Origin: Alistipes senegalensis
GTDB lineage: Bacteria > Pseudomonadota > Gammaproteobacteria > Burkholderiales > Burkholderiaceae_D
NCBI GenBank assembly: GCA_023664945.1
Contig: JAMPER010000003.1
Location: forward strand, 24,032 to 88,031
Length of the DNA stretch: 64,000 bases
Reading direction: 5' to 3'
The notes beneath the pieces were generated by a model. That model had not been told where the DNA came from and ran no database searches. It saw only the letters and a list, made by a program, of their open reading frames with translations. The translations under genes and the position numbers were made by a program. Of this stretch, positions 1-64,000 are shown piece after piece. Positions within the stretch are counted from its first letter, which is position 1. Each line of letters begins with the position of its first letter.

Positions 1-938
1 TTGCCTTGCTGTTCGGGGTGATGGCGGCCTGTGCCGGGCAGGCGCTGGCAGAGGAAGAGCAAAGCCGGCAACCAGGGGAAAGCGCCGGTTTTTTCAGTTA
101 TGAGGGGGGTGCCCCGGTTTCCGGAGAGCCGGATGGCGTGCGTGAACTGATAAAGGAAGGTTTGCGGTATGCCAAAGGCGAGGAAACCGGGCAGGACTAT
201 ACGCGGGCGATGGACTGCTTTATGCAGGCGGCCCAGGCGGGCAGTGCCGAAGCCCGGTTTTATGTCGGATTGATGTATGCCAGGGGCAAGGGGGTAAAGA
301 CAGATCTTGCGCAGGCGGCTTCGTGGTACCGGCAGGCCGCTGAACAGGGGCATACTGACGCCATGCTCAGGCTGGCGGGAATGCATCTTTCCGGCAAGGG
401 GGCGGAAAAGGATTTTGACAAGGCCATGCAGCTTTACCGGCAGGTAGCGGAGACGGGCGATTTGCGCGGTGTGAACGGGCAGGCTTATCTTTTCATGAAA
501 GGGCTTGGGGTCAAGCAGGATTACAAGCAGGCCATGGCGCTTTATCTCCAGGCGGCGGAGCAGGGCAATGCGCATGCCCAGAGCCGTGTCGGGTTTATGT
601 ATGCGCGCGGCCTTGGCGTGCGCCTGAATTATGCGCAGGCGTATGAGTGGATGCTGAAAGCGGCAGAGCAGGATAATTTGTTTGCCCAGGGATTTTTAGG
701 CTCGCTTTATGAGCGCGGCAGGGGGGTAAAAGCGGATTATGCGCAGGCTATGGCCTGGTATGAAAAGGCGGCGAAAAGGGAGGATGCCTTTGCGGAATTC
801 CGGATGGGAGCCATGTATGAGGAAGGCAGAGGGGTCAAGGCAGACAGGGCAACGGCGGTGGAATGGTATAAAAAAGCGGTTTCCCACGGCAGTGACGCAG
901 CAAAAAACCGCCTGATTGAGATGGAAGGGGAGGATTAG
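1..938 (+). CDS. Sel1-repeat secreted protein, 5' end outside window
   Basis: The open frame runs in from the left edge. The first possible start inside the window (TTG at 6) already lies in the hydrophobic part of a signal peptide that ends near ALAEEE, so the true start is upstream. After a variable N-terminus there are about six full 36-residue Sel1 repeats plus partial ones, each with the alternating pattern of small residues, G-x-G-V-x-x-D and A-x-x-W-Y-x-x-A-A. Sel1 repeats form paired-helix solenoids that bind proteins. Many bacterial examples are exported and act in envelope or host-contact roles, but the partner here is unknown. Two further Sel1 proteins follow at 3217-5241 and 5337-6794, so this is the first member of a small cluster. 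The family call is secure; the biological function is not. Confidence 0.85.
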   Translation, partial: ALLFGVMAACAGQALAEEEQSRQPGESAGFFSYEGGAPVSGEPDGVRELIKEGLRYAKGEETGQDYTRAMDCFMQAAQAGSAEARFYVGLMYARGKGVKTDLAQAASWYRQAAEQGHTDAMLRLAGMHLSGKGAEKDFDKAMQLYRQVAETGDLRGVNGQAYLFMKGLGVKQDYKQAMALYLQAAEQGNAHAQSRVGFMYARGLGVRLNYAQAYEWMLKAAEQDNLFAQGFLGSLYERGRGVKADYAQAMAWYEKAAKREDAFAEFRMGAMYEEGRGVKADRATAVEWYKKAVSHGSDAAKNRLIEMEGED

Positions 939-1076
939 GCTTACCGGTTTTTCAGGGGGTGGCAGGGTTTTGCAGCGGGTGGCAGGCAGATTTTTGCGGC
1001 AGGCCCGGCAGGCAGGGTGTTATGCTGCGTGCTACAATCCGCGAGGCTTGCCGTTACCCGTTTTATCTGAAAAAAG

Positions 1077-2603
1077 ATGGTTTCCTTTTCTGTCAGTCTG
1101 GTTTTGCTTGTTGCTGGCTACCTGGTCTATGGCAAGGTGGCGGAGCGTGTTTTTGGCATGGATCCCGCCCGTGTGACGCCTGCCTGCGAAAAGGCGGACG
1201 GCGTGGATTTTATTGTGCTGCCCGGCTGGCGGATTTTTATGATCCAGTTCCTGAATATTGCCGGGCTCGGCCCTATTTTTGGTGCGATCCTGGGTGCGCG
1301 GTTTGGCGCTATGGCCTATATCTGGATTGTGGCTGGCTGTATTTTTGCCGGGGCGGTGCATGATTATTTTTCCGGCATGATTTCGCTGCGTAACGGCGGC
1401 ATGAGTTTTCCCGAGATTGTGGGCAAGTATATGGGCCGGGGGTTCATGCAGGCGGCGCGTGTGTTTACGCCGCTCATGATGATTTTGGTCGGGGTGGTTT
1501 TTGTGGCTGGCCCGGCAGGATTGCTTACCGGCCTGACGGCTGGTTTGTTTTCGGGTTTCCCGGATATGGCTGCCGGAAAAACGCCGGGGCAATGGTGTTT
1601 CCTGTTCTGGTCGGCTGTGATTTTTGCCTATTACCTGCTGGCGACGATTTTGCCGGTTGACCGGGTGATTGGCCGTATTTATCCGCTTTTTGCCGCTGCA
1701 TTGCTTTTTATGGCGCTGGGTATTCTGGTTGCCCTGTATGTCCACTTTCCAGCGATTCCCGAGGTTACGGACGGATTGGCCAATACGCATCCTGATGCGG
1801 CGACTACGCCGGTTTTCCCGATGCTGTTTATTACGATTGCCTGCGGCGCTCTCTCGGGGTTTCATGCCACGCAGTCGCCCATGATGGCGCGCTGTATGGA
1901 AAATGAGCGCCAGGGCAGGGCGGTTTTTTATGGCGCGATGATTGCCGAAGGCGTGGTGGCGCTTATCTGGGCGGCGGCTGCCAGTTATGTTTTCCATTCG
2001 CCTGAAGGGCGGGCTTTTTTCCATGAGACAAATGCGGCGGTAGTGGTCGATTTTATTACGCGGGAATGGCTGGGAACGGCTGGCGCGGTGGTGGCAGTAC
2101 TGGGGGTGGTGGTTGCGCCGGTTACATCGGGCGATACGGCTTTCCGTTCTGCCCGCCTGATTGTTGCCGATGCGCTCAGGGTAGATCAGCGCCCTGTGAT
2201 GAAACGGCTTGGGGTTTCTTTACCGCTTTTTGCCGGCGGTTTTTTGTTGATGGCGCTGCTGGATTTTTCGGTGGTATGGCGTTATTTTGCCTGGATGAAC
2301 CAGATTCTGGGTGCGCTGGCGCTGTGGACAGCAACGGTTTATCTGGCGCGTAAAGGGAGGCGTTATGTCATTGCCTTGCTGCCAGCCTGTTTTATGACGG
2401 CGGTGGTGTCTTCGTATGTGGTGGCCGCGCCGGAAATGCTCGGGATGCCGGGGATGCTTGCCAACGGGGCGGGTATCGGCGCGGCGCTGGCTTGTCTCGC
2501 CGGTTTTTTTGCCTGGAAAGTCCGTTTTGCCGGCGGGGATCAACAGGCGGTTGCCCTGGCAGATGCCGGGCCGGCAGTTTCTTTTGAAAAAAGTGGTCAA
2601 TAA
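1077..2603 (+). CDS. CstA-family carbon starvation / pyruvate transporter
   Basis: A 508-residue polytopic membrane protein that matches the CstA family. The N-terminal segment contains YGKVAERVFGMDP, then the family block GPIFGAILGARFG and the VHDYFSGMISLRNGG motif. Further on, GFHATQSPMMARC and GDTAFRSARL are typical of CstA/BtsT peptide or pyruvate uptake carriers. About a dozen hydrophobic segments cover most of the length. It is shorter than the E. coli CstA and BtsT proteins (about 700 residues) and resembles the shorter ~500-residue subgroup. The start ATG has only a weak A-rich ribosome site. The substrate cannot be read from sequence; pyruvate or peptides are known for relatives. It lies between Sel1 genes with no clear operon partner except the FKBP gene 21 bases downstream. 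Confidence 0.85.
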   Translation: MVSFSVSLVLLVAGYLVYGKVAERVFGMDPARVTPACEKADGVDFIVLPGWRIFMIQFLNIAGLGPIFGAILGARFGAMAYIWIVAGCIFAGAVHDYFSGMISLRNGGMSFPEIVGKYMGRGFMQAARVFTPLMMILVGVVFVAGPAGLLTGLTAGLFSGFPDMAAGKTPGQWCFLFWSAVIFAYYLLATILPVDRVIGRIYPLFAAALLFMALGILVALYVHFPAIPEVTDGLANTHPDAATTPVFPMLFITIACGALSGFHATQSPMMARCMENERQGRAVFYGAMIAEGVVALIWAAAASYVFHSPEGRAFFHETNAAVVVDFITREWLGTAGAVVAVLGVVVAPVTSGDTAFRSARLIVADALRVDQRPVMKRLGVSLPLFAGGFLLMALLDFSVVWRYFAWMNQILGALALWTATVYLARKGRRYVIALLPACFMTAVVSSYVVAAPEMLGMPGMLANGAGIGAALACLAGFFAWKVRFAGGDQQAVALADAGPAVSFEKSGQ

Positions 2604-2624
2604 CTGGAATGGAAAGGAAAGATC

Positions 2625-3050
2625 ATGCAAATCAAATGGCGTATGACAGCGGCAATAGCTGTTTTTTCGGCAGCTGGACTGGCTTTTGCTGCGCCGCAGG
2701 GAAAAGGCGGAGACAAGGCAGTGACGCTGCCTTCCGGGGTGAAGGTGGAAATGCTGCGGGAAGGGACGGGTGCGTTCCCGTCGGCGTCTGACAGGGTAAC
2801 GGTTCATTACCGGGGAACATTACTGGATGGCACGGAGTTTGACAGTTCGTATGCACGGGGCAAGCCGGCCAGTTTTCCGTTAAGGGGCGTGATTCGCTGC
2901 TGGACGGAAGGGGTGCAAAAGATAAAAACCGGCGGCAAGGCACGGTTGACCTGCCCTTCGGATACGGCCTATGGCTCGCGGGGGGCTGGCAGGGTTATTC
3001 CGCCTGACAGCACGCTGGTGTTTGAGGTGGAACTTTTGGGGATTGACTGA
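2625..3050 (+). CDS. Periplasmic FKBP-type peptidyl-prolyl isomerase
   Basis: A 141-residue protein with a signal peptide (about residues 1-22, ending AGLAFA) and one FKBP domain. The substrate-pocket signature VTVHYRGTLLDGTEFDSS and the end TLVFEVELLGID are characteristic of FkpA/Mip-like cis-trans prolyl isomerases that help fold exported proteins. The usual P-G-W of the flap is R-C-W here, and the later I-P is T-C-P, giving two cysteines that could form a disulfide in the periplasm. The start has a good AAGGAAAG ribosome site. It follows the CstA gene closely and may be cotranscribed. A longer paralog with the same cysteine pair lies at 8984-9526. Confidence 0.9.
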   Translation: MQIKWRMTAAIAVFSAAGLAFAAPQGKGGDKAVTLPSGVKVEMLREGTGAFPSASDRVTVHYRGTLLDGTEFDSSYARGKPASFPLRGVIRCWTEGVQKIKTGGKARLTCPSDTAYGSRGAGRVIPPDSTLVFEVELLGID

Positions 3051-3054
3051 ACGG

Positions 3055-3088
3055 CAAAACGCCGGGATGCGCGTTTTGTGCCCGTTTT
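3055..3088 (+). terminator. Probable Rho-independent terminator after FKBP gene
   Basis: CAAAACGC at 3055-3062 and GCGTTTTG at 3071-3078 form a perfect 8-bp stem with an 8-base loop. A short T run follows at 3084-3088. It sits just after the FKBP stop codon and before the promoter of the next Sel1 gene. Confidence 0.45.
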
Positions 3089-3143
3089 TGCCGGCCCTTT
3101 CCTGCCGCTGGAAAAAGTATTCGCGGCGGCGGGCCGGCCGGAC

Positions 3144-3171
3144 TTGTTATGGCGGGGTTATCAGTTAGAAT
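3144..3171 (+). promoter_or_regulatory. Candidate sigma-70 promoter of Sel1 gene
   Basis: TTGTTA at 3144-3149 and TAGAAT at 3166-3171 are separated by 16 bases. They lie about 45 bases upstream of the ATG at 3217, which has an A/G-rich ribosome site. Confidence 0.45.
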
Positions 3172-3216
3172 AATTGGCTGTTGTTGAATAACGGATATTG
3201 GGAAAAAGGGAAAGAC

Positions 3217-5241
3217 ATGAGAGCAGGAAAGGTTGCCCGTTTCAGAGCCGGGGCGCTGGCGGCTGCGCTGGCGGCTGCGCTGGTATGCGCAGGCAGTGCG
3301 TCTGCCGCTTCTTCCAGGGATCTGTGCGTAAACTGTACGGATATCGACCCGCTTATGGAAGCGACGGACAATTATTACCGCAAGCAGTATGACCGGGCGT
3401 TTCCCCTTTTCCACCGCCATGCCGTGAAAGGCAATGCCCGGGCGCAGAATAATCTGGGCATTATGTACGAACGGGGCCTTGGCGTGGCGCGCCATGAAGG
3501 CATGGCTGTTGAATGGTACAGGAAGGCGGCCGAGCAGGGGCTGGCGGAAGCCCAGTTTAATCTGGGCCGTATGTATGGCCGCGGCGCAGGCGTGGCAAAG
3601 AATGAGCGCCGGGCGGCGGACTGGTACCGGATGGCCGGTGTCAGGGGACATGCGGAGGCGCAAAACAATCTGGCGGTGCTGTATCAGGAAGGGCGGGGCG
3701 TTGCCAAAAATTATGCCCAGGCAGCCGAGTGGTACAGGAAGGCGGCAGTACAGGGGCTGGCGGAGGCCCAGAATAACCTGGCAGTGTTGTATGAGGAGGG
3801 ATTGGGCGTTCCCCGCAATGAGGCGCTGGCGCGCGAGTGGTTCCTGAAAGCGGCCGAACAGGGGTATGTACAGGCGCAATACTATCTGGGCATGATGCAT
3901 GAAAAGGGGATTGGCGTTGGCAGGAATGATGCGCTTGCCCTGGACTGGTACCGGCAGGCTGCGGATGAGGGTTACAGCCTGGCCCAGCACAAGCTGGGAG
4001 AGATGTATGCAAAAGGGCGCGGCGTTTCGCAGGACAATGCGCAGGCCTTTATCTGGTTTTACAAGGCTGCCGAGCAGGGGTATGCCCCTTCACAGAATGC
4101 GCTTGGCGTGATGTATGTTGATGGCAAAGGGGTGATCCAGGATTTTGCCGAGGCAGCGCACTGGCTGGGCAAGGCTGCTGAACAGGGTTATGCCGAGGCG
4201 CAAAATAATCTGGGTGTCCTGTTTGAAAAAGGAGCGGGAAGACAGCAGGATTATGCAAAGGCAGTTATGCATTACCGCAAGGCGGCAGCGCAGGGTAATG
4301 CGCAAGCCCAGTATAACCTTGGGCGTCTGTATGCCGCCGGTGCGGGCGCGCCGCAAAATCACCGGACGGCGGCTTTCTGGTTCCGTAATGCGGCGGAGCA
4401 GGGGCTGCCTGGCGCCCAGAATAACCTTGGTTTTATGTATGCCTGCGGCCTGGGGGTGCGGCATGACGATATGCAGGCGGTTTACTGGTATCGGCAGGCG
4501 GCAAAGCAGGGGCTGGCTGACGCCCAGTACAATCTGGCAGGTATGTATTACAGGGGGCAGGGTGTTGACAAGGATGATATGGAGGCGCATCTCTGGTTCA
4601 AGAAGGCGGCTGCCCAGAAAATGGTAGAAGCGCAAAACAGCCTGGGCATTATGTATGAGCGGGGGATTGGCGTTCCGCAAGAGGAGGTGCAGGCTGTGGT
4701 CTGGTATTACATGGGAGCGACCCAGGGTTATGCCGAGTCGCAGAATAATCTGGCCAATATGTACTATGCCGGACGCGGCGTGAAGCAGGATCATGCCCGC
4801 GCCTTTATCTGGTATCACCGGGCGGCCGGGCAGGGGCTGGCGGCTGCCCAGAATAATCTGGGTGTGCTGTATGAGAAAGGCATGGGGGGCGGCCAGTTTA
4901 CGGCCCAGGCCATTGAATGGTACAGGAAGGCTGCGGCGCAAGGTAATGCCCAGGCACAGAATAACCTGGGACGTTTGTATGAATCCGGTACGGGTGTGCC
5001 AAAGGATGTTGAGCTGGCGGCCGGCTGGTACCGGCAGGCTGCCGAGCAAGGGCTGGCAGAGGCGCAGAACAATCTGGGGGTTCTCTATTATGAGGGCCGT
5101 GGTGTGGCGCAAAATTATGTGCAGGCTGCCGACTGGTTTAAAAAGGCCGCCGGGCAGGGGTTACCGGAGGCAATGGATAATCTGGGCAATCTGTATGTCA
5201 GCCACCACAGGACAGGAGCCCATTATGTCGGAGGCGCCTGA
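3217..5241 (+). CDS. Large secreted Sel1-repeat protein
   Basis: A 674-residue protein. The ATG at 3217 is chosen over an upstream TTG because it follows a purine-rich ribosome site and begins a good signal peptide (basic start, then an Ala-rich core ending SASAA). The mature part starts with a C-x-x-C pair (LCVNC) and then carries sixteen full 36-residue Sel1 repeats, almost all beginning AQNNLG-like and ending WYRKAAEQG-like, with partial repeats at each end. Such solenoids are protein-binding scaffolds. The strong repetition at DNA level makes repeat gain or loss by recombination plausible. The next gene, 95 bases downstream, encodes another Sel1 protein. Family certain, role unknown. Confidence 0.9.
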   Translation: MRAGKVARFRAGALAAALAAALVCAGSASAASSRDLCVNCTDIDPLMEATDNYYRKQYDRAFPLFHRHAVKGNARAQNNLGIMYERGLGVARHEGMAVEWYRKAAEQGLAEAQFNLGRMYGRGAGVAKNERRAADWYRMAGVRGHAEAQNNLAVLYQEGRGVAKNYAQAAEWYRKAAVQGLAEAQNNLAVLYEEGLGVPRNEALAREWFLKAAEQGYVQAQYYLGMMHEKGIGVGRNDALALDWYRQAADEGYSLAQHKLGEMYAKGRGVSQDNAQAFIWFYKAAEQGYAPSQNALGVMYVDGKGVIQDFAEAAHWLGKAAEQGYAEAQNNLGVLFEKGAGRQQDYAKAVMHYRKAAAQGNAQAQYNLGRLYAAGAGAPQNHRTAAFWFRNAAEQGLPGAQNNLGFMYACGLGVRHDDMQAVYWYRQAAKQGLADAQYNLAGMYYRGQGVDKDDMEAHLWFKKAAAQKMVEAQNSLGIMYERGIGVPQEEVQAVVWYYMGATQGYAESQNNLANMYYAGRGVKQDHARAFIWYHRAAGQGLAAAQNNLGVLYEKGMGGGQFTAQAIEWYRKAAAQGNAQAQNNLGRLYESGTGVPKDVELAAGWYRQAAEQGLAEAQNNLGVLYYEGRGVAQNYVQAADWFKKAAGQGLPEAMDNLGNLYVSHHRTGAHYVGGA

Positions 5242-5336
5242 GGGGGCGCTTTTGCCCGGCATGGGTATGGGGAAGAAGCGCAGTTGGTTTTTTCCTTTAC
5301 GGTGCGGGCGGGCGCTTACATTTTGATGGGCAGATC

Positions 5337-6794
5337 ATGATGCAACCCATATCAGGAAAGCAGGGCAAAAAGGAAAGGCAGGCATGGTTGTGCCTGCTTT
5401 TTGCCATCTGTTTTGCGTTATGGCCCGATGCTGTGCTGGCTGATGATTATGCGGCGGGCGCGGCCTTTTACCGGCAACGGGAATACCGCCGGGCGCTTGA
5501 CCTGTTTGGCCGGGCGGCGCAGCAGGGGAACAGGCGGGCGCAGGCGGCGTTGGGGACGATGTATTACAACGGCGAGGGAACGCCGGCAGACCATGCCCAG
5601 GCAGCGAAGTGGTATGAAAAAGCGGCACGGCAGGGGGATGCGCAATCCCAGTTTGATTTGGCCGGTATGCTGGAGGAGGGGGAAGGCGTGCCCCGGGATG
5701 AGGCTGCGGCGGCGAAGTGGTATGAAAAGGCAGCGATGCAGGGCCATGCCAAGGCGCAGGATAATCTGGGGTTCCTTTATTCGGAAGGCCGCGGGGTTGT
5801 GCAGGATGATGCGCTTGCGCTGATGTGGTTCAAAAGGGCGGCGGAACAGGGATTGCCCGAAGCGCTGGCCAATCTGGGCGTGTTTTATTCGGAAGGCAGG
5901 GCGGTAGAGAAGAATCCGGCGCAGGCGGCCAGCCTTTACCGGCAGGCGGCGGCGCAGGGGCTGGCAATGGCACAGTATGAGTTGGGCCATGCCTGCAAGG
6001 AAGGGCATGGTGTGCCGAAGGATGTGGCACAGGCCGCAAGGTGGTACAGGAAGGCAGCCGAACAGGGGTATGCGGAGGCTCAGTATGAACTGGGGCAGCT
6101 TTACCTGGAGGGTCATGGTGTGCCGGAAGATGATGAACAGGCGATGGCATGGTTTGCCAAGGCAGCAGAAAAGAATTTGCCCGAGGCGCAAGCCAGTATT
6201 GGCCTGATGTATGCGACGGGCCGGGGTGTTGAGAAAAATCCGGAAGAAGCGGCTGCGTGGTACGAAAAGGCGGCCGGGCAGGGTTTTCCTGAAGCGCAGC
6301 TTTTATTGGCCGAGCTGTATTACAAGGGAGAGGGGGTATGGCGAAATGATGCGCTTGCGCTGAAATGGTATGGGCAGGCGGCCGAACAGGGTTTGCCTGA
6401 GGCGCAGGACGCCATGGGGCTGATTTATACGCGTGGCGACGGGGTTGAGCGCGATTATCATAAGGCGGTGGAATGGTTCAGGAAAGCGGCCGATCAGGGA
6501 TATGCGGAATCCCAGAATAACCTGGGGTTTATGTATGCAAGAGGGCTGGGGGTGGAACAGGATTATGAAACAGCCATCAAGTGGTACCGCAAAGCGGTGG
6601 AACATGATTTGCCCCAGGCCCAGTTTAATTTGGGCAGTATGTATTTGCGCGGGGACGGCGTCAGGCAGAGCGACCAGACTGCTGCCCAGTGGTTTAAAAA
6701 GGCGGCTGACCAGGGAATGGAGGCGGCCCGTGAGAGCCTGGAGCGTATCATGATACGGGGGCAGCTGCTTAGCGAAGAGGAAAGAAGTATTTAG
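5337..6794 (+). CDS. Secreted Sel1-repeat protein
   Basis: A 485-residue protein with a signal peptide after a short basic start (hydrophobic core WLCLLFAICFALWP, cleavage near VLADD). Eleven full Sel1 repeats fill the rest, with the consensus W-Y-x-K-A-A-x-Q-G and G-x-G-V-x-x-D. ATG codons at 5337 and 5340 are adjacent; either may be used. It is the third Sel1 protein in the window and sits directly upstream of the phase-variable phosphoglycerol transferase gene, though a separate promoter is likely for the latter. No enzymatic domain is visible, so an adaptor-type or surface role is inferred from the family only. Confidence 0.88.
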   Translation: MMQPISGKQGKKERQAWLCLLFAICFALWPDAVLADDYAAGAAFYRQREYRRALDLFGRAAQQGNRRAQAALGTMYYNGEGTPADHAQAAKWYEKAARQGDAQSQFDLAGMLEEGEGVPRDEAAAAKWYEKAAMQGHAKAQDNLGFLYSEGRGVVQDDALALMWFKRAAEQGLPEALANLGVFYSEGRAVEKNPAQAASLYRQAAAQGLAMAQYELGHACKEGHGVPKDVAQAARWYRKAAEQGYAEAQYELGQLYLEGHGVPEDDEQAMAWFAKAAEKNLPEAQASIGLMYATGRGVEKNPEEAAAWYEKAAGQGFPEAQLLLAELYYKGEGVWRNDALALKWYGQAAEQGLPEAQDAMGLIYTRGDGVERDYHKAVEWFRKAADQGYAESQNNLGFMYARGLGVEQDYETAIKWYRKAVEHDLPQAQFNLGSMYLRGDGVRQSDQTAAQWFKKAADQGMEAARESLERIMIRGQLLSEEERSI

Positions 6795-6819
6795 CCAGAC
6801 AGAAAAAAGATTTTTATTT

Positions 6820-6849
6820 TTGCTGATTAAAATAATCGTACACAATAAT
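6820..6849 (+). promoter_or_regulatory. Candidate promoter next to C10 tract
   Basis: TTGCTG at 6820-6825 and AATAAT at 6844-6849 are 18 bases apart. Transcription would start about where the C10 tract begins (6856). No Shine-Dalgarno sequence is seen before the ATG at 6875, so tract length could affect transcript start or leader structure. Confidence 0.4.
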
Positions 6850-6855
6850 TATTTT

Positions 6856-6865
6856 CCCCCCCCCC
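6856..6865 (+). repeat. Homopolymeric C10 tract upstream of opgB-like gene
   Basis: Ten consecutive C residues lie between the candidate -10 box and the start codon at 6875. Tracts of this length are prone to slipped-strand changes. Its position suggests control of transcription or leader length rather than reading frame. Confidence 0.9.
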
Positions 6866-6874
6866 TTGCGAACC

Positions 6875-8376
6875 ATGAAATATTTATCAGGTATTTTTCG
6901 ATTTATCACGGCATTAACCGGATTCCTGGCTATTTTCTTTTTAACCACAACAAAATGGCTCACCGCTACTTTTGGAAAAAATATTACCATTGACCAAATA
7001 TTGTTTCATCTGGTTACACCGCAATCCGGTGTAAGCCTTAAGATTGTTATGAAAATTGCCGTCTTCTTCCTTGTTTTAATTGCGGGGGGGGGGTATGGGT
7101 TTTTCTTGTTTACAAAATTGATTATTTCTCCCGCCTTTTCTTTTCATTGCCCGGTATTCTCATAGCATGGCATAAAAAAGCCTCTGCCCTCCGGATTCAG
7201 CATAATAAAAAATACTTTTTTATCCTTCTTTTTCTTTTTATTATCAGCCTGATTACAGGTTATATCAGTTTAAAAAAGGCTGATAACAAGCTGCATATCA
7301 GGGAATATCTTTCATCTCGTCAGGAAACGACAGGAAAAGATTTTTTTTCGGAACATTATCAGGTTCCGCCGGCTAGTGAAATTACCTTTAACAAAAAGAA
7401 AAACCTGGTGATTGTGTTGGCGGAATCCCTGGAAAACAGTTTTTCCGATTCCCGTATTGGATCTTCTCTTATACCGAATCTGGAATCATTCAAAAAACAA
7501 TCACGGCACAATCTTAACCAGATACAGGTTCATGGAACCGGCTGGACGATTGGCGCCATGACAGCATGGCATTTTGGCGTGCCATTGAAACTGCCGGTTG
7601 ACGGGAACAACTACAGCACCAAATTTGGCCATACAACGTTCCTTCCCCATGCCACAAGTATTTTTGATATTCTCGCCGAAAACGGATATGAACAGGTATT
7701 GTTGCTGGGAAGCAAGAAAGCCTATTCAGGCAAGGATAATCTTTACAAGCATGGCAATTTCCGCATACTGGATAAGGCCTATTGGAAAAAAGCAGGCTAT
7801 GACATAGATAAATTCAAAGGAACGGACTGGGGATACAATGATGCCTTCTTATTTGCCCGGGCAACAGAAATGTATCAAGAGCTGTCCCTGAAAGGGAAGC
7901 CTTTTGTCCTGGTTATTGAAACGGTAGATACGCATTTCCCTGATGGTTTTTGCCCTGAAGAGGAAAAGGTTTACTACGATATCCGTGACGCGATTGTGAA
8001 AACGGACAGGGAGCTGGGGAAATTCCTTGCAGAAAATTTTGCAAGGAAGACTGACGATACGGTAGTTGCCGTATTGGGTGACCATTTGTTTATGGGAAAT
8101 CCCGTTTTTCTTTCTCCTGTTCGCGAAAGAACTATTTTTAATGCTTTTGCCGGGGATGTGCCGTCATTTGGAAAGAGAAAGCACTCAGAGAAAGTATCTG
8201 CGCTGGATATGGCTCCTACTTTGCTGGAAGCAGCCGGTGCAAAATGGGGATCTTCCCGGTTTGGGCTGGGGGTCAGCCTGTTTTCTGATGATCCCTCTCT
8301 GGTTTCCCTTTACGGGGAACAGGAACTGAACCGCCTGCTCGCTCAATATTCTGCTTTTTATGAGGCTCTGTATTGA
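6875..8376 (+). CDS. MdoB/OpgB-like phosphoglycerol transferase, frameshifted at G10 tract (phase-variable)
   Basis: Two frames make one protein. The first (ATG 6875) gives two or three membrane segments and ends at a TAG near 7165. The second continues after a G10 tract at 7084-7093 to 8376. Adding one G (or losing two) restores a single ~500-residue protein, reading IAGGGVWVFLVYKIDYFSR across the junction. The restored N-terminus has the MdoB-type motif (IDQILFHL) and three to four membrane helices. The rest is an alkaline-phosphatase-fold domain with VLAESLENSF and GTGWTIGAMTAWHFGVPL, where the Thr-containing block is that of phosphoglycerol transferase I/LTA synthases, and VLGDHLFMGN. Relatives move phosphoglycerol from phosphatidylglycerol to periplasmic glucans or surface glycans. 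As sequenced the gene is OFF. Family call firm, substrate inferred. Confidence 0.8.
7084..7093 (+). repeat. Intragenic G10 tract (phase-variation switch)
   Basis: Ten G residues occur inside the N-terminal membrane region of the phosphoglycerol transferase. With 10 Gs the frame runs into a TAG after about 97 codons. With 11 or 8 Gs it joins the catalytic domain. It codes glycines, so the protein tolerates length change. Confidence 0.92.
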
Positions 8377-8456
8377 AAGTCTGAATGTTATGATGCTTTT
8401 TTTAGCCTGACGGAAGGTGTTTTCCCTGAAGGCAGCAAGCAGTTTTCCAAGGGATG

Positions 8457-8732
8457 TTATGCCTGCAAGCGGGATTCGAGCAAGGCGATAATGGCGGTAT
8501 GGCCTGAGGCGTATTCGTCTCCGGCTGCCAGGAAGGGAATGCCGATACAGGTTTCCGGGATGCCATAGCGTTTGCCTGTTTCCCGCAGTTCTTCGTAATG
8601 CGCCCTGTCGGCGTAAATTTCTTTGCAGACCAGATTGGCAAACCGGCCGGAAGCGGCGGCAAGGTACGATTCAAGCAAGGCGCAGCCGGGGCAGCCTTTG
8701 CCAAGGTAAAGGGTCATGTGGCTAAACGGCAT
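8457..8732 (-). CDS. Glutaredoxin-like thiol protein
   Basis: A 91-residue protein with a thioredoxin-fold start (MTLYLGKGCPGC) carrying a C-P-G-C active-site motif, then a pattern of helices and the stretch GIPFLAAGDEYASGHTA, which fits the cis-proline loop (I-P-F) and GG-like region of glutaredoxins. It is probably a small cytoplasmic disulfide reductase or NrdH/glutaredoxin-type electron donor. The start could be the ATG at 8732 or an internal one at 8717 just before the beta strand. It stands alone between the phosphoglycerol transferase and the second FKBP gene, in opposite orientation. Family call moderately sure; the partner reductase is unknown. Confidence 0.65.
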   Translation of the reverse strand: MPFSHMTLYLGKGCPGCALLESYLAAASGRFANLVCKEIYADRAHYEELRETGKRYGIPETCIGIPFLAAGDEYASGHTAIIALLESRLQA

Positions 8733-8983
8733 AGTTTTTTCCTGAAAAGCAGCTGACAGTTTGCCATGATACTGCTTTATGCGGCAGATGTTGTCATTGT
8801 GTGTTGGCGCACAGGCAGCCGAAGGGCGGATAAATGGCTGGAAGGCCTGGCGTGTATCCGGGAAATCCGGCAGCCTTTTTTGCGGGAGGCAGGTTGTGTT
8901 GGCAAGTTTTTGGCTTGCACAGAAAGATGCGCAAAGCCGGGTTTCATGGTTTAATTAGGCCTGTCTATTGGCAGGCGGTGCGC

Positions 8984-9526
8984 ATGAACAGCAAACAGAC
9001 ATTTTGGATAACGGGGATAGGGACTATTTGGGCCGCTTTTTTCCTTTTTATGCCGACTGCCGCCGCGCAGCAGCAGGCACAGCCTGCACCCCCTGTTCAG
9101 GCACAGCAGGCTTCTCCGGCGGCTGCTCCTGCTCCGAATCAGAATCAGGCACAGGCGGCCGCCCCGGCTTCCGATGAGAAGAAGGATGATGATGAAACCG
9201 TTTTTGATAACGGTGTGAAGATGAAAATCCTTCGGGCAGGCAAGGGCCCCAAACCTGCGCCGAACGCTATTGTCCAAATACAGTATATTGGCAGTCTGGA
9301 GGATGGAACCGAGTTTGACCGGTCTTATTCGCGCCGTTATCCGTCTATTTACAAGTTGTCAGATGTGATTGGATGCTGGCAGACCGGTATTCCGGAAATG
9401 CAGGTGGGCAGCAAGGCCAAGTTTACTTGCCCGCCCGGATCTGCCAACGGCAAGCGTCCGGTGGATTTTATCTGGGGCGATACGACGCTGTATTTTGTGA
9501 TTGAGCTGATTGCCATTACCGGCTAG
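8984..9526 (+). CDS. Exported FKBP-type peptidyl-prolyl isomerase with Q/A/P-rich linker
   Basis: A 180-residue protein from the ATG at 8984; the frame is open further upstream, but the N-terminal signal peptide (MNSKQTFWITGIGTIWAAFF, ending near TAAAQ) fixes this start. A low-complexity linker of Gln, Ala and Pro and then an acidic patch (DEKKDDDE) precede the FKBP domain. The domain keeps the fold signature (IVQIQYIGSLEDGTEFDRS, LYFVIELIAI), but several pocket positions are changed and it carries the GCW...TCP cysteine pair also seen in the paralog at 2625-3050. It probably acts as a periplasmic foldase or chaperone. Weakened active-site similarity means isomerase activity is not certain. 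Confidence 0.85.
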   Translation: MNSKQTFWITGIGTIWAAFFLFMPTAAAQQQAQPAPPVQAQQASPAAAPAPNQNQAQAAAPASDEKKDDDETVFDNGVKMKILRAGKGPKPAPNAIVQIQYIGSLEDGTEFDRSYSRRYPSIYKLSDVIGCWQTGIPEMQVGSKAKFTCPPGSANGKRPVDFIWGDTTLYFVIELIAITG

Positions 9527-9837
9527 GGCAGCGCCTCCGGGAGAGGTGTGTTTCCCCGGCGTATCGGCAGCGGGTTGCTCTTCGGATAACTGAAAAAACC
9601 AGGCCGCCGGGTTTCATTATTTTCCCGGAAGATTCCCCTGTTTTCGAATAACAATCGGCATGGGATTGGAACCGGTTTTTATGGCAAAAAAACAACAAAC
9701 CGGGGGTATTTTGCCGGGTTTTGCGGTGAAAAACGGGGAGGAGGCGACTGTGATCTCCCAAACGGCGCGGCCTGGCATACAATTTCGCGGGGCTTTCCCC
9801 TTTACTTTATTGAATCCGCAATACAGGAACTGACGAG
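9527..9837 (+). promoter_or_regulatory. Intergenic region upstream of porin
   Basis: About 310 bases without a supported gene. A TACAAT -10-like box lies about 60 bases before the porin ATG, with no convincing -35, so an activator-dependent promoter is possible. The ribosome site before the ATG is AGGAACTGACGAG. No other structure was seen. Confidence 0.35.
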
Positions 9838-10959
9838 ATGAAAGCGATTTTTGTGGCGCTGGGGGCGTTGGGTATGGCTGCTGTGACGGCAAAGGCGGCA
9901 TACGCCCGGCCTGATTTCCGCTTTTACGGTAATGTGGATACCGGCTATGTCAAGGAAAGCGGCCGGGATGCCGGTATGGCGTGCAATTACGGCAATTTTA
10001 TTGGCCTGGCCGGCAGTGAGGATTTGGGAAGGGGGCTGAAGGCTACTTTTACTGTTGAGGAACAGCTTGAGCTGAATGACGGCGACCGGGCGCGCAGGCG
10101 AAATGAGGTGGATTTTGCCCGCAGCCGCGGCGATGGCAATAATGAAGGCATCAGGCGGCCTGATTTTCAGGGCCAGGCCAATGTCGGTTTGACTCATGCG
10201 GAGTGGGGTGCTGTCAGGCTGGGACGTGTGGCCAATTTGTCTGTCGAAAATTACCGCCGCCTGGATCCTTTTTTCAATTTCAGTGTTGGCGCCAATCTGG
10301 CGTATGGCAATAATCTGTATGCCGAGCATTTGCCCAATACCGTGCGTTATGACAGCCCGTCATGGCAGGGTTTTTCTTTTGGCCTTTCCTATTCGCTGGG
10401 GGAGGATGACCATGACAGCGCCTATTACCGGAAGATTGGCAATGACGGCTGGAATGTTGCCTTAAAGTATGACAATGGTCCCCTGTTTATGACCGCCAAC
10501 TATTACCGCATGGCTGATTCTGACAATTCTTACGCCTGGAATCTGGGCGGGGCTTATACATGGGGGGCGGCAACGGTTTCTCTTGGGTTCCAGGATTCGC
10601 GAACCCAGGCCGGTTTTGCCGATACTTACCGGCAGGCAACGGGACTGTATGCCGGCTGGATGGAGGCCGGCCGTGCGGTGGATCAGCAGGATGCTGTTTT
10701 GGGCCTGGCTTACCGGGTTGGCAGCGGTGAAATCCAGCTTGCCTACAGTTACGGTAACTGGGATGATGGCGTGAATGATGAGGATGTTCACAAGTATTCG
10801 GCGGGCTATACTTATTTTCTTTCCAAACGGACGTCTCTTTACGGGATGGTTTCCTATCTGGATGCAGGCAGTGCTTTTGTCGGCCGGCACTACAATTTCA
10901 CCATGGTGGACAAAAGCGAGATTGCAGGCGTCCAGTTTGGTATTCGCCACACTTTTTGA
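9838..10959 (+). CDS. Outer-membrane general porin
   Basis: A 373-residue beta-barrel porin of the Gram-negative (betaproteobacterial) type. It has a signal peptide of about 22-24 residues, then the typical first strand FRFYGNVDTGYV, the loop and strand GLAGSEDLGRGLKATFTVEEQL, and the constriction-loop region WGAVRLGRVANL. The sequence ends AGVQFGIRHTF with the C-terminal phenylalanine needed for BAM-dependent assembly. It would form trimeric channels for small hydrophilic solutes. Unusually, several mature positions in the first extracellular loop are charged. It is transcribed alone, with a strong terminator immediately downstream. Porins are also common phage receptors, which is relevant given the defence genes in the window. 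Confidence 0.93.
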   Translation: MKAIFVALGALGMAAVTAKAAYARPDFRFYGNVDTGYVKESGRDAGMACNYGNFIGLAGSEDLGRGLKATFTVEEQLELNDGDRARRRNEVDFARSRGDGNNEGIRRPDFQGQANVGLTHAEWGAVRLGRVANLSVENYRRLDPFFNFSVGANLAYGNNLYAEHLPNTVRYDSPSWQGFSFGLSYSLGEDDHDSAYYRKIGNDGWNVALKYDNGPLFMTANYYRMADSDNSYAWNLGGAYTWGAATVSLGFQDSRTQAGFADTYRQATGLYAGWMEAGRAVDQQDAVLGLAYRVGSGEIQLAYSYGNWDDGVNDEDVHKYSAGYTYFLSKRTSLYGMVSYLDAGSAFVGRHYNFTMVDKSEIAGVQFGIRHTF

Positions 10960-10976
10960 CGTTGCATGGATACCGG

Positions 10977-11010
10977 AAAAGGCAGGGTTGCAACCTGCCT
11001 TTTTCTTTTT
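10977..11010 (+). terminator. Rho-independent terminator of porin gene
   Basis: GGCAGG and CCTGCC pair around a 7-base loop at 10981-10999, flanked by AAAA upstream and TTTTTCTTTTT downstream, 18 bases after the porin stop codon. The A tract on the other side may also let it serve the convergent gene. Confidence 0.85.
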
Positions 11011-11015
11011 GGCGG

Positions 11016-11372
11016 TTAGTAATAGAGTACCCGCAGGCGGCGCGTCCGCAGGATGGGGTGGCCGGAGTGTGTTTGTTTCAGGTCGCCCCGGATGGCGATT
11101 CGGGATGTTTTGAAAAGGGAGGTTTCGCCAAATACCCGAAGGCTGATGCGAATGGCGATACGGCCTGTCCCATCTGAAAAAAGGTAGCGGTTGCCGCCCA
11201 GGAATGCCTCTATTTTGCCTGTCAGCCTGAATATTTCACCATATGGCGGTTTTTCGAGCAGGCTTTTTACTGTTTTTTCCTGTTCGGGTTCCATTCTTTT
11301 TACTTTACCGGAAGGGTTGGCAGATGGGGTAAAGGTGTTTTTGGCAGGCGGTGAAAACAGGTAAAAAAACAT
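11016..11372 (-). CDS. Bacterial OB-fold (BOF/YgiW-like) protein without clear signal peptide
   Basis: A 118-residue protein. The domain EIFRLTGKIEAFLGGNRYLFSDGTGRIAIRI resembles the BOF family (YgiW/YdeI), in which a small OB fold of the periplasm is linked to stress tolerance. The start at 11372 is favoured by AAAGGAAACAGC just upstream. The first 25 residues are hydrophobic and aromatic but do not make a convincing signal peptide, so location is unclear; an internal ATG at 11294 lacks a ribosome site. Two more obvious, secreted members lie nearby at 12183-12557 and 12638-13012. Family assignment is moderate for this member. Confidence 0.6.
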   Translation of the reverse strand: MFFYLFSPPAKNTFTPSANPSGKVKRMEPEQEKTVKSLLEKPPYGEIFRLTGKIEAFLGGNRYLFSDGTGRIAIRISLRVFGETSLFKTSRIAIRGDLKQTHSGHPILRTRRLRVLYY

Positions 11373-11587
11373 GCTGTTTCCTTTCTTTTTCGGATGGGCC
11401 GCTTTCTTTCATGGCGGCGACCCCTGCTGTTATTTCATCCCGAAAGCGGTTCCTGTGGTTTGTTGCACCTCAAAAACCGGGCAAAAAGGCGGCGGCCAGG
11501 CGGATACCCTGTACTGTGAAAAAGAGGGAAAGGATGGATGAATGGGATGTTATGAAGCGAAAACCGGCCGTATTTGAGAGGGCTTTG

Positions 11588-12088
11588 TCAGTCGTCTGCC
11601 TCATCAGGGGGAAGCTGTCCGTCTGGCGGGTAGGTCAGCTTGACCCGTTTGGAAAGCAGCAAATAGACGGTGTAGCCTGCGTGGATGACTGTTGCGATGA
11701 GCAGCGGGTTTGAATAGCGCAGGATGTTGTGAACGGGGGAACCAAAACCGTACATCAGTGCCGGTAACATGAGGGTAAAGGCGTGACCAATTGGCCCTGA
11801 TGCCCACAGGGCGATGATTGCACCATATACCGAGCTGCGCCTGCGGCGCTTAAAAAGCAGGATGCCGCCAATTATGCTAATTGCCGCCCGGGCGACTTCT
11901 GCAAGAAAAACTGTTGTCCGGAAATAATACCAGGTGTAACGCTCCTGTAACTGGGGAAAATCCAGTTCTGCTTCCAGGAGGGTATTCCGGAGGCCTATCA
12001 GTATCAGAAGCGGTTGCAGTACCAGCATGACAAAAAGCAGTATGCCCAGCCACCCGAAGACGCCTGCCTTGCGTTTTTCTTGCTGCAT
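11588..12088 (-). CDS. DUF2569-like four-helix membrane protein
   Basis: A 166-residue inner-membrane protein with four hydrophobic segments. It begins GVFGWLGILLFVMLVLQPLL, continues with a long periplasmic loop (about residues 45-65, aromatic rich), and has conserved ISIIGGILLF and VIHAGYTVYLLL helices before an acidic tail (PPDEADD). This layout matches DUF2569 proteins, whose function is unknown. The ATG at 12088 is chosen because an AGGA ribosome site lies just upstream; the frame extends to a GTG at 12127 without support. It ends the minus-strand group that includes the OB-fold genes, but a terminator separates it from them. Confidence 0.7.
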   Translation of the reverse strand: MQQEKRKAGVFGWLGILLFVMLVLQPLLILIGLRNTLLEAELDFPQLQERYTWYYFRTTVFLAEVARAAISIIGGILLFKRRRRSSVYGAIIALWASGPIGHAFTLMLPALMYGFGSPVHNILRYSNPLLIATVIHAGYTVYLLLSKRVKLTYPPDGQLPPDEADD

Positions 12089-12127
12089 CAGTTGTCCTGT
12101 ATATCGACCAGCTCTGCATTTTCTCAC

Positions 12128-12160
12128 AAAAACAGGGCCGGCAGAAGGGAGGCGGCCCTG
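12128..12160 (-). terminator. Rho-independent terminator after OB-fold gene
   Basis: On the minus strand CAGGGCCG and CGGCCCTG make a perfect 8-bp stem around a 12-base loop, followed by TTTTTGT. It begins 22 bases beyond the stop codon of the gene at 12183-12557. Confidence 0.8.
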
Positions 12161-12182
12161 TGGTGATGCTGCCTGAATCTGC

Positions 12183-12557
12183 TTACGGCTTGATGACGGT
12201 CAGCCGTTTGACATCAATTTCAAGCGGACGGGCAAAGTCTTTTTCCACTTCGCCGTACACTTCGACCAGGGTTTTGTCTGTGACCCGGATGTTATGGAAA
12301 TATTTGTCGTCAATTTCCATGCGGACGGTACCGGTGTTGTCCTGGAATTCGTAGCGTTCTTTTTTCAGTTTTTTGGTAATCCGGCCGCGCAGTGTGACTT
12401 CCTGGTCATCGGCCGCGTTTTTCATGATATCGGCGACGGTTGTTATTGCTGTTGCCGTGCTTTGGCCGGGGCCGGTATATTGCGCCTGGGCCTGGCCAAA
12501 CAGACCGGCGGCCAGGGTAATGCCTATTACTGCCATGATTTTTTGGGATGCTTTCAT
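12183..12557 (-). CDS. Secreted BOF-family OB-fold protein (YgiW/YdeI type)
   Basis: A 124-residue protein with a standard signal peptide (about residues 1-25, ending GQAQA) and one BOF domain: VADIMKNAADDQEVTLRGRI, then the family signature YEFQDNTGTVRMEID and the closing VEVYGEVEKD strand. Members such as YgiW and YdeI of enterobacteria are periplasmic stress proteins, implicated in resistance to peroxide, cadmium, acid or antimicrobial peptides. A strong AAGGAGTTGAC ribosome site supports the start. It is followed by a terminator and preceded by a paralog at 12638-13012, suggesting a tandem duplication. Confidence 0.88.
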   Translation of the reverse strand: MKASQKIMAVIGITLAAGLFGQAQAQYTGPGQSTATAITTVADIMKNAADDQEVTLRGRITKKLKKERYEFQDNTGTVRMEIDDKYFHNIRVTDKTLVEVYGEVEKDFARPLEIDVKRLTVIKP

Positions 12558-12591
12558 GTCAACTCCTTTTTGTTGTTAAAAACAGGGGCAG

Positions 12592-12616
12592 CTGTATCCG
12601 GCTTTGCCGGATACAG
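12592..12616 (-). terminator. 11-bp intergenic hairpin between the paired OB-fold genes
   Basis: CTGTATCCGGC and GCCGGATACAG form a perfect 11-bp stem with a 3-base loop. On the minus strand a T run comes about ten bases later, so it may be a weak terminator or attenuator limiting read-through from the first gene into the second. Confidence 0.5.
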
Positions 12617-12637
12617 GCGGATTGATTGCAGAAGATA

Positions 12638-13012
12638 TCAGGATGCCGCTACGGTAAGGCGGAATACCTTGACAATGGGGGATTCCACCAGCCGTTTATC
12701 CACTTCGCCAAAGATTTCTACGGTGGTGTTTTCTGTAACTGTCAGGTTATAGAAAAGTTTTTCACTGATTTTGGCGCGGATTGTGCCGGTATTGTCCTGA
12801 AATTCGTAATATTTTTTGCCGAATCGACGGGTAATGCGCCCTTTGAGCAGAACTTGCTGGCCGTCGATGGGTTTGGCAATAATCTGGGCGACGGTTGTGT
12901 CAGCCTGCATTTCGCCCGGGCCCAGGTACTGGGCGTGGGATATGCCGGCCAGTGCCATGAAAACCGCAGCCAGTATGATGCCCGCTACTCCTTTTATTTT
13001 TGCTTTCCACAT
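12638..13012 (-). CDS. Secreted BOF-family OB-fold protein (YgiW/YdeI type), paralog
   Basis: A 124-residue protein starting at the ATG 13012, which follows GAAGGAGGCAAGC; an upstream in-frame start at 13060 is not supported. The signal peptide ends at SHAQ. The mature domain (AQIIAKPIDGQQVLLKGRI, YEFQDNTGTIRAKI, VEIFGEVDKR) is clearly homologous to the neighbour at 12183-12557, at roughly half identity by eye. The pair probably arose by duplication and shares the periplasmic stress-tolerance role proposed for the family. Expression of the downstream copy may be limited by the hairpin between them. Confidence 0.88.
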   Translation of the reverse strand: MWKAKIKGVAGIILAAVFMALAGISHAQYLGPGEMQADTTVAQIIAKPIDGQQVLLKGRITRRFGKKYYEFQDNTGTIRAKISEKLFYNLTVTENTTVEIFGEVDKRLVESPIVKVFRLTVAAS

Positions 13013-13221
13013 GCTTGCCTCCTTCAGGAATATAAGGTTGTGTTGCTGTTGCTTTCTCATCAGACACGAAAACCGGGCAGCGTTTGCTGATGAGAATCAG
13101 TAAATTGCCAAATGAAGGCAGATCAGGGGGGAAAAAGCGATGAAAGCAGGAATTTCCTGCCATAAATGTGGCATGATGTTCTTTCCGTTTTTTTGCAGCC
13201 TGCACAGGAAAACCCGAAAAG

Positions 13222-13677
13222 ATGGAAAGTTGTTTTTCTTACCATTCCAATCCGCATATTGCCTTTCCGCTGGGTTTTGGCGATATGAAGTCGCAAAGTG
13301 CCCGGGCGGAGCGCTTTTTGCCGGAAAAGCAGGCCTGGTTATGTGTGCGTGTGGAGGCAGTTGCTTATGATGCCTTTACCCGAAAGGAAGCCGGGCGGGG
13401 CAATCTTGACCGGCTGTTTCCGGGAATGACGGAAAGTATGGGAAGGCTGCCTGATCCCGACGCGCTATGGCTTTACCATGTTGTTGTTTTTACGGCCCGC
13501 TCTTTGGGTACGGAAAGCCGCCTGATTTTGCCGGCGGATGAGTGCGGCGTTGCGGCGGCATGGTTTGATGATTTCCATGCCATGCTGGCGTATTGCGAAA
13601 AGGAGCATGGTATTGCCGCTTCCGGTTTTGAAAGCCGGTTTGCCGGCAAATCTCTGGGGGGAATCGAGGCGCCCTGA
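13222..13677 (+). CDS. Unknown 151-residue cytoplasmic protein
   Basis: No family is recognised. The protein is soluble, with no signal or membrane segment. It starts with an aromatic, His-containing stretch (SCFSYHSNPHIAFPLGFGDM) and ends in a Gly/Phe-rich tail. Codon use and composition match the neighbouring core genes, which supports it as a real gene. It is divergent from the OB-fold gene at 12638-13012 and stands alone. A CAGGAAA ribosome-like site lies about a dozen bases before the ATG. A palindromic CCTGATCAGG followed by seven T lies at its 3' end and could be a weak terminator. Confidence 0.55.
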   Translation: MESCFSYHSNPHIAFPLGFGDMKSQSARAERFLPEKQAWLCVRVEAVAYDAFTRKEAGRGNLDRLFPGMTESMGRLPDPDALWLYHVVVFTARSLGTESRLILPADECGVAAAWFDDFHAMLAYCEKEHGIAASGFESRFAGKSLGGIEAP

Positions 13678-14275
13678 TCAGGCTGTTTTTTTGACATGAT
13701 CAGCTGCCCTGTGCCGGTTGATAAGCGGGTATTGAGGCTTCACCTGCCGGCATTGTCACGCAAGAAGCCTGTACAAATTTTATGGGTATTATTTCTGCAA
13801 AGCCGCAATGGAGGGGATAAGAGAACCCCCCCTTCATGGCGAGAAAAGCCGTTTGCAGTATCCCGAAATGGCCTCATGGCATCCATGCAAAGGGTCGATA
13901 TGGCGGATTCAGGGGCACATGTTGATGTGCATCTGAAGAAAAAATGTGCATGTTCCCGTCAAGCCGGAGATGACGGGATTAAACATTTTGTTTTTGGCAG
14001 TATCCGTTCCCGGCTTTTCTCTACAGGCAGAGCCGCCGGGCAGGATGTACAGCCGTTGTATGGAAGAAGCCGGTATAACGATCGGAATGGATAATTGTAC
14101 AGGAGCGGAATATGACCGTTTGGACAAGGTGCTGCATGCCGCTTACAGGGATTTGGCAGCCGGATGAGACTGCAAGAAGGGCGGCTGCGTTTTTGCAGGA
14201 CGAGATGAAAGGGGCTGAGTAAGGTTGCCTTTGGCCAAGCAGGGGGCGCCGGTTTGGCCTGCTGCGGCAGGCGGC
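13678..14275 (+). other. 600-base stretch with a possible broken small secreted-protein gene
   Basis: No intact gene is convincing. From 13970 a frame reads MTGLNILFLAVSVPGFSLQA, a plausible signal peptide, followed by RCMEEAGITIGMDNCTGAEYD and LDKVLHAAYRDLAA, which is like the start of LprI-type lysozyme-inhibitor domains (Cys, then a D-x-L-x-x-x-Y pattern). It stops at 14167. In the next frame the sequence continues WQPDETARRAAAFLQDEMKG to a stop at 14222. This suggests a frameshifted remnant. The similarity is weak and the call tentative. Confidence 0.25.
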
Positions 14276-14989
14276 TCAGTTTTCCCATGTTTCTGCCCGC
14301 AGGGGCAGCCTGTTCAGGCGCTTTTTCATCGTCCGCCAGTGCGGCAGGTGTTTGTCCAGGATGGCGGTGAAGCGGACGCCGTGATTGGGTTCCAGAAAGT
14401 GGGTCAATTCGTGGAGGATGATGTACTCCAGGCATTCGCGCGGTTTTTTTGCCAGTTCGGTATTCAGCAGGATGCTGCCGTGCGCCGGTGTACAGGAGCC
14501 CCAGCGGGTTTTCATGCGGCGGATGCGCAGGGTGACGGGAGGCAGGTTCAGCCGGTCTTGCCATGCGGCCAGGCGCGGCAGGGCAGCTTCGCGCAGGATG
14601 CGGCGATACCAGCCTTGCAGGAGCCGGTCCATGCTTTCTGCCGTGGCATGGGGACGGACTTGCAGGATCAGGGCGGTGTGATCGAGGGTGACGCGGGGAG
14701 CGGCGGGTTGTTCTTCGATGTGAAGCAGGCAGGGGTATCCCCAGACGAAATGGGTTTCTCTGTTGAGGTATTCCCGCGGGGTTTCGCGTTCCTGCGCCTG
14801 CATGAGGCGACGCTGTTTTCTTATCCAGTTTAGCCGTGAGAGGGCGAAGAGGCGGATACGTTCTTCGCTCATCCACGGGGGCGCGGAGATGCGTACGTCC
14901 CCGGCTGGCGGACAGACGGCCAGGCGCAGGCTTTTGATGGGTTTTCGCCGGATGCTGATAGTCAGTTCCTGAAGGTGAAATTTTTCCAT
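14276..14989 (-). CDS. YgjP/DUF45-family zinc metalloprotease
   Basis: A 237-residue cytoplasmic protein of the YgjP (DUF45, WLM-like) family. The diagnostic motifs are RMKTRWGSC at about 165-173 and HELTHFLEPNHG at about 192-203, which holds the HExxH zinc site with a third His downstream. The start codon overlaps the hsdR stop codon (TGATG), so translation is coupled and the gene is the last of the type I restriction operon. Genes of this family are often found beside type I systems; a role in controlling or degrading restriction subunits is a guess. Family certain, substrate unknown. Confidence 0.88.
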   Translation of the reverse strand: MEKFHLQELTISIRRKPIKSLRLAVCPPAGDVRISAPPWMSEERIRLFALSRLNWIRKQRRLMQAQERETPREYLNRETHFVWGYPCLLHIEEQPAAPRVTLDHTALILQVRPHATAESMDRLLQGWYRRILREAALPRLAAWQDRLNLPPVTLRIRRMKTRWGSCTPAHGSILLNTELAKKPRECLEYIILHELTHFLEPNHGVRFTAILDKHLPHWRTMKKRLNRLPLRAETWEN

Positions 14990-17900
14990 CAGTATTCTTC
15001 CTGCGCTTCGATGATGGGGTAGAGTCTTTCGACTTCTTCGCGGGAGACGACGTATTGTGCCAGGCGCTGTTTGACGACTTTTTGCTTGGCGCGGTTTTGC
15101 CGCCAGTCGTGCGGGCAGTGCTCAAGCAGATCTTCGTGGAGGTTCAGCGCCAGTTCTTCGTTGTTGTTCAGGTTCTGGTAGAGCGCCCGTTTGGCTTTTG
15201 TGTCGCAGGCGGCGGGGATGCCGTCGTTGTATCCGCGTTGCAGGGGACGCAGGATTTGTTCTTCGAGACGGCGCAGGTATTCTTCGTATGCGAGCGCATT
15301 GGCGCGTCTTTGTTCGACCAGTGCGGTGAGGAGTTTTGACATGCGTTCGTAAAATTCCGGGTTGGCTGCGTGTTCGCTGGTAATGGCGCGGCGGACATTG
15401 TTTTCGACGGCTTCGGCAACGGCTTCTTTGCTCTGGAATTTGGCAAATTTTTTTGCGATGGTTTCGCGGATGCCGCTTTGGGCGACGATTTCCAGGAAGG
15501 GGAGGTTCTCGAAGGCGGAGAGGGTGCGCGGCGCGGCGGCTTCCACGTAGCGGTCGAGCAGGTTGCGCATATCGGCTTCAAAGGGGCGGGTATCGAGGTA
15601 TTCCCCGGCGGCCATACGCACCATGTTGCGCAGTTCGCCGGCGCGCCGGGTTTCGGCTGCAATTTGGGTTGCTTCTTCCGGTGTGTAGCCTGCATCTGTT
15701 ATTTCATCGGCTATGGCGGCGTAAGCGCGAAGGAGTTTGACGGCGCTCTGGTAAAGCGCCAGACGGCGGGATTCGGTTTCTGTCAGGGCTTCCGGGTTTT
15801 CGGGGTTGCCGCAGAAGTAGCGGATGTTTTCTTCTTCGCCTTGGGGAGGCGCTACCTGTTCGCAGAGCAGCTGGAAGGTTTGCCGCGCCGCGTCAAGTTT
15901 TTCGCGGCAGGCTGTCAGGCGGTTTTGCAGGCGGATTTGCGGATCGCTGCCGTCGGGCGCGGGGTCCAGTTCGGCAGTGTACACGCCGATGGCGTTTTCC
16001 ATCTGGCGAAAGAGGTCTTTGAAGTCCACAATGCGGCCAAAGTCTTTCCAGTCGACTTCATCCTGCGCGATACGGTTGGTGCGGCAGATGGCCTGAAAGA
16101 GGCTGTGGTCCTGCATGTGTTTATCAATGTAGAGGTAGGAGCAGGGGACGGCGTCAAAGCCGGTCAGGAGTTTATCCACGACGATGACGACCGAGAGGGC
16201 GGCGGGTTCTTTTTTGAAGCGTTCCTTGATTTGGGCTTCGTAGGTTTCGGCTTTGGTTTTACCTGGCAGGGGGGTGATGTCCTGCAGCAGTTTCTGATAG
16301 GTGCGATACACGAATTGCCTGCCGGTTTCGGTGTTGTCGCCCATGTCTTCTGCGGCGTCTTTTGTTTGCGGGTTGTAGGAGGTGACGATGCCGCATTTTC
16401 CCCTGAGCGGGGAATCCTGAAAGAGTTCGTAGTATTTGCAGGCGTCCCGGATGCCGGCCGCTACGAGCAGGGCGTTGCCGCGCCCGGATTGCAGGATGGG
16501 CTTGGTTTCAAAGTCGAAAGCAATTTCCCCGATGATTTTTTCCATGCGGGATTTGGCGCTGAGGAGGTTTTGCATGGTTCCCCAGCGTTTTTTCAGTTCG
16601 GCTTTCTGCCAGCTGTTCAGGGTTTTTGTGCGGGCTTCGAAAAGGGCGTCTATTTTTTCTTTTTCGGAAAGACGCTGATCGATATCCCGCGCTTCGTAGA
16701 GCAGATCGAGTACTACGCCGTCTTGTACGGCTTCGTCAAATTTATAGACGTGAATGTAGTTGCCAAAGAGTTCCCTCGTGGTTTTTTTATCGGTTTTAAT
16801 GAGCGGTGTGCCGGTAAAACCGATGAAGACGGCGTTTGGCATGGTGGCTTTCATGGCGCGATAGAGGTCGCCGCTCTGGCTGCGGTGGCATTCGTCCACA
16901 AAAACGATGAGTTCGCCCACGGCGAGGTTTTTTTGCGACCGGAGGGCTTCGATGTAGGCTTTCAGGCTTTGGTCGCCCCGCTGGCTTAGGGTGGCAAATT
17001 TGTGGATGAGGGCGCAAAGCAGGCGGTTTTCGTGCTGCCCCAGCGCGGGCAGGAGCCGGCTGGCGCTGGTGATGCGCGTTATGTTGTCTTGCCCTGCGCT
17101 GATAAAGTTGCCTTCGATTTGTTCGTCCAGTTCGACACGGTCAGTGACGACCAGTATGCGGGATTCAGGACGATGTGTCAGTATCCAGCGGGCGAGCATG
17201 ACCATGAGCAGCGATTTGCCGCTGCCCTGGGTGTGCCAGATGATGCCGCCTGTGCGGGCGCGGAGGGCTTCCTGCGCGCGTTTGATGGCGTGATACTGGT
17301 GGGGACGAGGCAGTTTTTTGACGCCGCCGTCAAAGAGGATGAAGTCATGCAGTAGCTCAATCAGGCGCGCTTTGTTGCAGAGTTGTTTCAGGTGTCTGTC
17401 CAGCAGGGGGAGGTTTGCGTCTTCTTTGTTTTCGGTTTCTTCTTTCCATGCCAGGTAGTATTTTGCCTGCGTGCCGATGGTTCCGTAGCGCACGCCTTCG
17501 CTGGCGTTGCACGCCATGAGCCATTGCGCGGCGGTAAAAAAGCCCGGATTGTATTCTGGCCGCTGGTTGGAAATGAATTGGGCGATGCCGTCGACAAGGG
17601 AAACCGCTGACCGCTTCAGTTCCATAACGGCAACGGCGATGCCGTTGAGGTAAAGCACAAGGTCTGGCCGGCGTTCCTGCCCTTCGCGCAGGGTGACTTC
17701 TTCTGCCAGGGCAAAATGGTTGTTTTCCGGGTTTTCCCAGTCGATGGGGAACACGGTATCGTGGTTTTTGTCTGCCCGTGTTTGCACATTGACGCCGTAG
17801 TGCAGTTGTTCGTAAACGGCTTTGTTGGCGTCATAGAGGGAGCGGCCTTGCAGGCGGGCGGCCTGTTGCAGCTGATGAACGGCGGGCGTTATCTGTTCCG

Positions 17901-18060
17901 GCGCGTAACCCTGTTTTGTGAGGAAGGCGACGAGCAGTTTTTCTTCCACAGGGGCGTTGTTTTCCCGGTACCGCCAGTTGCCGAGGTATTCATAACCCAG
18001 TTTCCGGGTGAAAAGGGCAATGATGCGGTCTTGGGTGTGGCGTTCGGGGAAATCTGTCAT
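14989..18060 (-). CDS. hsdR: Type I restriction endonuclease, motor and nuclease subunit
   Basis: A 1023-residue HsdR. An N-terminal PD-ExK-type nuclease domain is seen in RPDLVLYLNGIAVAVMELKR (D and E-x-K). A superfamily-2 translocase follows with Walker A (HTQGSGKSL at about 280), the DECH motif (VFVDECHRSQSG) and GFTGTPL. The C-terminal helical domain should bind the HsdM/HsdS core. It cuts unmethylated DNA after ATP-driven translocation. It overlaps hsdS by four bases (ATGA) and is overlapped by the YgjP gene. All motifs look intact, so an active enzyme is expected. Confidence 0.95.
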   Translation of the reverse strand: MTDFPERHTQDRIIALFTRKLGYEYLGNWRYRENNAPVEEKLLVAFLTKQGYAPEQITPAVHQLQQAARLQGRSLYDANKAVYEQLHYGVNVQTRADKNHDTVFPIDWENPENNHFALAEEVTLREGQERRPDLVLYLNGIAVAVMELKRSAVSLVDGIAQFISNQRPEYNPGFFTAAQWLMACNASEGVRYGTIGTQAKYYLAWKEETENKEDANLPLLDRHLKQLCNKARLIELLHDFILFDGGVKKLPRPHQYHAIKRAQEALRARTGGIIWHTQGSGKSLLMVMLARWILTHRPESRILVVTDRVELDEQIEGNFISAGQDNITRITSASRLLPALGQHENRLLCALIHKFATLSQRGDQSLKAYIEALRSQKNLAVGELIVFVDECHRSQSGDLYRAMKATMPNAVFIGFTGTPLIKTDKKTTRELFGNYIHVYKFDEAVQDGVVLDLLYEARDIDQRLSEKEKIDALFEARTKTLNSWQKAELKKRWGTMQNLLSAKSRMEKIIGEIAFDFETKPILQSGRGNALLVAAGIRDACKYYELFQDSPLRGKCGIVTSYNPQTKDAAEDMGDNTETGRQFVYRTYQKLLQDITPLPGKTKAETYEAQIKERFKKEPAALSVVIVVDKLLTGFDAVPCSYLYIDKHMQDHSLFQAICRTNRIAQDEVDWKDFGRIVDFKDLFRQMENAIGVYTAELDPAPDGSDPQIRLQNRLTACREKLDAARQTFQLLCEQVAPPQGEEENIRYFCGNPENPEALTETESRRLALYQSAVKLLRAYAAIADEITDAGYTPEEATQIAAETRRAGELRNMVRMAAGEYLDTRPFEADMRNLLDRYVEAAAPRTLSAFENLPFLEIVAQSGIRETIAKKFAKFQSKEAVAEAVENNVRRAITSEHAANPEFYERMSKLLTALVEQRRANALAYEEYLRRLEEQILRPLQRGYNDGIPAACDTKAKRALYQNLNNNEELALNLHEDLLEHCPHDWRQNRAKQKVVKQRLAQYVVSREEVERLYPIIEAQEEY

Positions 18061-19289
18061 AGGAGGCGAATCTTTCCGGTAAGCAGTTGCTGCATCATGC
18101 CGCTTTTGAGCAGGCGGGTTTTGGCAAGCCTGTTTTCCAGCGCGGCGATTTCTTCATCCATGTCGGCAAGGACGGCAGCGATGGCGGTTTGTTCGGATTT
18201 ATCAGCCGGCGTGAGTATTTCAATATTTTCAAGGGTTGTTTTTGATATTTCCAGAAATGTTGATCCTGACGCCTGCGCTATTATCGTTTCTTTCATAGGT
18301 TGAATGGCATAATATAGCCATTCGTTATCGACATTATCAAAGCATGACAAATTCTTAAAGCCCTGATTTGTGGAGACTGGCGTTGCGGCAATAGCCAGTT
18401 CGCCTATTGTCGCGCGAGTGCAAAGTAATAAGGTTCCAGGTGGCAAAAGCGTAGCGGCGCTGTTTTTCATCCCTTTTTCTGTAATTTTTCTTTTTGAGGA
18501 AGATATATATTTTTTATGTGATTCTGTTATATCAGTCGGGACAATCCAAACAATATCGCCATGCCAATATTTTTCTATGGATGTATTGGGTGTACCGCCG
18601 CTCGATATGTTAGCCAGTGTTTTGATGGGTTTGGGATACCACCCTCCGGTAAACCCCGGCAGCCGCCGCTTTCCGGTGAGCAGTTCCTGCATGGCGCCCT
18701 GTTTGACAAGGCGCTTTTTTGCAAGGCTTTGTTCCAGGGCGTCGATAAGGGCATCCATGTCGGAAAGGGCTTCGGCGATGGCAGCTTGTTCGGAAGATGT
18801 TTTAGGTAAAGCAATAAGCGTATTTTTAATAATATTTGTATTTAAATTCATTTGTGAACCAGTTTGGCCTTTCTTTTGCCATGATGGTTCAAGATATTCT
18901 AAAATATAGTATAAAAATATTTTATTAATATTTGGATTATTAAATTCTACAAAACCATCGTGAATACATACATCGAGCATTGTGATAATTGGTTTTCCAA
19001 TAGTTGCGCAGATACTCATTATCAGAGCAGGATGTTGTATGAATCTGCTTTTTTGTATTCCCTTTGTACTAAGATGTTGTTCTGTATGAGAAAGAGTTTT
19101 ATGTACTGATGATATATCGCTTATTCTAACCCAACCAATTTTTGAATTTTCGTCAAACCAAACTGGACTTGCTATTGGACGGGGGCTTGCGCCACGAAAA
19201 ATGCCTTGGCAAATATCTTCCAGCGTTTTCACCTCCCAATCCTCTGGTATTTCCCCGACTTCGGTCAGTTTGTAGCCTTTCGTTACCAT
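18057..19289 (-). CDS. hsdS: Type I restriction specificity subunit
   Basis: A 410-residue HsdS with two target-recognition domains (about 15-150 and 215-345), each followed by a conserved helix: LPKTSSEQAAIAEALSDMDALIDALEQSLAKKR and the matching second copy ending in AALENRLAKTRLLKSGMMQQLLTGKIRLL. The repeated LTGKRRLPG and LTGKIRLL stretches mark the pseudo-symmetry. The two recognition domains are more AT-rich than the flanks, as expected of exchangeable specificity cassettes. It sets the bipartite DNA target for methylation and cutting. It overlaps hsdM at its 5' end and hsdR at its 3' end. No inverted partner fragments for shuffling were seen nearby. Confidence 0.95.
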   Translation of the reverse strand: MVTKGYKLTEVGEIPEDWEVKTLEDICQGIFRGASPRPIASPVWFDENSKIGWVRISDISSVHKTLSHTEQHLSTKGIQKSRFIQHPALIMSICATIGKPIITMLDVCIHDGFVEFNNPNINKIFLYYILEYLEPSWQKKGQTGSQMNLNTNIIKNTLIALPKTSSEQAAIAEALSDMDALIDALEQSLAKKRLVKQGAMQELLTGKRRLPGFTGGWYPKPIKTLANISSGGTPNTSIEKYWHGDIVWIVPTDITESHKKYISSSKRKITEKGMKNSAATLLPPGTLLLCTRATIGELAIAATPVSTNQGFKNLSCFDNVDNEWLYYAIQPMKETIIAQASGSTFLEISKTTLENIEILTPADKSEQTAIAAVLADMDEEIAALENRLAKTRLLKSGMMQQLLTGKIRLL

Positions 19290-21724
19290 GTGAAGCCCAT
19301 TCTTTTGAGGTGGGCGCGCACTTTGTTTTCCTGTTCGGTGACGGCGGCCTCCAGTTCGGGCAGGGGGCGGGCGTAGCGCGCTGCCAGTTCCTGGATGCGG
19401 CTGATTAACTGCTGTTCGGTGTTTTCAATGAGGACGGCAAGGCTTTGCGCCAGCTGCGCCAGCCATTTATCGTTGATGACAAGGTTTTTTGTTTCTTCTT
19501 CGGTTAATTGCCGGATGCGGTTTTGGGCGGCGGCATCCAGCGCTTTTTCTTTTTCCCTGAGGTCTTTTTTCAGTTTGCCGGCCGTGTTGGACAGTTGCCG
19601 CCATTTTTCCAGCCGGGCAAATTCTTCGGCGTAGAGCAGGTTTTCCAGCTGGTGTTGTTTTATCAGTTTTTTGATTTCGGCGACGGCTTTCTTTTTGCTT
19701 TTTTCTTTTTCGCCGCTGTTTTCGCTTTTCTGGTTCAGGACGGGGGTTTGTGCTTCGGCGTCTTCTTCTTCAAGCGCTCGCTGTTCTTCCTGAAGGGAGG
19801 CGAGTTTTTCCTGAAGGCGGTCTATGGCTGCCTGTTCCCGGGGGAAATAGCGGGCGACAACGAGGGGTTTGGGCGTGAGGTCGCAGGACCAGCCTTTGTT
19901 TTTTTCCTGGCCTTTGTTTTTGCCGTTTCGGGTGATTTCCACGATGTTTTCGATTTCGGGCTTCCAGCCGTTTTGACTGATGCTGTAGCAGTCGTCCTGC
20001 ATGGTGTTTTCCCACAGGTCCATGAAGGCCTGATAGACGGCGTAGTTGTCGATGAGGGGCTGGCCGGCAAAGTGGGCGAGCAGATCTTCCGCGGTGGTTT
20101 CGCCCAGGGGGTTGCCGGGTTCTCCCTGCCTGAAGGCGGCCAGGCGCGGCCGCTGTTTTTGCTGCCAGGCGGCATAGCGGCTCCTGACGCCTTGTTTGAA
20201 GGCAAGCATTTCGGGGTGCTGCTGCACGGTGCGGCGGATGTCGCCTGCTTCTATGGCAAGGCGCAGGCAGCCGGGGCGGCCCGGCAGGGGAGTAAAGAGG
20301 GCGTTTTTCAGGCCGGGGCAGATTTGCCAGCAGGCCGCCAGTTTTTCCACGTCTTTGGCCGGGATGCCGCCGCGCAGGTGGGCTTCGATGTTTTGGCTGT
20401 CTTCGGTTTCGCGGCTGTCAATATAACGGGGCAGATTGAGGTTGCTGTTGTTTTTTTCGATGATTTCCTGATGGCTGACCAGGCGGGAGTAGCCTGGTAT
20501 TTCGCGCTGGCGGGTGAAGACGTCAATGATGCGGTGGATGTCGCGGGCGCGCAGGCGGTTTTTGGGGCCGTCTTTGGCGTAATCGCGGCTTGCGTCTATC
20601 ATGAAGATGCCTTTGCGGGCGGCGGCGTTTTCTTTATCGAGCACGATGAGGCAGGCGGGGATGCCGGTGCCGTAGAAGAGGTTTGGCGGCAGGCCAATGA
20701 TGCCTTTGATAACGCCGCGCCTGATGAGTTCCCGCCGGATGCCGGCTTCGGCGTTGCCGCGAAAGAGGACGCCGTGCGGGAGGACGCAGACGCCTTTGCC
20801 GGCGGGGCTCATGGAGGCGAGGATGTGCAGCAGGTAGGCGTAATCGCCGTTTTTTTCGGGAGGAACGCCGAGGTGAAAGCGTTCCCAGCTGTCTTTTTCG
20901 GGGACGAGTCCCAGGCTCCAGGCTTTGTCGGAGAAGGGGGGATTGGCCACGACGTAGTCGAAGGTTTGCAGGGCTTCGCCACGCTGAAATCTAGGGCTGG
21001 TCAGGGTGTTGCCGCCTTCGATGGCGGCTGTGGCAAAGCCGTGCAGAACCATGTTCATGCGGGCAAGGCCCTGGGTGGCAATGTCTTTTTCCTGGCCGTA
21101 GAGGCTGATATTGGCGTCGGCGGCGTCGCCCATTTTAAGGAGGAGGGAGCCGGAGCCGCAGGTGGGGTCGTAAACGGTAGTGCCGGCGGTAGTTTTGGCA
21201 CCGGCGATACCGGTGATACCGGTGATGACGCGGCTGACTTCGGGCGGGGTGTAGAACTGGCCTTTGCTTTTGCCGCTTTCGGTGGCGAAGTGGCGCATGA
21301 GGTATTCGTAGGCGTCGCCCAGAATATCGTCTCCGTCGGCGCGGTTGCGGGTGAAGTCCAGGTTTTCGAAGATGCCGATCAGGGCTGTCAGGCGGTCAAC
21401 CCTGTCCTGGCCGCTGCCGAGTTTGGCTTCGTCGTTAAAGTTGGCGAAAGGGGGCAGGTCGTTGGCTTCGGCGATGGGCGCAAGAATGTTTTTGTTGATC
21501 CGGTCGCCTATGTCAGGTTTGCCTTTCAGGGCGGTCATGTCGGCAAAGGAGGCACCTTTCGGGACGGTGATTTCCGCGTAGTCGCCGGTGTATTTGTCGC
21601 TGATGTATTTGACGAAGAGGAGGGCCAGGACGTAATCCTTGTACTGGCTGGCGTCCATGCCGCCGCGCAGGGCGTCGCAGGATTGCCAGAGCCGGGTATA
21701 GATTGCGGATTTTTTCAGCGCCAT
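19283..21724 (-). CDS. hsdM: Type I DNA adenine methyltransferase with long C-terminal extension
   Basis: An 813-residue HsdM. The N-terminal helical domain is followed by the SAM-binding motif DPTCGSGSLLLKMG at about 180 and the catalytic NPPF (VVANPPFSDKAW at about 260), giving N6-adenine methylation. Standard HsdM proteins are about 500-530 residues. Here another ~300 residues follow, rich in Lys/Glu and predicted coiled coil (about 610-790), ending RAHLKRMGFTW. Such extended HsdMs form a known subgroup. It is the first gene of the operon, with a good promoter 50 bases upstream. It overlaps hsdS by seven bases. Confidence 0.94.
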   Translation of the reverse strand: MALKKSAIYTRLWQSCDALRGGMDASQYKDYVLALLFVKYISDKYTGDYAEITVPKGASFADMTALKGKPDIGDRINKNILAPIAEANDLPPFANFNDEAKLGSGQDRVDRLTALIGIFENLDFTRNRADGDDILGDAYEYLMRHFATESGKSKGQFYTPPEVSRVITGITGIAGAKTTAGTTVYDPTCGSGSLLLKMGDAADANISLYGQEKDIATQGLARMNMVLHGFATAAIEGGNTLTSPRFQRGEALQTFDYVVANPPFSDKAWSLGLVPEKDSWERFHLGVPPEKNGDYAYLLHILASMSPAGKGVCVLPHGVLFRGNAEAGIRRELIRRGVIKGIIGLPPNLFYGTGIPACLIVLDKENAAARKGIFMIDASRDYAKDGPKNRLRARDIHRIIDVFTRQREIPGYSRLVSHQEIIEKNNSNLNLPRYIDSRETEDSQNIEAHLRGGIPAKDVEKLAACWQICPGLKNALFTPLPGRPGCLRLAIEAGDIRRTVQQHPEMLAFKQGVRSRYAAWQQKQRPRLAAFRQGEPGNPLGETTAEDLLAHFAGQPLIDNYAVYQAFMDLWENTMQDDCYSISQNGWKPEIENIVEITRNGKNKGQEKNKGWSCDLTPKPLVVARYFPREQAAIDRLQEKLASLQEEQRALEEEDAEAQTPVLNQKSENSGEKEKSKKKAVAEIKKLIKQHQLENLLYAEEFARLEKWRQLSNTAGKLKKDLREKEKALDAAAQNRIRQLTEEETKNLVINDKWLAQLAQSLAVLIENTEQQLISRIQELAARYARPLPELEAAVTEQENKVRAHLKRMGFTW

Positions 21725-21767
21725 CGGGGGTGTTTTTTATGGGAAAGGGCGGATGGATGTGCGTGGG

Positions 21768-21796
21768 AGTATGACAAGCCTGCCGGGTTTTGTCAA
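21768..21796 (-). promoter_or_regulatory. Promoter of the hsdMSR-ygjP operon
   Basis: On the minus strand TTGACA (21796-21791) and CATACT (21773-21768) are separated by exactly 17 bases, in the 140-base gap between recD and hsdM, about 45 bases before the hsdM start. The consensus -35 suggests a fairly strong constitutive promoter. Confidence 0.65.
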
Positions 21797-21864
21797 AAAG
21801 GGGCGGTGTATTGTGAAAGAGCGCAGGGTGTTGTCGCTGTGGGTTGCAGGTAGCGGCAATATGG

Positions 21865-23721
21865 TTAGTCGCTTTGTTCCGGGGTGTTTCCGGCGCTGGC
21901 TTCCCGCAGGCGGGCAGCCAGCCCGGAGTGCCTGTGTACTGATGCGCCAATGGCAGTATGGAGGATTGTTTCGGCGCAGGCCAGCCAGACGTGCTGCCGT
22001 GCGCGGGTGACGGCGGTGTACAACAGTTCGCGCGTAAGAAGCGGGCCGGGAGTTGGCGGCATCAGGATAAGAAGGGATTCAAATTCCGAGCCTTGCGACT
22101 GGTGTACTGTCATGGCGAAGGCGGTTTCATGGGCTGGCAGCCGGGCAGGCGGTATGGTGCGGAATCCGTTTTTCCCGTCCGGAAAACAGACGGTTTGCCT
22201 GCCTTGCCCGGTTGGCAGAACCAGGCCGATATCCCCGTTGAAAAGCCGTAGGCTGTAATCGTTTTGCCGTATCATGACGGGCCGGCCTGTGTACCATATT
22301 TCCTGCTGCGGGGTTTCCCGTTTTGCCTTGAACCAGGCCGAGATAAGCGCATTGACGGCTTCTGCTCCCTGAGGGCCTTCCCGGAGCGCGCAAAGCACCC
22401 GGAAACGTTCGAAGGCTTCAAAGGCAGCGGCAGGGTTTTCCGGGGAGCAGTTGTTGATTGCCCGGAGATAGGCGGCATAGTTTTCGCGGATGCAGGCGGC
22501 GGCTTGTCCGTTGGGTGCGGCGTTGGCGTTTGGCAGCCAGGTCAGCGAACTATCCGGGGAGTTTGCCAGTACGGCGCAGGCATCGGCTGTGTTGCCTTCA
22601 CGCACAGCCAGCGCAAGGCGGCTGATGCCGGAGTTTTCGCCAAAACGGAAGTTTTGCGTCAGCCATACGGTGTTGTCCTGCCATGGCGGCTGTGTTGCCT
22701 GAGCGGGCGGAAGGATTGTTTTTTCGGGGATGCCTGTCATGGCGGCAAGATCGGCTGTGCAGGCAGGCGTGAGCGCGGGGCAGGCCGAGAGTTCGGCGAA
22801 AACGGCGCCGGCTTCCACGGCCGCGAGCTGGTCTTTGTCTCCCAGCATGATGAGGCGCGCATGCGAAGGTAGGGCTTGAAGCAGGCGGCAGGCCAGCGCC
22901 AGGTCGACCATGGAGGCTTCATCGACAACCAGGATGTCCAGTGCCAGGGGACGCCCGGCATGGCGTCTGAAAACGCCCGGCCGAGAAGTGGCTTCCAACA
23001 GACGGTGCAGGGTGAAGGCTTCTGTTGGCATGGCGGCCTGTATTTTTTCAGGGAAGCGCGCTGTCTGGTGACGCAGGGCTTCCAGCATACGCATGGCAGC
23101 TTTGCCGGTGGGCGCGGCCAGTGTGATGCGGGTTTGCGGGTTGAGGGAAAGCAGGCAGGCCAGGATGGCGGCTACGGTGGTGGTTTTGCCGGTTCCCGGG
23201 CCACCGCTGATGACAGTGAGGCGCTGCCTTAGGGCGAGTGCTGCTGCAAGCCGCTGCCAGTCGGCTCCGGTGGTTTTTTGCGGTCCGAAAAAATGCGCCA
23301 GGCTTTCTTTTGCGGCAACCATATCGACCGGCAGGGTTTCATGCAGGGATAAAAGCCGTTTTGCAAGGGCGCGCTCATAGGCAAAGTAACGATGAAGGTA
23401 CAGGCGGTTTTCTGCATCCAGCACCATCGGCAGGTTGCCGGGCGAGTGAGGTGTGCCGACCAGCCCTGAAGTCAAGAGGGTAGGACGCAGATCTTCGGAC
23501 GGAGGCAGGTTTTCTTCATCTGACACCATTTCCAGCGGCAGGCAGACATGCCCGGCTGATACAGCCAGGCTCAGCCGGCGTGCCAGTTCCGGCAGCCATT
23601 TCATTGCCTGCTCATCTGCATGTTGTTCCTGTGCCCACAGCCTGACATGTTCGGCAAAGGCATCAGCCAGCAGACCAGGCGGTGTTGGGGAAAATGGTGT
23701 CATACCGGGGTTCCTTCCCAA
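21865..23721 (-). CDS. recD: Exonuclease V alpha subunit, 5'-3' helicase
   Basis: A 618-residue superfamily-1B helicase. It has Walker A (ISGGPGTGKTTTV at about 170), Walker B (LVVDEASMVDL), the motif FRFGENSGISRLA and a C-terminal MTVHQSQGSEFESLLI (motif V) with TAVTRARQHVWL (motif VI). It is the fast motor of RecBCD. It overlaps the 3' end of recB by about 20 bases and is the last gene of recC-recB-recD. The length fits the family (about 600). The complex repairs double-strand breaks and degrades linear foreign DNA, so it also counts as phage defence. Confidence 0.95.
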   Translation of the reverse strand: MGRNPGMTPFSPTPPGLLADAFAEHVRLWAQEQHADEQAMKWLPELARRLSLAVSAGHVCLPLEMVSDEENLPPSEDLRPTLLTSGLVGTPHSPGNLPMVLDAENRLYLHRYFAYERALAKRLLSLHETLPVDMVAAKESLAHFFGPQKTTGADWQRLAAALALRQRLTVISGGPGTGKTTTVAAILACLLSLNPQTRITLAAPTGKAAMRMLEALRHQTARFPEKIQAAMPTEAFTLHRLLEATSRPGVFRRHAGRPLALDILVVDEASMVDLALACRLLQALPSHARLIMLGDKDQLAAVEAGAVFAELSACPALTPACTADLAAMTGIPEKTILPPAQATQPPWQDNTVWLTQNFRFGENSGISRLALAVREGNTADACAVLANSPDSSLTWLPNANAAPNGQAAACIRENYAAYLRAINNCSPENPAAAFEAFERFRVLCALREGPQGAEAVNALISAWFKAKRETPQQEIWYTGRPVMIRQNDYSLRLFNGDIGLVLPTGQGRQTVCFPDGKNGFRTIPPARLPAHETAFAMTVHQSQGSEFESLLILMPPTPGPLLTRELLYTAVTRARQHVWLACAETILHTAIGASVHRHSGLAARLREASAGNTPEQSD

Positions 23722-26700
23722 AGCAGGGTATCCAGGTGGCGGATGGTTTCTTCAGCAGCGCGATGGAAGAAGACGCCGCAGGGGCTGCCGCCGGCGGTTT
23801 TCCATGCCGGCCGGACACCGCGCACGAAAAGATAGAGCACTCCGCCAAAGTACCGGTTATAGGTATAGCCTGGCAGGCGCTGCGAGAGATAACGATTTAA
23901 CGCAACGGTGTAGAGCAGGTGCTGGAGATGGTAGTGGTGTTGTGCCATGGCTTCTTCAAGCGCTGTGCCGGTATAGTCTGCCGGGGCCATGCCCAGGAAA
24001 TTGGATTTCCAGTCCACCAGGTAAAAACGGCTGTTGTGTTCAACAACCAGGTCTATCATGCCTTTGATGTAGCCTTCCAGCACAGGGAAGGCCAGGCGCG
24101 ATCCCCGGTATGCGCTGTCCATGAGTGTATTCATGGCGGCTGCCGGCAGGTGTTTTACCGGCAGGAAGAATTCCAGTTCGGTCAGGCGTTTGTCCATGCC
24201 TACGGTTTCCAGGCGCAGGCCGTCGTGGAGCGGGGTAGCCAGAACCTGGCGCAGCATACTGCGGATCATGCCGGGCAGCGCGCCGGATTGTTCTTTCTGT
24301 GGCATGGCGGTTCCATGCGGCGGATGGCGGAGCAGGGCCTGGCTGATGGCCTGTTCCCAGGTGGTTTCATCGGTAAAGTCTGCTTTTTCAAAGACAGCAT
24401 GGAGGCAATTTCCTGCATAGCGTGAGGCAGGAAAGTACAGGATATCGTCCGGCGGCAATGCCGGGTTTTCTTCTTCCGGCAGTTGCCCGGCGGTACGCTC
24501 GTCGCGGTCGCTTCCCTGTGTTTCATGCGCAGCGCCGTAAACCAGGGCGGAGTAGCTGCCGATTCGCCATCCGGGCGCAATCCATGGCGGCAGGGGCAAA
24601 GCTTGCAGGGGCGGAAGCGATTCTGCTGCGGGCAGCGGCAGGTTCGGGTTGGCCTTGTCTGCCATGGGCAAGGCTGCCAGCGTAATGCCGGTATCATTGC
24701 CTGCGAGCGATTGCCAGCCTGCCTCAATGGCGTTTACCCGTTTTTCATCTCCTTCTTTCAGCCATGTTTGCGGTGTGATGCCGCTGCTTACCAGCCAGTT
24801 AAGGGTACCGCTTGTGCTGGCCTTGATGCTGGGTTTGCCGCTGGTCGGCTGAAGGTAGCAGCCTGCGATGAGGTAACAACGGTAAATGGCTCTTGTCAGC
24901 GCTACATAGATCAGCCGCAGGTGTTCTGCCGCCTCTTCTATTTGCATAAGGCTCCTGATGGCTTCTTGCTGATCCGGGCCATGTTCCCTGAAGTCCATAA
25001 CCAGCTGCCCGTTTTCCTGCCAGAGCAGGCCGGGCAGGCTGCTTTTCCGGTTGATCCGGTTGGCATCCCAAAGAAACGGGCAAAAGATAAAGGGGAATTC
25101 CAGCCCTTTGGCGGCATGGATGGTGATGATGCGAATGAGCCGGTCGTCTGATTCGAGCCTAAGCTGTGTCTGTTCGTCCGGGCGGGTATCCCGCTGCCTG
25201 GCTATCCACCTCAGGAGGGACTCAGGCAGGGGATATGCCTGTCCTGCCTCATGGAGCAGTTCGGCCAGGTGCAGCAGGTTGGTCAGGCGGCGCTCTCCCT
25301 CCGGCAGCGCCATCAGCCGGGCAGGGATGTCATGGCTGCTGATGATTTGCCGGATGGCAAATCCTGCGCCGTGCTCCAGCCAGGCTGCCTGACAGGCCAT
25401 GAATTTTTCCAGCCAGTCGAGCTGTAACGCATCGTGGCTGGCGATTTCTTCTATGGTGGCGGCGTTTAGCCCCAGCAGTTCTGTTGCCAGCGCTGCTTTC
25501 ATCCTTGCCAGGCTGCGCGGCTGGGCGACAGCGGCCAGGATGATGGCCAGTTCGCCGGCTTCCTGCGATGCCCAGATGCTGTTTGGCGACAGGGAAACGC
25601 TGGGAAGGCCCAAGGCGGCCAGTGCCTGCTGTATAATATCTGCCTCGTTGTGGGTGCGTACCAGCACGGCGATATCCGATGCCTTGAGGGGCATATCGCC
25701 AATGGTGATTTTCTTATTGTTGCCGGCGGCCAGAAGGCGGACGATTTCTGCTGCCGTTGCGGCAGCAGAAGCCTGCCTGGCTTCTGCCCGTGTCAGGCGT
25801 GTTTCGTCTGTATGGGGCAGCTGCCAGACGACTATGCCGTTTTTTGCCGCTTTGCCGGGTATGCTTGTATCTTGCAGCGCCTCGCGTTTCCGCTTTCCCG
25901 GCAAAGCCGGCAGGTAGCTGATGCCCTCCAGCATGAAGGCTTTCGGGTTGTGCATGAAAAGGGTGTTGCAGGCGGCAATGATTTCCGGGGCTGATCGCTG
26001 GTTGGCGGTTAGGGCGTAAGTGTTGTCCACTTCTTTTTTTGCTGCCAGGTAAGTATGCAGGTCGGCGTTTCGAAAACGGTAGATGGCCTGCTTGGGGTCA
26101 CCCACCAGGAAGAGCGGTTGTTCGGAACCGGCATAGATGGCCCGAAAAATGAAAAGCTGGATGGGGTCGGTATCCTGGAATTCATCGACCAGTGCTGCCG
26201 GGCACAGGCTGCGGATGGCTTTGGGCAGGCCTGGCAGGGCCGGATTGCGCAGGGCATCGTACAGGCGGTAGAGCATGTCGTCCGGCGAAAGGAGGCGGTT
26301 GGCCTGCCTGCGGCGGCGGACTTCTGCTGTTTCTTCCGACAGCTGGCAAAGCAGGTGCAGGTAAGCACGTTCCAGCATTGACAGTACGGTATCCCGCTTT
26401 TCCATCCATGCCTGGGCGCAGGCGAAGAAAGGATGCGAGGGCGCGGTTTTCCCTTTGTTTTGGGCAGCTTCAAGTGCTGATGTGGTCAGTTTTCCCAGGC
26501 GCTCGAGCGAGCCGGGTTCGGAAAGGGTAAACAGGGCGGCCGGGTCGCCATGCCGGAAAAGTTGCTCATAGGTATCCAGAATTTGTGGCAGGTTTTTAGT
26601 TGGGTATTTTTTGGCGCTGATGTTTTTTTCTTCCAGTGCCCTGGCGATGATGCCGGACAGTGTTTCCCGGCATGAGGGCCACAAGTCTGCCAGTTCGTTG

Positions 26701-27386
26701 TAGGATTCGTGTAATTGTTCCAGCGTTTGCCGGTTTACCGGAGAGAGGTTTTCCGGCCAGCGTTTTTGTGCCAGCGGCCGGCTGATTTCCCGCTGAAGGA
26801 ATTCGCACAGGGTTTCCGGTGTGACGCGCATGGCGTGCAGGTAGTGTGCCAGGGTTTTATCGAGCGTATCGGCGGCGATGTTTTTTCGCCAGAAGTCTTC
26901 CACGACCTGGCGCAGTGTTTCCTGTTCTTCATGCGAGACCTCGAAAGTGAAGGGCTGGCCGGTTTCAAATGCCAGGGAGGCGGCGATTTTCCGGCAGAAG
27001 CCGTGGATGGTCAGGATCATGGCTTCATCAAAGGAAGCCAGCGCCGCCTGAAGGGATAGTTTTATGTCTTCGCGGATGGCGCCGGTTTGGGCCAGCCGGG
27101 CAGCCAGTTGTGCCAGGACGGGATCGGTTTCTTCCCCGGTTTCCAGAAGCAGCAGCATTTCTGCCAGTCGGGCGCGGATGCGTTCTTTCAGCTCTGCCGT
27201 GGCCGCGTTGGTAAAGGTGACTACCAGGATTTCCGGCACAGTCAGCTTCTTTTCGAGAAGCAGGCGCAGGTAAAGCATGCAGATGTTCCAGGTTTTGCCT
27301 GTTCCGGCAGAAGCCTCGATCAGGGTCATACCGCCCAGGCGGCATTCCAGTACATCCAGTGTTTCAGGAATGGTTGTTTCCGTCAT
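23700..27386 (-). CDS. recB: Exonuclease V beta subunit, 3'-5' helicase and nuclease
   Basis: A 1228-residue RecB. Walker A is LIEASAGTGKTWNICM near residue 22, Walker B is LVDEFQDTDPIQ near 405, and helicase motif VI follows (YVALTRAIYRCYLI). The C-terminal nuclease domain contains GMIDLVVEHNSRFYLVDWKSN, with the Asp and D-x-K residues that bind Mg2+ in RecB. It unwinds DNA from the 3' strand, cuts both strands and loads RecA after Chi recognition. It overlaps recC by four bases and recD by about 20, so the three are one operon. Confidence 0.96.
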   Translation of the reverse strand: MTETTIPETLDVLECRLGGMTLIEASAGTGKTWNICMLYLRLLLEKKLTVPEILVVTFTNAATAELKERIRARLAEMLLLLETGEETDPVLAQLAARLAQTGAIREDIKLSLQAALASFDEAMILTIHGFCRKIAASLAFETGQPFTFEVSHEEQETLRQVVEDFWRKNIAADTLDKTLAHYLHAMRVTPETLCEFLQREISRPLAQKRWPENLSPVNRQTLEQLHESYNELADLWPSCRETLSGIIARALEEKNISAKKYPTKNLPQILDTYEQLFRHGDPAALFTLSEPGSLERLGKLTTSALEAAQNKGKTAPSHPFFACAQAWMEKRDTVLSMLERAYLHLLCQLSEETAEVRRRRQANRLLSPDDMLYRLYDALRNPALPGLPKAIRSLCPAALVDEFQDTDPIQLFIFRAIYAGSEQPLFLVGDPKQAIYRFRNADLHTYLAAKKEVDNTYALTANQRSAPEIIAACNTLFMHNPKAFMLEGISYLPALPGKRKREALQDTSIPGKAAKNGIVVWQLPHTDETRLTRAEARQASAAATAAEIVRLLAAGNNKKITIGDMPLKASDIAVLVRTHNEADIIQQALAALGLPSVSLSPNSIWASQEAGELAIILAAVAQPRSLARMKAALATELLGLNAATIEEIASHDALQLDWLEKFMACQAAWLEHGAGFAIRQIISSHDIPARLMALPEGERRLTNLLHLAELLHEAGQAYPLPESLLRWIARQRDTRPDEQTQLRLESDDRLIRIITIHAAKGLEFPFIFCPFLWDANRINRKSSLPGLLWQENGQLVMDFREHGPDQQEAIRSLMQIEEAAEHLRLIYVALTRAIYRCYLIAGCYLQPTSGKPSIKASTSGTLNWLVSSGITPQTWLKEGDEKRVNAIEAGWQSLAGNDTGITLAALPMADKANPNLPLPAAESLPPLQALPLPPWIAPGWRIGSYSALVYGAAHETQGSDRDERTAGQLPEEENPALPPDDILYFPASRYAGNCLHAVFEKADFTDETTWEQAISQALLRHPPHGTAMPQKEQSGALPGMIRSMLRQVLATPLHDGLRLETVGMDKRLTELEFFLPVKHLPAAAMNTLMDSAYRGSRLAFPVLEGYIKGMIDLVVEHNSRFYLVDWKSNFLGMAPADYTGTALEEAMAQHHYHLQHLLYTVALNRYLSQRLPGYTYNRYFGGVLYLFVRGVRPAWKTAGGSPCGVFFHRAAEETIRHLDTLLWEGTPV

Positions 27387-30300
27387 GGTTTTTCTGTCAT
27401 TTCGTTAAGTGGGGACATGACTTGCCGGGCGCATTCTTCAAAAGCGGTATTCAGCACGGTATCCTGCCCGCGCAGGGCCAGCCGGTAGAACGGGTTGTCT
27501 CCCTCGCTTTTGGCGTTATGGTAATTGCTTTCCCATTTTTTACGGGCTTCTGCCAGGCTTTCGTTTTTTTCCACAAAGGCCAGCGCTGTTTGCGGGAAGA
27601 AATGCAGCGGTTCTGTAAGGCCTTTCCGGTAGAGGGAAAGCAGTTTTTCGAGGTGTTGTTTGGCCGCGGCTGGCGGACAGGGGGAAAAGGATAGCCGGCT
27701 GCCGGCAAAATGGCAGGTTGTCCGGCAGGTAACATTTTCGGGCGCCAGTGCGTTCAGGAAAAGGTGGTCTATCCAGGCAGACAGCCTGAAGCGGATGCCG
27801 CTTTCGCCATCTGCTTTGATGTAGCGGTAGCGGATAAGGCCGTTTTTCCGCACATCTGCCAGTTCTCCCTGAAGTGTCCATATTTCTTCCTGCAAGGTAA
27901 AGGCCAGTTTTCCTGATAGCGGCGGCAGCACGGGCGCAGCCAGGTTTTCTTTGAGGGGACCTGCGAAGCCGGAGAGTTTTTCCAGTTCTGTTTCCATGGT
28001 GATTTCTCCCATCCTGCCCGGCGGGAATTCGTTGCCGGCCTGCGCTGCTGCCATTATTTTTTCTTTTTCGCAATCTGATAACAACAGCGGCAGCAGGCGA
28101 GAGGCGAAGCGGAAGGTATCCAGTCCGTTTGCCGTGAAAGGTTCGCTTTCCGGCAGGGCTTCCTGTTCTGTCGGGAAAGACAGCCCCAGGCGGCTGGATA
28201 GCAGGAAGCGGCTGGGGTTTTCAAAGAAGTAGGCCAGATCCGCCAGGGTGACTTGCTGCCAGGAGGCATCCGGCCTGGCCAGTGCTTGACCGAAGAAGAG
28301 CGCTCCGGTTGCCTGACGGGATGTTTTTTGTTCTGTTTCCTGTCCGGCTGCTGCCAGAAACGCTTTTTCAGCCTGTGATTGGCGGTTTGCTGTTTGGGTA
28401 CGGCGCGCCAGCAGGGCCCGGCAAAATCCGGTATGGTGGCTTTTGATGCGTTCATCGCCGCCGGCTTCGAAGTACCGCGCTGAAAATGCCTGCAAGGGAT
28501 GGACAATGACCAGATGCGCTTCTACGGCTTTTTCTGCCTGGCACCTGTCTGTTTGCGGGCATCCTCTCTTTACGGCGCGAGCCAGGCAATCCAGCAGTTC
28601 CGAGACGACGATGGAGGGCGGCAGGGACGCGTTGTCCCGCGCGTTTCGTCCGGTATAGCTGATGTACAGGCGTTCCTTTGCGCTTAGCAGCCAGTCCAGG
28701 AAGAGGTTGCGGTCGTCTTCTTTGCGCTGCATGTCGCCTGTCCGGCGGTCGTGCGCCATGAGGTCGAATCCCGGCGGGCGGCGCTCTGCCGGGAAAGCGC
28801 CGTCACTCATGCCGACGATGAAGACAAAACGGTAAGGCAGGTTTCTCAGCCCTGCCATCGGAGCCAGTGTGACAGCACCTGACGGGATGCTGCCGTGCGC
28901 CGGTTCGTCCAGCGCCGCTGACAGTGCCTGCCGCATGACGGCGGCTTCTATTGGGGTGCTACCGGCTGTTTCCATGCAGTCGAACAGCTGTCCGATGGTT
29001 TCCCGCACGGCCAGGTCATCTTCCGGTTCGGCAGCCTCACTACAGATAAAATGGTCCATGGCGGCCAGCACAATTTTCCGCCAGTCATGGCCGGGGCGGG
29101 GGGAATCCAGCTTTTGCGCCAGTTCTTTCAGTTGCCCAAGCAGGCGCCACAGGCAACCCAGCTGTGCGGCGGCGGAGCCTTCCGGGTTGCCCGCAGGCAG
29201 GCGCGAACCAAACGGCGCGGCGGTATCCGGCGGCAGGGCGTAGGCCAGGAAAAGCCGGTAAAACCCGTCGTAAAAACTCCGGCTGTTGTCTTGCGGCAGG
29301 CCAAAGGCTGTTTTCTGTTCTCCGTCAAATCCCCAGCAGACGCCGGCTTCTTCCAGCCAGGCATGAACCTGTTCCAGTGCGGTTTCCAGCCCGAATTGCC
29401 TCGCTACCAGAGGCTGCAACAACAGGTCGTACACGGCCGCCGCTGTCAGGCGCGATGCTGCCAGCGACAATACGTCCAGGAGTGCTTTGGCTACCGGGTT
29501 TGTCAGGCTGGCAGGGCGGCCGGTTATACGGTATGGAATGCGCCTGCCTGAGGCTGCATCGTCAAATACGGCTTCCATGAGCGGGGCAACCTGCTTAACA
29601 TCCGGCGTGATAATAACGACATCGGATGGGGAAGGCGGGTTTTTTCCCGAAAAGAGTGACAGGAGCTGATCGTGCAGGACTTCTACTTCCCGCATGAGCG
29701 AGTGGCAGATATGGATTTCTATGCTGCGGTCTTTTTGGGGCAGGGCCGCCAGTACCGGTTCTTCAAGTGCCAGTACGGCTTTTTGCAGGCAGCCCAACAG
29801 GGAAGGCGCAGGCGGTGTTTCCGGTTCCAGAAAATCATAGTCGGTGTTAAGTGCGGACAGCTGGGAGAGGCAGGATTGCGTCTGTTTTCCCCAGGCTGCC
29901 AGGAGGGCGTTTCCTGTTTCGTGATAGGCGGCTTTTCCTGCCTGCTGCAAGGCGGCCAGCTTTTTTTCCGGTACGATATCAAACCAGTATTCCCGGCAGG
30001 GGTTCAGCACATACAGGTTGACTTCCACCCATTGGCTGATGGCTTCCAGCATGCCCAGGTATTGCGGGGGTATGGCTGGCAGGCAAAATACCGAGAGCCT
30101 TTGGGGCAGTGTTTTTGCCGCCGACGGGTTTTCCTGTAATGCCGCAAAAAAACGATGGGCGGGATGCACACCGTCCGAGCCGGTTTTTTCTTCGATTTTT
30201 TTCCATAGCGCGGCTTGCCAGGCTTCGTCTGCCGGGCAGCCTTTCACGGCTGTTTTGCCGTCAAACCAGGCTTTGAGCCAGTCCGGGCGGTAGGTGAGGT

Positions 30301-30703
30301 ATTGCTCAAACAGCGTTGCCAGGAGGAGGGACAGCTCAAAGCGGCCTGTCTGGTCATTGCCGGCCAGCCAGCGTTCCAGGCGGAGATGCGCTGATATGAA
30401 GGCTGTTTCGCCCAGGATGGGAAAGATTTGCCAGACGAGCCTGTTACGCGCATACGGTGAATCCGGCGCGACAGGCATGATTTTGCGGATTTGTTCCCAG
30501 AACCAGCTTCCCAGGTAGGAGAAATGCAGGTTGGCGCAAATGCCGCCTTGCCGGGCCAATGCCAGTGAAAGGTAGCGGCGCATGGCTGCGCATGGAACAA
30601 TGACTTCTTCCGCGGCAAAAGGCGGCAGGGGCGAAGCGGCCAGCCGGTTTGCCAGGCAGCCGGCAAGCTGTTCTGTGCGTGCGGCCATGGTGATGGTCAA
30701 CAT
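27383..30703 (-). CDS. recC: Exonuclease V gamma subunit, Chi-recognition scaffold
   Basis: A 1106-residue RecC starting at the ATG 30703; the frame is open much further upstream, but that part has low complexity and no homology-like features, whereas LTITMAARTEQLAGCLANRL matches the usual RecC start. Typical blocks are FSYLGSWFWEQI, the dead-helicase region DVVIITPDVKQVAPLMEAVFDD, and the family motif FVFIVGMSDGAFPAERRPPGFDL with YISYTGRNARDN. RecC holds RecB and RecD together and scans the 3' strand for Chi. It is the first gene of the operon and divergent from the AEC carrier gene, so a shared 230-base control region is expected. Confidence 0.94.
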   Translation of the reverse strand: MLTITMAARTEQLAGCLANRLAASPLPPFAAEEVIVPCAAMRRYLSLALARQGGICANLHFSYLGSWFWEQIRKIMPVAPDSPYARNRLVWQIFPILGETAFISAHLRLERWLAGNDQTGRFELSLLLATLFEQYLTYRPDWLKAWFDGKTAVKGCPADEAWQAALWKKIEEKTGSDGVHPAHRFFAALQENPSAAKTLPQRLSVFCLPAIPPQYLGMLEAISQWVEVNLYVLNPCREYWFDIVPEKKLAALQQAGKAAYHETGNALLAAWGKQTQSCLSQLSALNTDYDFLEPETPPAPSLLGCLQKAVLALEEPVLAALPQKDRSIEIHICHSLMREVEVLHDQLLSLFSGKNPPSPSDVVIITPDVKQVAPLMEAVFDDAASGRRIPYRITGRPASLTNPVAKALLDVLSLAASRLTAAAVYDLLLQPLVARQFGLETALEQVHAWLEEAGVCWGFDGEQKTAFGLPQDNSRSFYDGFYRLFLAYALPPDTAAPFGSRLPAGNPEGSAAAQLGCLWRLLGQLKELAQKLDSPRPGHDWRKIVLAAMDHFICSEAAEPEDDLAVRETIGQLFDCMETAGSTPIEAAVMRQALSAALDEPAHGSIPSGAVTLAPMAGLRNLPYRFVFIVGMSDGAFPAERRPPGFDLMAHDRRTGDMQRKEDDRNLFLDWLLSAKERLYISYTGRNARDNASLPPSIVVSELLDCLARAVKRGCPQTDRCQAEKAVEAHLVIVHPLQAFSARYFEAGGDERIKSHHTGFCRALLARRTQTANRQSQAEKAFLAAAGQETEQKTSRQATGALFFGQALARPDASWQQVTLADLAYFFENPSRFLLSSRLGLSFPTEQEALPESEPFTANGLDTFRFASRLLPLLLSDCEKEKIMAAAQAGNEFPPGRMGEITMETELEKLSGFAGPLKENLAAPVLPPLSGKLAFTLQEEIWTLQGELADVRKNGLIRYRYIKADGESGIRFRLSAWIDHLFLNALAPENVTCRTTCHFAGSRLSFSPCPPAAAKQHLEKLLSLYRKGLTEPLHFFPQTALAFVEKNESLAEARKKWESNYHNAKSEGDNPFYRLALRGQDTVLNTAFEECARQVMSPLNEMTEKP

Positions 30704-30932
30704 ACGGGCAGGAAACGGGAATGGTGGAAATTGCTCATCATACCTGCCTTTTTTTGTGCGGGAAATCCTCCATACAGGGCAGGCTGTTTTGGGCAGTGTT
30801 GATTCCGGCAGGGAGGCGGTTACTGTCTGTGCCGGAATGGCTGGCGGGGGAAAAGCGGCGTAAAATTTGTTCCCTGACCGGGCGGTGTTTTCCCGGCATT
30901 TTCTTTTTGTCTGTTTTGGCAACGCTGTTTGA

Positions 30933-31862
30933 ATGATGCTGGAAATTGTCCCGGTTGTCCTGCCGGTTTTTTTGCTGATCGCTTTGGGGTATTTCTTTAG
31001 GCGAAGCGGCGTGATGCAGGCTGCCGCGGTTGCCGAGCTTAACCGTTTTGTGGTTTTTCTTGCCCTGCCGGCGCTCACGGTGGATATTCTTGTCAACAGC
31101 ACCTGGGAAGCGCTTTGGCAGCCCGGGTTTATTCTGGTTTTTGAAATTGCTGTCGCGGCGCTTTTTATTCCGGTTTTCCTGGTTCGTTTTTTCAGTAAGA
31201 AGGATGTGGCCGCTGCGGCGGTTGACGCGACTGCCGCTTCTTATGCCAATACGGGGTATATCGGTATTCCGCTGTGCCTGCTGGCTTTTGGCGAGGCCAG
31301 TCTTCCGCCAGTGGTGATTGCCGGTGTACTGACGGTTTCAGTCAATTTTGCTTTTTCACTGGTGTTGATGGAGGTGGGCAAGAACCGGAGCGGGGAGGCT
31401 GCCAGGACGGCAAGGCAGGTTGTGTTTTCCCTTTTCAGGAATCCGCTTATTCTTTCTCCGATCGCGGGCATGGCTATGCTGGCTTTTGGCTTTCGCTTTC
31501 CGGATGGCATCCAGCAGGGCGTCAAGCTGCTGGGTTCGGCGGCTTGTCCCTGCGCGCTGGTGGCAACCGGCCTTTTTCTGGCGCAAAAGCAGGAAGCAAC
31601 CAGTACGGCGGTTTCTGTGGGGCTGGTTTTGCTGAAGCTTGTTTGCCAGCCGCTGATTGCCTGGGTGCTTGTGAGCCAGTTTTTTCCCCTGCCGGATATT
31701 TGGGCCAAAACGGCGGTGATTTTGTCGGCGATGCCGACCGGCACCGGCCCTTTCATGCTGGCAGAGTTTTATGGAAAAGGGGCAGGGGTGGCCTCGCGTA
31801 CGATCTTTTTTTCTACGGTTGGTTCTGTGGTAACGCTTGTTGTCTGGCTAAAGCTGCTCTGA
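30933..31862 (+). CDS. AEC-family auxin-efflux-like carrier
   Basis: A 309-residue inner-membrane protein with about ten transmembrane segments. The start (LEIVPVVLPVFLLIALGYFF) and the motifs LNRFVVFLALPAL and SYANTGYIGIPLCLLAFG are typical of the AEC family. The second half repeats the first in topology: NPLILSPIAGMAMLAFGFRFPDGIQQ and AMPTGTGPFMLAEFYG. Bacterial AEC carriers move malonate, malate or other small organic acids; the substrate here is unknown. Two adjacent ATG codons (30933 and 30936) are possible starts. It converges with the carrier gene at 31886-32815. Confidence 0.88.
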   Translation: MMLEIVPVVLPVFLLIALGYFFRRSGVMQAAAVAELNRFVVFLALPALTVDILVNSTWEALWQPGFILVFEIAVAALFIPVFLVRFFSKKDVAAAAVDATAASYANTGYIGIPLCLLAFGEASLPPVVIAGVLTVSVNFAFSLVLMEVGKNRSGEAARTARQVVFSLFRNPLILSPIAGMAMLAFGFRFPDGIQQGVKLLGSAACPCALVATGLFLAQKQEATSTAVSVGLVLLKLVCQPLIAWVLVSQFFPLPDIWAKTAVILSAMPTGTGPFMLAEFYGKGAGVASRTIFFSTVGSVVTLVVWLKLL

Positions 31863-31885
31863 TTTTTGCCGTAGGGGCGGGGCTG

Positions 31886-32815
31886 TCAGTCTTGCTCTTT
31901 TTCCCGTGTGATGCCGCGTTCTTCTTCTTTTCTTTGCTGCCAGAGCTGCCAGGAGTTGATGATGTTTTGCCAGAGTACATAAGCGCCGGGGCCTACGGCT
32001 GTGATGGGCGTCATGTAGGTGTGTGCCATCCAGACGGCCAGGATGGTATTTTTTTGCCCCAGCGCCTGGCCGCCGGTGATTTTTCCCCCGTAAAACGCGC
32101 CGATACGTTTGCCCAGAAAGAACTGGAGACAGCAAACGGCCAGTGCGCCCAGCGCGATCCAGATTTCTGTCAAGCCTTCTGCCGGTTCATGGATAACGGT
32201 GTGGGTGGTTTGCGCCATGACAATCATCAATGCCACGGCCCAAAGATAAAAGGAGGCTTCATGCCTGGCCGCGATACGGGCATTCCATTGCGGGAAAAAG
32301 CGGCGCAGGCAAACCGCTGCCACAAACGGCGCAACGAGGAGGGGCAATACCCGCTGGAAGATGAGGAAAAAGGCTTCCCAGAAATCCAGTCCGCCATACA
32401 TGGGGTGGACAACCGGGAAGAAAAGCGGTGCGGCGATGGCGGTTGCCAGGTTTGATAGGAGCGTATAGCCCGTGATGCTGGCCGCGCTGCCGCCCAGTTT
32501 GTCTGTAATGACTGCTGCGGCTGTTGCCGTGGGCGCCATGACGCAGACCATGGCACCTTCTGCCGCCAGTACGTTAAAGGGTGCCAGCGCGTAATAGACG
32601 GCTATGGCGCCGCCTATCTGAAGCGCCAGCAGCCAACCGTGCAGCATCCTAAAATGGATGGCAGAAAAGGGTACCCGGCAGAATGTCAAAAACAGCATGG
32701 TAAAGATCAGGAAGGGGGTCAGCGGCGAGAGGTGAACCAGCACGGGAAAACCTGCCGCACCGGCGATCATGGCCAGCGGCAGTGTCCAGTTCCTGATGAA
32801 GGCCATTGCTTTCAT
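31886..32815 (-). CDS. Bile acid:sodium symporter-like (BASS) carrier
   Basis: An approximately 309-residue protein with nine or ten membrane segments. It has the cross-over region ICVMAPTATAAAVITDKLGG and the later GGQALGQKNTILAVWMAH, where G-Q-K-N is conserved in the BASS/Arsenical-resistance-3 superfamily. BASS members move organic acids, bile acids or pantoate with Na+. The gene begins at ATG 32815 or GTG 32827; neither has a strong ribosome site. It has a basic, glutamine-rich tail (WQQRKEEERGITREK). It is convergent with the AEC carrier gene and divergent from an AT-rich orphan gene. Superfamily call is good, substrate not known. Confidence 0.75.
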   Translation of the reverse strand: MKAMAFIRNWTLPLAMIAGAAGFPVLVHLSPLTPFLIFTMLFLTFCRVPFSAIHFRMLHGWLLALQIGGAIAVYYALAPFNVLAAEGAMVCVMAPTATAAAVITDKLGGSAASITGYTLLSNLATAIAAPLFFPVVHPMYGGLDFWEAFFLIFQRVLPLLVAPFVAAVCLRRFFPQWNARIAARHEASFYLWAVALMIVMAQTTHTVIHEPAEGLTEIWIALGALAVCCLQFFLGKRIGAFYGGKITGGQALGQKNTILAVWMAHTYMTPITAVGPGAYVLWQNIINSWQLWQQRKEEERGITREKEQD

Positions 32816-33035
32816 GGCGTTTTTCACTTTTGTACCGGATATGACGATACGCTTTTAGCAGGAAAATGCAAGGAAGATGCGTTGTTTTTTGTTTACTGGT
32901 GGAAAAGAAGGATGCGCAAGAAATACGGAAAATAGTAAATTCCTGATAGACGTGGCGTTACCAAGATTGCTGTTAGTATTCTAGCAAAGAATACTTTTTT
33001 ATACTTGTGACATGAGCATAAACCAGCAATGAATT

Positions 33036-34133
33036 ATGTTAGAAGGAGCATTTGCTTTGAAGAATCTTTCCAGCGGGCGTGATGGACGCAGTAGACCTTG
33101 GGCATTTAGTGATCTTTTCTTATGGCATCCTCTGCTTGAAATGGAACTAATGAAATTATCAAGGTCTGGCTTGGCTGATTTTATAGCCTCTGATAACCCT
33201 GAAAATGCCAAGATGCTAAAGAGAGTTTTCTATGATATCGGACGAAAGGAAGGAAAGGAAGATATCAAGAAAAGAATGAGGAAGGTACTTCATATCTTTA
33301 AGGAATTGTCCCGTATTCTTGACGTATCGTGGAAATTTATAATGGGTATGGCCAGGAGGAGGATGCCTTGGAATGCTTTTTTTTATGGAATATCCCATGG
33401 CGATATTTCCAAACTTTCTCCTTTGGCCTTGCATATTATTGAGGTAGAGAAAGAATTAAAGGTTCCTACTTTGAAATTCTGTAAAAAGGAAATGCAGGCA
33501 TGTTGCGATATACTCAAGACGAGTTGCCCTAACGTCAGGAAACATCTGGATGAAGATGTTTTTGGTATATTGCAGGGTATTCAGGATCCTAAGGAGTTTT
33601 GGCCTTATCGGGCTATGGTTATGCTGGATATACAACTGTCGGTGATAGCCTATACAGGATCAATCATACTGCCAGATATTGATTTGCATGATTTTTTCCC
33701 GGAGTTTGATGCCGATCCATTGGTACATCCGAATGTCAAGTTTTTCTTATGGCTGGAAAAAGAGGCAGGAGGGAAACAAAGCCTGATTTCTCTTATTCCG
33801 CAAATTAATAAGAAAGAGAAGGATAGGGATATAGAATCTGTAAAGCATTTGTATCGCAAATGGAAAGAAGGAACCATGCCCTCTAATGAGTCACTGACGG
33901 TTTTGTTGGAAAAACTTTATGCTGCTGATAAGAAGAAGGTTGAAATTGCAAATAAGATATATTATGTTATAAGGAGGATAAATTTCTTTTTTATAACCCT
34001 TTTTAAAAAAGTAAGAGAAAAGAATGGTGGTATATTGGTTCATTCCGGTTATCATTCTATACAGGAATGGTTTGAGGGACGCTATAATTACTGGTTACAG
34101 CATTGGAGTTCCATCTCAAAAAGTATTTCCTGA
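33036..34133 (+). CDS. Unknown AT-rich 365-residue protein
   Basis: No family is recognised. It is a soluble, basic, mostly helical protein with Lys-rich patches (GRKEGKEDIKKRMRK) and acidic stretches (PDIDLHDFFPEFDADP). No catalytic motif, signal peptide or membrane segment stands out. The ATG at 33036 has no ribosome site, while a TTG at 33057 follows AAGGAG at good spacing and may be the real start. Base composition is clearly more AT-rich than the genes on either side, and the gene sits alone between core genes, which suggests acquisition. A weak hairpin (CCTCC/GGGAG then T7) lies about 25-65 bases downstream of the stop. Confidence 0.7.
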   Translation: MLEGAFALKNLSSGRDGRSRPWAFSDLFLWHPLLEMELMKLSRSGLADFIASDNPENAKMLKRVFYDIGRKEGKEDIKKRMRKVLHIFKELSRILDVSWKFIMGMARRRMPWNAFFYGISHGDISKLSPLALHIIEVEKELKVPTLKFCKKEMQACCDILKTSCPNVRKHLDEDVFGILQGIQDPKEFWPYRAMVMLDIQLSVIAYTGSIILPDIDLHDFFPEFDADPLVHPNVKFFLWLEKEAGGKQSLISLIPQINKKEKDRDIESVKHLYRKWKEGTMPSNESLTVLLEKLYAADKKKVEIANKIYYVIRRINFFFITLFKKVREKNGGILVHSGYHSIQEWFEGRYNYWLQHWSSISKSIS

Positions 34134-34210
34134 TGTTTATCAATATGATAAAATTAAAAACCTCCTGAAATTATTATTTTGGGAGATTTTTTTAGTAAAA
34201 TGTATGAGAT

Positions 34211-34360
34211 TTATTTTTTATCCGGTGGGTATAAATTATCAACAGCCAGGCGATCTTCCCAGTCTTCCGGTCTTTCTTCCCACCCTCTTGATTCCCAGTA
34301 AGCATCGTTGTTGGGATTGAGCTGATTGCTGCGGTTGTCCTTATTTTCCTTGTTTTTCAT
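34211..34360 (-). CDS. Small 49-residue hydrophilic protein
   Basis: A short ORF starting at ATG 34360 with an excellent ribosome site (AGAGGAGAAGCC). It encodes a highly charged, Asn-, Asp- and Trp-rich peptide. The N-terminal part is KENKDNRSNQLNPNNDAYW, then SRGWEERPEDWEDRL, ending in PPDKK. The pattern NPNNDAYWESRG and the WEERPEDWE block look conserved and not random, and there is no homopolymer artefact. It converges with the unknown AT-rich gene. Function unknown; it may be a small cytoplasmic stress or adaptor protein. Confidence 0.6.
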   Translation of the reverse strand: MKNKENKDNRSNQLNPNNDAYWESRGWEERPEDWEDRLAVDNLYPPDKK

Positions 34361-34588
34361 GGCTTCTCCTCTGTAGAGATTGTTTATAAAAATGCTATGA
34401 GAAGTATAAGGTTGGCACTGAAGAACCCAAAGGACACGGTTTGTTCATTTGTAATTTATTGATATTTATAGAATTTTTCGGTTGATTTCAGAAAGGGTTA
34501 TCTGGGGCGGACGTTTACAGGGGAAGGGACAAGTAAATTTCCAATATGCTGCCGCCTGAAAACAGCACATTTTCTATAAGAGAAAAAA

Positions 34589-34804
34589 TTATTTTTGCAG
34601 GCAGGATGAAACCCATTCATGCCGGCAGGCCGGGCACATGCGGTTTGCAATGGCGCCGTTTTCATCAGGGAAGGCGATGCAGCCGCCAAAGCAGGTTTTT
34701 TCCGGCAGGCTGGCGGAAGATGGGGTGGAGCAGGATTTGCCATAGACAATGGCGACAGCCGGGCTATGGCATAAGGGGCAGTATTCCTGGTGCGGTTTTT
34801 CCAT
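34589..34804 (-). CDS. Small zinc-ribbon protein
   Basis: A 71-residue protein starting at MEKPHQEYCPLC (ATG 34804). It has two Cys pairs, C-P-L-C near the N-terminus and C-P-A-C near the C-terminus (RMCPACRHEWVSS), with two extra cysteines between (KTCFGGC). This is the layout of a zinc ribbon, but no known family is identified. An upstream in-frame start at 34954 gives 121 residues with a low-quality extension that overlaps the upstream region of rhlE, so the shorter form is preferred. It is divergent from rhlE. The ribosome site is weak. Confidence 0.5.
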   Translation of the reverse strand: MEKPHQEYCPLCHSPAVAIVYGKSCSTPSSASLPEKTCFGGCIAFPDENGAIANRMCPACRHEWVSSCLQK

Positions 34805-34960
34805 GGTTTTACGGTTCCGGGAAAGGCTGCGCTTTGTTTGCGCAAGTGGCGTACAATACGCCTGTTTCGAAACTATTTTAATCCGCTTGGGCCAGATTGC
34901 CCGGATGGCAGTTTTTTGCCTGCCCTGAATCAGGCAGGCTGCTGTTGTATTCATTTTATT

Positions 34961-36412
34961 ATGTCAGAAAATCAAAAGATGGTCGATGAGGCGGCTGCTG
35001 CGCCGCGGTTTGAGGATTTTGGCCTGGATGAGAAGGTTCTCCGGGCATTGCGCGACCAGGGGTATCTTTCCCCTACTCCTATCCAGCAAAAGGCGATACC
35101 GGTTGTGATGCAGGGGCGCGATGTGATGGGGGCTGCCCAGACCGGCACAGGGAAAACGGCCGGTTTTTCCTTGCCGCTTATCCAGGCGCTGCTGCCTTTT
35201 TCCAATACCAGCATGTCTCCCGCACGCCATCCGGTGCGTGCGCTTATTTTGGCTCCTACCCGGGAGCTGGCCGACCAGGTGGCTGACAATGTGCGCAATT
35301 ATGCGCGCTATACCGGGCTGCGTTCGGCAGTGGTGTTTGGCGGTGTGGATATGGCTGGCCAGACGGCTGCGCTTAGGGCGGGTATTGAGATACTGGTTGC
35401 CACGCCTGGCCGCCTGCTGGATCATGTGCAGCAAAAGTCTGTCAGCCTTTCCCAGGCCAGTATGCTGGTGCTGGATGAGGCGGACCGGATGCTGGATATG
35501 GGTTTTTTGCCGGATTTGCAGCGCATTATCAGCCTGTTGCCCAAAAAGCGGCAAAACCTGATGTTTTCGGCGACTTTTTCCCCGGAGATCAAGAAGCTGG
35601 CGGCCAGTTTCCTGCGCGATCCGGTCATGGTGGAGGTGGCAAGAAGCAATGCGGCTGCCGATACGGTATCCCAGGCTGTTTATCAGGTGGGGGAAGCTGA
35701 AAAGAGCGATGCGGTTGCCTATCTTATCCAGAGCCGGAATTTGAAGCAGGTGCTGGTGTTTACCAATACGCGTATTGGCGCTTCCCGCCTGACCCGCTTG
35801 CTGGAAAGAAAGGGGATTCGCTCGACTGCCATTCATGGGGACAGGACGCAGCCTGAAAGGATGGCGGCACTGGAGGCGTTTAAGCAGGGGGAAATTGATG
35901 CGCTGGTGGCAACGGATGTGGCGGCAAGGGGGCTGGATATTGCGGAACTGCCGTGCGTGATTAATTATGATTTGCCTTTTTCGGCGGAGGATTATGTGCA
36001 CCGGATTGGCCGGACAGGCAGGGCGGGCGCTTCGGGCGATGCCATTTCGCTTTATTGCGACAAGGATGAGCGGTGCCTGGCCGAGATTGAGAAGCTGATT
36101 AAACGGAAGCTTTCTCCTGTTTCCCTTCCCGGTTTTGAACCGGGAAGGGCGGCAGCGCGCCGGTTTTCTGGCGGGCAACAGGAGGGCCGCCAGGGGGCGG
36201 CATTGTCTCTCAGGCGTTCGGAACGCAGCCCTTACCGGTCGGTTATGGCTGCCAAAGGCCAGCCGCATGATCCGTGGTTTGACAAGCCTTATGAGCCTGC
36301 TTCTCCCGCACCCCAGGCAGATGCCGGTGCGCTTCCTGCTTCTCCTGCGCCCCGAAAGAAGGTTGCGGCGCTTTTGGGCGGCTGGCCCTGCAAGGCGGTA
36401 ACAGGGGAATAG
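34961..36412 (+). CDS. rhlE: DEAD-box RNA helicase RhlE
   Basis: A 483-residue ATP-dependent RNA helicase. The Q motif (FEDFGLDEKVLRAL...PTPIQQKAIP), Walker A (AAQTGTGKTAGF), DEAD box (VLDEADRMLDMGF), SAT (MFSATFSPE) and motif VI (HRIGRTGRAG) are all present. The length and the basic, Gln/Pro/Ala-rich tail after residue 370 fit the RhlE subgroup, which assists ribosome assembly and mRNA turnover in the cold. ATG 34961 is chosen because it begins the Q-motif domain; an upstream extension is unlikely. It is divergent from the zinc-ribbon gene. Confidence 0.93.
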   Translation: MSENQKMVDEAAAAPRFEDFGLDEKVLRALRDQGYLSPTPIQQKAIPVVMQGRDVMGAAQTGTGKTAGFSLPLIQALLPFSNTSMSPARHPVRALILAPTRELADQVADNVRNYARYTGLRSAVVFGGVDMAGQTAALRAGIEILVATPGRLLDHVQQKSVSLSQASMLVLDEADRMLDMGFLPDLQRIISLLPKKRQNLMFSATFSPEIKKLAASFLRDPVMVEVARSNAAADTVSQAVYQVGEAEKSDAVAYLIQSRNLKQVLVFTNTRIGASRLTRLLERKGIRSTAIHGDRTQPERMAALEAFKQGEIDALVATDVAARGLDIAELPCVINYDLPFSAEDYVHRIGRTGRAGASGDAISLYCDKDERCLAEIEKLIKRKLSPVSLPGFEPGRAAARRFSGGQQEGRQGAALSLRRSERSPYRSVMAAKGQPHDPWFDKPYEPASPAPQADAGALPASPAPRKKVAALLGGWPCKAVTGE

Positions 36413-36456
36413 GTTTTTATACCCTGCAAGGAGCCGCAGGTAGCTGCGTGATCAGG

Positions 36457-37362
36457 CTAGGGGTTTTTGACCAGGTCTGGCGCCAGTGTCATGGAGACTG
36501 TCCATGATTTTTTGCCTGGACGGGATTGTACGACGACTTCGTTGGGGTGCGCAGCCAGTACGGCAGCCAGGCTGCGGCCATTCATGTTTGCCCTTTCCAG
36601 TGCCCGGGCAAGCGGCACAGTGACATAAAATTCTTTGGGCGCTTGTTTGAGTATCATGCTGTAGTAAACGTAGCCGTGTGCCATGAGGGATTCATGGACG
36701 GCGGCCGGCGTTTTGCCCGGCGTGCCTTTGGCGACCATTTCCATTTGCCTTAACCGGCTTTCAGGCGCATTGCCCGAGAATGTCATGGCGAGATTCCATG
36801 GACGGTTTCCCCATAAAAGCGTGGTTTCCTGTTCGTTGGGTTTGCTACCGGTCTTTGCACCGCGCTGGATGGCTTCAGCCAGGGTGGTTTTTCCTACGCC
36901 GAAGGGGACGGCGCCCAGTATCTGGGGAAAGTGCCAATCGGCATTGTCGCCGGTGATATCGGCTTTTTTCCTTTCCTCAAAGCGGAGGACAGGAACGGAA
37001 TCTTTCCTGAGCAGCAGGGTCATGGCCGTGTTTTTTTCGTTGGCGAATGGGGTGAAAGGAAAGGAAAATTGCCCTTTGCTGTGGGTGATTTCCATTTTCA
37101 TTTTTTCACACGCGGGCCGGGCCAGGGTGATGCTTTCTCCGGGTGCAAGGCTGGTTTCGGCATGGACCTGGATGAGGCCGTAGGGCGCCAGGATGATTTT
37201 GGTGATTCTGGCCGGGCTTTTGTTGGTGAGAACCAGTTTGTAACTGGCGGTTTCCTGTGGGAAGGCGGGGTTGGGTGCGAACAGCAGGCAAAGGCTGGCA
37301 AGGACGAGCCATCTTTTTATGAGGTGGGCCAGGCGGGTGCTTTGGGAAGGGGGCTGTTGCAT
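36457..37362 (-). CDS. Exported protein of unknown function
   Basis: An approximately 301-residue protein. The ATG at 37362 follows GGAGAACAAG at ideal spacing; an ATG at 37380 would add six residues. The signal peptide runs to about PAFPQ (hydrophobic core WLVLASLCLLFAP). The mature part opens with SYKLVLTNKSPARITKIILA, a beta-strand-rich segment that might be an immunoglobulin-like or copper-chaperone-like fold. No catalytic motif is seen and no family is recognised. It is convergent with rhlE (44 bases apart) and divergent from dnaE. Confidence 0.65.
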   Translation of the reverse strand: MQQPPSQSTRLAHLIKRWLVLASLCLLFAPNPAFPQETASYKLVLTNKSPARITKIILAPYGLIQVHAETSLAPGESITLARPACEKMKMEITHSKGQFSFPFTPFANEKNTAMTLLLRKDSVPVLRFEERKKADITGDNADWHFPQILGAVPFGVGKTTLAEAIQRGAKTGSKPNEQETTLLWGNRPWNLAMTFSGNAPESRLRQMEMVAKGTPGKTPAAVHESLMAHGYVYYSMILKQAPKEFYVTVPLARALERANMNGRSLAAVLAAHPNEVVVQSRPGKKSWTVSMTLAPDLVKNP

Positions 37363-37503
37363 CTTGTTCTCCGATGTCATAGTCCTTTTTATTTTACGGT
37401 ATGGCGGCGGGTTTTCGCCAGTTATGCGGGGTTATGGGGGGACAGGCCAAAAATCATCATGACAAGACGGTGTGGCGGCAGGCAGACAGGGTAAAATAGC
37501 GGA

Positions 37504-40500
37504 ATGATTTCTCCCCAGTTTGTTCATCTCCGCCTGCATTCCGAATATTCCATTGTGGATGGGCTGGTGCGCATTGACGATGCGGTGAAGGCAGCGGCAG
37601 AAGATGCGCAGCCGGCGATGGCGCTGACGGATCTTTCCAATCTTTTCGGGCTGATCAAGTTTTACAAGGCGGCGAGGAAGGCGGGTATCAAGCCGGTTGC
37701 GGGCTGCGATGTATGGGTGAGTAATGACCAGGACAGGGATCAGCCTTCCCGCCTGTTGCTGCTGGTTAAGAACCGGCACGGCTATTTGCAGCTTTGCGAT
37801 TTGCTTTCCCGCGCCTGGCTGGAAAACCAGTATCGCGGGCGGGCTGAAATCCGGGTGGAATGGCTGGAGGCGCTGTCGCAAAGTGATGAAGGCAATGGGC
37901 TGATTGCGCTTTCGGGGTTCAAGGATGGCGATATTGGCCAGGCATTTGAGAAAGGCAACACGGCGGCGGCGGAGAAGAAGGCACAGCGCTGGGCGAGTAT
38001 TTTCCCGGACAGTTTTTATATTGAGATACAGCGCACCGGACAGCCGGGCGCGGAAGCGCTCCTTAAGCAATCGGTGGCGCTGGCGGCGAAGTTGCAGCTG
38101 CCGGTGGTTGCCACGCATCCGATTCAGTTTCTTTCGGCGGAGGAATTTACCGCGCATGAGGCGCGTATTTGTATTTCCGGCGGGGAGATTCTTTCAAACC
38201 AGCGCCGGCCCCATTTGTTCAATGAGCATCAGTGCTTCCTTCCCAGGCAGAAAATGGAGGAGCTGTTTTCGGATTTGCCCGGCGCTTTGCAAAATACGGT
38301 GGAGATTGCCAAGCGCTGTAATCTGGTGCTGACGCTGGGCAAACACTATTTGCCGGAGTTTCCGACGCCGCCCGGGATGACGCTGGATGATTTCCTGGCG
38401 CAGGAAGCCAGGGAGGGCCTGAAAGGAAGGCTGCTCCAGCTTTACCCCGCCGAAGCCGAGCGCGAAGCAGCAAGGCCGCGTTATGAGGAGCGACTGGAGT
38501 TTGAGATTGGCACTATCACCAAGATGGGGTTTTCCGGCTATTTTCTTATTGTGGCCGATTTTATCCGCTGGGCGAAGCAAAACGGGGTGCCTGTCGGCCC
38601 CGGCCGGGGTTCCGGCGCGGGTTCGCTGGTGGCTTATTCTCTTCATATTACGGATTTGGACCCGCTGGCCTATAACCTGATTTTTGAACGGTTTTTAAAT
38701 CCCGAGCGGGTATCCATGCCGGATTTTGACGTTGATTTTTGCCAGGAAGGGCGGGATCGCGTTATCCAGTATGTGAAGGAGCGCTATGGCAAGGATGCGG
38801 TTTCCCAGATTGCAACGTTTGGCACGATGGCTGCCAAGGCGGCTGTGCGCGATGTGGGACGGGTGCTGGATTTTGGCTACAGTTTCTGCGATGGTATTTC
38901 CAAGCTGATTCCATTTAAGCCGGGCAAGCAGGTGACGATTGCCGAGGCGAAGAAGGAAGAGCCGCTTTTGGCGGAGCGCGAAGCCAATGAGGAGGAGGTG
39001 AAGCAGCTTCTGGCGCTGGCAGAGCAGGTGGAAGGGATTACGCGGAATGTGGGGATGCATGCCGGGGGGGTGTTGATTGCGCCGGGCAAGCTGACGGATT
39101 TTTGCCCGCTTTACACGCAGGGGAATGAATCCGGCGTGGTTTCGCATTTTGACAAGAAGGATGTGGAAGAGATTGGCCTGGTCAAGTTTGACTTTCTTGG
39201 CCTGGCAACGCTGACGATTCTGGATTTGGCTGTGCGCTATATCCGGGAGCAGGGGCCGGAGCAGGCGGATTTTTCTCTTGATTCGATTCCGCTTGACGAT
39301 AAGCCGACTTATGAGCTGTTGACGAATGCCAAAACGGTTGCGGTGTTCCAGCTTGAAAGCCGGGGGATGCAGGGGATGCTGAAGGATGCGCGGCCTGACC
39401 GGTTTGAAGATATTATTGCGCTGGTTGCCCTGTACCGCCCCGGGCCGATGGATTTGATTCCGGATTTTTGCCGCCGCAAGCACGGGGAAAAGTTTGATTA
39501 TCCTGATCCGCGCACGGAAAAGATTCTTGCCGAGACCTACGGCATTATGGTCTATCAGGAGCAGGTGATGCAGATGGCGCAGATTATTGGCGGCTATTCT
39601 TTGGGCGGCGCTGATCTGCTCAGGCGTGCCATGGGCAAGAAGGATGCCGATGAGATGGCGGCGCAGCGCCAGATATTCCGTGAGGGGGCAGCGAAAAACA
39701 ATCTTTCGCAGGAAAAGGCGGATGAGATTTTTGACCTGATGGAAAAGTTTGCCGGGTACGGGTTCAATAAATCCCATGCGGCTGCCTATGCTTTGCTGGC
39801 TTACCGGACGGCTTATCTGAAGGCGCATTTTCCGGCGGCTTTTATGGCAGCCAACATGTCGCTTTCCATGGAGGATACGGACAAGATCCGTATTTTGACG
39901 GAGGATGCGCTGGATGTGTGCGGGCTGGCGCTTTTGCCGCCGGATATCAATTTTTCGGTATATCGCTTCAGGCCGGTCAGTCAGGGAGACGGCCAGCAGC
40001 CGAAGGAAATCCGGTTCGGGCTGGGTGCTGTGCGCGGTTCGGGAGAATCGGCGATTGAATCTATTGTCCAGGCCAGGAAGGATGGGCCGTTTACTGATTT
40101 GTTTGATTTTTGTGCACGGATTGACCGGCGCCAGGTGAATCGCCGGACGATTGATTCGCTGATTCGCGCGGGGGCCATGGATTGTTTCGGCCAGAACCGG
40201 GCGGTGCTGCTGGCCTCTGTGCCGCTGGCGATTGAGGCTGCCGAGCAGGCGGAATCTTCGGCCAACCAGGGGAACCTGTTTGGCGGGGAGGAGGCGGTGC
40301 TTCAGGCGGTGGAGTATGTGAAGGCACCGCACTGGACTGAAAAGCAGATGTTGCAGGAAGAGAAAGAGGCGCTGGGCTTTTGCATGTCTGGCCATCTTTT
40401 CCATGCCTATGAGAAAGAGGCGGCGCAGTTCGGGCATGTGCGGATTGCTTCGCTTGCCGCTTCGCGGGAGGCAAAATGGGTGGCAGGCATTGTTTCTTCT

Positions 40501-40953
40501 GTGCGCAACCAGATGTCGCAGCGCGGGAAAATGCTGATTGTTACGCTGGATGATGGCAGCGGTACGGTGGAAGCGACGGTGTTTTCCGAGCTGCTGGAGC
40601 AGAAACAGGATATTTTTGCCGAAGATGAGTTTCTGCTGGTTTTTGGCAAGATATCGGAAGACCGTTTTTCCGGCGGTTTGCGTATTACGGCGGATGAGGC
40701 GCTGGATATTGCCGGGGCAAGGCGGCATTTTTACAAGCATTTACGGTTTTCATTGACAGAACAAACGACATCGGTTGACAGGTTAAAGGACGGGTTAAGC
40801 CCTTATTTGATGGAAGACGGGCTGCCGCTGGTGGCGGATTTTCAGACAGCGGATTGCCGGTGCGAACTGGTGATGGGCGATGCGTGGCGGGTCAATCCAA
40901 CGGATGCCTGTTTGCTTGCGTTGCAGGATTTGTCCCGGGGAGAGGGAGCATAG
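37504..40953 (+). CDS. dnaE: DNA polymerase III alpha subunit
   Basis: A 1149-residue replicative polymerase. The N-terminal PHP domain begins FVHLRLHSEYSIVDGLV. The polymerase core carries GPGRGSGAGSLVAYSL and the catalytic aspartates in MPDFDVDFCQEGRDRV, with the third acidic site in the following palm segment. The fingers region includes YRPGPMDLIPDFCRRKHG, and HhH and OB domains close the protein (WVAGIVSSVRNQMSQRGK). It synthesises both chromosome strands. The length fits proteobacterial DnaE. It is a conserved core gene and anchors this part of the chromosome. The O-antigen ligase gene follows 40 bases later but is probably expressed separately. Confidence 0.97.
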   Translation: MISPQFVHLRLHSEYSIVDGLVRIDDAVKAAAEDAQPAMALTDLSNLFGLIKFYKAARKAGIKPVAGCDVWVSNDQDRDQPSRLLLLVKNRHGYLQLCDLLSRAWLENQYRGRAEIRVEWLEALSQSDEGNGLIALSGFKDGDIGQAFEKGNTAAAEKKAQRWASIFPDSFYIEIQRTGQPGAEALLKQSVALAAKLQLPVVATHPIQFLSAEEFTAHEARICISGGEILSNQRRPHLFNEHQCFLPRQKMEELFSDLPGALQNTVEIAKRCNLVLTLGKHYLPEFPTPPGMTLDDFLAQEAREGLKGRLLQLYPAEAEREAARPRYEERLEFEIGTITKMGFSGYFLIVADFIRWAKQNGVPVGPGRGSGAGSLVAYSLHITDLDPLAYNLIFERFLNPERVSMPDFDVDFCQEGRDRVIQYVKERYGKDAVSQIATFGTMAAKAAVRDVGRVLDFGYSFCDGISKLIPFKPGKQVTIAEAKKEEPLLAEREANEEEVKQLLALAEQVEGITRNVGMHAGGVLIAPGKLTDFCPLYTQGNESGVVSHFDKKDVEEIGLVKFDFLGLATLTILDLAVRYIREQGPEQADFSLDSIPLDDKPTYELLTNAKTVAVFQLESRGMQGMLKDARPDRFEDIIALVALYRPGPMDLIPDFCRRKHGEKFDYPDPRTEKILAETYGIMVYQEQVMQMAQIIGGYSLGGADLLRRAMGKKDADEMAAQRQIFREGAAKNNLSQEKADEIFDLMEKFAGYGFNKSHAAAYALLAYRTAYLKAHFPAAFMAANMSLSMEDTDKIRILTEDALDVCGLALLPPDINFSVYRFRPVSQGDGQQPKEIRFGLGAVRGSGESAIESIVQARKDGPFTDLFDFCARIDRRQVNRRTIDSLIRAGAMDCFGQNRAVLLASVPLAIEAAEQAESSANQGNLFGGEEAVLQAVEYVKAPHWTEKQMLQEEKEALGFCMSGHLFHAYEKEAAQFGHVRIASLAASREAKWVAGIVSSVRNQMSQRGKMLIVTLDDGSGTVEATVFSELLEQKQDIFAEDEFLLVFGKISEDRFSGGLRITADEALDIAGARRHFYKHLRFSLTEQTTSVDRLKDGLSPYLMEDGLPLVADFQTADCRCELVMGDAWRVNPTDACLLALQDLSRGEGA

Positions 40954-40992
40954 ATGGCGTGTTGTGAAAAAGGGGAAGGGGTTTTCTGAGAG

Positions 40993-42291
40993 ATGCTGAC
41001 CAGCCTGAAGGAGAAAATATATGCGCCTTTTTCGAAGATGGGGATATTATCCGGACTCATGGCGTTTATTGCTGTGATTTATCCGCTCTGTGCGCTTTTT
41101 TCCAAGCGGGCAAACGATGTGCTTTTCTGGCTGCTGGTGGTTTTGAGTATTGGCGTTATTCTTTGCCGGAAAAATGAGCATCTGCCTTTTTTGCGTTTCC
41201 TGAAAGCTTATTGGCCTTTGTGGTTTGCCATGTCGCTGTTTTTTTTGGCAGAGTTGTCCAACCAGCTGTTTGCCACCCGATTGCGTTTTGTTTGGCTGGC
41301 TGAACCGTTCCGTTTTTTGCTGCTGCCTCTACTGGTTTATGCCTGGCTTGCCTTGCCGCTGGAATGGCTCAAATGGGCCAGATGGGTATGGGGGCTTTGC
41401 GCTATTGCCGGCGGGGTGTTCCTGTTTGTGATTTCCGGTATGGGGAAGGTAAGGCCGGAGCCGTTTAATTACACGGGGATATTTCTTATACCTTTTACCA
41501 ATTTTTCTGTTCTGATGGGAATGATGGCTGTTTTTTCCATAGGATGGGATAATCCGAAAAAAAAACGTAATATTGTTTTGGGAACGCTTGCCTTGTGTGC
41601 TGTGATATGCGGCCTTTATGCTTCACAGACGCGTGCAAGCTGGATAATCGCCCTGATTTTGTTGGTTCTGGCAGGCCTGTTTTTTCGGAAAGGAAATAAA
41701 AAGACAATTGTTGTTACCAGCAGCATTGTTCTCCTTTTAAGCGCGTTGATTGTTGCTTTTATGTTTTCCGGCCAAGTGCCGGGGCGTTTTAAACAGGTGC
41801 AAAGTGATGTCATGCAATATCAGAAAGGCGATGCCAATACTTCTATAGGGGCACGGTTGCAGTTGTGGGAGGCCTCATGGAAGGCATTTACCAAACATCC
41901 AGTGACAGGAATCGGAGAAAGAAGTAAATCGTTTCAGAAAAATATGGCGAAAACAGGCGTTAATTTTGCGCCGGAAGCAGCCAGACAACCACATGCGCAT
42001 AATGAATTTCTGCAACGGGCAGTAAGATATGGTGCTCTTGGCGGGATAGCAGTTATCGCTGTTTTTCTTGTGCCTTTTATTTACTTTGTTTCTTATATTC
42101 GCTCTTCCGACTCTGTTTTAAGAACAACAGCTTTTATGGGGGCAACCTATAATCTGGCTTTTTTTATTTTCGGTCTGTCAGATGTTATTTTTGAGTGGAG
42201 AACAACTATTCAGTTTTATGTTGTCATGTCCTCCATGTTATTTGCTGCATTGATAAAACGGAAAGAAGAAGTCCTATTTTATTCCATATAA
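40993..42291 (+). CDS. O-antigen ligase-type membrane protein
   Basis: A 432-residue inner-membrane protein with about eleven to twelve transmembrane segments. The Wzy/WaaL-family signatures are present: a conserved Arg near QTRASW and, before the last helices, HAHNEFLQRAV with the His of the large periplasmic loop. The loop contains TSIGARLQLWEASWKAFTKHPVTGIG, the usual start of the O-antigen ligase domain. It would attach undecaprenyl-linked O polysaccharide to lipid A core, or polymerise it; the two are hard to separate by sequence. It opens the LPS gene block and is followed 21 bases later by msbA. Confidence 0.85.
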   Translation: MLTSLKEKIYAPFSKMGILSGLMAFIAVIYPLCALFSKRANDVLFWLLVVLSIGVILCRKNEHLPFLRFLKAYWPLWFAMSLFFLAELSNQLFATRLRFVWLAEPFRFLLLPLLVYAWLALPLEWLKWARWVWGLCAIAGGVFLFVISGMGKVRPEPFNYTGIFLIPFTNFSVLMGMMAVFSIGWDNPKKKRNIVLGTLALCAVICGLYASQTRASWIIALILLVLAGLFFRKGNKKTIVVTSSIVLLLSALIVAFMFSGQVPGRFKQVQSDVMQYQKGDANTSIGARLQLWEASWKAFTKHPVTGIGERSKSFQKNMAKTGVNFAPEAARQPHAHNEFLQRAVRYGALGGIAVIAVFLVPFIYFVSYIRSSDSVLRTTAFMGATYNLAFFIFGLSDVIFEWRTTIQFYVVMSSMLFAALIKRKEEVLFYSI

Positions 42292-42312
42292 AAGTTACCG
42301 GTTATATTTTTC

Positions 42313-44070
42313 ATGTTTTTACCTCTTTATATTAAACGCCTTCTCATCTTGCACCGCCCGTACATGGCCCGGATGGCGGTAGCCCTTTTGGCCATGATAA
42401 TAACAGCCGGAGCCGAGCCGGTGATTCCTTTTTTCTTCCAGATGCTGCTGGATAAAGGATTCAAGGAGGGGGCGGATTTTCCCTATTGGTATGTTCCTGT
42501 CATTGTTATCGGCCTTTTTGTGATACGGGGTGTGGCTACTTTTACCGGCACTTATATGATGACGTGGGTTTCCTCGCGGCTGCTGGCTGTTTTGCGCAAG
42601 CAAATGTTTGAGCGGATGCTGGGTATGTCTCCCGGTTATTTTGAAAGCTATTCCATCGGCCGTATTATTAATACGCTCATGTATGAAGTGCAGCAGATTA
42701 TCAGCATGGTGACCAATGTATTGACTTCGATGGTGCGCTCTTTCCTGACGGTGGTGGGATTGATTGGCTGGCTTTTTTATATTAACTGGAAGCTTTCGCT
42801 GATTACCCTGGTGTTGATGCCGCTGGTGACGCTGGTTGTAAGGCATACCGGCAAAAGGTTAAAAAAGCTGAACAAGGAATCGCTGGCGCTGAATGCGCAG
42901 TTGACGCAGGAGCTGGAGGAGGCTACCCGCGCCCAGCTGGTAACGAAGATTTTTGACGCGCAGGAGTTTGAAAAGAAACGTTTCGGGAAGGGGACAGAGG
43001 AAATCCGGCGCTATACGATGCGAACGACCAAAACTTTTGCTTCCACAGTTCCGATTACCCAGTTGATAACGGCCTGTGCGGTAGCTGCCATTGTACTGAT
43101 ATCGCTTTACCAGTTCCGGCACGGGTATTTGACGGTAGGCGGTTTTGTTTCGTTTATTACGGCCATGCTTATGCTGTTGGCGCCGATGAAGCAGCTGGCT
43201 GAGGTGAATGGCCCCTTGCAGCGCGGGCTGGCGGCTGCCGAGGCAGTTTTTGACATGATTGATGCGCCGGTGGAGCGCACGACCGGCGTTACTTTGCCAG
43301 CGCGGGCCAAGGGTGGCATTGAGTTTGCGGATGTCGGTTTTTGTTATCCCGGCAGTTCCCGACATGCGCTTCAGCATATCAACCTTCGGGTTGAGCCGGG
43401 CGAGACAATTGCTTTGGTAGGTATGTCCGGAGGAGGCAAAACAACGATGATCAATCTGCTGCCTGAGTTTTACCAGCCAACGGAAGGCCGGATATTGCTG
43501 GATGGGCAGCCGCTTGGCGATATTTCCCTTGCCAGTCTGCGCAAGCAAATTGCCATGGTCAGCCAGCATGTTGTGCTGTTTAATGACACGGTTGCCGCCA
43601 ATATTGCCTATGGCGATATGTCTCCTGACCCAGAGAGAATACGGGCGGCGGCAAAAGCCGCTTATCTGGATGATGTGATTGCCGGCCTGGAAAACGGGCT
43701 GGAGACGCCGATTGGGCATAACGGTTCCAAGTTGTCCGGCGGGCAGCGGCAGCGTTTGGCGATTGCCAGGGCCATCTACAAGGATGCGCCGATTCTGATA
43801 CTGGATGAGGCGACATCGGCGCTGGATACGGAATCGGAAAGGGAGGTGCAGGCCGCGCTGGATCAGCTGATGAAGGGCAGGACGACCTTTGTGATTGCCC
43901 ACCGGCTTTCCACAATTGAGGGCGCTTCCTGTATTGTTGTTTTGTCTTCCGGGGAAATTGTGGAGATAGGCACTCATGCGGAATTGCTGCAACGAGGCGG
44001 GGCTTATGCGAATCTGTATTACTTGCAGTTTTCCAAGGAAGCGGGGAAGAAGGAAGAAGAAAACGGATAA
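42313..44070 (+). CDS. msbA: Lipid A flippase ABC exporter MsbA
   Basis: A 585-residue half-transporter. Six transmembrane helices fill residues 1-310, and the nucleotide-binding domain has Walker A (GMSGGGKTTMI), the signature LSGGQRQRLAI, Walker B (ILILDEATSALD) and the H-loop (VIAHRLSTIE). Length and the fused TM-NBD layout match MsbA, which flips lipid A-core from the inner to the outer leaflet of the inner membrane. It sits between the O-antigen ligase gene and LPS glycosyltransferases, as often seen in betaproteobacteria. The acidic and basic tail (KEAGKKEEENG) is of no known meaning. Confidence 0.92.
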   Translation: MFLPLYIKRLLILHRPYMARMAVALLAMIITAGAEPVIPFFFQMLLDKGFKEGADFPYWYVPVIVIGLFVIRGVATFTGTYMMTWVSSRLLAVLRKQMFERMLGMSPGYFESYSIGRIINTLMYEVQQIISMVTNVLTSMVRSFLTVVGLIGWLFYINWKLSLITLVLMPLVTLVVRHTGKRLKKLNKESLALNAQLTQELEEATRAQLVTKIFDAQEFEKKRFGKGTEEIRRYTMRTTKTFASTVPITQLITACAVAAIVLISLYQFRHGYLTVGGFVSFITAMLMLLAPMKQLAEVNGPLQRGLAAAEAVFDMIDAPVERTTGVTLPARAKGGIEFADVGFCYPGSSRHALQHINLRVEPGETIALVGMSGGGKTTMINLLPEFYQPTEGRILLDGQPLGDISLASLRKQIAMVSQHVVLFNDTVAANIAYGDMSPDPERIRAAAKAAYLDDVIAGLENGLETPIGHNGSKLSGGQRQRLAIARAIYKDAPILILDEATSALDTESEREVQAALDQLMKGRTTFVIAHRLSTIEGASCIVVLSSGEIVEIGTHAELLQRGGAYANLYYLQFSKEAGKKEEENG

Positions 44071-44205
44071 GAAATACCGTTTTTCTTATAGAAAAGTGCG
44101 GTTTCCGGTTATCGCTGTCTGTTTTTCTATCTGAAAAGACCTGAACAAGCTTTATTAAAGATAAGGACAGCTACCGAAAAACTGCAAGAAAAAGGAAATC
44201 AGTCA

Positions 44206-44445
44206 ATGTCTCTTATATCTGTCATTGTTCCTGTTTATAACGTAGCGCCTTATCTTCGCCGCTGTCTGGATAGTCTTTGCGCCCAGATGTTTTCAGACAT
44301 TGAGATTATTTGAGTCAATGATGGTTCAAACGATGAATCTCCGCAGATGCTGGAAGAATATGCCGGCTGTGACCAGAGAATCCGCATGATACATCAGAAA
44401 AATGCGAGAATATCAGAGCATATAATACTAGGTGACGAGTGGTAA
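44206..44445 (+). pseudogene. Remnant of family-2 glycosyltransferase
   Basis: From ATG 44206 the frame reads SLISVIVPVYNVAPYLRRCL, the standard GT2 start with the nucleotide-binding fold. An in-frame TGA at 44311 falls where a Cys or Val is usual, just before VNDGSNDESP, the D-G-S motif. The frame continues to 44445 and then has no match. From about 44481 another frame reads LHDLRWLDRKYSRRTLNTV, which looks like a piece of a deleted C-terminus. The gene is therefore broken by a stop, a truncation and decay. The GT2 family is clear; the acceptor is not known. Confidence 0.7.
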
Positions 44446-44687
44446 ATGTCGCTTTTGTTAATTTGGAGACAGCATAACTTCTTCATGATTTGAGGTGGCT
44501 TGACAGAAAATACAGCAGAAGGACACTGAATACAGTTGTAGTTGCCCTCCGGTTAAATTGGATACCATATAAGGCAATAGTATTATGACTAGAAATGGCG
44601 GTGACAGCGAGACCAAGAGATACCCATTTGCCTAGCGGAGAAAAAACTGGAAGCTAAAAGACAGACAAAACAAGGCTAAAAGATATT

Positions 44688-45902
44688 ATGGAACAACGAC
44701 CACTTAACATTGCACTCGTTACCCTGTGGAGGGTAAACAATTCCCGCGGGGGCGCTGAAAAAGTATTTTTTGATATGGCAGACAACTTGGTCAGACGGGG
44801 GCATCACGTTATCTGCCTGGCAAACGACTTTGCAAAAGGCAAACCGTTTTTTTATCTGAACCCGAAAATTGAATACCACAATCTGCCGGAAGAACAGTTA
44901 TTAGGAGATCGTATTATACAGGCGTTGAAAGAACAACTTATTCGCTTTGTTTTTATGTTTATGCCGAACGGAATTGCCAGACGTAAAAAAAGGCGGGAAA
45001 TCCTGAACAATGTAGAAAATGGCTATGCTGCCAAACTTATGAAAAAGTATCTTTGCAGATCTGACATTGATGTTATTGTCTCTTTTCAGCCTGAAGCAAC
45101 AGCACTGATAGTCGATATGGTCAAACCTGGTGCACCGGTTATTACCATGTTTCATTTTCATCCATCGAAATTTTTAGGCGATGAAGATAGCTCATATAAC
45201 GGAAAATACAACGATGCGCTGAAGCGTTGTTCCTGCATCCAAGTACTGAGGCCAGAATTTATTGATGAGACAAAGCGGGTATTGCCGGAACAGGAAGTCG
45301 TCTGTATTCCAAATATTGTTCCTGTTCATCATCAACGAGCAGATACATCGGCGAAAGTCATCGGTTTTCTGGGAAGAATTGAGCGAAGACAGAAAAGACC
45401 TCTTTTGCTTGTAGAAGCATTCTCTCTTATCAAAAACCGCTTTCCGGACTGGACAGTCCGGTTATATGGCGAGACGCATGTTGATAAAAAATACGTCAGG
45501 GAAATCCAAAATCTGATTAAAATGCAGGGACTCGAGGAACAGGTAAAGCTGTGTGGACCAACTTCTCAGCCCTTGGATGTTCTGGCGCAAACATCCATTT
45601 TCTGTTTTCCGAGTGCTTTTGAGGCATTCAGTTTGGCGCTAGCCGAAGCCATGTCGCTGGGCATTCCTGTCATTGGTTGCAAAAAAGCCCCCTCTGTTGA
45701 CGGACTCATAGTTAATAACCACAATGGCCTTTTGGCTGACGCTACCCCTGAAGCGATAGCGCAGGCGTTAAGCCGTCTGATGGAAGATCAGGAGTTCCGT
45801 ATGAGATTGGGCAATCAAGCTAGGCAGGATATGGAGGCATATCAGCCTGAACGTATCTGGGATGCCTGGGAAGTACTACTTTACAACAAGGCAACTATAT
45901 AA
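44688..45902 (+). CDS. Family-4 glycosyltransferase (LPS/surface polysaccharide)
   Basis: A 404-residue GT-B enzyme. The N-terminal fold starts NIALVTLWRVNNSRGGAEKV, with the acceptor-site Gly-Gly-Ala-Glu. The donor half holds the R-x6-K type site near RIERRQKRPLLLVEAF and the E-x7-E motif in SAFEAFSLALAEAMSLGIPV. It probably adds a hexose to the LPS core or O chain. The gene is AT-rich compared with dnaE and sits among broken genes, suggesting a foreign origin. The ribosome site is weak (AAAAGATATT). It has no close partner downstream; the next 600 bases hold only debris. Confidence 0.85.
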   Translation: MEQRPLNIALVTLWRVNNSRGGAEKVFFDMADNLVRRGHHVICLANDFAKGKPFFYLNPKIEYHNLPEEQLLGDRIIQALKEQLIRFVFMFMPNGIARRKKRREILNNVENGYAAKLMKKYLCRSDIDVIVSFQPEATALIVDMVKPGAPVITMFHFHPSKFLGDEDSSYNGKYNDALKRCSCIQVLRPEFIDETKRVLPEQEVVCIPNIVPVHHQRADTSAKVIGFLGRIERRQKRPLLLVEAFSLIKNRFPDWTVRLYGETHVDKKYVREIQNLIKMQGLEEQVKLCGPTSQPLDVLAQTSIFCFPSAFEAFSLALAEAMSLGIPVIGCKKAPSVDGLIVNNHNGLLADATPEAIAQALSRLMEDQEFRMRLGNQARQDMEAYQPERIWDAWEVLLYNKATI

Positions 45903-46129
45903 AAATTAAGCCGGGTTGCAACCTTCCCCATTATTAGGGGAGCACTGGAAAGTAGGGTTTTTTGTCGGTGGATGTAAAGCCAAGTATTCCCAAGTGGGTA
46001 CATTTCCTAGGGAATCATGAACCATCTCTTTGTTATATTTTCGTATCCATTTTTCAGGAATCTATAATTATTATTACTTTTATGGTATGCTTGAAAAAAT
46101 GACGTAGTGTTGTCAGAAATGTTGGCTAA

Positions 46130-46399
46130 AATGATTTCTTTAGGGGTATTTATTCCAGTGATGAAGCCGTTTTTTTCAAGTATGCAAGGAAATTTATTGA
46201 AAGCTATGCCCATTTGCCGGATAATGAGTTGAGAACCTTGGAAGCATTGCGAAAGAATAAATCTATTGTACGATGCCATCCTCTTTCTGCCATAGAAAAA
46301 ATTTTCTCTGTTACCAATGTGGGATCGAAAAAGGTTTTTCGTATGTTGGGGATAGAGATTGCATGTGACCGGCGATATTTCAAACGAAAGCGGGGATAG
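46130..46399 (+). pseudogene. C-terminal remnant of a polysaccharide-biosynthesis gene
   Basis: A frame open from 46130 to 46399 encodes DEAVFFKYARKFIESYAHL, then NELRTLEALRKNKSI and ends VFRMLGIEIACDRRYFKRKRG. There is no start codon in a suitable place. The basic tail resembles the end of the neighbouring glycosyltransferase (FRILGISFKKKKRSRR), so this is likely the tail of a related gene whose front is lost. The rest of 45903-46499 is AT-rich and holds nothing else recognisable. Confidence 0.4.
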
Positions 46400-46499
46400 G
46401 GAGTATGGTTTTATTTTTTTTTCATCAATTTGCTGAAAACGCCTGAATGGTGAAAAGAAGTTTGACGGGATATTTTTCCTGTGAGGGATAATCAGATAG

Positions 46500-47450
46500 G
46501 TTAATAAAATATCTATAGCAGTTTCTCTGGCGAGCGACAGGAATTATATACAGCACCTTGCTGTAACACTGGCTTCTATTCTTTATAATAAAGCTGAATC
46601 AGATACGTTCTGTTTTTATATTTTGGGAAATGATTTTACAGAGGAAGATCGGGAAAAAATAAATCAGTTAAAGTCTATTGCCGATTTTTCTATCGAATAT
46701 CTTCCTGTCAAGGAAAAAATTATCAATTCATTTCCTATCAGTCCTGATGATCTGGTAACGATTGAAACCTATTTCAGGCTTTTTATTCCTGATTTGATTC
46801 CTAAGGAAGACAAGGTTATTTATCTGGATTGCGATATTGTTGTCCGGCACAGCTTGGCGGAATTGTATGGTATGGATTGCGGGGATGATTATATTCTGGG
46901 GGTCCGTGACATTGACTCACGCGGCAACAGGCGGCGCATGGGGACAAAACGGTATGTGAATGCCGGTGTTTTGCTGATGAACAGCAAAAAGATGCGTGAA
47001 GACCGCATTACGGAGAAATTTATTGACTATATCCTGAATAATAAATCCAAAATTGTCTGGCATGACCAGGATGTGATTGCAGGCGCGCTCAATGATCGTG
47101 TGCGTTATATCTCGTCTCTATGGAACGGGCAGTTAAGTCGTTTTCCAAAGGATATGCGCTTTTCGCGCTTGCATGATGCTCATATTCTGCATTTTATCGG
47201 TGAGAGAAAGCCCTGGCTTCCTTATAAAAATTCTGCCTTTACCGAAGAATATTTCAAATATCTTCGCTTGACGCCTTTTGCCGGTTTTGAGGAGAACTGG
47301 AGAAAACACCGTTTGCTGTGGCAAGCAGGAAAGGCCATTCTTTGGGGAGGAGAATTAATTTTCAGGAAAAGAACTTCGCCACAGAGGACCTATAATACTT
47401 TCAGGATATTGGGTATTTCTTTCAAGAAAAAAAAAAGAAGCAGGAGATGA
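46500..47450 (+). CDS. Family-8 glycosyltransferase lacking a canonical start codon
   Basis: The frame is open from 46500 and already reads ISIAVSLASDRNYIQHLAVT, the usual GT8 beginning (V-x-x-A-S-D-x-x-Y), before any ATG, GTG or TTG; the first such codon is TTG at 46623, which would remove the nucleotide-binding start. The body is intact: VIYLDCDIVVRHSL with the D-x-D metal site, KRYVNAGVLLMNSKKMR, HDQDVIAG and HFIGERKPW. It should add glucose or galactose to the LPS core. Either a rare start codon (ATA at about 46509) is used, or the gene lost its start and is decaying. The basic C-terminus suggests membrane contact. Confidence 0.65.
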   Translation, partial: VNKISIAVSLASDRNYIQHLAVTLASILYNKAESDTFCFYILGNDFTEEDREKINQLKSIADFSIEYLPVKEKIINSFPISPDDLVTIETYFRLFIPDLIPKEDKVIYLDCDIVVRHSLAELYGMDCGDDYILGVRDIDSRGNRRRMGTKRYVNAGVLLMNSKKMREDRITEKFIDYILNNKSKIVWHDQDVIAGALNDRVRYISSLWNGQLSRFPKDMRFSRLHDAHILHFIGERKPWLPYKNSAFTEEYFKYLRLTPFAGFEENWRKHRLLWQAGKAILWGGELIFRKRTSPQRTYNTFRILGISFKKKKRSRR

Positions 47451-47795
47451 AATAAGGAAGAGAATGATATATGCCTTTGCAATTTTTTTGTTCAAGGTTT
47501 GTTTTTTATTTCATCATATTACAGGGGATTTTATGTTCCAGCTTTCTATGGTTAATATATTATTTTCCTCTGGATGAGTTGTTCAAAAAAACAGATTTGT
47601 TTTTAGGGTATTGCCTGTATTGTTCCTGTTTTTGCGAGGGTTGAAGAGAAATTATTTATAGGATAATGGAATTTCTCAAAAGCAGGCTGGTCAGGTATCT
47701 GTTTTTCCGGTATCCTTATCAAGATTTATTTCCTCTCTCATGTGGATTTACGTTTAAAAAGCCAGTGAAAGTTTTGGCAAGTCGTTTTTTCTATT
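47451..47795 (+). other. AT-rich stretch without a supported gene
   Basis: About 345 bases of AT-rich sequence follow the GT8 gene. A 73-codon frame from 47666 has a plausible start, but its protein (KSRLVRYLFFRYPYQDLF) has no recognisable domain and overlaps the deacetylase gene. No promoter or repeat was seen with confidence. Confidence 0.3.
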
Positions 47796-48590
47796 ATGCC
47801 CGTTTCCCATTCAATGACTGTTCAGACACCTCTTTTGCAGCCGCCTATTTCGGTTTTGATGTATCACCAGGTGGGCCATTTCAATAATCCCAGGCTGCAT
47901 CGCCCAGTTTACTGTGATGCAGGCCGGTTTCGCCGGCAGATGACCTGGCTGAAGTGGTGCGGTTGCCATGTGATGAGCCTCACTGAGGCTTATGCCTGCC
48001 TTTTTGACGGGAAGGTGATTCCGGCACGTTCGGTTGTGATTACGTTTGATGATGGCTGCGAGAATTTCCGTGAGTATGCCTGGCCGGTGCTGAGGGAATA
48101 CGGTTTCCCGGTGACGATGTTTCTGGTGGCGGGGATGCTGGGGAAATCCACGAGCTGGATGGATGATGTGCCGGAAAAAGCGCCGCTGATGGATGCCGCC
48201 GCTATCCGGGAGTTGCAGAAAGAGGGGGTGCATTTTGGCGCTCACTCCATGACGCATGTGCGCCTGGCTTTATGCGACCCCAAGGCTGCAAGAAGCGAGA
48301 TAGTTGACAGCAAGGCCAAACTGGAAGATTTGCTGGGGAAAGCGGTTCCTGATTTTTGTTATCCCTACGGCAGTTACAATGCACAGGTGGCGGAGATGAC
48401 GGCAGAGGCGGGGTATCGTTCGGGGCTGACCTGTATTCGCGGGGCGGCCAATTATGCGCGCAATCCGTTTGAGATTCCGCGAAAGGCGATTTCCTATGGG
48501 GATACGTTGCCGGGGTTTCTCTGGAAGCTGTACCGCAAGGATGTGCCAAAGGGCTATGCCGGTAAAACAGGTAAGGGGCCTTTCTGCTGA
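47796..48590 (+). CDS. Polysaccharide deacetylase family protein
   Basis: A 264-residue NodB-fold deacetylase. The metal-binding TFDDG motif is in VVITFDDGCENF and HSMTH gives the two zinc-ligand His residues; VPDFCYPYGSYN is the following conserved block. The N-terminal LMYHQVG is typical of the family. There is no signal peptide, so the enzyme probably works in the cytoplasm or at the membrane on a lipid-linked or surface glycan; members near LPS genes de-N-acetylate core sugars. The start is uncertain (47796 or an ATG at 47814). Its stop overlaps the start of the next glycosyltransferase (TGATG). Confidence 0.85.
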   Translation: MPVSHSMTVQTPLLQPPISVLMYHQVGHFNNPRLHRPVYCDAGRFRRQMTWLKWCGCHVMSLTEAYACLFDGKVIPARSVVITFDDGCENFREYAWPVLREYGFPVTMFLVAGMLGKSTSWMDDVPEKAPLMDAAAIRELQKEGVHFGAHSMTHVRLALCDPKAARSEIVDSKAKLEDLLGKAVPDFCYPYGSYNAQVAEMTAEAGYRSGLTCIRGAANYARNPFEIPRKAISYGDTLPGFLWKLYRKDVPKGYAGKTGKGPFC

Positions 48591-49636
48591 TGCGTATTAT
48601 CCAGGTTATCCGGAGCATGACGTTTGGCGGGGCGGAAAATCATGTGCTTTCCCTTTCACTGGGGTTGCGTTCCAGGGGGCATAAGGTACTGGTTGCCGCA
48701 CCGGCCAATTCCTGGATTGACGCGCAGTGCCGGGCTAACCAGCTGCCGGTGGAAACGCTGCCGATGCGGGGAGTGTTTGATTTTTTTTCTTACTGGAAGC
48801 TGCATCGCCTGATAAGGACGTGGCAGGCGGATATTGCCCATGCTCACCAGGTGCGGCCTTCGCAATATGTGGGCATCGCTGCAATGGGTACGCGGGCTGT
48901 GCCGGTGAGTACGGTGCATTCCACGACTTCGAGCAAGCATATGCGCCGGTGCCGGCATTTGATTGCTGTGGCCGATGCGGTGAAGAAAAACCTGGTGAGG
49001 CACCGTTATCCTGAGGAGAGGATTACCCGTATTTATAATGGTGTGCCGGATGTGGTGCGGGGGGAACGCCTTGCTTTGCGCCGGGAGCTGCATATTCCGG
49101 AGGGGCAGTTTGCCGTTGTGTTGGCGGGGCGCTTTCATCGCGACAAGGGGCAGGATGTGTTGATTGAGGCGGGAAAAGCCTGTCCGGATGATGTTCATTT
49201 TTATTTTATCGGGGATACGGCAACGCCTTTCGGAAAAGAGGTTACCTCGTTGGCAGGCGGGGATGCCCGGTTTCATTTTCTGGGGTATCGCCCGGATGTG
49301 CAGCGGATTTTGCCGGCGTTTGATTTGTATGCCGCACCTTCAAGGCGGGAGGCTTTTTCCCTGGCGCTGGTTGAGGCTGGCGCGGCACAGCTGCCGATAG
49401 TGGGGATGGATGTAGGCGGTATTCCGGAAAGTGTGGTGGACGGGGAGACCGGTTTGCTGGTTGAGGCGGGGAATACAGCGGCGTTTGCTTTGGCAATACA
49501 AAGGCTGGCATCCAGCCCTGCACTGCGGGAAGCAATGGGTTACCGGGCGCGTGAGCGCTATGAGCAGCTGTTTACGGTGGAGCAGATGCTGGCGCAAACG
49601 GAACAGGTTTACCAAAAGCTGCTTGAAGCGGCCTGA
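48590..49636 (+). CDS. Family-4 glycosyltransferase
   Basis: A 348-residue GT-B enzyme. The N-terminus is MRIIQVIRSMTFGGAENHVL, with the Gly-Gly-Ala-Glu acceptor loop; the donor half contains VLAGRFHRDKGQDVLIEA and the E-x7-E motif in REAFSLALVEAGAAQLPIV. It is translationally coupled to the deacetylase gene and followed 21 bases later by galE. This suggests it uses a UDP-sugar, possibly UDP-galactose made by GalE, and works with the deacetylase on the same glycan. Composition returns to the GC level of the core genome here. Confidence 0.88.
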   Translation: MRIIQVIRSMTFGGAENHVLSLSLGLRSRGHKVLVAAPANSWIDAQCRANQLPVETLPMRGVFDFFSYWKLHRLIRTWQADIAHAHQVRPSQYVGIAAMGTRAVPVSTVHSTTSSKHMRRCRHLIAVADAVKKNLVRHRYPEERITRIYNGVPDVVRGERLALRRELHIPEGQFAVVLAGRFHRDKGQDVLIEAGKACPDDVHFYFIGDTATPFGKEVTSLAGGDARFHFLGYRPDVQRILPAFDLYAAPSRREAFSLALVEAGAAQLPIVGMDVGGIPESVVDGETGLLVEAGNTAAFALAIQRLASSPALREAMGYRARERYEQLFTVEQMLAQTEQVYQKLLEAA

Positions 49637-49656
49637 TCGATTGGGAAGGAAAGAGC

Positions 49657-50676
49657 ATGACGGCATCTATATTGGTTACTGGCGGGACAGGCTATATTGG
49701 TTCGCATACGGCGCTGCAATTGATGCAGCGGGGCGAGAAGGTGGTGCTGCTGGATAATCTGGCAAACAGCAGTCCCCGTGTGCTGGACCGCATGGAACAG
49801 ATCAGCGGGGTGCGGCCTGTTTTTGTTGAGGGCGATATCCGGGATTGTGCCTTGTTGCAGAAGGTTTGCCGCGAGCAGGCGGTTGGCGCGGTGATCCACT
49901 TTGCAGGCTTGAAAGCGGTAGGCGAGGGAGAGGCACAGCCATTGCGCTATTATGAGAATAATGTGGCAGGCAGTATTACGCTTTTTGAGGCCATGGAAGC
50001 TGCCGGTGTGCATACGCTGATTTTTTCTTCTTCAGCGACGGTGTATGGCGATCCGGGGTATGCCCGTTTTGACGAGAAGACGCCGCTGGCTCCGGTGAGC
50101 GTTTATGGGCAGACCAAGCGAATGGTTGAGGATATGCTTCGGAGTGCTGCGAAAGCGCAGCCGTTGTGGAAAGTGGCACTTTTACGCTATTTCAACCCGG
50201 TAGGGGCGCATGTGTCCGGCCTGATGGGGGAGAATCCGGCAGGGATTCCCAATAACCTGATGCCGTTTATTGCGCAGGTGGCGGTTGGCAGGCGGGAGAG
50301 GCTTTCGGTTTTCGGCAATGATTATCCTACGCCGGATGGAACGGGGGTGCGGGATTATATTCATGTGGAGGACCTGGCTTCGGCGCACCTTGCGGCACTG
50401 GATAAGCTGCGGGAGGGAAAGGAGCGTTTCCTGACGCTGAATCTCGGGACAGGACGGCCTTATAGTGTGCTGGAGATGATTGCGGCTTTTGAGAAGGCTT
50501 CGGGGAGAACGATTCCTTACGAGGTGGTTGCCCGCAGGCCGGGGGATATTGCCGCCTGTTATGCGGATCCTTCTTTAGCCAAAACAGTGCTGGGATGGCA
50601 GGCGAAATACGATATTGTGCGGATGTGCGAGGATACCTGGCGCTGGCAGCAAAAGAATCCGAACGGGTATGACTGA
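49657..50676 (+). CDS. galE: UDP-glucose 4-epimerase
   Basis: A 339-residue extended short-chain dehydrogenase. The NAD-binding VTGGTGYIGSHTAL motif, the Ser of SSSATVYG, and the Tyr/Lys pair VYGQTKRMVE are in order. The end region RRPGDIAACYADPS is the standard GalE tail. It interconverts UDP-glucose and UDP-galactose (and perhaps their N-acetyl forms) for LPS and surface glycans. A good ribosome site (GGAAGGAAAGAGC) precedes the ATG. It is the last gene of the deacetylase-glycosyltransferase-galE group and converges with the next glycosyltransferase gene. Confidence 0.95.
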   Translation: MTASILVTGGTGYIGSHTALQLMQRGEKVVLLDNLANSSPRVLDRMEQISGVRPVFVEGDIRDCALLQKVCREQAVGAVIHFAGLKAVGEGEAQPLRYYENNVAGSITLFEAMEAAGVHTLIFSSSATVYGDPGYARFDEKTPLAPVSVYGQTKRMVEDMLRSAAKAQPLWKVALLRYFNPVGAHVSGLMGENPAGIPNNLMPFIAQVAVGRRERLSVFGNDYPTPDGTGVRDYIHVEDLASAHLAALDKLREGKERFLTLNLGTGRPYSVLEMIAAFEKASGRTIPYEVVARRPGDIAACYADPSLAKTVLGWQAKYDIVRMCEDTWRWQQKNPNGYD

Positions 50677-50702
50677 CGGAAAACCCGGATGCCGATTGTG
50701 GT

Positions 50703-51791
50703 TTAGCGGGCGGAATCCAGTACTTTCCGGTAAATAGCCAGGTTGCCTTGTGTCATGGTTTCGATGGAAAAATCGGCCAGGATGCGCTGGCGGCCTGCGG
50801 TACCCAGTTTCTGGCGCAGGCTGGCATCTGTTATAAGCTGCCTTAATGCGCCGGTGAGTGCTGGGATGTTGCCAGGTTCAACCAGGAGGCCGGTTACGCC
50901 GTCCTGAACGGCTTCTGGCAGGCCGCCGGCACGGGTTGTCACAATAGGGACAGCGGCTGCCGAAGCCTGAAGGAGGGAGACGCCCAGGCCTTCCATATCA
51001 GCCGGATGGGCCAGGATATCCAGCCCGCCAAGCCATTTTGGCAGGTCTGTCCTGAATCCGGTAAAGCGGATGATGGCAGACAGCCCTTTTTCACGGACGG
51101 CGGATTCAAGCTGGGTAAGCAAAGGCCCTTGCCCAAAGCACAGTACTCTCAGGAAGGGATATTCCTGGCTTAGGGTATGGACGGCTTCAATCAGGTAGCG
51201 GTGTCCTTTTCGGGGAATAAGCTGGGCAACGATGCCGATGGTGAGGGCACCGGCAGGCAGGCCGAATGTTGTCTGAAAGGCCTGGTGGTCAACCGGGTGA
51301 AGGTAGGGGGCGGCATCTACGGCGCTGCGCACGCAGGTAACTTTTTCGGGCGGGAGGCCTTCGGAAAGGAGGACTTGCCGGATGGCTTCCGAAATGGTGA
51401 TGACGTGGTGGTAAAGCCGGTATTTCAGTGAAACGGCCCATTTGGCTTCGGGGTTATCCACTCTTCGGGAAAGGACGCAGGGTGTGCGGGTAAGCCGGGC
51501 GGCAATGCCGCCCCAGATATCAGCTCCCCGCCGGCTGTGCAGGTGGACGATGTCCGGGTGTTCGCTGCGTATGACGGCCATGAGGCGGGTTATCATGCCG
51601 ATATCGGCATCACCTTTCATGGGCATTTCATGAACAACGGCGCAGTGTGCTGTTTCCCTAGCGATATCTGCGCCGGTTGGGCAGGCCAGTACGTTGTTTA
51701 TACCCTGTTTTGCCAGTTCGCTGATGATATAGGCAACCTGGCGGGCACCGCCGTAAAAGTGTTTGCCGGATTCTACGTGGAGTATTTTCAT
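50703..51791 (-). CDS. Family-4 glycosyltransferase with altered E-x7-E motif
   Basis: A 362-residue GT-B enzyme starting at MKILHVESGKHFYGGARQVA (ATG 51791; 51806 is an alternative). The Gly-Gly-Ala-Arg acceptor loop and the donor motifs IVAQLIPRKGHRYLIEAV are clear. In the E-x7-E motif the second Glu is Gln (MEGLGVSLLQAS), a variant seen in some core glycosyltransferases. It overlaps the end of the heptosyltransferase gene, so the two are cotranscribed. It is probably an LPS inner-core or hexose transferase acting on heptose. Family sure, sugar not. Confidence 0.88.
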   Translation of the reverse strand: MKILHVESGKHFYGGARQVAYIISELAKQGINNVLACPTGADIARETAHCAVVHEMPMKGDADIGMITRLMAVIRSEHPDIVHLHSRRGADIWGGIAARLTRTPCVLSRRVDNPEAKWAVSLKYRLYHHVITISEAIRQVLLSEGLPPEKVTCVRSAVDAAPYLHPVDHQAFQTTFGLPAGALTIGIVAQLIPRKGHRYLIEAVHTLSQEYPFLRVLCFGQGPLLTQLESAVREKGLSAIIRFTGFRTDLPKWLGGLDILAHPADMEGLGVSLLQASAAAVPIVTTRAGGLPEAVQDGVTGLLVEPGNIPALTGALRQLITDASLRQKLGTAGRQRILADFSIETMTQGNLAIYRKVLDSAR

Positions 51792-52828
51792 GCCGGTTTC
51801 TGCCATATGGAGGCGAGTTTTTCCATGACTTGCGCGGGGGTGATTTGCCGCAGGCAGTCAAAGCGGCCGCTGCAAACCGGTTTGCGGCGGCAGGGCGAGC
51901 AGGGCAGCCCCAGCCAGATGACTTTGGCGTTGGCGCGGGTGGTTTCGGTGTAGGGGCAGGTGGAACCGAAGAGGGCCAGGGTGGGAATGCCGAAGGCGAT
52001 GCCCATGTGGGTAAGCCCGGTATCTACGCCGATGAGTGCCCCGGCATGGCGGACGATGGCGGCCGCTTCGGCAAGCCGTGTTTGTCCGGCAAGGTTAAGG
52101 ATGCCGGATGACGGTGTGGCAATGGTTTCTGCCGCTGCGGTATCGGCAGGCCCGCCTAGGAGGAGGGGGACAAGCCCGGTTTTTTCCTGCACCATGGGAG
52201 CCAATTCCTGCCAGGCATCGGCAAACCAGTGTTTTTGGGGACGGGTGGTAAAGGCGGCAAAGACGATGTAGCGGCCGGGGGAAAGGCCGCAGGCGGCCAG
52301 TTTTTCCAGGGCCTGTTTTTCGGCGGGTGGGTGCAGTGCAAGTACCGGTGTGAAGCGGGCGTAATCCAGACCGAGTTCTTTTGCCAGGTATTGGTATTCG
52401 GAGCTGATCCTGCGCGGTTCGCCGCCCCGGGGGATGACGCGGGTCATCAGCCATTGGCTGCCTTCGCGCGAGCCCAGCCCGATGCGGACGGGGGCACCGC
52501 TCATCCAGGCGAAGATGCCGCTTTTGAATAATCCCTGCAAATCAATGGCAATATCAAAATGCCGGGTTTTGAGTGTTGCGCCAAAGGCCCGGATTTGCCG
52601 GAAGGCTTCCCATTTTTTGCCGTTTTTCCAGAGGGATTTCCACTCGGCTGCCGGCATGGTGATACATTCATCTACATAGGGGGAATCGGCAAGGAGGGGT
52701 TCGTTTCCTTTTTCGACCAGCCAGGAAATTTTCGCTTTGGGCCAGGCTTTTCTGAGGGCTTCGGCAAAGGGGGAGGCGAAGACGATATCGCCAATGGCGG
52801 AAGCACGGATAATGAGTACGTTGTTCAC
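51788..52828 (-). CDS. LPS heptosyltransferase (GT9 family)
   Basis: A 346-residue GT-B enzyme. The N-terminus NVLIIRASAIGDIVFASPF is typical for WaaC/WaaF. The donor-site block GVDTGLTHMGIAFGIPTLALFGST is the GT9 hallmark. The C-terminus carries a Cys cluster (LPCSPCRRKPVC...FDCL) often found in WaaF-like proteins. It transfers L,D-heptose to Kdo or the first heptose of the core; which one is not decided here. A perfect TATAAT box lies on the minus strand at 52881-52876, about 48 bases upstream, without a good -35. It overlaps the glycosyltransferase gene at 50703-51791. Confidence 0.85.
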   Translation of the reverse strand: MNNVLIIRASAIGDIVFASPFAEALRKAWPKAKISWLVEKGNEPLLADSPYVDECITMPAAEWKSLWKNGKKWEAFRQIRAFGATLKTRHFDIAIDLQGLFKSGIFAWMSGAPVRIGLGSREGSQWLMTRVIPRGGEPRRISSEYQYLAKELGLDYARFTPVLALHPPAEKQALEKLAACGLSPGRYIVFAAFTTRPQKHWFADAWQELAPMVQEKTGLVPLLLGGPADTAAAETIATPSSGILNLAGQTRLAEAAAIVRHAGALIGVDTGLTHMGIAFGIPTLALFGSTCPYTETTRANAKVIWLGLPCSPCRRKPVCSGRFDCLRQITPAQVMEKLASIWQKPA

Positions 52829-52962
52829 GGCGGCCTGGTGTTATGTTTATGGGGCTATATCAAGTTTTTTTGCCTATTATAATCGGCCTGCCTGGTTGTT
52901 CGTACCTGTTGCTGCCCGGAGTTTTGTCCGGGATGTGGGGAGGCATGGCGGTGCTGTGGCGA

Positions 52963-54390
52963 TTAGTCGGCATGGATATGCAGCCGTTTCAGGGTTTCGG
53001 CAAAGGTGGTTTCCCAGGGGGTATCGTTGGTATCTTCGTGCGGCAGCATTTTCACGAAGGCAGCTGCCCGCTGGTTTTTCAGTTCTGTTCCGGTTATTTT
53101 GAAGCCGCGCCGGAGTTCGAACGGCAGCTGGGCACGCCGGTCGTAAATATAGGCCGGGAGCTGGTTTGCGCCAAATTCTACGATGGCGTAATGGCCGATG
53201 ATGAAGATGCAGGCGTTTTTGTCTGTCCTGCCTGTTTGTTCCAGCCCGAGCAAAAAGCCCTCCATTGCCTGGCGCAGGCGGATGAAATCGCGCGAGGCAT
53301 TGTTCGCAGCCTGGCTGCCCAGCGCGAAATACAGGGATTCCATTTGCCTGAAATATTGCGCCCAGAAGGCGGCCCGGCGTGTGTCATATTGCGTGCCTTC
53401 GGCCAGTATCCAGAAGAATTGATGGATAAGATGTTCTTTTGTCCAGGCGGATACCATTTTTCTGGCTTCTTCGCTGACGGATTGCCAGCCGCGGGCTTCT
53501 TTTGCCAGCCAGGGATTTTTCCACCGGGAAATGGAAAAGTCCCGCAGGGAGGCGTTGGTTTCGGCCTGTTCGCTTGCCGCATAGCGGTTAATCAGTTTGG
53601 TGAGCCCTTTGTCGGCTGACCAGCTGTGTTTGCTGAGAAGGTCAATAGAGGTTGTCAGATGCTGTCTGAATTCGTTATCCGGTTTTTGGGTGATGGCATC
53701 GACCTGTTCATAGACCAGCCCGCGTGCAAACCATGAGGCACGGCTGATTTTCAGGCGGCTGCACAGGGCATTGAAGGCGGAAAGGTCCTGTTTCAGGGCC
53801 GCGTGGACGTAGGCCTGGCAAGGGTTGGGGTTGAACAGGTCGGGATGTGTGGCAACTGCCTGCACCCAGTCCGGATTGAAGCCGGGTGTAATAATGTTGT
53901 TTCGGCGGCGCTGGAGAAATGTCCGCAGCATCAGGCGGTTTTTCCAGCCGGTTTCCCGGTTTTGATAGGGGCCGGCTTCCGGGTTGGGGCGGCCTGGTTC
54001 GTAGGTGAAATAGGCGTGCATCAATCCCTGGAAACAGCGCCGGAAAAGGCGGGGCCGGCTATGGAGGTTATCGACATACTGCAATAGAAAAGGGAAGGCG
54101 TTCGCGTCTTCCATAAGCCAGGGCGCACGGCGGCTGTATAACACCAGGCAGCCGTGGCAGAGGTGGCGTGCCTGCCAGGCATCGGATATTTTCCGGTCTG
54201 CCCGAAAGCGGATAAGGGCAGCCTGTATCCGGTGTATAGGCGGCGTATGCAGCCCTGTTGCGGTTTCCAGCCACTCGGTGAGTGTTGTAGTTTCTGTCTG
54301 GATTGCCGTTGTATCGGCCAGGGGAAAGCTGTTTAGCGCCTGTTGTGTTTTTTCTGCAAGCGCGGTTTTTAAGAGGGCGATAGCTGCCAT
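52963..54390 (-). CDS. zorC: ZorC-like EH-signature protein of a Zorya system
   Basis: A 475-residue soluble protein. The C-terminal third has the EH-signature pattern of ZorC: RRAAFWAQYFRQMESLYFAL, then IIGHYAIVEFGANQLPAYIYD with the conserved E of V-E-F, and finally MLPHEDTNDTPWETTFAETL, with His and W-E near the end. The N-terminal two thirds are helical and less distinct. In type I Zorya, ZorC binds DNA and acts with ZorD after the ZorAB motor senses phage infection. It follows zorB by three bases. Downstream, no zorD is present; the next gene is a heptosyltransferase. Family call rests on these motifs and the operon. Confidence 0.8.
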   Translation of the reverse strand: MAAIALLKTALAEKTQQALNSFPLADTTAIQTETTTLTEWLETATGLHTPPIHRIQAALIRFRADRKISDAWQARHLCHGCLVLYSRRAPWLMEDANAFPFLLQYVDNLHSRPRLFRRCFQGLMHAYFTYEPGRPNPEAGPYQNRETGWKNRLMLRTFLQRRRNNIITPGFNPDWVQAVATHPDLFNPNPCQAYVHAALKQDLSAFNALCSRLKISRASWFARGLVYEQVDAITQKPDNEFRQHLTTSIDLLSKHSWSADKGLTKLINRYAASEQAETNASLRDFSISRWKNPWLAKEARGWQSVSEEARKMVSAWTKEHLIHQFFWILAEGTQYDTRRAAFWAQYFRQMESLYFALGSQAANNASRDFIRLRQAMEGFLLGLEQTGRTDKNACIFIIGHYAIVEFGANQLPAYIYDRRAQLPFELRRGFKITGTELKNQRAAAFVKMLPHEDTNDTPWETTFAETLKRLHIHAD

Positions 54391-54393
54391 GGC

Positions 54394-55110
54394 CTAGATC
54401 CTGCATGAACCAAAGTGGCCGCGGGGGATGTCGCTGTTATCCACGCGGGGTTCATCCAGCCCATAATATTCCAGGCGGAGTTCAATGCGGCGGCTTTCTT
54501 CCAGGGAGGCTTTGGCAGAATTGAAGGAGTAGCCGCCTACCAGAAAGAGGTCGCGCACTTTTTCTTTTTCTTCCGGTGTGAGCGGGTTATCTTTTTCTCC
54601 GGTGTCTTCCAGCAGGACGCACAGCACCCGCTGGCTGCGTTGCAGGCTGAGGTTGAGGTTCATGAGGTAGTCGCCCCGCTGGTCGGCAAATCCTTCCACT
54701 ACAATGCGTTTGAGCCATTTTTCTCCCGGCTGCTGCTGTGCCAGCGCCAGCACGTTTGGCAGGAAGCTGCGCAGGTAGCGTGCCTGTTCTGCTGTCAGTT
54801 GGGAGCTGCCTGTCTCGAACCGGGCACGGTCGCCAAAGTCAATGACGTTTTTTTCCCGGTTGATGCTGATGCCAGGATAGTTTGCTGCGACTTCTTCCAG
54901 TCTGGAGAGTATCTGGCCAATATCTTCTTCCCGTTTGGCTTTGCGTTCTTCGGTTTCAGAGACGGTTCGGGTGACGGCCAGGAGCGCTACGCTCATGACA
55001 AGCAGAAAGAGCACCATCAACGCTGTCATCAGGTCGGCAAATGATATCCAGAAGGGTTTTTCGCCTTCGTCTGCGTTTTTTTTCCCGGTTGCTGTGCGCC
55101 GCCAAAGCAT
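54394..55110 (-). CDS. zorB: ZorB, OmpA/MotB-like stator partner
   Basis: A 238-residue protein. One transmembrane helix follows a short N-terminus: FWISFADLMTALMVLFLLVM, with the Asp at residue 26 expected to carry protons, as in MotB/ZorB. The periplasmic domain is OmpA-like (FETGSSQLTAEQARYLRSFL, VVEGFADQRGDYLMNLNLSLQRSQRV, RRIELRLEY) and should bind peptidoglycan. With ZorA it forms the proton-driven motor of Zorya. Five bases separate it from zorA and three from zorC, so the three are one transcript. All key residues seem intact. Confidence 0.9.
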   Translation of the reverse strand: MLWRRTATGKKNADEGEKPFWISFADLMTALMVLFLLVMSVALLAVTRTVSETEERKAKREEDIGQILSRLEEVAANYPGISINREKNVIDFGDRARFETGSSQLTAEQARYLRSFLPNVLALAQQQPGEKWLKRIVVEGFADQRGDYLMNLNLSLQRSQRVLCVLLEDTGEKDNPLTPEEKEKVRDLFLVGGYSFNSAKASLEESRRIELRLEYYGLDEPRVDNSDIPRGHFGSCRI

Positions 55111-55115
55111 GGTTT

Positions 55116-57113
55116 TTACCTGTTGGTGTTGCCCGGCAGGATCGGGGCGGGAAGGGTTTGCCGCAATGCGCCCAGTTCTTCAAGGGTGGTTGCCAGTTCC
55201 TGAACGCCGGTTCGCAACAGGGTGATGGAATGTGCAAGCGATTGCTGGAAGTCGTGGTTGGCTTCGCCTACAGCCTGGGCCATGCCTGTGGTAAAGGCGC
55301 TGTGGGCTTCTTCAATGACAGACGAAATGCGTTCCAGATAACCATCTGCCGCGTGCTGGGCATTGACCAGTTTATCTGTAGCCTGTTCAATCAGGGCCAG
55401 CACATCGCCTGTGAGCGCGGATTCACGGCGGGAGGTTTCTACGGTTGTTTGCAAGGAAGTTAAAAATACGGTCATGGTTTCACGTGCTGCCTGGTAATCG
55501 GCCAGCACGCTTGCCAGTTCGCCCGAAATGCCGGTGATGGTGGCGGAGACTTGCCCGAATTCGGCAACAAGCCCTGATGTTTTGCCCAGCGTTTCGGTCA
55601 TTTCCCGGCCGGATGCGGCAAAGGCCGAGGAGGCGGCATACAGTACATCTGCCCCCGCGTTTAACCGGGAGACGGTTTCGCCTGTTATTTGCCGCATGGC
55701 GTTGACGGCCATTTTCATTTCATCCACAGCCTGGACAACGCTGTTGGCCAAAAGATCAACCTGTTCGCCAAATTCGCCCACTACCCGGCGGTTTTCTTTG
55801 GTTATTTCTACCTGGTGTTGGCGTCCGGATTCGGAGGCGGCCTGTATTTGGCCGCTCATACTCTGGATTACGCCTGCCATGTGGTTGGCGATGTCGTCCA
55901 ATGTGTGCTGGAGGCGTTCCTGTGCGGCATCCTGTGAGCGGGAAAGTGCGGAGGAGAGGGTTTCTACAAAGGCACCCATCCGGTCGTTAATGGCTTGCTG
56001 CCGTGCTTCGGCGCCTGTCATGGCGGCTGCCAGCCGTTCGGCCATGGCATCTGCGCCCCGGATGCCGGCAGATTCTACATGGTCGGCTATGCTTTCCATG
56101 CGTGACATGGTTTCACGAAGGGAACGCAGGGTTTCCTGCTGTGCTTCCTGGATGTGGCCGGCTTCTGTGCCGAGCAGGTCGCGCAGGTTTTCGTTGAAGC
56201 GGGACAAAAGGTCGTGCATCATGGTGTGGACGGCTGTTCCCTGTTCGGCTGTGATTTGCTGCACGGCCTGTGTGATGCCCGCCATGGGAACGCGCAGGCT
56301 TTCTTCGATGCTGGCGCTGATACGGCTGCCCAGCTGTTCCAGTGCTGCTGTCTGTTTTTCTGCCTGTTCTGCCATGATTTGCCGCATGGCTTCTACCAGT
56401 GCGGTTTGCATGGGGGCGGCCTGGCGGGCTGAAAATTCCGAGGCTTTGACCAGGCGTGCCAGGTATTCTTCACCAACGCCCGGTGAGAAAAGGTCATCCA
56501 GCAGGCGGATGAGTCCTTCTACCCGTGCGTAAAGGCGGCTTAGGATACCTTTTTCAATAAAGGTGACGCCCATGGCAAGCGTGATGGCTGCCGCCGAGAC
56601 GACAAATGCCATGGATACGCCGTGCAGCAGGTGTCCCAGGCTGTCACGCACGACCATCGGGTTTTCCGATATCCGGAAAGCGCCCAGGCCGGTGAGCAAT
56701 CCCGTGAAGGTGCCGATGATGCCTACGCCGGTAAAGATGCCTGGCAAATGGCGGAAGAAGCCCGCGCGCAGGGGAATATCTACGATGACTTCCGAACGGA
56801 AGATGGTTTCGGCCGGGGCTGTTGAGCGAAAGCGGACGGTTTCCCTGCCTGTTGCCGTATCTGGTTCTGTCTGCCGGTGCAGGCTGTCGGCATATTCTCG
56901 CCACAGTGGAAGGAGAACGCCGGCCTGGTCAAATATTTCTGCCAGGCCGGTTGCGCCGGCCGAGGGGCCAAGCGCTTTTACCTGGCGGATGGCGCGCGAC
57001 AGTTCCCGGCTGACACGCACGGCAGGAAAGAGGAAGCGAAAGAGAAAATCCAGCGCAAGCAGGCCCAAAATGGCAGCAAAGATGTAAACGTGGAGAGGCA
57101 GGTTATCTATCAT
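55116..57113 (-). CDS. zorA: ZorA, MotA/ExbB-like motor with long coiled-coil tail
   Basis: A 665-residue protein. Three membrane segments (about 8-30, HLPGIFTGVGIIGTFTGLL near 140, and SMAFVVSAAAITLAMGV near 185) form the MotA/TolQ/ExbB channel fold. The remaining ~450 residues are a long alpha-helical, Glu/Ala/Gln-rich tail with many Met, predicted coiled coil; in E. coli ZorA this tail extends into the cytoplasm and transmits the infection signal. The length is close to the family (about 700). It is the first gene of the operon and lies 230 bases from tRNA-Ser. The type I assignment rests on zorC downstream. Confidence 0.9.
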   Translation of the reverse strand: MIDNLPLHVYIFAAILGLLALDFLFRFLFPAVRVSRELSRAIRQVKALGPSAGATGLAEIFDQAGVLLPLWREYADSLHRQTEPDTATGRETVRFRSTAPAETIFRSEVIVDIPLRAGFFRHLPGIFTGVGIIGTFTGLLTGLGAFRISENPMVVRDSLGHLLHGVSMAFVVSAAAITLAMGVTFIEKGILSRLYARVEGLIRLLDDLFSPGVGEEYLARLVKASEFSARQAAPMQTALVEAMRQIMAEQAEKQTAALEQLGSRISASIEESLRVPMAGITQAVQQITAEQGTAVHTMMHDLLSRFNENLRDLLGTEAGHIQEAQQETLRSLRETMSRMESIADHVESAGIRGADAMAERLAAAMTGAEARQQAINDRMGAFVETLSSALSRSQDAAQERLQHTLDDIANHMAGVIQSMSGQIQAASESGRQHQVEITKENRRVVGEFGEQVDLLANSVVQAVDEMKMAVNAMRQITGETVSRLNAGADVLYAASSAFAASGREMTETLGKTSGLVAEFGQVSATITGISGELASVLADYQAARETMTVFLTSLQTTVETSRRESALTGDVLALIEQATDKLVNAQHAADGYLERISSVIEEAHSAFTTGMAQAVGEANHDFQQSLAHSITLLRTGVQELATTLEELGALRQTLPAPILPGNTNR

Positions 57114-57285
57114 GGGCGTTGGGGAGGCCGTTATCTTTTTGGCGCGGCTGCGCCGGGTATTATTGTAATCTGAGCATCATACCGTTTTCTTTTTCAGCCG
57201 GGCAATATTCCTCGCTTTATCTGCCGGGAAAAGGTTGAAAATGCAGAGGAGAGTGGCGAGGTTGGCAAAATCCGGTTTGCTGCCA

Positions 57286-57314
57286 TTGACCAACAGGAAG
57301 CAAAAAGTTATTAT
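57286..57314 (+). promoter_or_regulatory. Promoter of tRNA-Ser
   Basis: TTGACC at 57286-57291 and TATTAT at 57309-57314 are separated by exactly 17 bases and lie about 30 bases upstream of the tRNA. Both boxes match five of six consensus positions. Confidence 0.7.
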
Positions 57315-57344
57315 CTTATACTTACTTTTGCCAAGGTATGGCAA

Positions 57345-57438
57345 GGAGATGTGGCCGAGAGGTCGAAGGCACTCCCCTGCTAAGGGAGCATACGGGCCAA
57401 AACCTGTATCGAGGGTTCGAATCCCTCCATCTCCGCCA
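57345..57438 (+). tRNA. serX: tRNA-Ser(GCT)
   Basis: A 94-base tRNA with acceptor stem GGAGATG pairing with CATCTCC, discriminator G and encoded CCA. The anticodon stem-loop CTCCCCTGCTAAGGGAG gives anticodon GCT (Ser, AGC/AGU codons). A long variable arm (about 20 bases, CATACGGGCCAAAACCTGTATC) is typical of class II tRNA-Ser. The T arm GAGGGTTCGAATCCCTC is standard. It is intact and is the probable attachment gene of the neighbouring integrase. Symbol is provisional. Confidence 0.95.
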
Positions 57439-57470
57439 GAAACCTGTTTCACAGCATCCAAAAACGTCCA

Positions 57471-57508
57471 AAAACCCGTGTAAAACCAAGTGTTTACGCG
57501 GGTTTTTT
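57471..57508 (+). terminator. Rho-independent terminator after tRNA-Ser
   Basis: AAAACCCGTGTAAA and TTTACGCGGGTTTTTT form a stem of about 14 pairs, with one wobble, around an 8-base loop, with a T6 tail. It ends about 70 bases after the tRNA. Confidence 0.85.
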
Positions 57509-57550
57509 GTTTTATGGCGTCTGAAACCGTCCATTGAATTCCAAAAAAAG

Positions 57551-57601
57551 TGACGGTACATTTGGGGCGATATACCGTCACGCCAAAAACATATACCGTC
57601 A
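57551..57601 (+). repeat. Three copies of a TATACCGTCA motif before the integrase gene
   Basis: TATACCGTCA occurs at 57571-57580 and 57592-57601, 21 bases apart, so on the same helical face. An inverted near-copy, TGACGGTACA, is at 57551-57560. The array lies just before the integrase ribosome site and resembles arm-type integrase or autoregulatory operator sites. Confidence 0.6.
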
Positions 57602-57614
57602 TCGTGGAGATTCT

Positions 57615-58871
57615 ATGGCAAAACCTGTTCTGCCGTTGACCGATAAACAGGTAAGCAACGCAAAACCCAGGGAAAAGAATTACAAACTGGGAGATGGCGG
57701 AGGACTGTATCTTTTAGTGAGGAGTGAAGGAGGAAAATACTGGAGGCTGGATTACAGATTTGGCGGGAAAAGAAAAACCTTTGCCTTGGGTGTATCTCCC
57801 GAAGTGTCCTTGCAGGAAGCCAGACGAAAGCGTGAAGAAGCGAGAAGACTGCTGGCAAATGAAATAGATCCGGGAGAAAACAAAAAAGCCCGGAAAGCGG
57901 CAGCAGAAGAGATAGCCAGCAACACCTTTGAAAAAATAGGCCGGGAGTGGTACGCCAACCGTTTAGAGACCTGGGCACCGTCAACAGCCAAAGACATCCT
58001 GAACCGTCTGGAAAAAGACATCTTCCCGGAAATTGGCGCCTTGCCGATTAGCACCATCACCCACAAACAACTCATAGGAGCCCTTCGAAAAATAGAAAGC
58101 AGAGGAGCCTACGAAATCGCCAAGCGCCTGAAAGCCAACTGTGCGCGTATATTCAGCTATGCCATCCAGCACGGACTAACCGACAAAAACATCGCCAACG
58201 ACCTGACCGACGTCTTAAAACCCGTCCGCAAAGGCCACTTTGCCGCCATATCCTCAGAAGAACTTCCCGAACTATTACGCGCCATAGACAGCAACCATGC
58301 CAGACTGTACTTCCCGACACGAGCAGCCCTCATTTTGATGATGCTGACCCTGTTGAGAACCAGCGAACTCATCGAAACACCCTGGAGCGAAATCGACCTT
58401 AAACGTGGCGAATGGATCATCCCGTGGCACAGAATGAAAATGGGGCGTCGCACCATGAACCCCGACATGCGAGACCATCATGTTTGCTTATCGAGACAGG
58501 CCCTTGACCTGATCCAGGAACTTCACCGGTTCAACGGCAGTGGCAAATGGCTGTTTCCGAACCAGAGAGATCCATCCCGACCCATGAGCAATGGAGCCAT
58601 CCTCATGGCATTAAAGCGCATGGGATATAAAGGCAAAATGACAGGCCACGGATTTCGGGCCTTAGGCATGACCACCCTCAAAGAACAGCTTGGCTACCGG
58701 CATGAAGTCGTGGACAGGCAACTGGCGCATGCCCAGAAAAACAAAATCGACAGCGCCTATGACCGAGCCATGTTCCTGCAAGAGCGCAAAAAAATGATGC
58801 AGAAATGGGCAGACTATCTGGATAGATTGCGCAGAGAAAACGTCATGCCTGTTATAGAAAAAGCGGCATAA
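57615..58871 (+). CDS. int: Tyrosine integrase of a tRNA-targeting genomic island
   Basis: A 418-residue P4/CP4-type integrase. The N-terminal DUF4102 arm-binding region (LGDGGGLYLLVRSEGGKYWRLDYRFGGK) is followed by a core-binding domain. The catalytic domain has Arg in LLRTSELIE, H-x-x-R in TGHGFRALGMT, then LAHAQKNK with the second His, and the Tyr nucleophile in SAYDRAM. The ATG at 57615 follows a GGAGATTCT-like site; the longer frame from 57534 is not supported. It lies 180 bases beyond tRNA-Ser, the usual layout for this family. The enzyme integrates and, with a directionality factor such as AlpA, excises the island. Confidence 0.93.
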   Translation: MAKPVLPLTDKQVSNAKPREKNYKLGDGGGLYLLVRSEGGKYWRLDYRFGGKRKTFALGVSPEVSLQEARRKREEARRLLANEIDPGENKKARKAAAEEIASNTFEKIGREWYANRLETWAPSTAKDILNRLEKDIFPEIGALPISTITHKQLIGALRKIESRGAYEIAKRLKANCARIFSYAIQHGLTDKNIANDLTDVLKPVRKGHFAAISSEELPELLRAIDSNHARLYFPTRAALILMMLTLLRTSELIETPWSEIDLKRGEWIIPWHRMKMGRRTMNPDMRDHHVCLSRQALDLIQELHRFNGSGKWLFPNQRDPSRPMSNGAILMALKRMGYKGKMTGHGFRALGMTTLKEQLGYRHEVVDRQLAHAQKNKIDSAYDRAMFLQERKKMMQKWADYLDRLRRENVMPVIEKAA

Positions 58872-59023
58872 TCTCCATAGACAAAAAACAAACACCCCAC
58901 ATCCGGGAAAGAGAAAGCCCTTGCAGGCACCTTTCCCAAAGCGGGGCGGGTTATTCAAAGGCCGGGCATGACCAGATTACGCAACAAGATCCGTTACATC
59001 ACAGGAAAGCCCGGCTGCTGGAC

Positions 59024-59055
59024 TTGCTAATTCTGCTTTTTAGCAGAATTAGCAA
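59024..59055 (+). repeat. 14-bp perfect inverted repeat at the end of the YfjI gene
   Basis: TTGCTAATTCTGCT and AGCAGAATTAGCAA pair perfectly around a TTTT loop. The hairpin spans the stop codon of the DUF3987 gene and the convergent end after the integrase. There is no T run on either side, so it is not a classical terminator. It may be a bidirectional roadblock, a binding site or an RNA stability element. Confidence 0.75.
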
Positions 59056-60566
59056 TTATGGGGGCAATAGGTAGCCTGTTGATATTGAGGATATATCGAT
59101 GGAGATAGAACCGGCTGCGGGAACATATTGGGCCCCGGGACGATATGTATCTTGTTGTTTACCTTTAATCTGGAAATTTGTCCGCATGAGACCAGGTAAT
59201 TGAGAGCAGGGTCTAGTTTACGTTTCAGCCTGACCTGATTCGGGCCATACTGATAAATATAGTTTTTTTGTATTGGTTTTCCGCCATGAGCGTTAAAACG
59301 ATCTTTAAGCCACGGCAGCAGCAAATCGGCATGCTGCACTTCTTCCGGTACCATGATTTGGTTACGGTCAAAAAGGCGAAGTATTTCTTCGATATACCAG
59401 TAGAAAATGCTTGCAGCCCGGTTCAGCGTATCCAAGGTAATCGCGCCTTCATACCCGCAAAACACATGGAAAAGCGCTGCCAGCCTGGCAATATTGTCAG
59501 GGAAACGGGTCGCAAATTCCCGAATGCCGGCATAATCCTGACCTGATGCCAAACGCGCTTCAAAAGCATCGGCAATCTCTTGCAAGTGCCAATCTGCCTC
59601 TTCAGAAAAAGCCAGTATTTGGCGTTTGACATGGCCGTTCTCATCCAGATTTACCGGCGAACGTAGCAACTCTTCCATGCGCTGATGAAAATGTTGCATG
59701 TCGCCCCTAGAGAACGAAAAATACAGAGACTCAGGATCACACGCATAGTTCCTGGAAAACCGCGTTCCCTGGGTAGAAATCGGAGACGTGGCAATGAAGC
59801 GGGGAAGCCATCCTGAACCAACCGCTTTTTCTCGATTCTTGCTCATGTACTTCTGAAACACCGCAGGCTGCACCTGCAACAGCATGGTTACTCTGGCATC
59901 ATTGATTGTGTAACTATGCTTAGCCCTGTCAACCGTCAGATTGCTTTTTCCACTCCACAGGGAATTAAACAGAGACATAGCTTGGATCATATACCCATCA
60001 AAGACCATGCCAGCTTCATCTGAAATGACGCCGACAGACCGGCCATTCCCGGCGATTGCCGCTTGCAGGGCAGCCGGTGTTGCGTCCGTCAAAATGCACC
60101 TTTTGAGAGCCGGTTTTTGCGGCTTCTTCTTCAGATGCTCGCGCAAGGCCATCTCTTCCGCTTCACTGCTTCTCTCTTGTTTTACGGCTTGCTGAAGCTG
60201 GTTTTCCAGCAGTTTCCTTTTGGCTTTCCAGAAATCGTTCTCTATCCTGAAATCCGCCATTGCTTTATCATAAGCACAGCGCAATTCCTGCTCATACTCA
60301 TGAACCGGCTTCATCACCAGCGCGTCCACGCTGGACTTACGTTCCCCGGATTCGGCGAGCACCAGCAAATAGAGAGAAATCGGTGTGACAGCACCATCCG
60401 GACGCTGCACATCAGCAAGATGCTGGGAGGCCAAAGACATCGCTCCCAAAACTGAACTGACAATCAGAGGAAGAGGGGCCTGAGTTTTGGCCCGGATATC
60501 CTGGACAGCATCCAGAACGATACTTGGCAAAGCCTGAACGGGAAAAGGTAACGAATTGTAAATCAT
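59049..60566 (-). CDS. YfjI/DUF3987 island protein (replication type)
   Basis: A 505-residue protein starting at ATG 60566, which follows GGAGGAATCA. It matches the YfjI family (DUF3987) of integrative elements: LPLIVSSVLGAMSLASQHLA, an AESGERKSSVDALV stretch that sits where a P-loop would be (G-x-x-K-S), and VGVISDEAGMVFDGYM with the acidic pair of a Walker B-like strand. YfjI-like proteins are thought to act as primase- or helicase-like replication proteins of satellites. The P-loop has ESGERKSS instead of GxxxxGKS/T, so nucleotide use is uncertain. A long leader with its own promoter precedes it. Family moderately sure. Confidence 0.8.
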   Translation of the reverse strand: MIYNSLPFPVQALPSIVLDAVQDIRAKTQAPLPLIVSSVLGAMSLASQHLADVQRPDGAVTPISLYLLVLAESGERKSSVDALVMKPVHEYEQELRCAYDKAMADFRIENDFWKAKRKLLENQLQQAVKQERSSEAEEMALREHLKKKPQKPALKRCILTDATPAALQAAIAGNGRSVGVISDEAGMVFDGYMIQAMSLFNSLWSGKSNLTVDRAKHSYTINDARVTMLLQVQPAVFQKYMSKNREKAVGSGWLPRFIATSPISTQGTRFSRNYACDPESLYFSFSRGDMQHFHQRMEELLRSPVNLDENGHVKRQILAFSEEADWHLQEIADAFEARLASGQDYAGIREFATRFPDNIARLAALFHVFCGYEGAITLDTLNRAASIFYWYIEEILRLFDRNQIMVPEEVQHADLLLPWLKDRFNAHGGKPIQKNYIYQYGPNQVRLKRKLDPALNYLVSCGQISRLKVNNKIHIVPGPNMFPQPVLSPSIYPQYQQATYCPHNC

Positions 60567-61057
60567 TGATTCCTCCAAAAAACGTAAGCGGCACGTGACT
60601 TCACGGAAAAACAGGCAAAACCATCCCGTTCTGGCCATCCAGTCAGATGCCAGTCATTTTTTCTGAATCGTGAAATCGTTTAGCGGATATACTCTGGGTA
60701 AACCCTCCTTTCTCATAGACGAATCAGCACCACAGTACCGTCAGACACCTTCAAGACATGTTCTGTGACATCGTTCAAAACAGCATCTCAATGCGTTACT
60801 CGATATAGCCTCCTGACCGGATAGTGAGTGAAAAACGGTTTGCTGGAATCTTCCTCCAGCGGGTCAATAAGGGTATGCGATAAGGTTTTCTTTCCTGTTT
60901 GGATTGTTGGTAAGTGCCATAGGCATATCTTCGGATTCATGTGACAGTAAGGCGATAAGACCTCCTTTGGTTGTTGAACATAGTCCGGCGATGCCGCCAG
61001 ATAGCTGCTGATTTCGTGTTACGCGCTAGAACCTCCATGTGGCGATTAACTGTTCCT
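60567..61057 (-). ncRNA. Possible long leader RNA of the DUF3987 gene
   Basis: About 490 bases between a good promoter and the YfjI start hold no clear gene. On the minus strand there are four GGAGG-like sites and several short open frames. The longest Met-initiated one is 50 codons (60940 to 60788, MNPKICLWHL..., ending YRVTH), with AGGAGG 20 bases upstream, too far for normal use. The frame beside it is also open. CTTATCGC occurs twice (60959-60952 and 60884-60877). This fits a structured or antisense-regulated leader, as in P4-type satellites, but could be non-functional. Confidence 0.35.
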
Positions 61058-61086
61058 ATTTCACTGCTTGCCGGACACTTTGTCAA
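61058..61086 (-). promoter_or_regulatory. Promoter for the DUF3987 leader
   Basis: On the minus strand TTGACA (61086-61081) and TGAAAT (61063-61058) are 17 bases apart. Transcription would start near 61050, leaving a leader of about 485 bases before the YfjI start codon. Confidence 0.65.
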
Positions 61087-61295
61087 GACATAAAAACATT
61101 AGAAATCAATGGATTATGAGTCCAGCGCGGTACAATAGAAGTCATTGATATCCAATTGCGTCCAGAAAAAAAGCAAAAAAAATTGTTGTAAAAAGGCACA
61201 AACCGTACTGGGTAATACCCGCTCCAAGGCAAGTCAGCCCTGGAGCGGATGGATAGATGTGTTAAACTTATTTGTGTGTATAGATTCCGTGCCTA

Positions 61296-61556
61296 TCAAG
61301 ACATCTTGGTTGGGCGGTTTTGGCACCACTGAAGAATCTCGCCTTTTTTCCATGCAACCGTACCGGGTGAGAGCTGATATCTGCCCGGAAAGGAGAGATC
61401 ATACGAGGGATGGCGCGGGCTCATCAGGCCATACAGAGTTGATTTCTTCAATCCTGTCAGACGCATGACCTCTGGCAAACGGATCAGTCCTTCAATGCAG
61501 ATGATGTCCTGGTTGCCGACAGATGCTTCAGTTTTGTTTGCTTCTTGAGTGTTCAT
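61296..61556 (-). CDS. AlpA-family DNA-binding regulator
   Basis: An 86-residue protein with an AGGAGGATTT ribosome site. The winged-helix motif is in LIRLPEVMRLTGLKKSTLYGL, followed by PGRYQLSPGTVAWKKGEILQW, the typical AlpA/MerR-like recognition helix and wing. AlpA proteins activate integrase genes or act as excisionase-type directionality factors in CP4-like islands. It has an unusually long N-terminal part of about 25 residues. It is upstream of the YfjI gene on the same strand, with a promoter between them. Confidence 0.85.
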   Translation of the reverse strand: MNTQEANKTEASVGNQDIICIEGLIRLPEVMRLTGLKKSTLYGLMSPRHPSYDLSFPGRYQLSPGTVAWKKGEILQWCQNRPTKMS

Positions 61557-61939
61557 AAATCCTCCTTAAAAGATAGATTTTTCAAATTGGCTTTGCCAGA
61601 TGGAAGACCGTTTTTGGTCAGTCTAGAGAAGCAAAGCCGCCTACCAGTTTCCTGGTGAGATCTATTTTCGTCAGATGTCTCTACTTTGTCGCGCAACAAA
61701 ATTCCCACAATTTTTTGCCAGGCAAATGATGAGGAATAGAGCTGCTTGTAGCGGCATCTTTTGTCTTGGGAGCTTCCCCGATAGAGAGCTATCGGGGGAG
61801 TTGTTGTGATGCAAAGAAAGGGTTGAATGCTATGGAGGAAATGTCTGGCAGGTTAAGCTGATTTCTTAGCCGTACTTGTTATGTTGACATGTTAGCGGCA
61901 AACTTTTTCTATCAATCGTTGATAGTGATGGGTATTTGC
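61557..61939 (-). promoter_or_regulatory. Regulatory gap between AlpA and the cargo gene, with a perfect inverted repeat
   Basis: About 380 bases without a gene. CCCCGATAG at 61776-61784 and CTATCGGGG at 61789-61797 are a perfect 9-bp inverted repeat with AGAG between them. Neither side has a T run, so an operator for AlpA or another regulator is more likely than a terminator. The rest is AT-rich and shows no other clear feature. Confidence 0.5.
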
Positions 61940-63400
61940 CTAGACCCTATAGTCAACTTCGTATAGTTGGCAAAATTTTGAAAGTGTCAGATTTTTCAGA
62001 ATACCGGAAGAGATTCTTCGTTTGTAGACTCGATAGGCAGATTGATTTGACGCATATTCTCTCAATTCCAGCTCAGACAAATTATTCAACTGTCCTGAAT
62101 AGAAAAAGAGTCCATATTGGATGTTGTGGTATCTTTGCACGTCTATGTGAATGTGGTTTATAAAATTCCCTTTATCTTCTTTGTTGCTTTTGTTTTTATC
62201 TTTTTTTCTGCGCCCGCTCATAATTTCAATTACCGGATGATTAATCCCTTCTTGATGAGTCACAATTTTAGCTTGTGTGACGTAGCTCCATGCAACAAAC
62301 AACGCCATCAAAAATAAATTTTGGGTATTCCAGTGTCCCTGTATAAATTCAATTTTTCCACTTGAATTGTTTTCTAGATAGCTTACAAAGGCGGTCTCAG
62401 CTCTTTCCATAATACCAACTCTAATTAGATCTGTTTTGATTGGCCGCGGGGTGCCAGAATAATCAGAGCCAAAATGGTCAGGAGCAAATATTTCTTCCAA
62501 GTAAGGTATGATTTCTTTACTGGAGTGAACAGTCGGTAAAACGTCCATTTGTTTTTGTAAAAACTGGACCAATTTAATGGAATTCTCTTCGGCAATATTT
62601 GCCAAATATTGTTGATAATCAATTTCAAGAATAGCACGATTGATTGCCATATTAAAAAGCAGTTTTGCAAAAAGTGAATCATGGCTATCCCGCGTTTCCC
62701 TTACTAAGTATTGAAGAGATTGATAGAGTAGCAAGAATGCCTTGTGTGCGATATTGGCTTTTGCCTCATGGATGCCTTTGTTATGAAGACGTTCTTCAAT
62801 TTTCAAATAACTCTGATTAAACAAACTCTCAAGAGTATAAATTAACTCTGCACAGCGGATATCTTTCTGGTACCACCCACCTGTCAGTTTGTTATTATCT
62901 ATATGTGTTTTATCGGTTAGGTCTAGTACTTCATGCCTAAGCAGATGTCCGAAATCTTCTTTTTCCTTTTCTGGCAAGCATTCGTAAAGTTTATCCGCCA
63001 ATTTCTTGCGCATTTTTTGTTGAAAATTAATTAACTTATGGAGATCTTTGTAAGGTATGTTTGCATTGGAGTTGGCTGCTTTAGTTATTTTCCATTTGTC
63101 GAGAGAGTTTACTGATAAGTCTTCGTAAGGTACTTCGATCAACAGTTGAGTTAACCAGCGTGGATATGTTCGTTCATCAGGTTGATCTTTCGTTGAGTTA
63201 GATCGTTTTTTGGGGGGACCCTCATGTTTTTCAGCCATAAATGAACAAATTTCCTGAAAACGCTTAAAATCGTCGATTTTTGTTGGGTAATGTGCTCGAG
63301 CTTCTTCTTCGGGGATAGATAGTATTCGCGAAATACAATAATAAACTCGGTCTACTCGTGAAAGATCTTCAAAATACAGTTCTGGAGATTTTTTAGTCAT
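61940..63400 (-). CDS. Unknown 486-residue island cargo protein
   Basis: No family is recognised. The ATG at 63400 follows AAGGAATAAACA. The protein is soluble, mostly helical and charged, with an N-terminal stretch SRVDRVYYCISRILSIPEEE, a Lys/Asn-rich hydrophilic stretch (GRRKKDKNKSNKEDKGN) near residue 420, and a basic end. No signal peptide is seen; a single hydrophobic stretch (NLFLMALFVAWSYVT at about 385) may be a buried or membrane helix. Composition is AT-rich, unlike the host genes. As the only large gene besides int, YfjI and alpA, it is the likely cargo of the island, and cargo of such elements is often anti-phage. That role is inference. Confidence 0.65.
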   Translation of the reverse strand: MTKKSPELYFEDLSRVDRVYYCISRILSIPEEEARAHYPTKIDDFKRFQEICSFMAEKHEGPPKKRSNSTKDQPDERTYPRWLTQLLIEVPYEDLSVNSLDKWKITKAANSNANIPYKDLHKLINFQQKMRKKLADKLYECLPEKEKEDFGHLLRHEVLDLTDKTHIDNNKLTGGWYQKDIRCAELIYTLESLFNQSYLKIEERLHNKGIHEAKANIAHKAFLLLYQSLQYLVRETRDSHDSLFAKLLFNMAINRAILEIDYQQYLANIAEENSIKLVQFLQKQMDVLPTVHSSKEIIPYLEEIFAPDHFGSDYSGTPRPIKTDLIRVGIMERAETAFVSYLENNSSGKIEFIQGHWNTQNLFLMALFVAWSYVTQAKIVTHQEGINHPVIEIMSGRRKKDKNKSNKEDKGNFINHIHIDVQRYHNIQYGLFFYSGQLNNLSELELREYASNQSAYRVYKRRISSGILKNLTLSKFCQLYEVDYRV

Positions 63401-63444
63401 TGTTTATTCCTTTTTTGAAAAATGTTCTGCTTTATTAACGTTTT

Positions 63445-63807
63445 TTACGTATTAGTACGGGAAATGATTTTTGCCATCATGCCGCACTGTATGGCGCTTT
63501 CCCTATAAAAGAGGTGCATGAATAAATAGCGTTTCTGTAATAAGAAAAGAGCTGGAAACAAATGAAGAAATTCCGTTATACAGAGACCTGAATTTTGAGG
63601 ATATGTCGTGCAGTTAAAGCAGGGGAGCTTGGTAACCTCATCCTTGATTTTCTCTTGGATTGAGCCGGAAAAACTTGTGCCACTCATTGCTGCTGTTTCC
63701 CATCTTGCTTCTGACTTGTTCACATGAATCCTCACCCGGAAAAACCATACAGCAAACCCCGCCAAAAACATCCCCAAATTGCCCAAAACAGCCCGCAAAG
63801 CCAGCAA
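63445..63807 (-). CDS. Possible 120-residue membrane protein
   Basis: A frame of 120 residues begins with one hydrophobic helix (LGNLGMFLAGFAVWFF) after a short start, then a basic stretch and a C-x-x-C (CFNC) near residue 75. No family is recognised and the ribosome site is poor. An overlapping frame is also open, so this may be chance. It lies at the right edge of the island, before the flagellin gene. Confidence 0.3.
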   Translation of the reverse strand: MLALRAVLGNLGMFLAGFAVWFFRVRIHVNKSEARWETAAMSGTSFSGSIQEKIKDEVTKLPCFNCTTYPQNSGLCITEFLHLFPALFLLQKRYLFMHLFYRESAIQCGMMAKIISRTNT

Positions 63808-63936
63808 TCATGCGGTTGACACAATTTTGCCAATCCGGTGTTAAAGCCAGCCGCTGTCAGGAGCAGTTAATCCGGACTTTTCTGACGGGTTTCCTCTGGA
63901 TGGTTTTTTTAATGATTGAATCCAATGGAGAGCATC
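63808..63936 (+). promoter_or_regulatory. fliC: Upstream region of flagellin gene
   Basis: About 130 bases with an ATGGAGAGC ribosome site just before the ATG at 63937. No good match to a FliA (sigma-28) promoter could be identified by eye; a TTAAAGCC near 63840 is only suggestive. Confidence 0.3.
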
Positions 63937-64000
63937 ATGCAAGTTATCAACACCAACATCTCGTCCCTGAACTCCCAACGTCACCTGAACAACACCCAGT
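63937..64000 (+). CDS. fliC: Flagellin, N-terminus only
   Basis: The window ends after 21 codons. MQVINTNISSLNSQRHLNNT is the conserved start of bacterial flagellin (the N-terminal D0 helix). The rest of the gene lies outside the window. Flagellin is the filament subunit exported by the flagellar type III system and indicates a motile or formerly motile organism. The strong ribosome site (ATGGAGAGC) supports expression. The first 20 residues are diagnostic by themselves. Confidence 0.9.
   Translation, partial: MQVINTNISSLNSQRHLNNTQ

Follow-up and report, generated by a model that had tools for sequence, protein, structure and literature searches.

An OpgB/MdoB-like gene in the 64,000-nucleotide stretch of DNA analysed here (the window) is, judging from its sequence and from comparison with related loci, very probably a contingency (phase-variable) locus, switched at an intragenic run of ten Gs. 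The gene carries the run, changes reading frame at it and has kept both of its halves; similarly broken genes are found in the same genome, and run lengths differ between genomes at other loci. The marks of a contingency gene are present: a long intragenic mononucleotide run at which two frames can be joined by run length, and a difference in length with the coding flanks kept, seen between the window gene and a paralogue (G10 and G9) and, at other loci, in three of the six runs compared with the sister genome G007. A preliminary description of this DNA had proposed that an intragenic G run makes the gene phase-variable. That proposal is supported by the paralogue, by G007 and by similar genes elsewhere in the genome. 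The features of the locus are the following.

6856 to 6865, plus strand: C10 run, nine bases 5' of the start codon, a second, 5' candidate length-variable tract
6875 to 7165, plus strand: N-terminal membrane part of the OpgB-like protein, from the ATG at 6875 to a stop 3' of the G run
7042 to 8376, plus strand: catalytic part (Sulfatase/alkaline-phosphatase-superfamily domain, OpgB-like), a stop-to-stop frame
7084 to 7093, plus strand: G10 run, where the reading frame changes, the proposed slipped-strand switch

The frame that starts at the ATG at 6875 codes for 96 residues with hydrophobic stretches and ends at the stop at 7163-7165, and the open catalytic frame extends from 7042 to its stop at 8376. 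The two share only positions 7042-7165, which include the G10 run, and the gene has no other break. The frame change is placed at the run because the alignments to the paralogue switch there (the N-part alignment reaches as far as the run, and the C-part alignment starts just 3' of it), and because an intact, single-frame homologue of 506 amino acids in a Desulfovibrionaceae MAG (48% identity in the best segment) has relatives of both parts, the match to the N part having an E value of 1e-8 in a single comparison. The catalytic domain is thus out of frame with the membrane part exactly at the ten Gs, as first described, and the frame arithmetic by which eleven or eight Gs would give one full-length protein is right. 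A more distant homologue of 507 amino acids, on contig C13 of the same genome, is also intact, its N terminus giving no clear match to the N part of the window gene (E 0.066), and no G or C run of at least 8 bases was found at either of these two homologous loci. A terminator-like match at 7063-7093 overlaps the G run (five such matches were found vs 2.3 in shuffles) and is taken for a by-product of it.

The C10 run at 6856-6865 had been passed over in the preliminary description, and by eye there is no clear ribosome-binding site around it. It is C10 in G007 as well, and this single length in both genomes counts against a switch. An upstream start that would place the run inside the coding frame was rejected (no stop interrupts the frame across the run, but further upstream it contains no Met, Val or Leu codon), and so was a promoter including the run, as neither of the two promoter-like sites found is there. 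Three neighbours of the gene were searched, two Sel1-repeat proteins upstream on the same strand and an FKBP-type isomerase downstream, and there is no glycan gene among them.

The catalytic frame matches the Pfam family Sulfatase (PF00884, E 5.8e-15), and its best NCBIfam match is OpgB (PRK03776, E 2.4e-41, followed by PRK12363, E 1.2e-40). With the catalytic frame alone scored, the two equivalog models give 141.6 and 139.8 bits vs cut-offs of 574 and 572, and the PRK03776 match covers residues 56-415 of the frame against positions 111-468 of a 763-position model. On these matches the window gene is classed as OpgB/MdoB-like, below the OpgB cut-off; the assignment to an MdoB/OpgB-like phosphoglycerol transferase made at first sight thus stands as to the closest family, but not as to membership of the OpgB equivalog. 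The likeness to phosphoglycerol transferase I (OpgB/MdoB) of Escherichia coli lies in that best match and in the Sulfatase-type catalytic domain, and the differences are the unreached cut-off, the partial coverage of the model and the lack of an MdoG match in the 13 genomes of the genus. In an alignment of seven sequences, the window gene and its paralogue included, the invariant residues are, among others, N111, E118-S119, T159, D286-H288 and D337-H338, and we take E118, T159 and D337-H338 to be candidate metal ligands and nucleophile. Two other identities were considered and set aside: LTA synthase matches more weakly (E 1e-8), and no family of EptA-type lipid A transferases is among the matches listed. 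Among solved structures, the matches at E<=1 reduce to 3lxq (VP1736, E 1.5e-15) and one further, unrelated sequence with an E value of 0.61.

The paralogue, in the same genome (G000:C8:895722-896930), is 61-62% identical to the window gene, and at the corresponding position its ATG frame meets a G9 run, where it departs from the catalytic frame. Since the two copies have G10 and G9 with both halves conserved, the run length has changed since the duplication while both flanks were kept. The N parts share 40 of 69 residues, with a dN/dS over 69 codons of 0.28 (NG86) or 0.47 (YN00), and the C parts share 259 residues over 423 codons, with a dN/dS of 0.19 (NG86) or 0.15 (YN00); these ratios are uncertain, dS being 0.8-1.7, and the YN00 value of the short N part is not strongly low. 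These data bear on the possibility that the gene is a pseudogene, now decaying after a single break through slippage at a chance G run. Such decay would agree with the fact that both copies are out of frame (OFF) in the one genome read, which counts against a switch as a decaying gene would show it too, and with a gene that is dispensable in the genus, the search with the catalytic part in 39 relatives giving no match in another genome closer than 32% identity. Against it, neither copy has a second stop or frameshift over the approximately 1.3 kb of its catalytic frame, dN/dS between the copies is below 0.5 (although divergence before the break also counts, and a low ratio would also arise from selection preceding a recent break), the two copies are broken at the same place with different run lengths, and a GT9 gene of this genome that is open here is broken at its run in G007. 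Decay is for these reasons considered quite improbable.

Across the class, 5 of 369 genomes have a match at E<=1e-20, the genome of the window included, and one of the four others has an intragenic C9 run, in frame. This last homologue, in a genome of another genus, carries the C9 (coding for Pro-Pro-Pro) just 5' of the catalytic domain, and the run may represent another switch or just ordinary codons. G007 has OpgB-like copies of which only gene ends are available, on contigs C10, C11, C31 and C35 (L114, L115, L113 and L116, respectively); at the 3' end, 55 bases are the same in two copies, and an identical 18-residue reading is found at two 5' ends. The G007 copies may thus be nearly identical in mid-gene, as after gene conversion or a recent duplication, vs 61-62% identity between the copies in the genome of the window.

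In the window, matches to G7 are fewer than in dinucleotide shuffles (10 vs a mean of 26.2, 99 of 100 shuffles having at least 10), and so the shuffle test does not flag the G10 run. In the whole 1.93-Mb genome, runs of exactly 7, 8, 9, 10 and 11 bases number 47, 12, 6, 7 and 1, and the 8 runs of at least 10 compare with about 1.05 predicted (P about 1.5e-5) by a geometric tail that extends the decay from 7 to 8, a rough extrapolation. The bump at 9-10 resembles the length peak reported for Campylobacter poly-G tracts in PMC6321876. G runs of at least 9 are present in all 13 genomes of the genus. The longest, of 26 Gs, is in a genome assembled as a single contig (G003), which has five G runs of 22-26 bases (L078-L082); one precedes the gene of a large protein (L079), one lies where a histidine kinase frame begins (L081) and the rest are at unidentified frames. 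Homopolymers are error-prone in sequencing, and an error of run length in sequencing or assembly, with a gene that is in truth always in frame, would account for the break. Such an error fails to explain the run itself, the twin arrangement of the paralogue or the runs in 13 of 13 congeners, and PMC6321876 indicates that Illumina can read the shorter Campylobacter poly-G tracts accurately; it is judged very unlikely.

The genome has 14 runs of at least 9 bases, half of them intragenic, and all seven intragenic ones lie in genes of envelope-glycan type: the two OpgB-like copies, a GDPD-like gene, a GT9 gene (heptosyltransferase family), a GT2 gene, a GT92 gene and an LTA-synthase-like Sulfatase protein. 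The frames that the other seven overlap are all short (at most 190 residues), and these runs were judged by eye to be outside genes; among these runs are the C10 before the window gene and a run directly before a TolC-like gene, named from a reading of its sequence without a database search. The GDPD-like gene adjoins the paralogue on its 3' side and has a hydrophobic N terminus followed by a GDPD-like part; its frame pieces score 21.3, 21.4 and 22.3 bits, under the Pfam GDPD gathering score of 23.6, and for this reason it is called GDPD-like only. Two of the 13 genomes of the genus were found to have it. In the genome of the window its break lies at a G10 run, and the G007 orthologue (90% identical) has G11 and is broken in the other phase; the two parts of the gene have NG86 dN/dS values of 0.25 and 0.19. 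The GT9 gene, whose two parts have NG86 dN/dS values of 0.33 and 0.24, has a C10 run and an open frame here, and a C9 run with a broken frame in G007.

The comparison with G007 covered its 12 runs of at least 9, and 8 of the 14 runs of the genome of the window have no orthologous run among these. In the six with orthologous flanks, three differ in length (this genome/G007: leader of the TolC-like gene C10/C11, GDPD-like gene 10/11, GT9 gene 10/9), two are equal (Sulfatase protein 9/9, C10 of the window gene 10/10) and one, the run of the GT92 gene, has a T at the ninth place in G007; a search for the GT2 orthologue in G007, run without a positive control, gave no match. The unchanged frame at the runs of the Sulfatase protein and the GT92 gene suggests that certain runs of 9 are simply ordinary codons; the intragenic candidates would then number five. 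Transcriptional slippage or ribosomal frameshifting could also take place at a long homopolymer located where two frames meet, and some full-length protein would then be made from a fixed sequence with no heritable switch. This is the least probable of the explanations considered, as lengths differ between the paralogues and, at other loci, between orthologues, including the open and broken forms of the GT9 gene, which argues for heritable change.

In the proposed switch, slippage during replication at the G10 run would alter the length of the tract, and the length would in turn join or separate the membrane and catalytic frames, the genome as stored representing the OFF state. The ON enzyme would most likely move phosphoglycerol from phosphatidylglycerol to an envelope glycan (LPS core, O-chain or another surface glycan). 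A search for MdoG (PF04349) detected the E. coli control but gave no match in the 13 genomes of the genus, 7 of which are at least 90% complete, so that periplasmic glucans of the OpgGH type, a role put forward in the preliminary description, are an unlikely acceptor, as far as a search that covered MdoG only can tell; LPS or another envelope glycan is therefore the expected recipient of phosphoglycerol. We infer both donor and acceptor, and the transfer of phosphoglycerol to a surface glycan is given about an even chance. Slippage would be expected to produce mixed populations, in which variation of the surface could be of benefit towards phages or the host.

Switches of this kind are already known, and the gene, its switched companions and its genus are new members. 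The preliminary description knew of no well-described case in this enzyme family, a statement that two earlier examples overtake, one in a phosphoglycerol transferase and one in an enzyme of a related kind. Table 1 of PMC6321876 places N149_0993 of Campylobacter coli in the core phasome of that species, with the annotation 'Phosphoglycerol transferase' and a G(8-9) tract; the likeness to the window gene, in annotated function and poly-G tract, is drawn from the table entry and not from sequence. According to PMC3656113, pptA of Neisseria meningitidis, which codes for the pilin phosphocholine transferase, is switched by an intragenic G tract, and one of its two in-frame lengths gives an inactive enzyme, which calls for caution with the window gene too. 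The likeness is that of a phosphotransferase with a glycine-encoding intragenic G run, in which in-frame and out-of-frame lengths control a surface modification (PMC3656113); pptA differs in that it modifies pilin with phosphocholine, whereas the window gene is OpgB-like and has a switched paralogue followed by a switched GDPD-like gene. In the literature searched (by title and start of abstract, with few subscription journals covered), no paper was found on a phase-variable mdoB or on a glycerophosphodiester phosphodiesterase with a homopolymeric tract. C. coli belongs to a lineage distant from the organism of the window, and pptA and the window gene are presumably members of a common superfamily, that of alkaline phosphatase, and phosphotransferases of a related kind.

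The genus is probably Oxalobacter, an assignment suggested by oxalyl-CoA decarboxylase, which is above the cut-off in 12 of its 13 genomes (1.2-2.6 Mb, some incomplete) and also in 1 of 14 control genomes. Oxalobacter is an oxalate-degrading commensal of the gut, and no description of phase variation or homopolymeric tracts in it was found in the literature searched within the same limits. If the assignment is right, surface genes of this genus would have G-run switches, and clones would then differ in surface chemistry, which would bear on phage sensitivity, on colonisation and on strains given as live bacteria. A wider and doubtful proposal is that the two OpgB-like transferases write phosphoglycerol on a surface glycan and a periplasmic GDPD-like enzyme trims it, each of the three on a G-run switch of its own, with a fourth run that tunes the expression of the window gene, and recombination between the copies, making up a combinatorial and heritable surface code in what is probably Oxalobacter. 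Switched genes for both addition and removal make a specific and testable prediction on surface phosphoglycerol.

Thirty runs were read in six other genomes of the genus, and runs in G001, G002, G006, G008, G009 and G012 were counted only. Some of those read lie in genes of O-acetyltransferase, pyruvyltransferase, epimerase and GT4 type. Genes of other kinds also have a run within or beside them, namely those for an RNB-domain nuclease, a class I tRNA synthetase, flagellin, a histidine kinase and a DNA methylase, so that the run-bearing set is not purely one of surface genes. At locus L071 (10552-11700), a GT2 glycosyltransferase continues across a G11 run into the start of an apparent pyruvyltransferase domain (named from its sequence), the remainder of which is in another frame, after a break away from any G run. 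In G005, a gene of acyltransferase-SGNH (O-acetyltransferase) type is split into two frames that overlap at a G10 run, likely a further switch.
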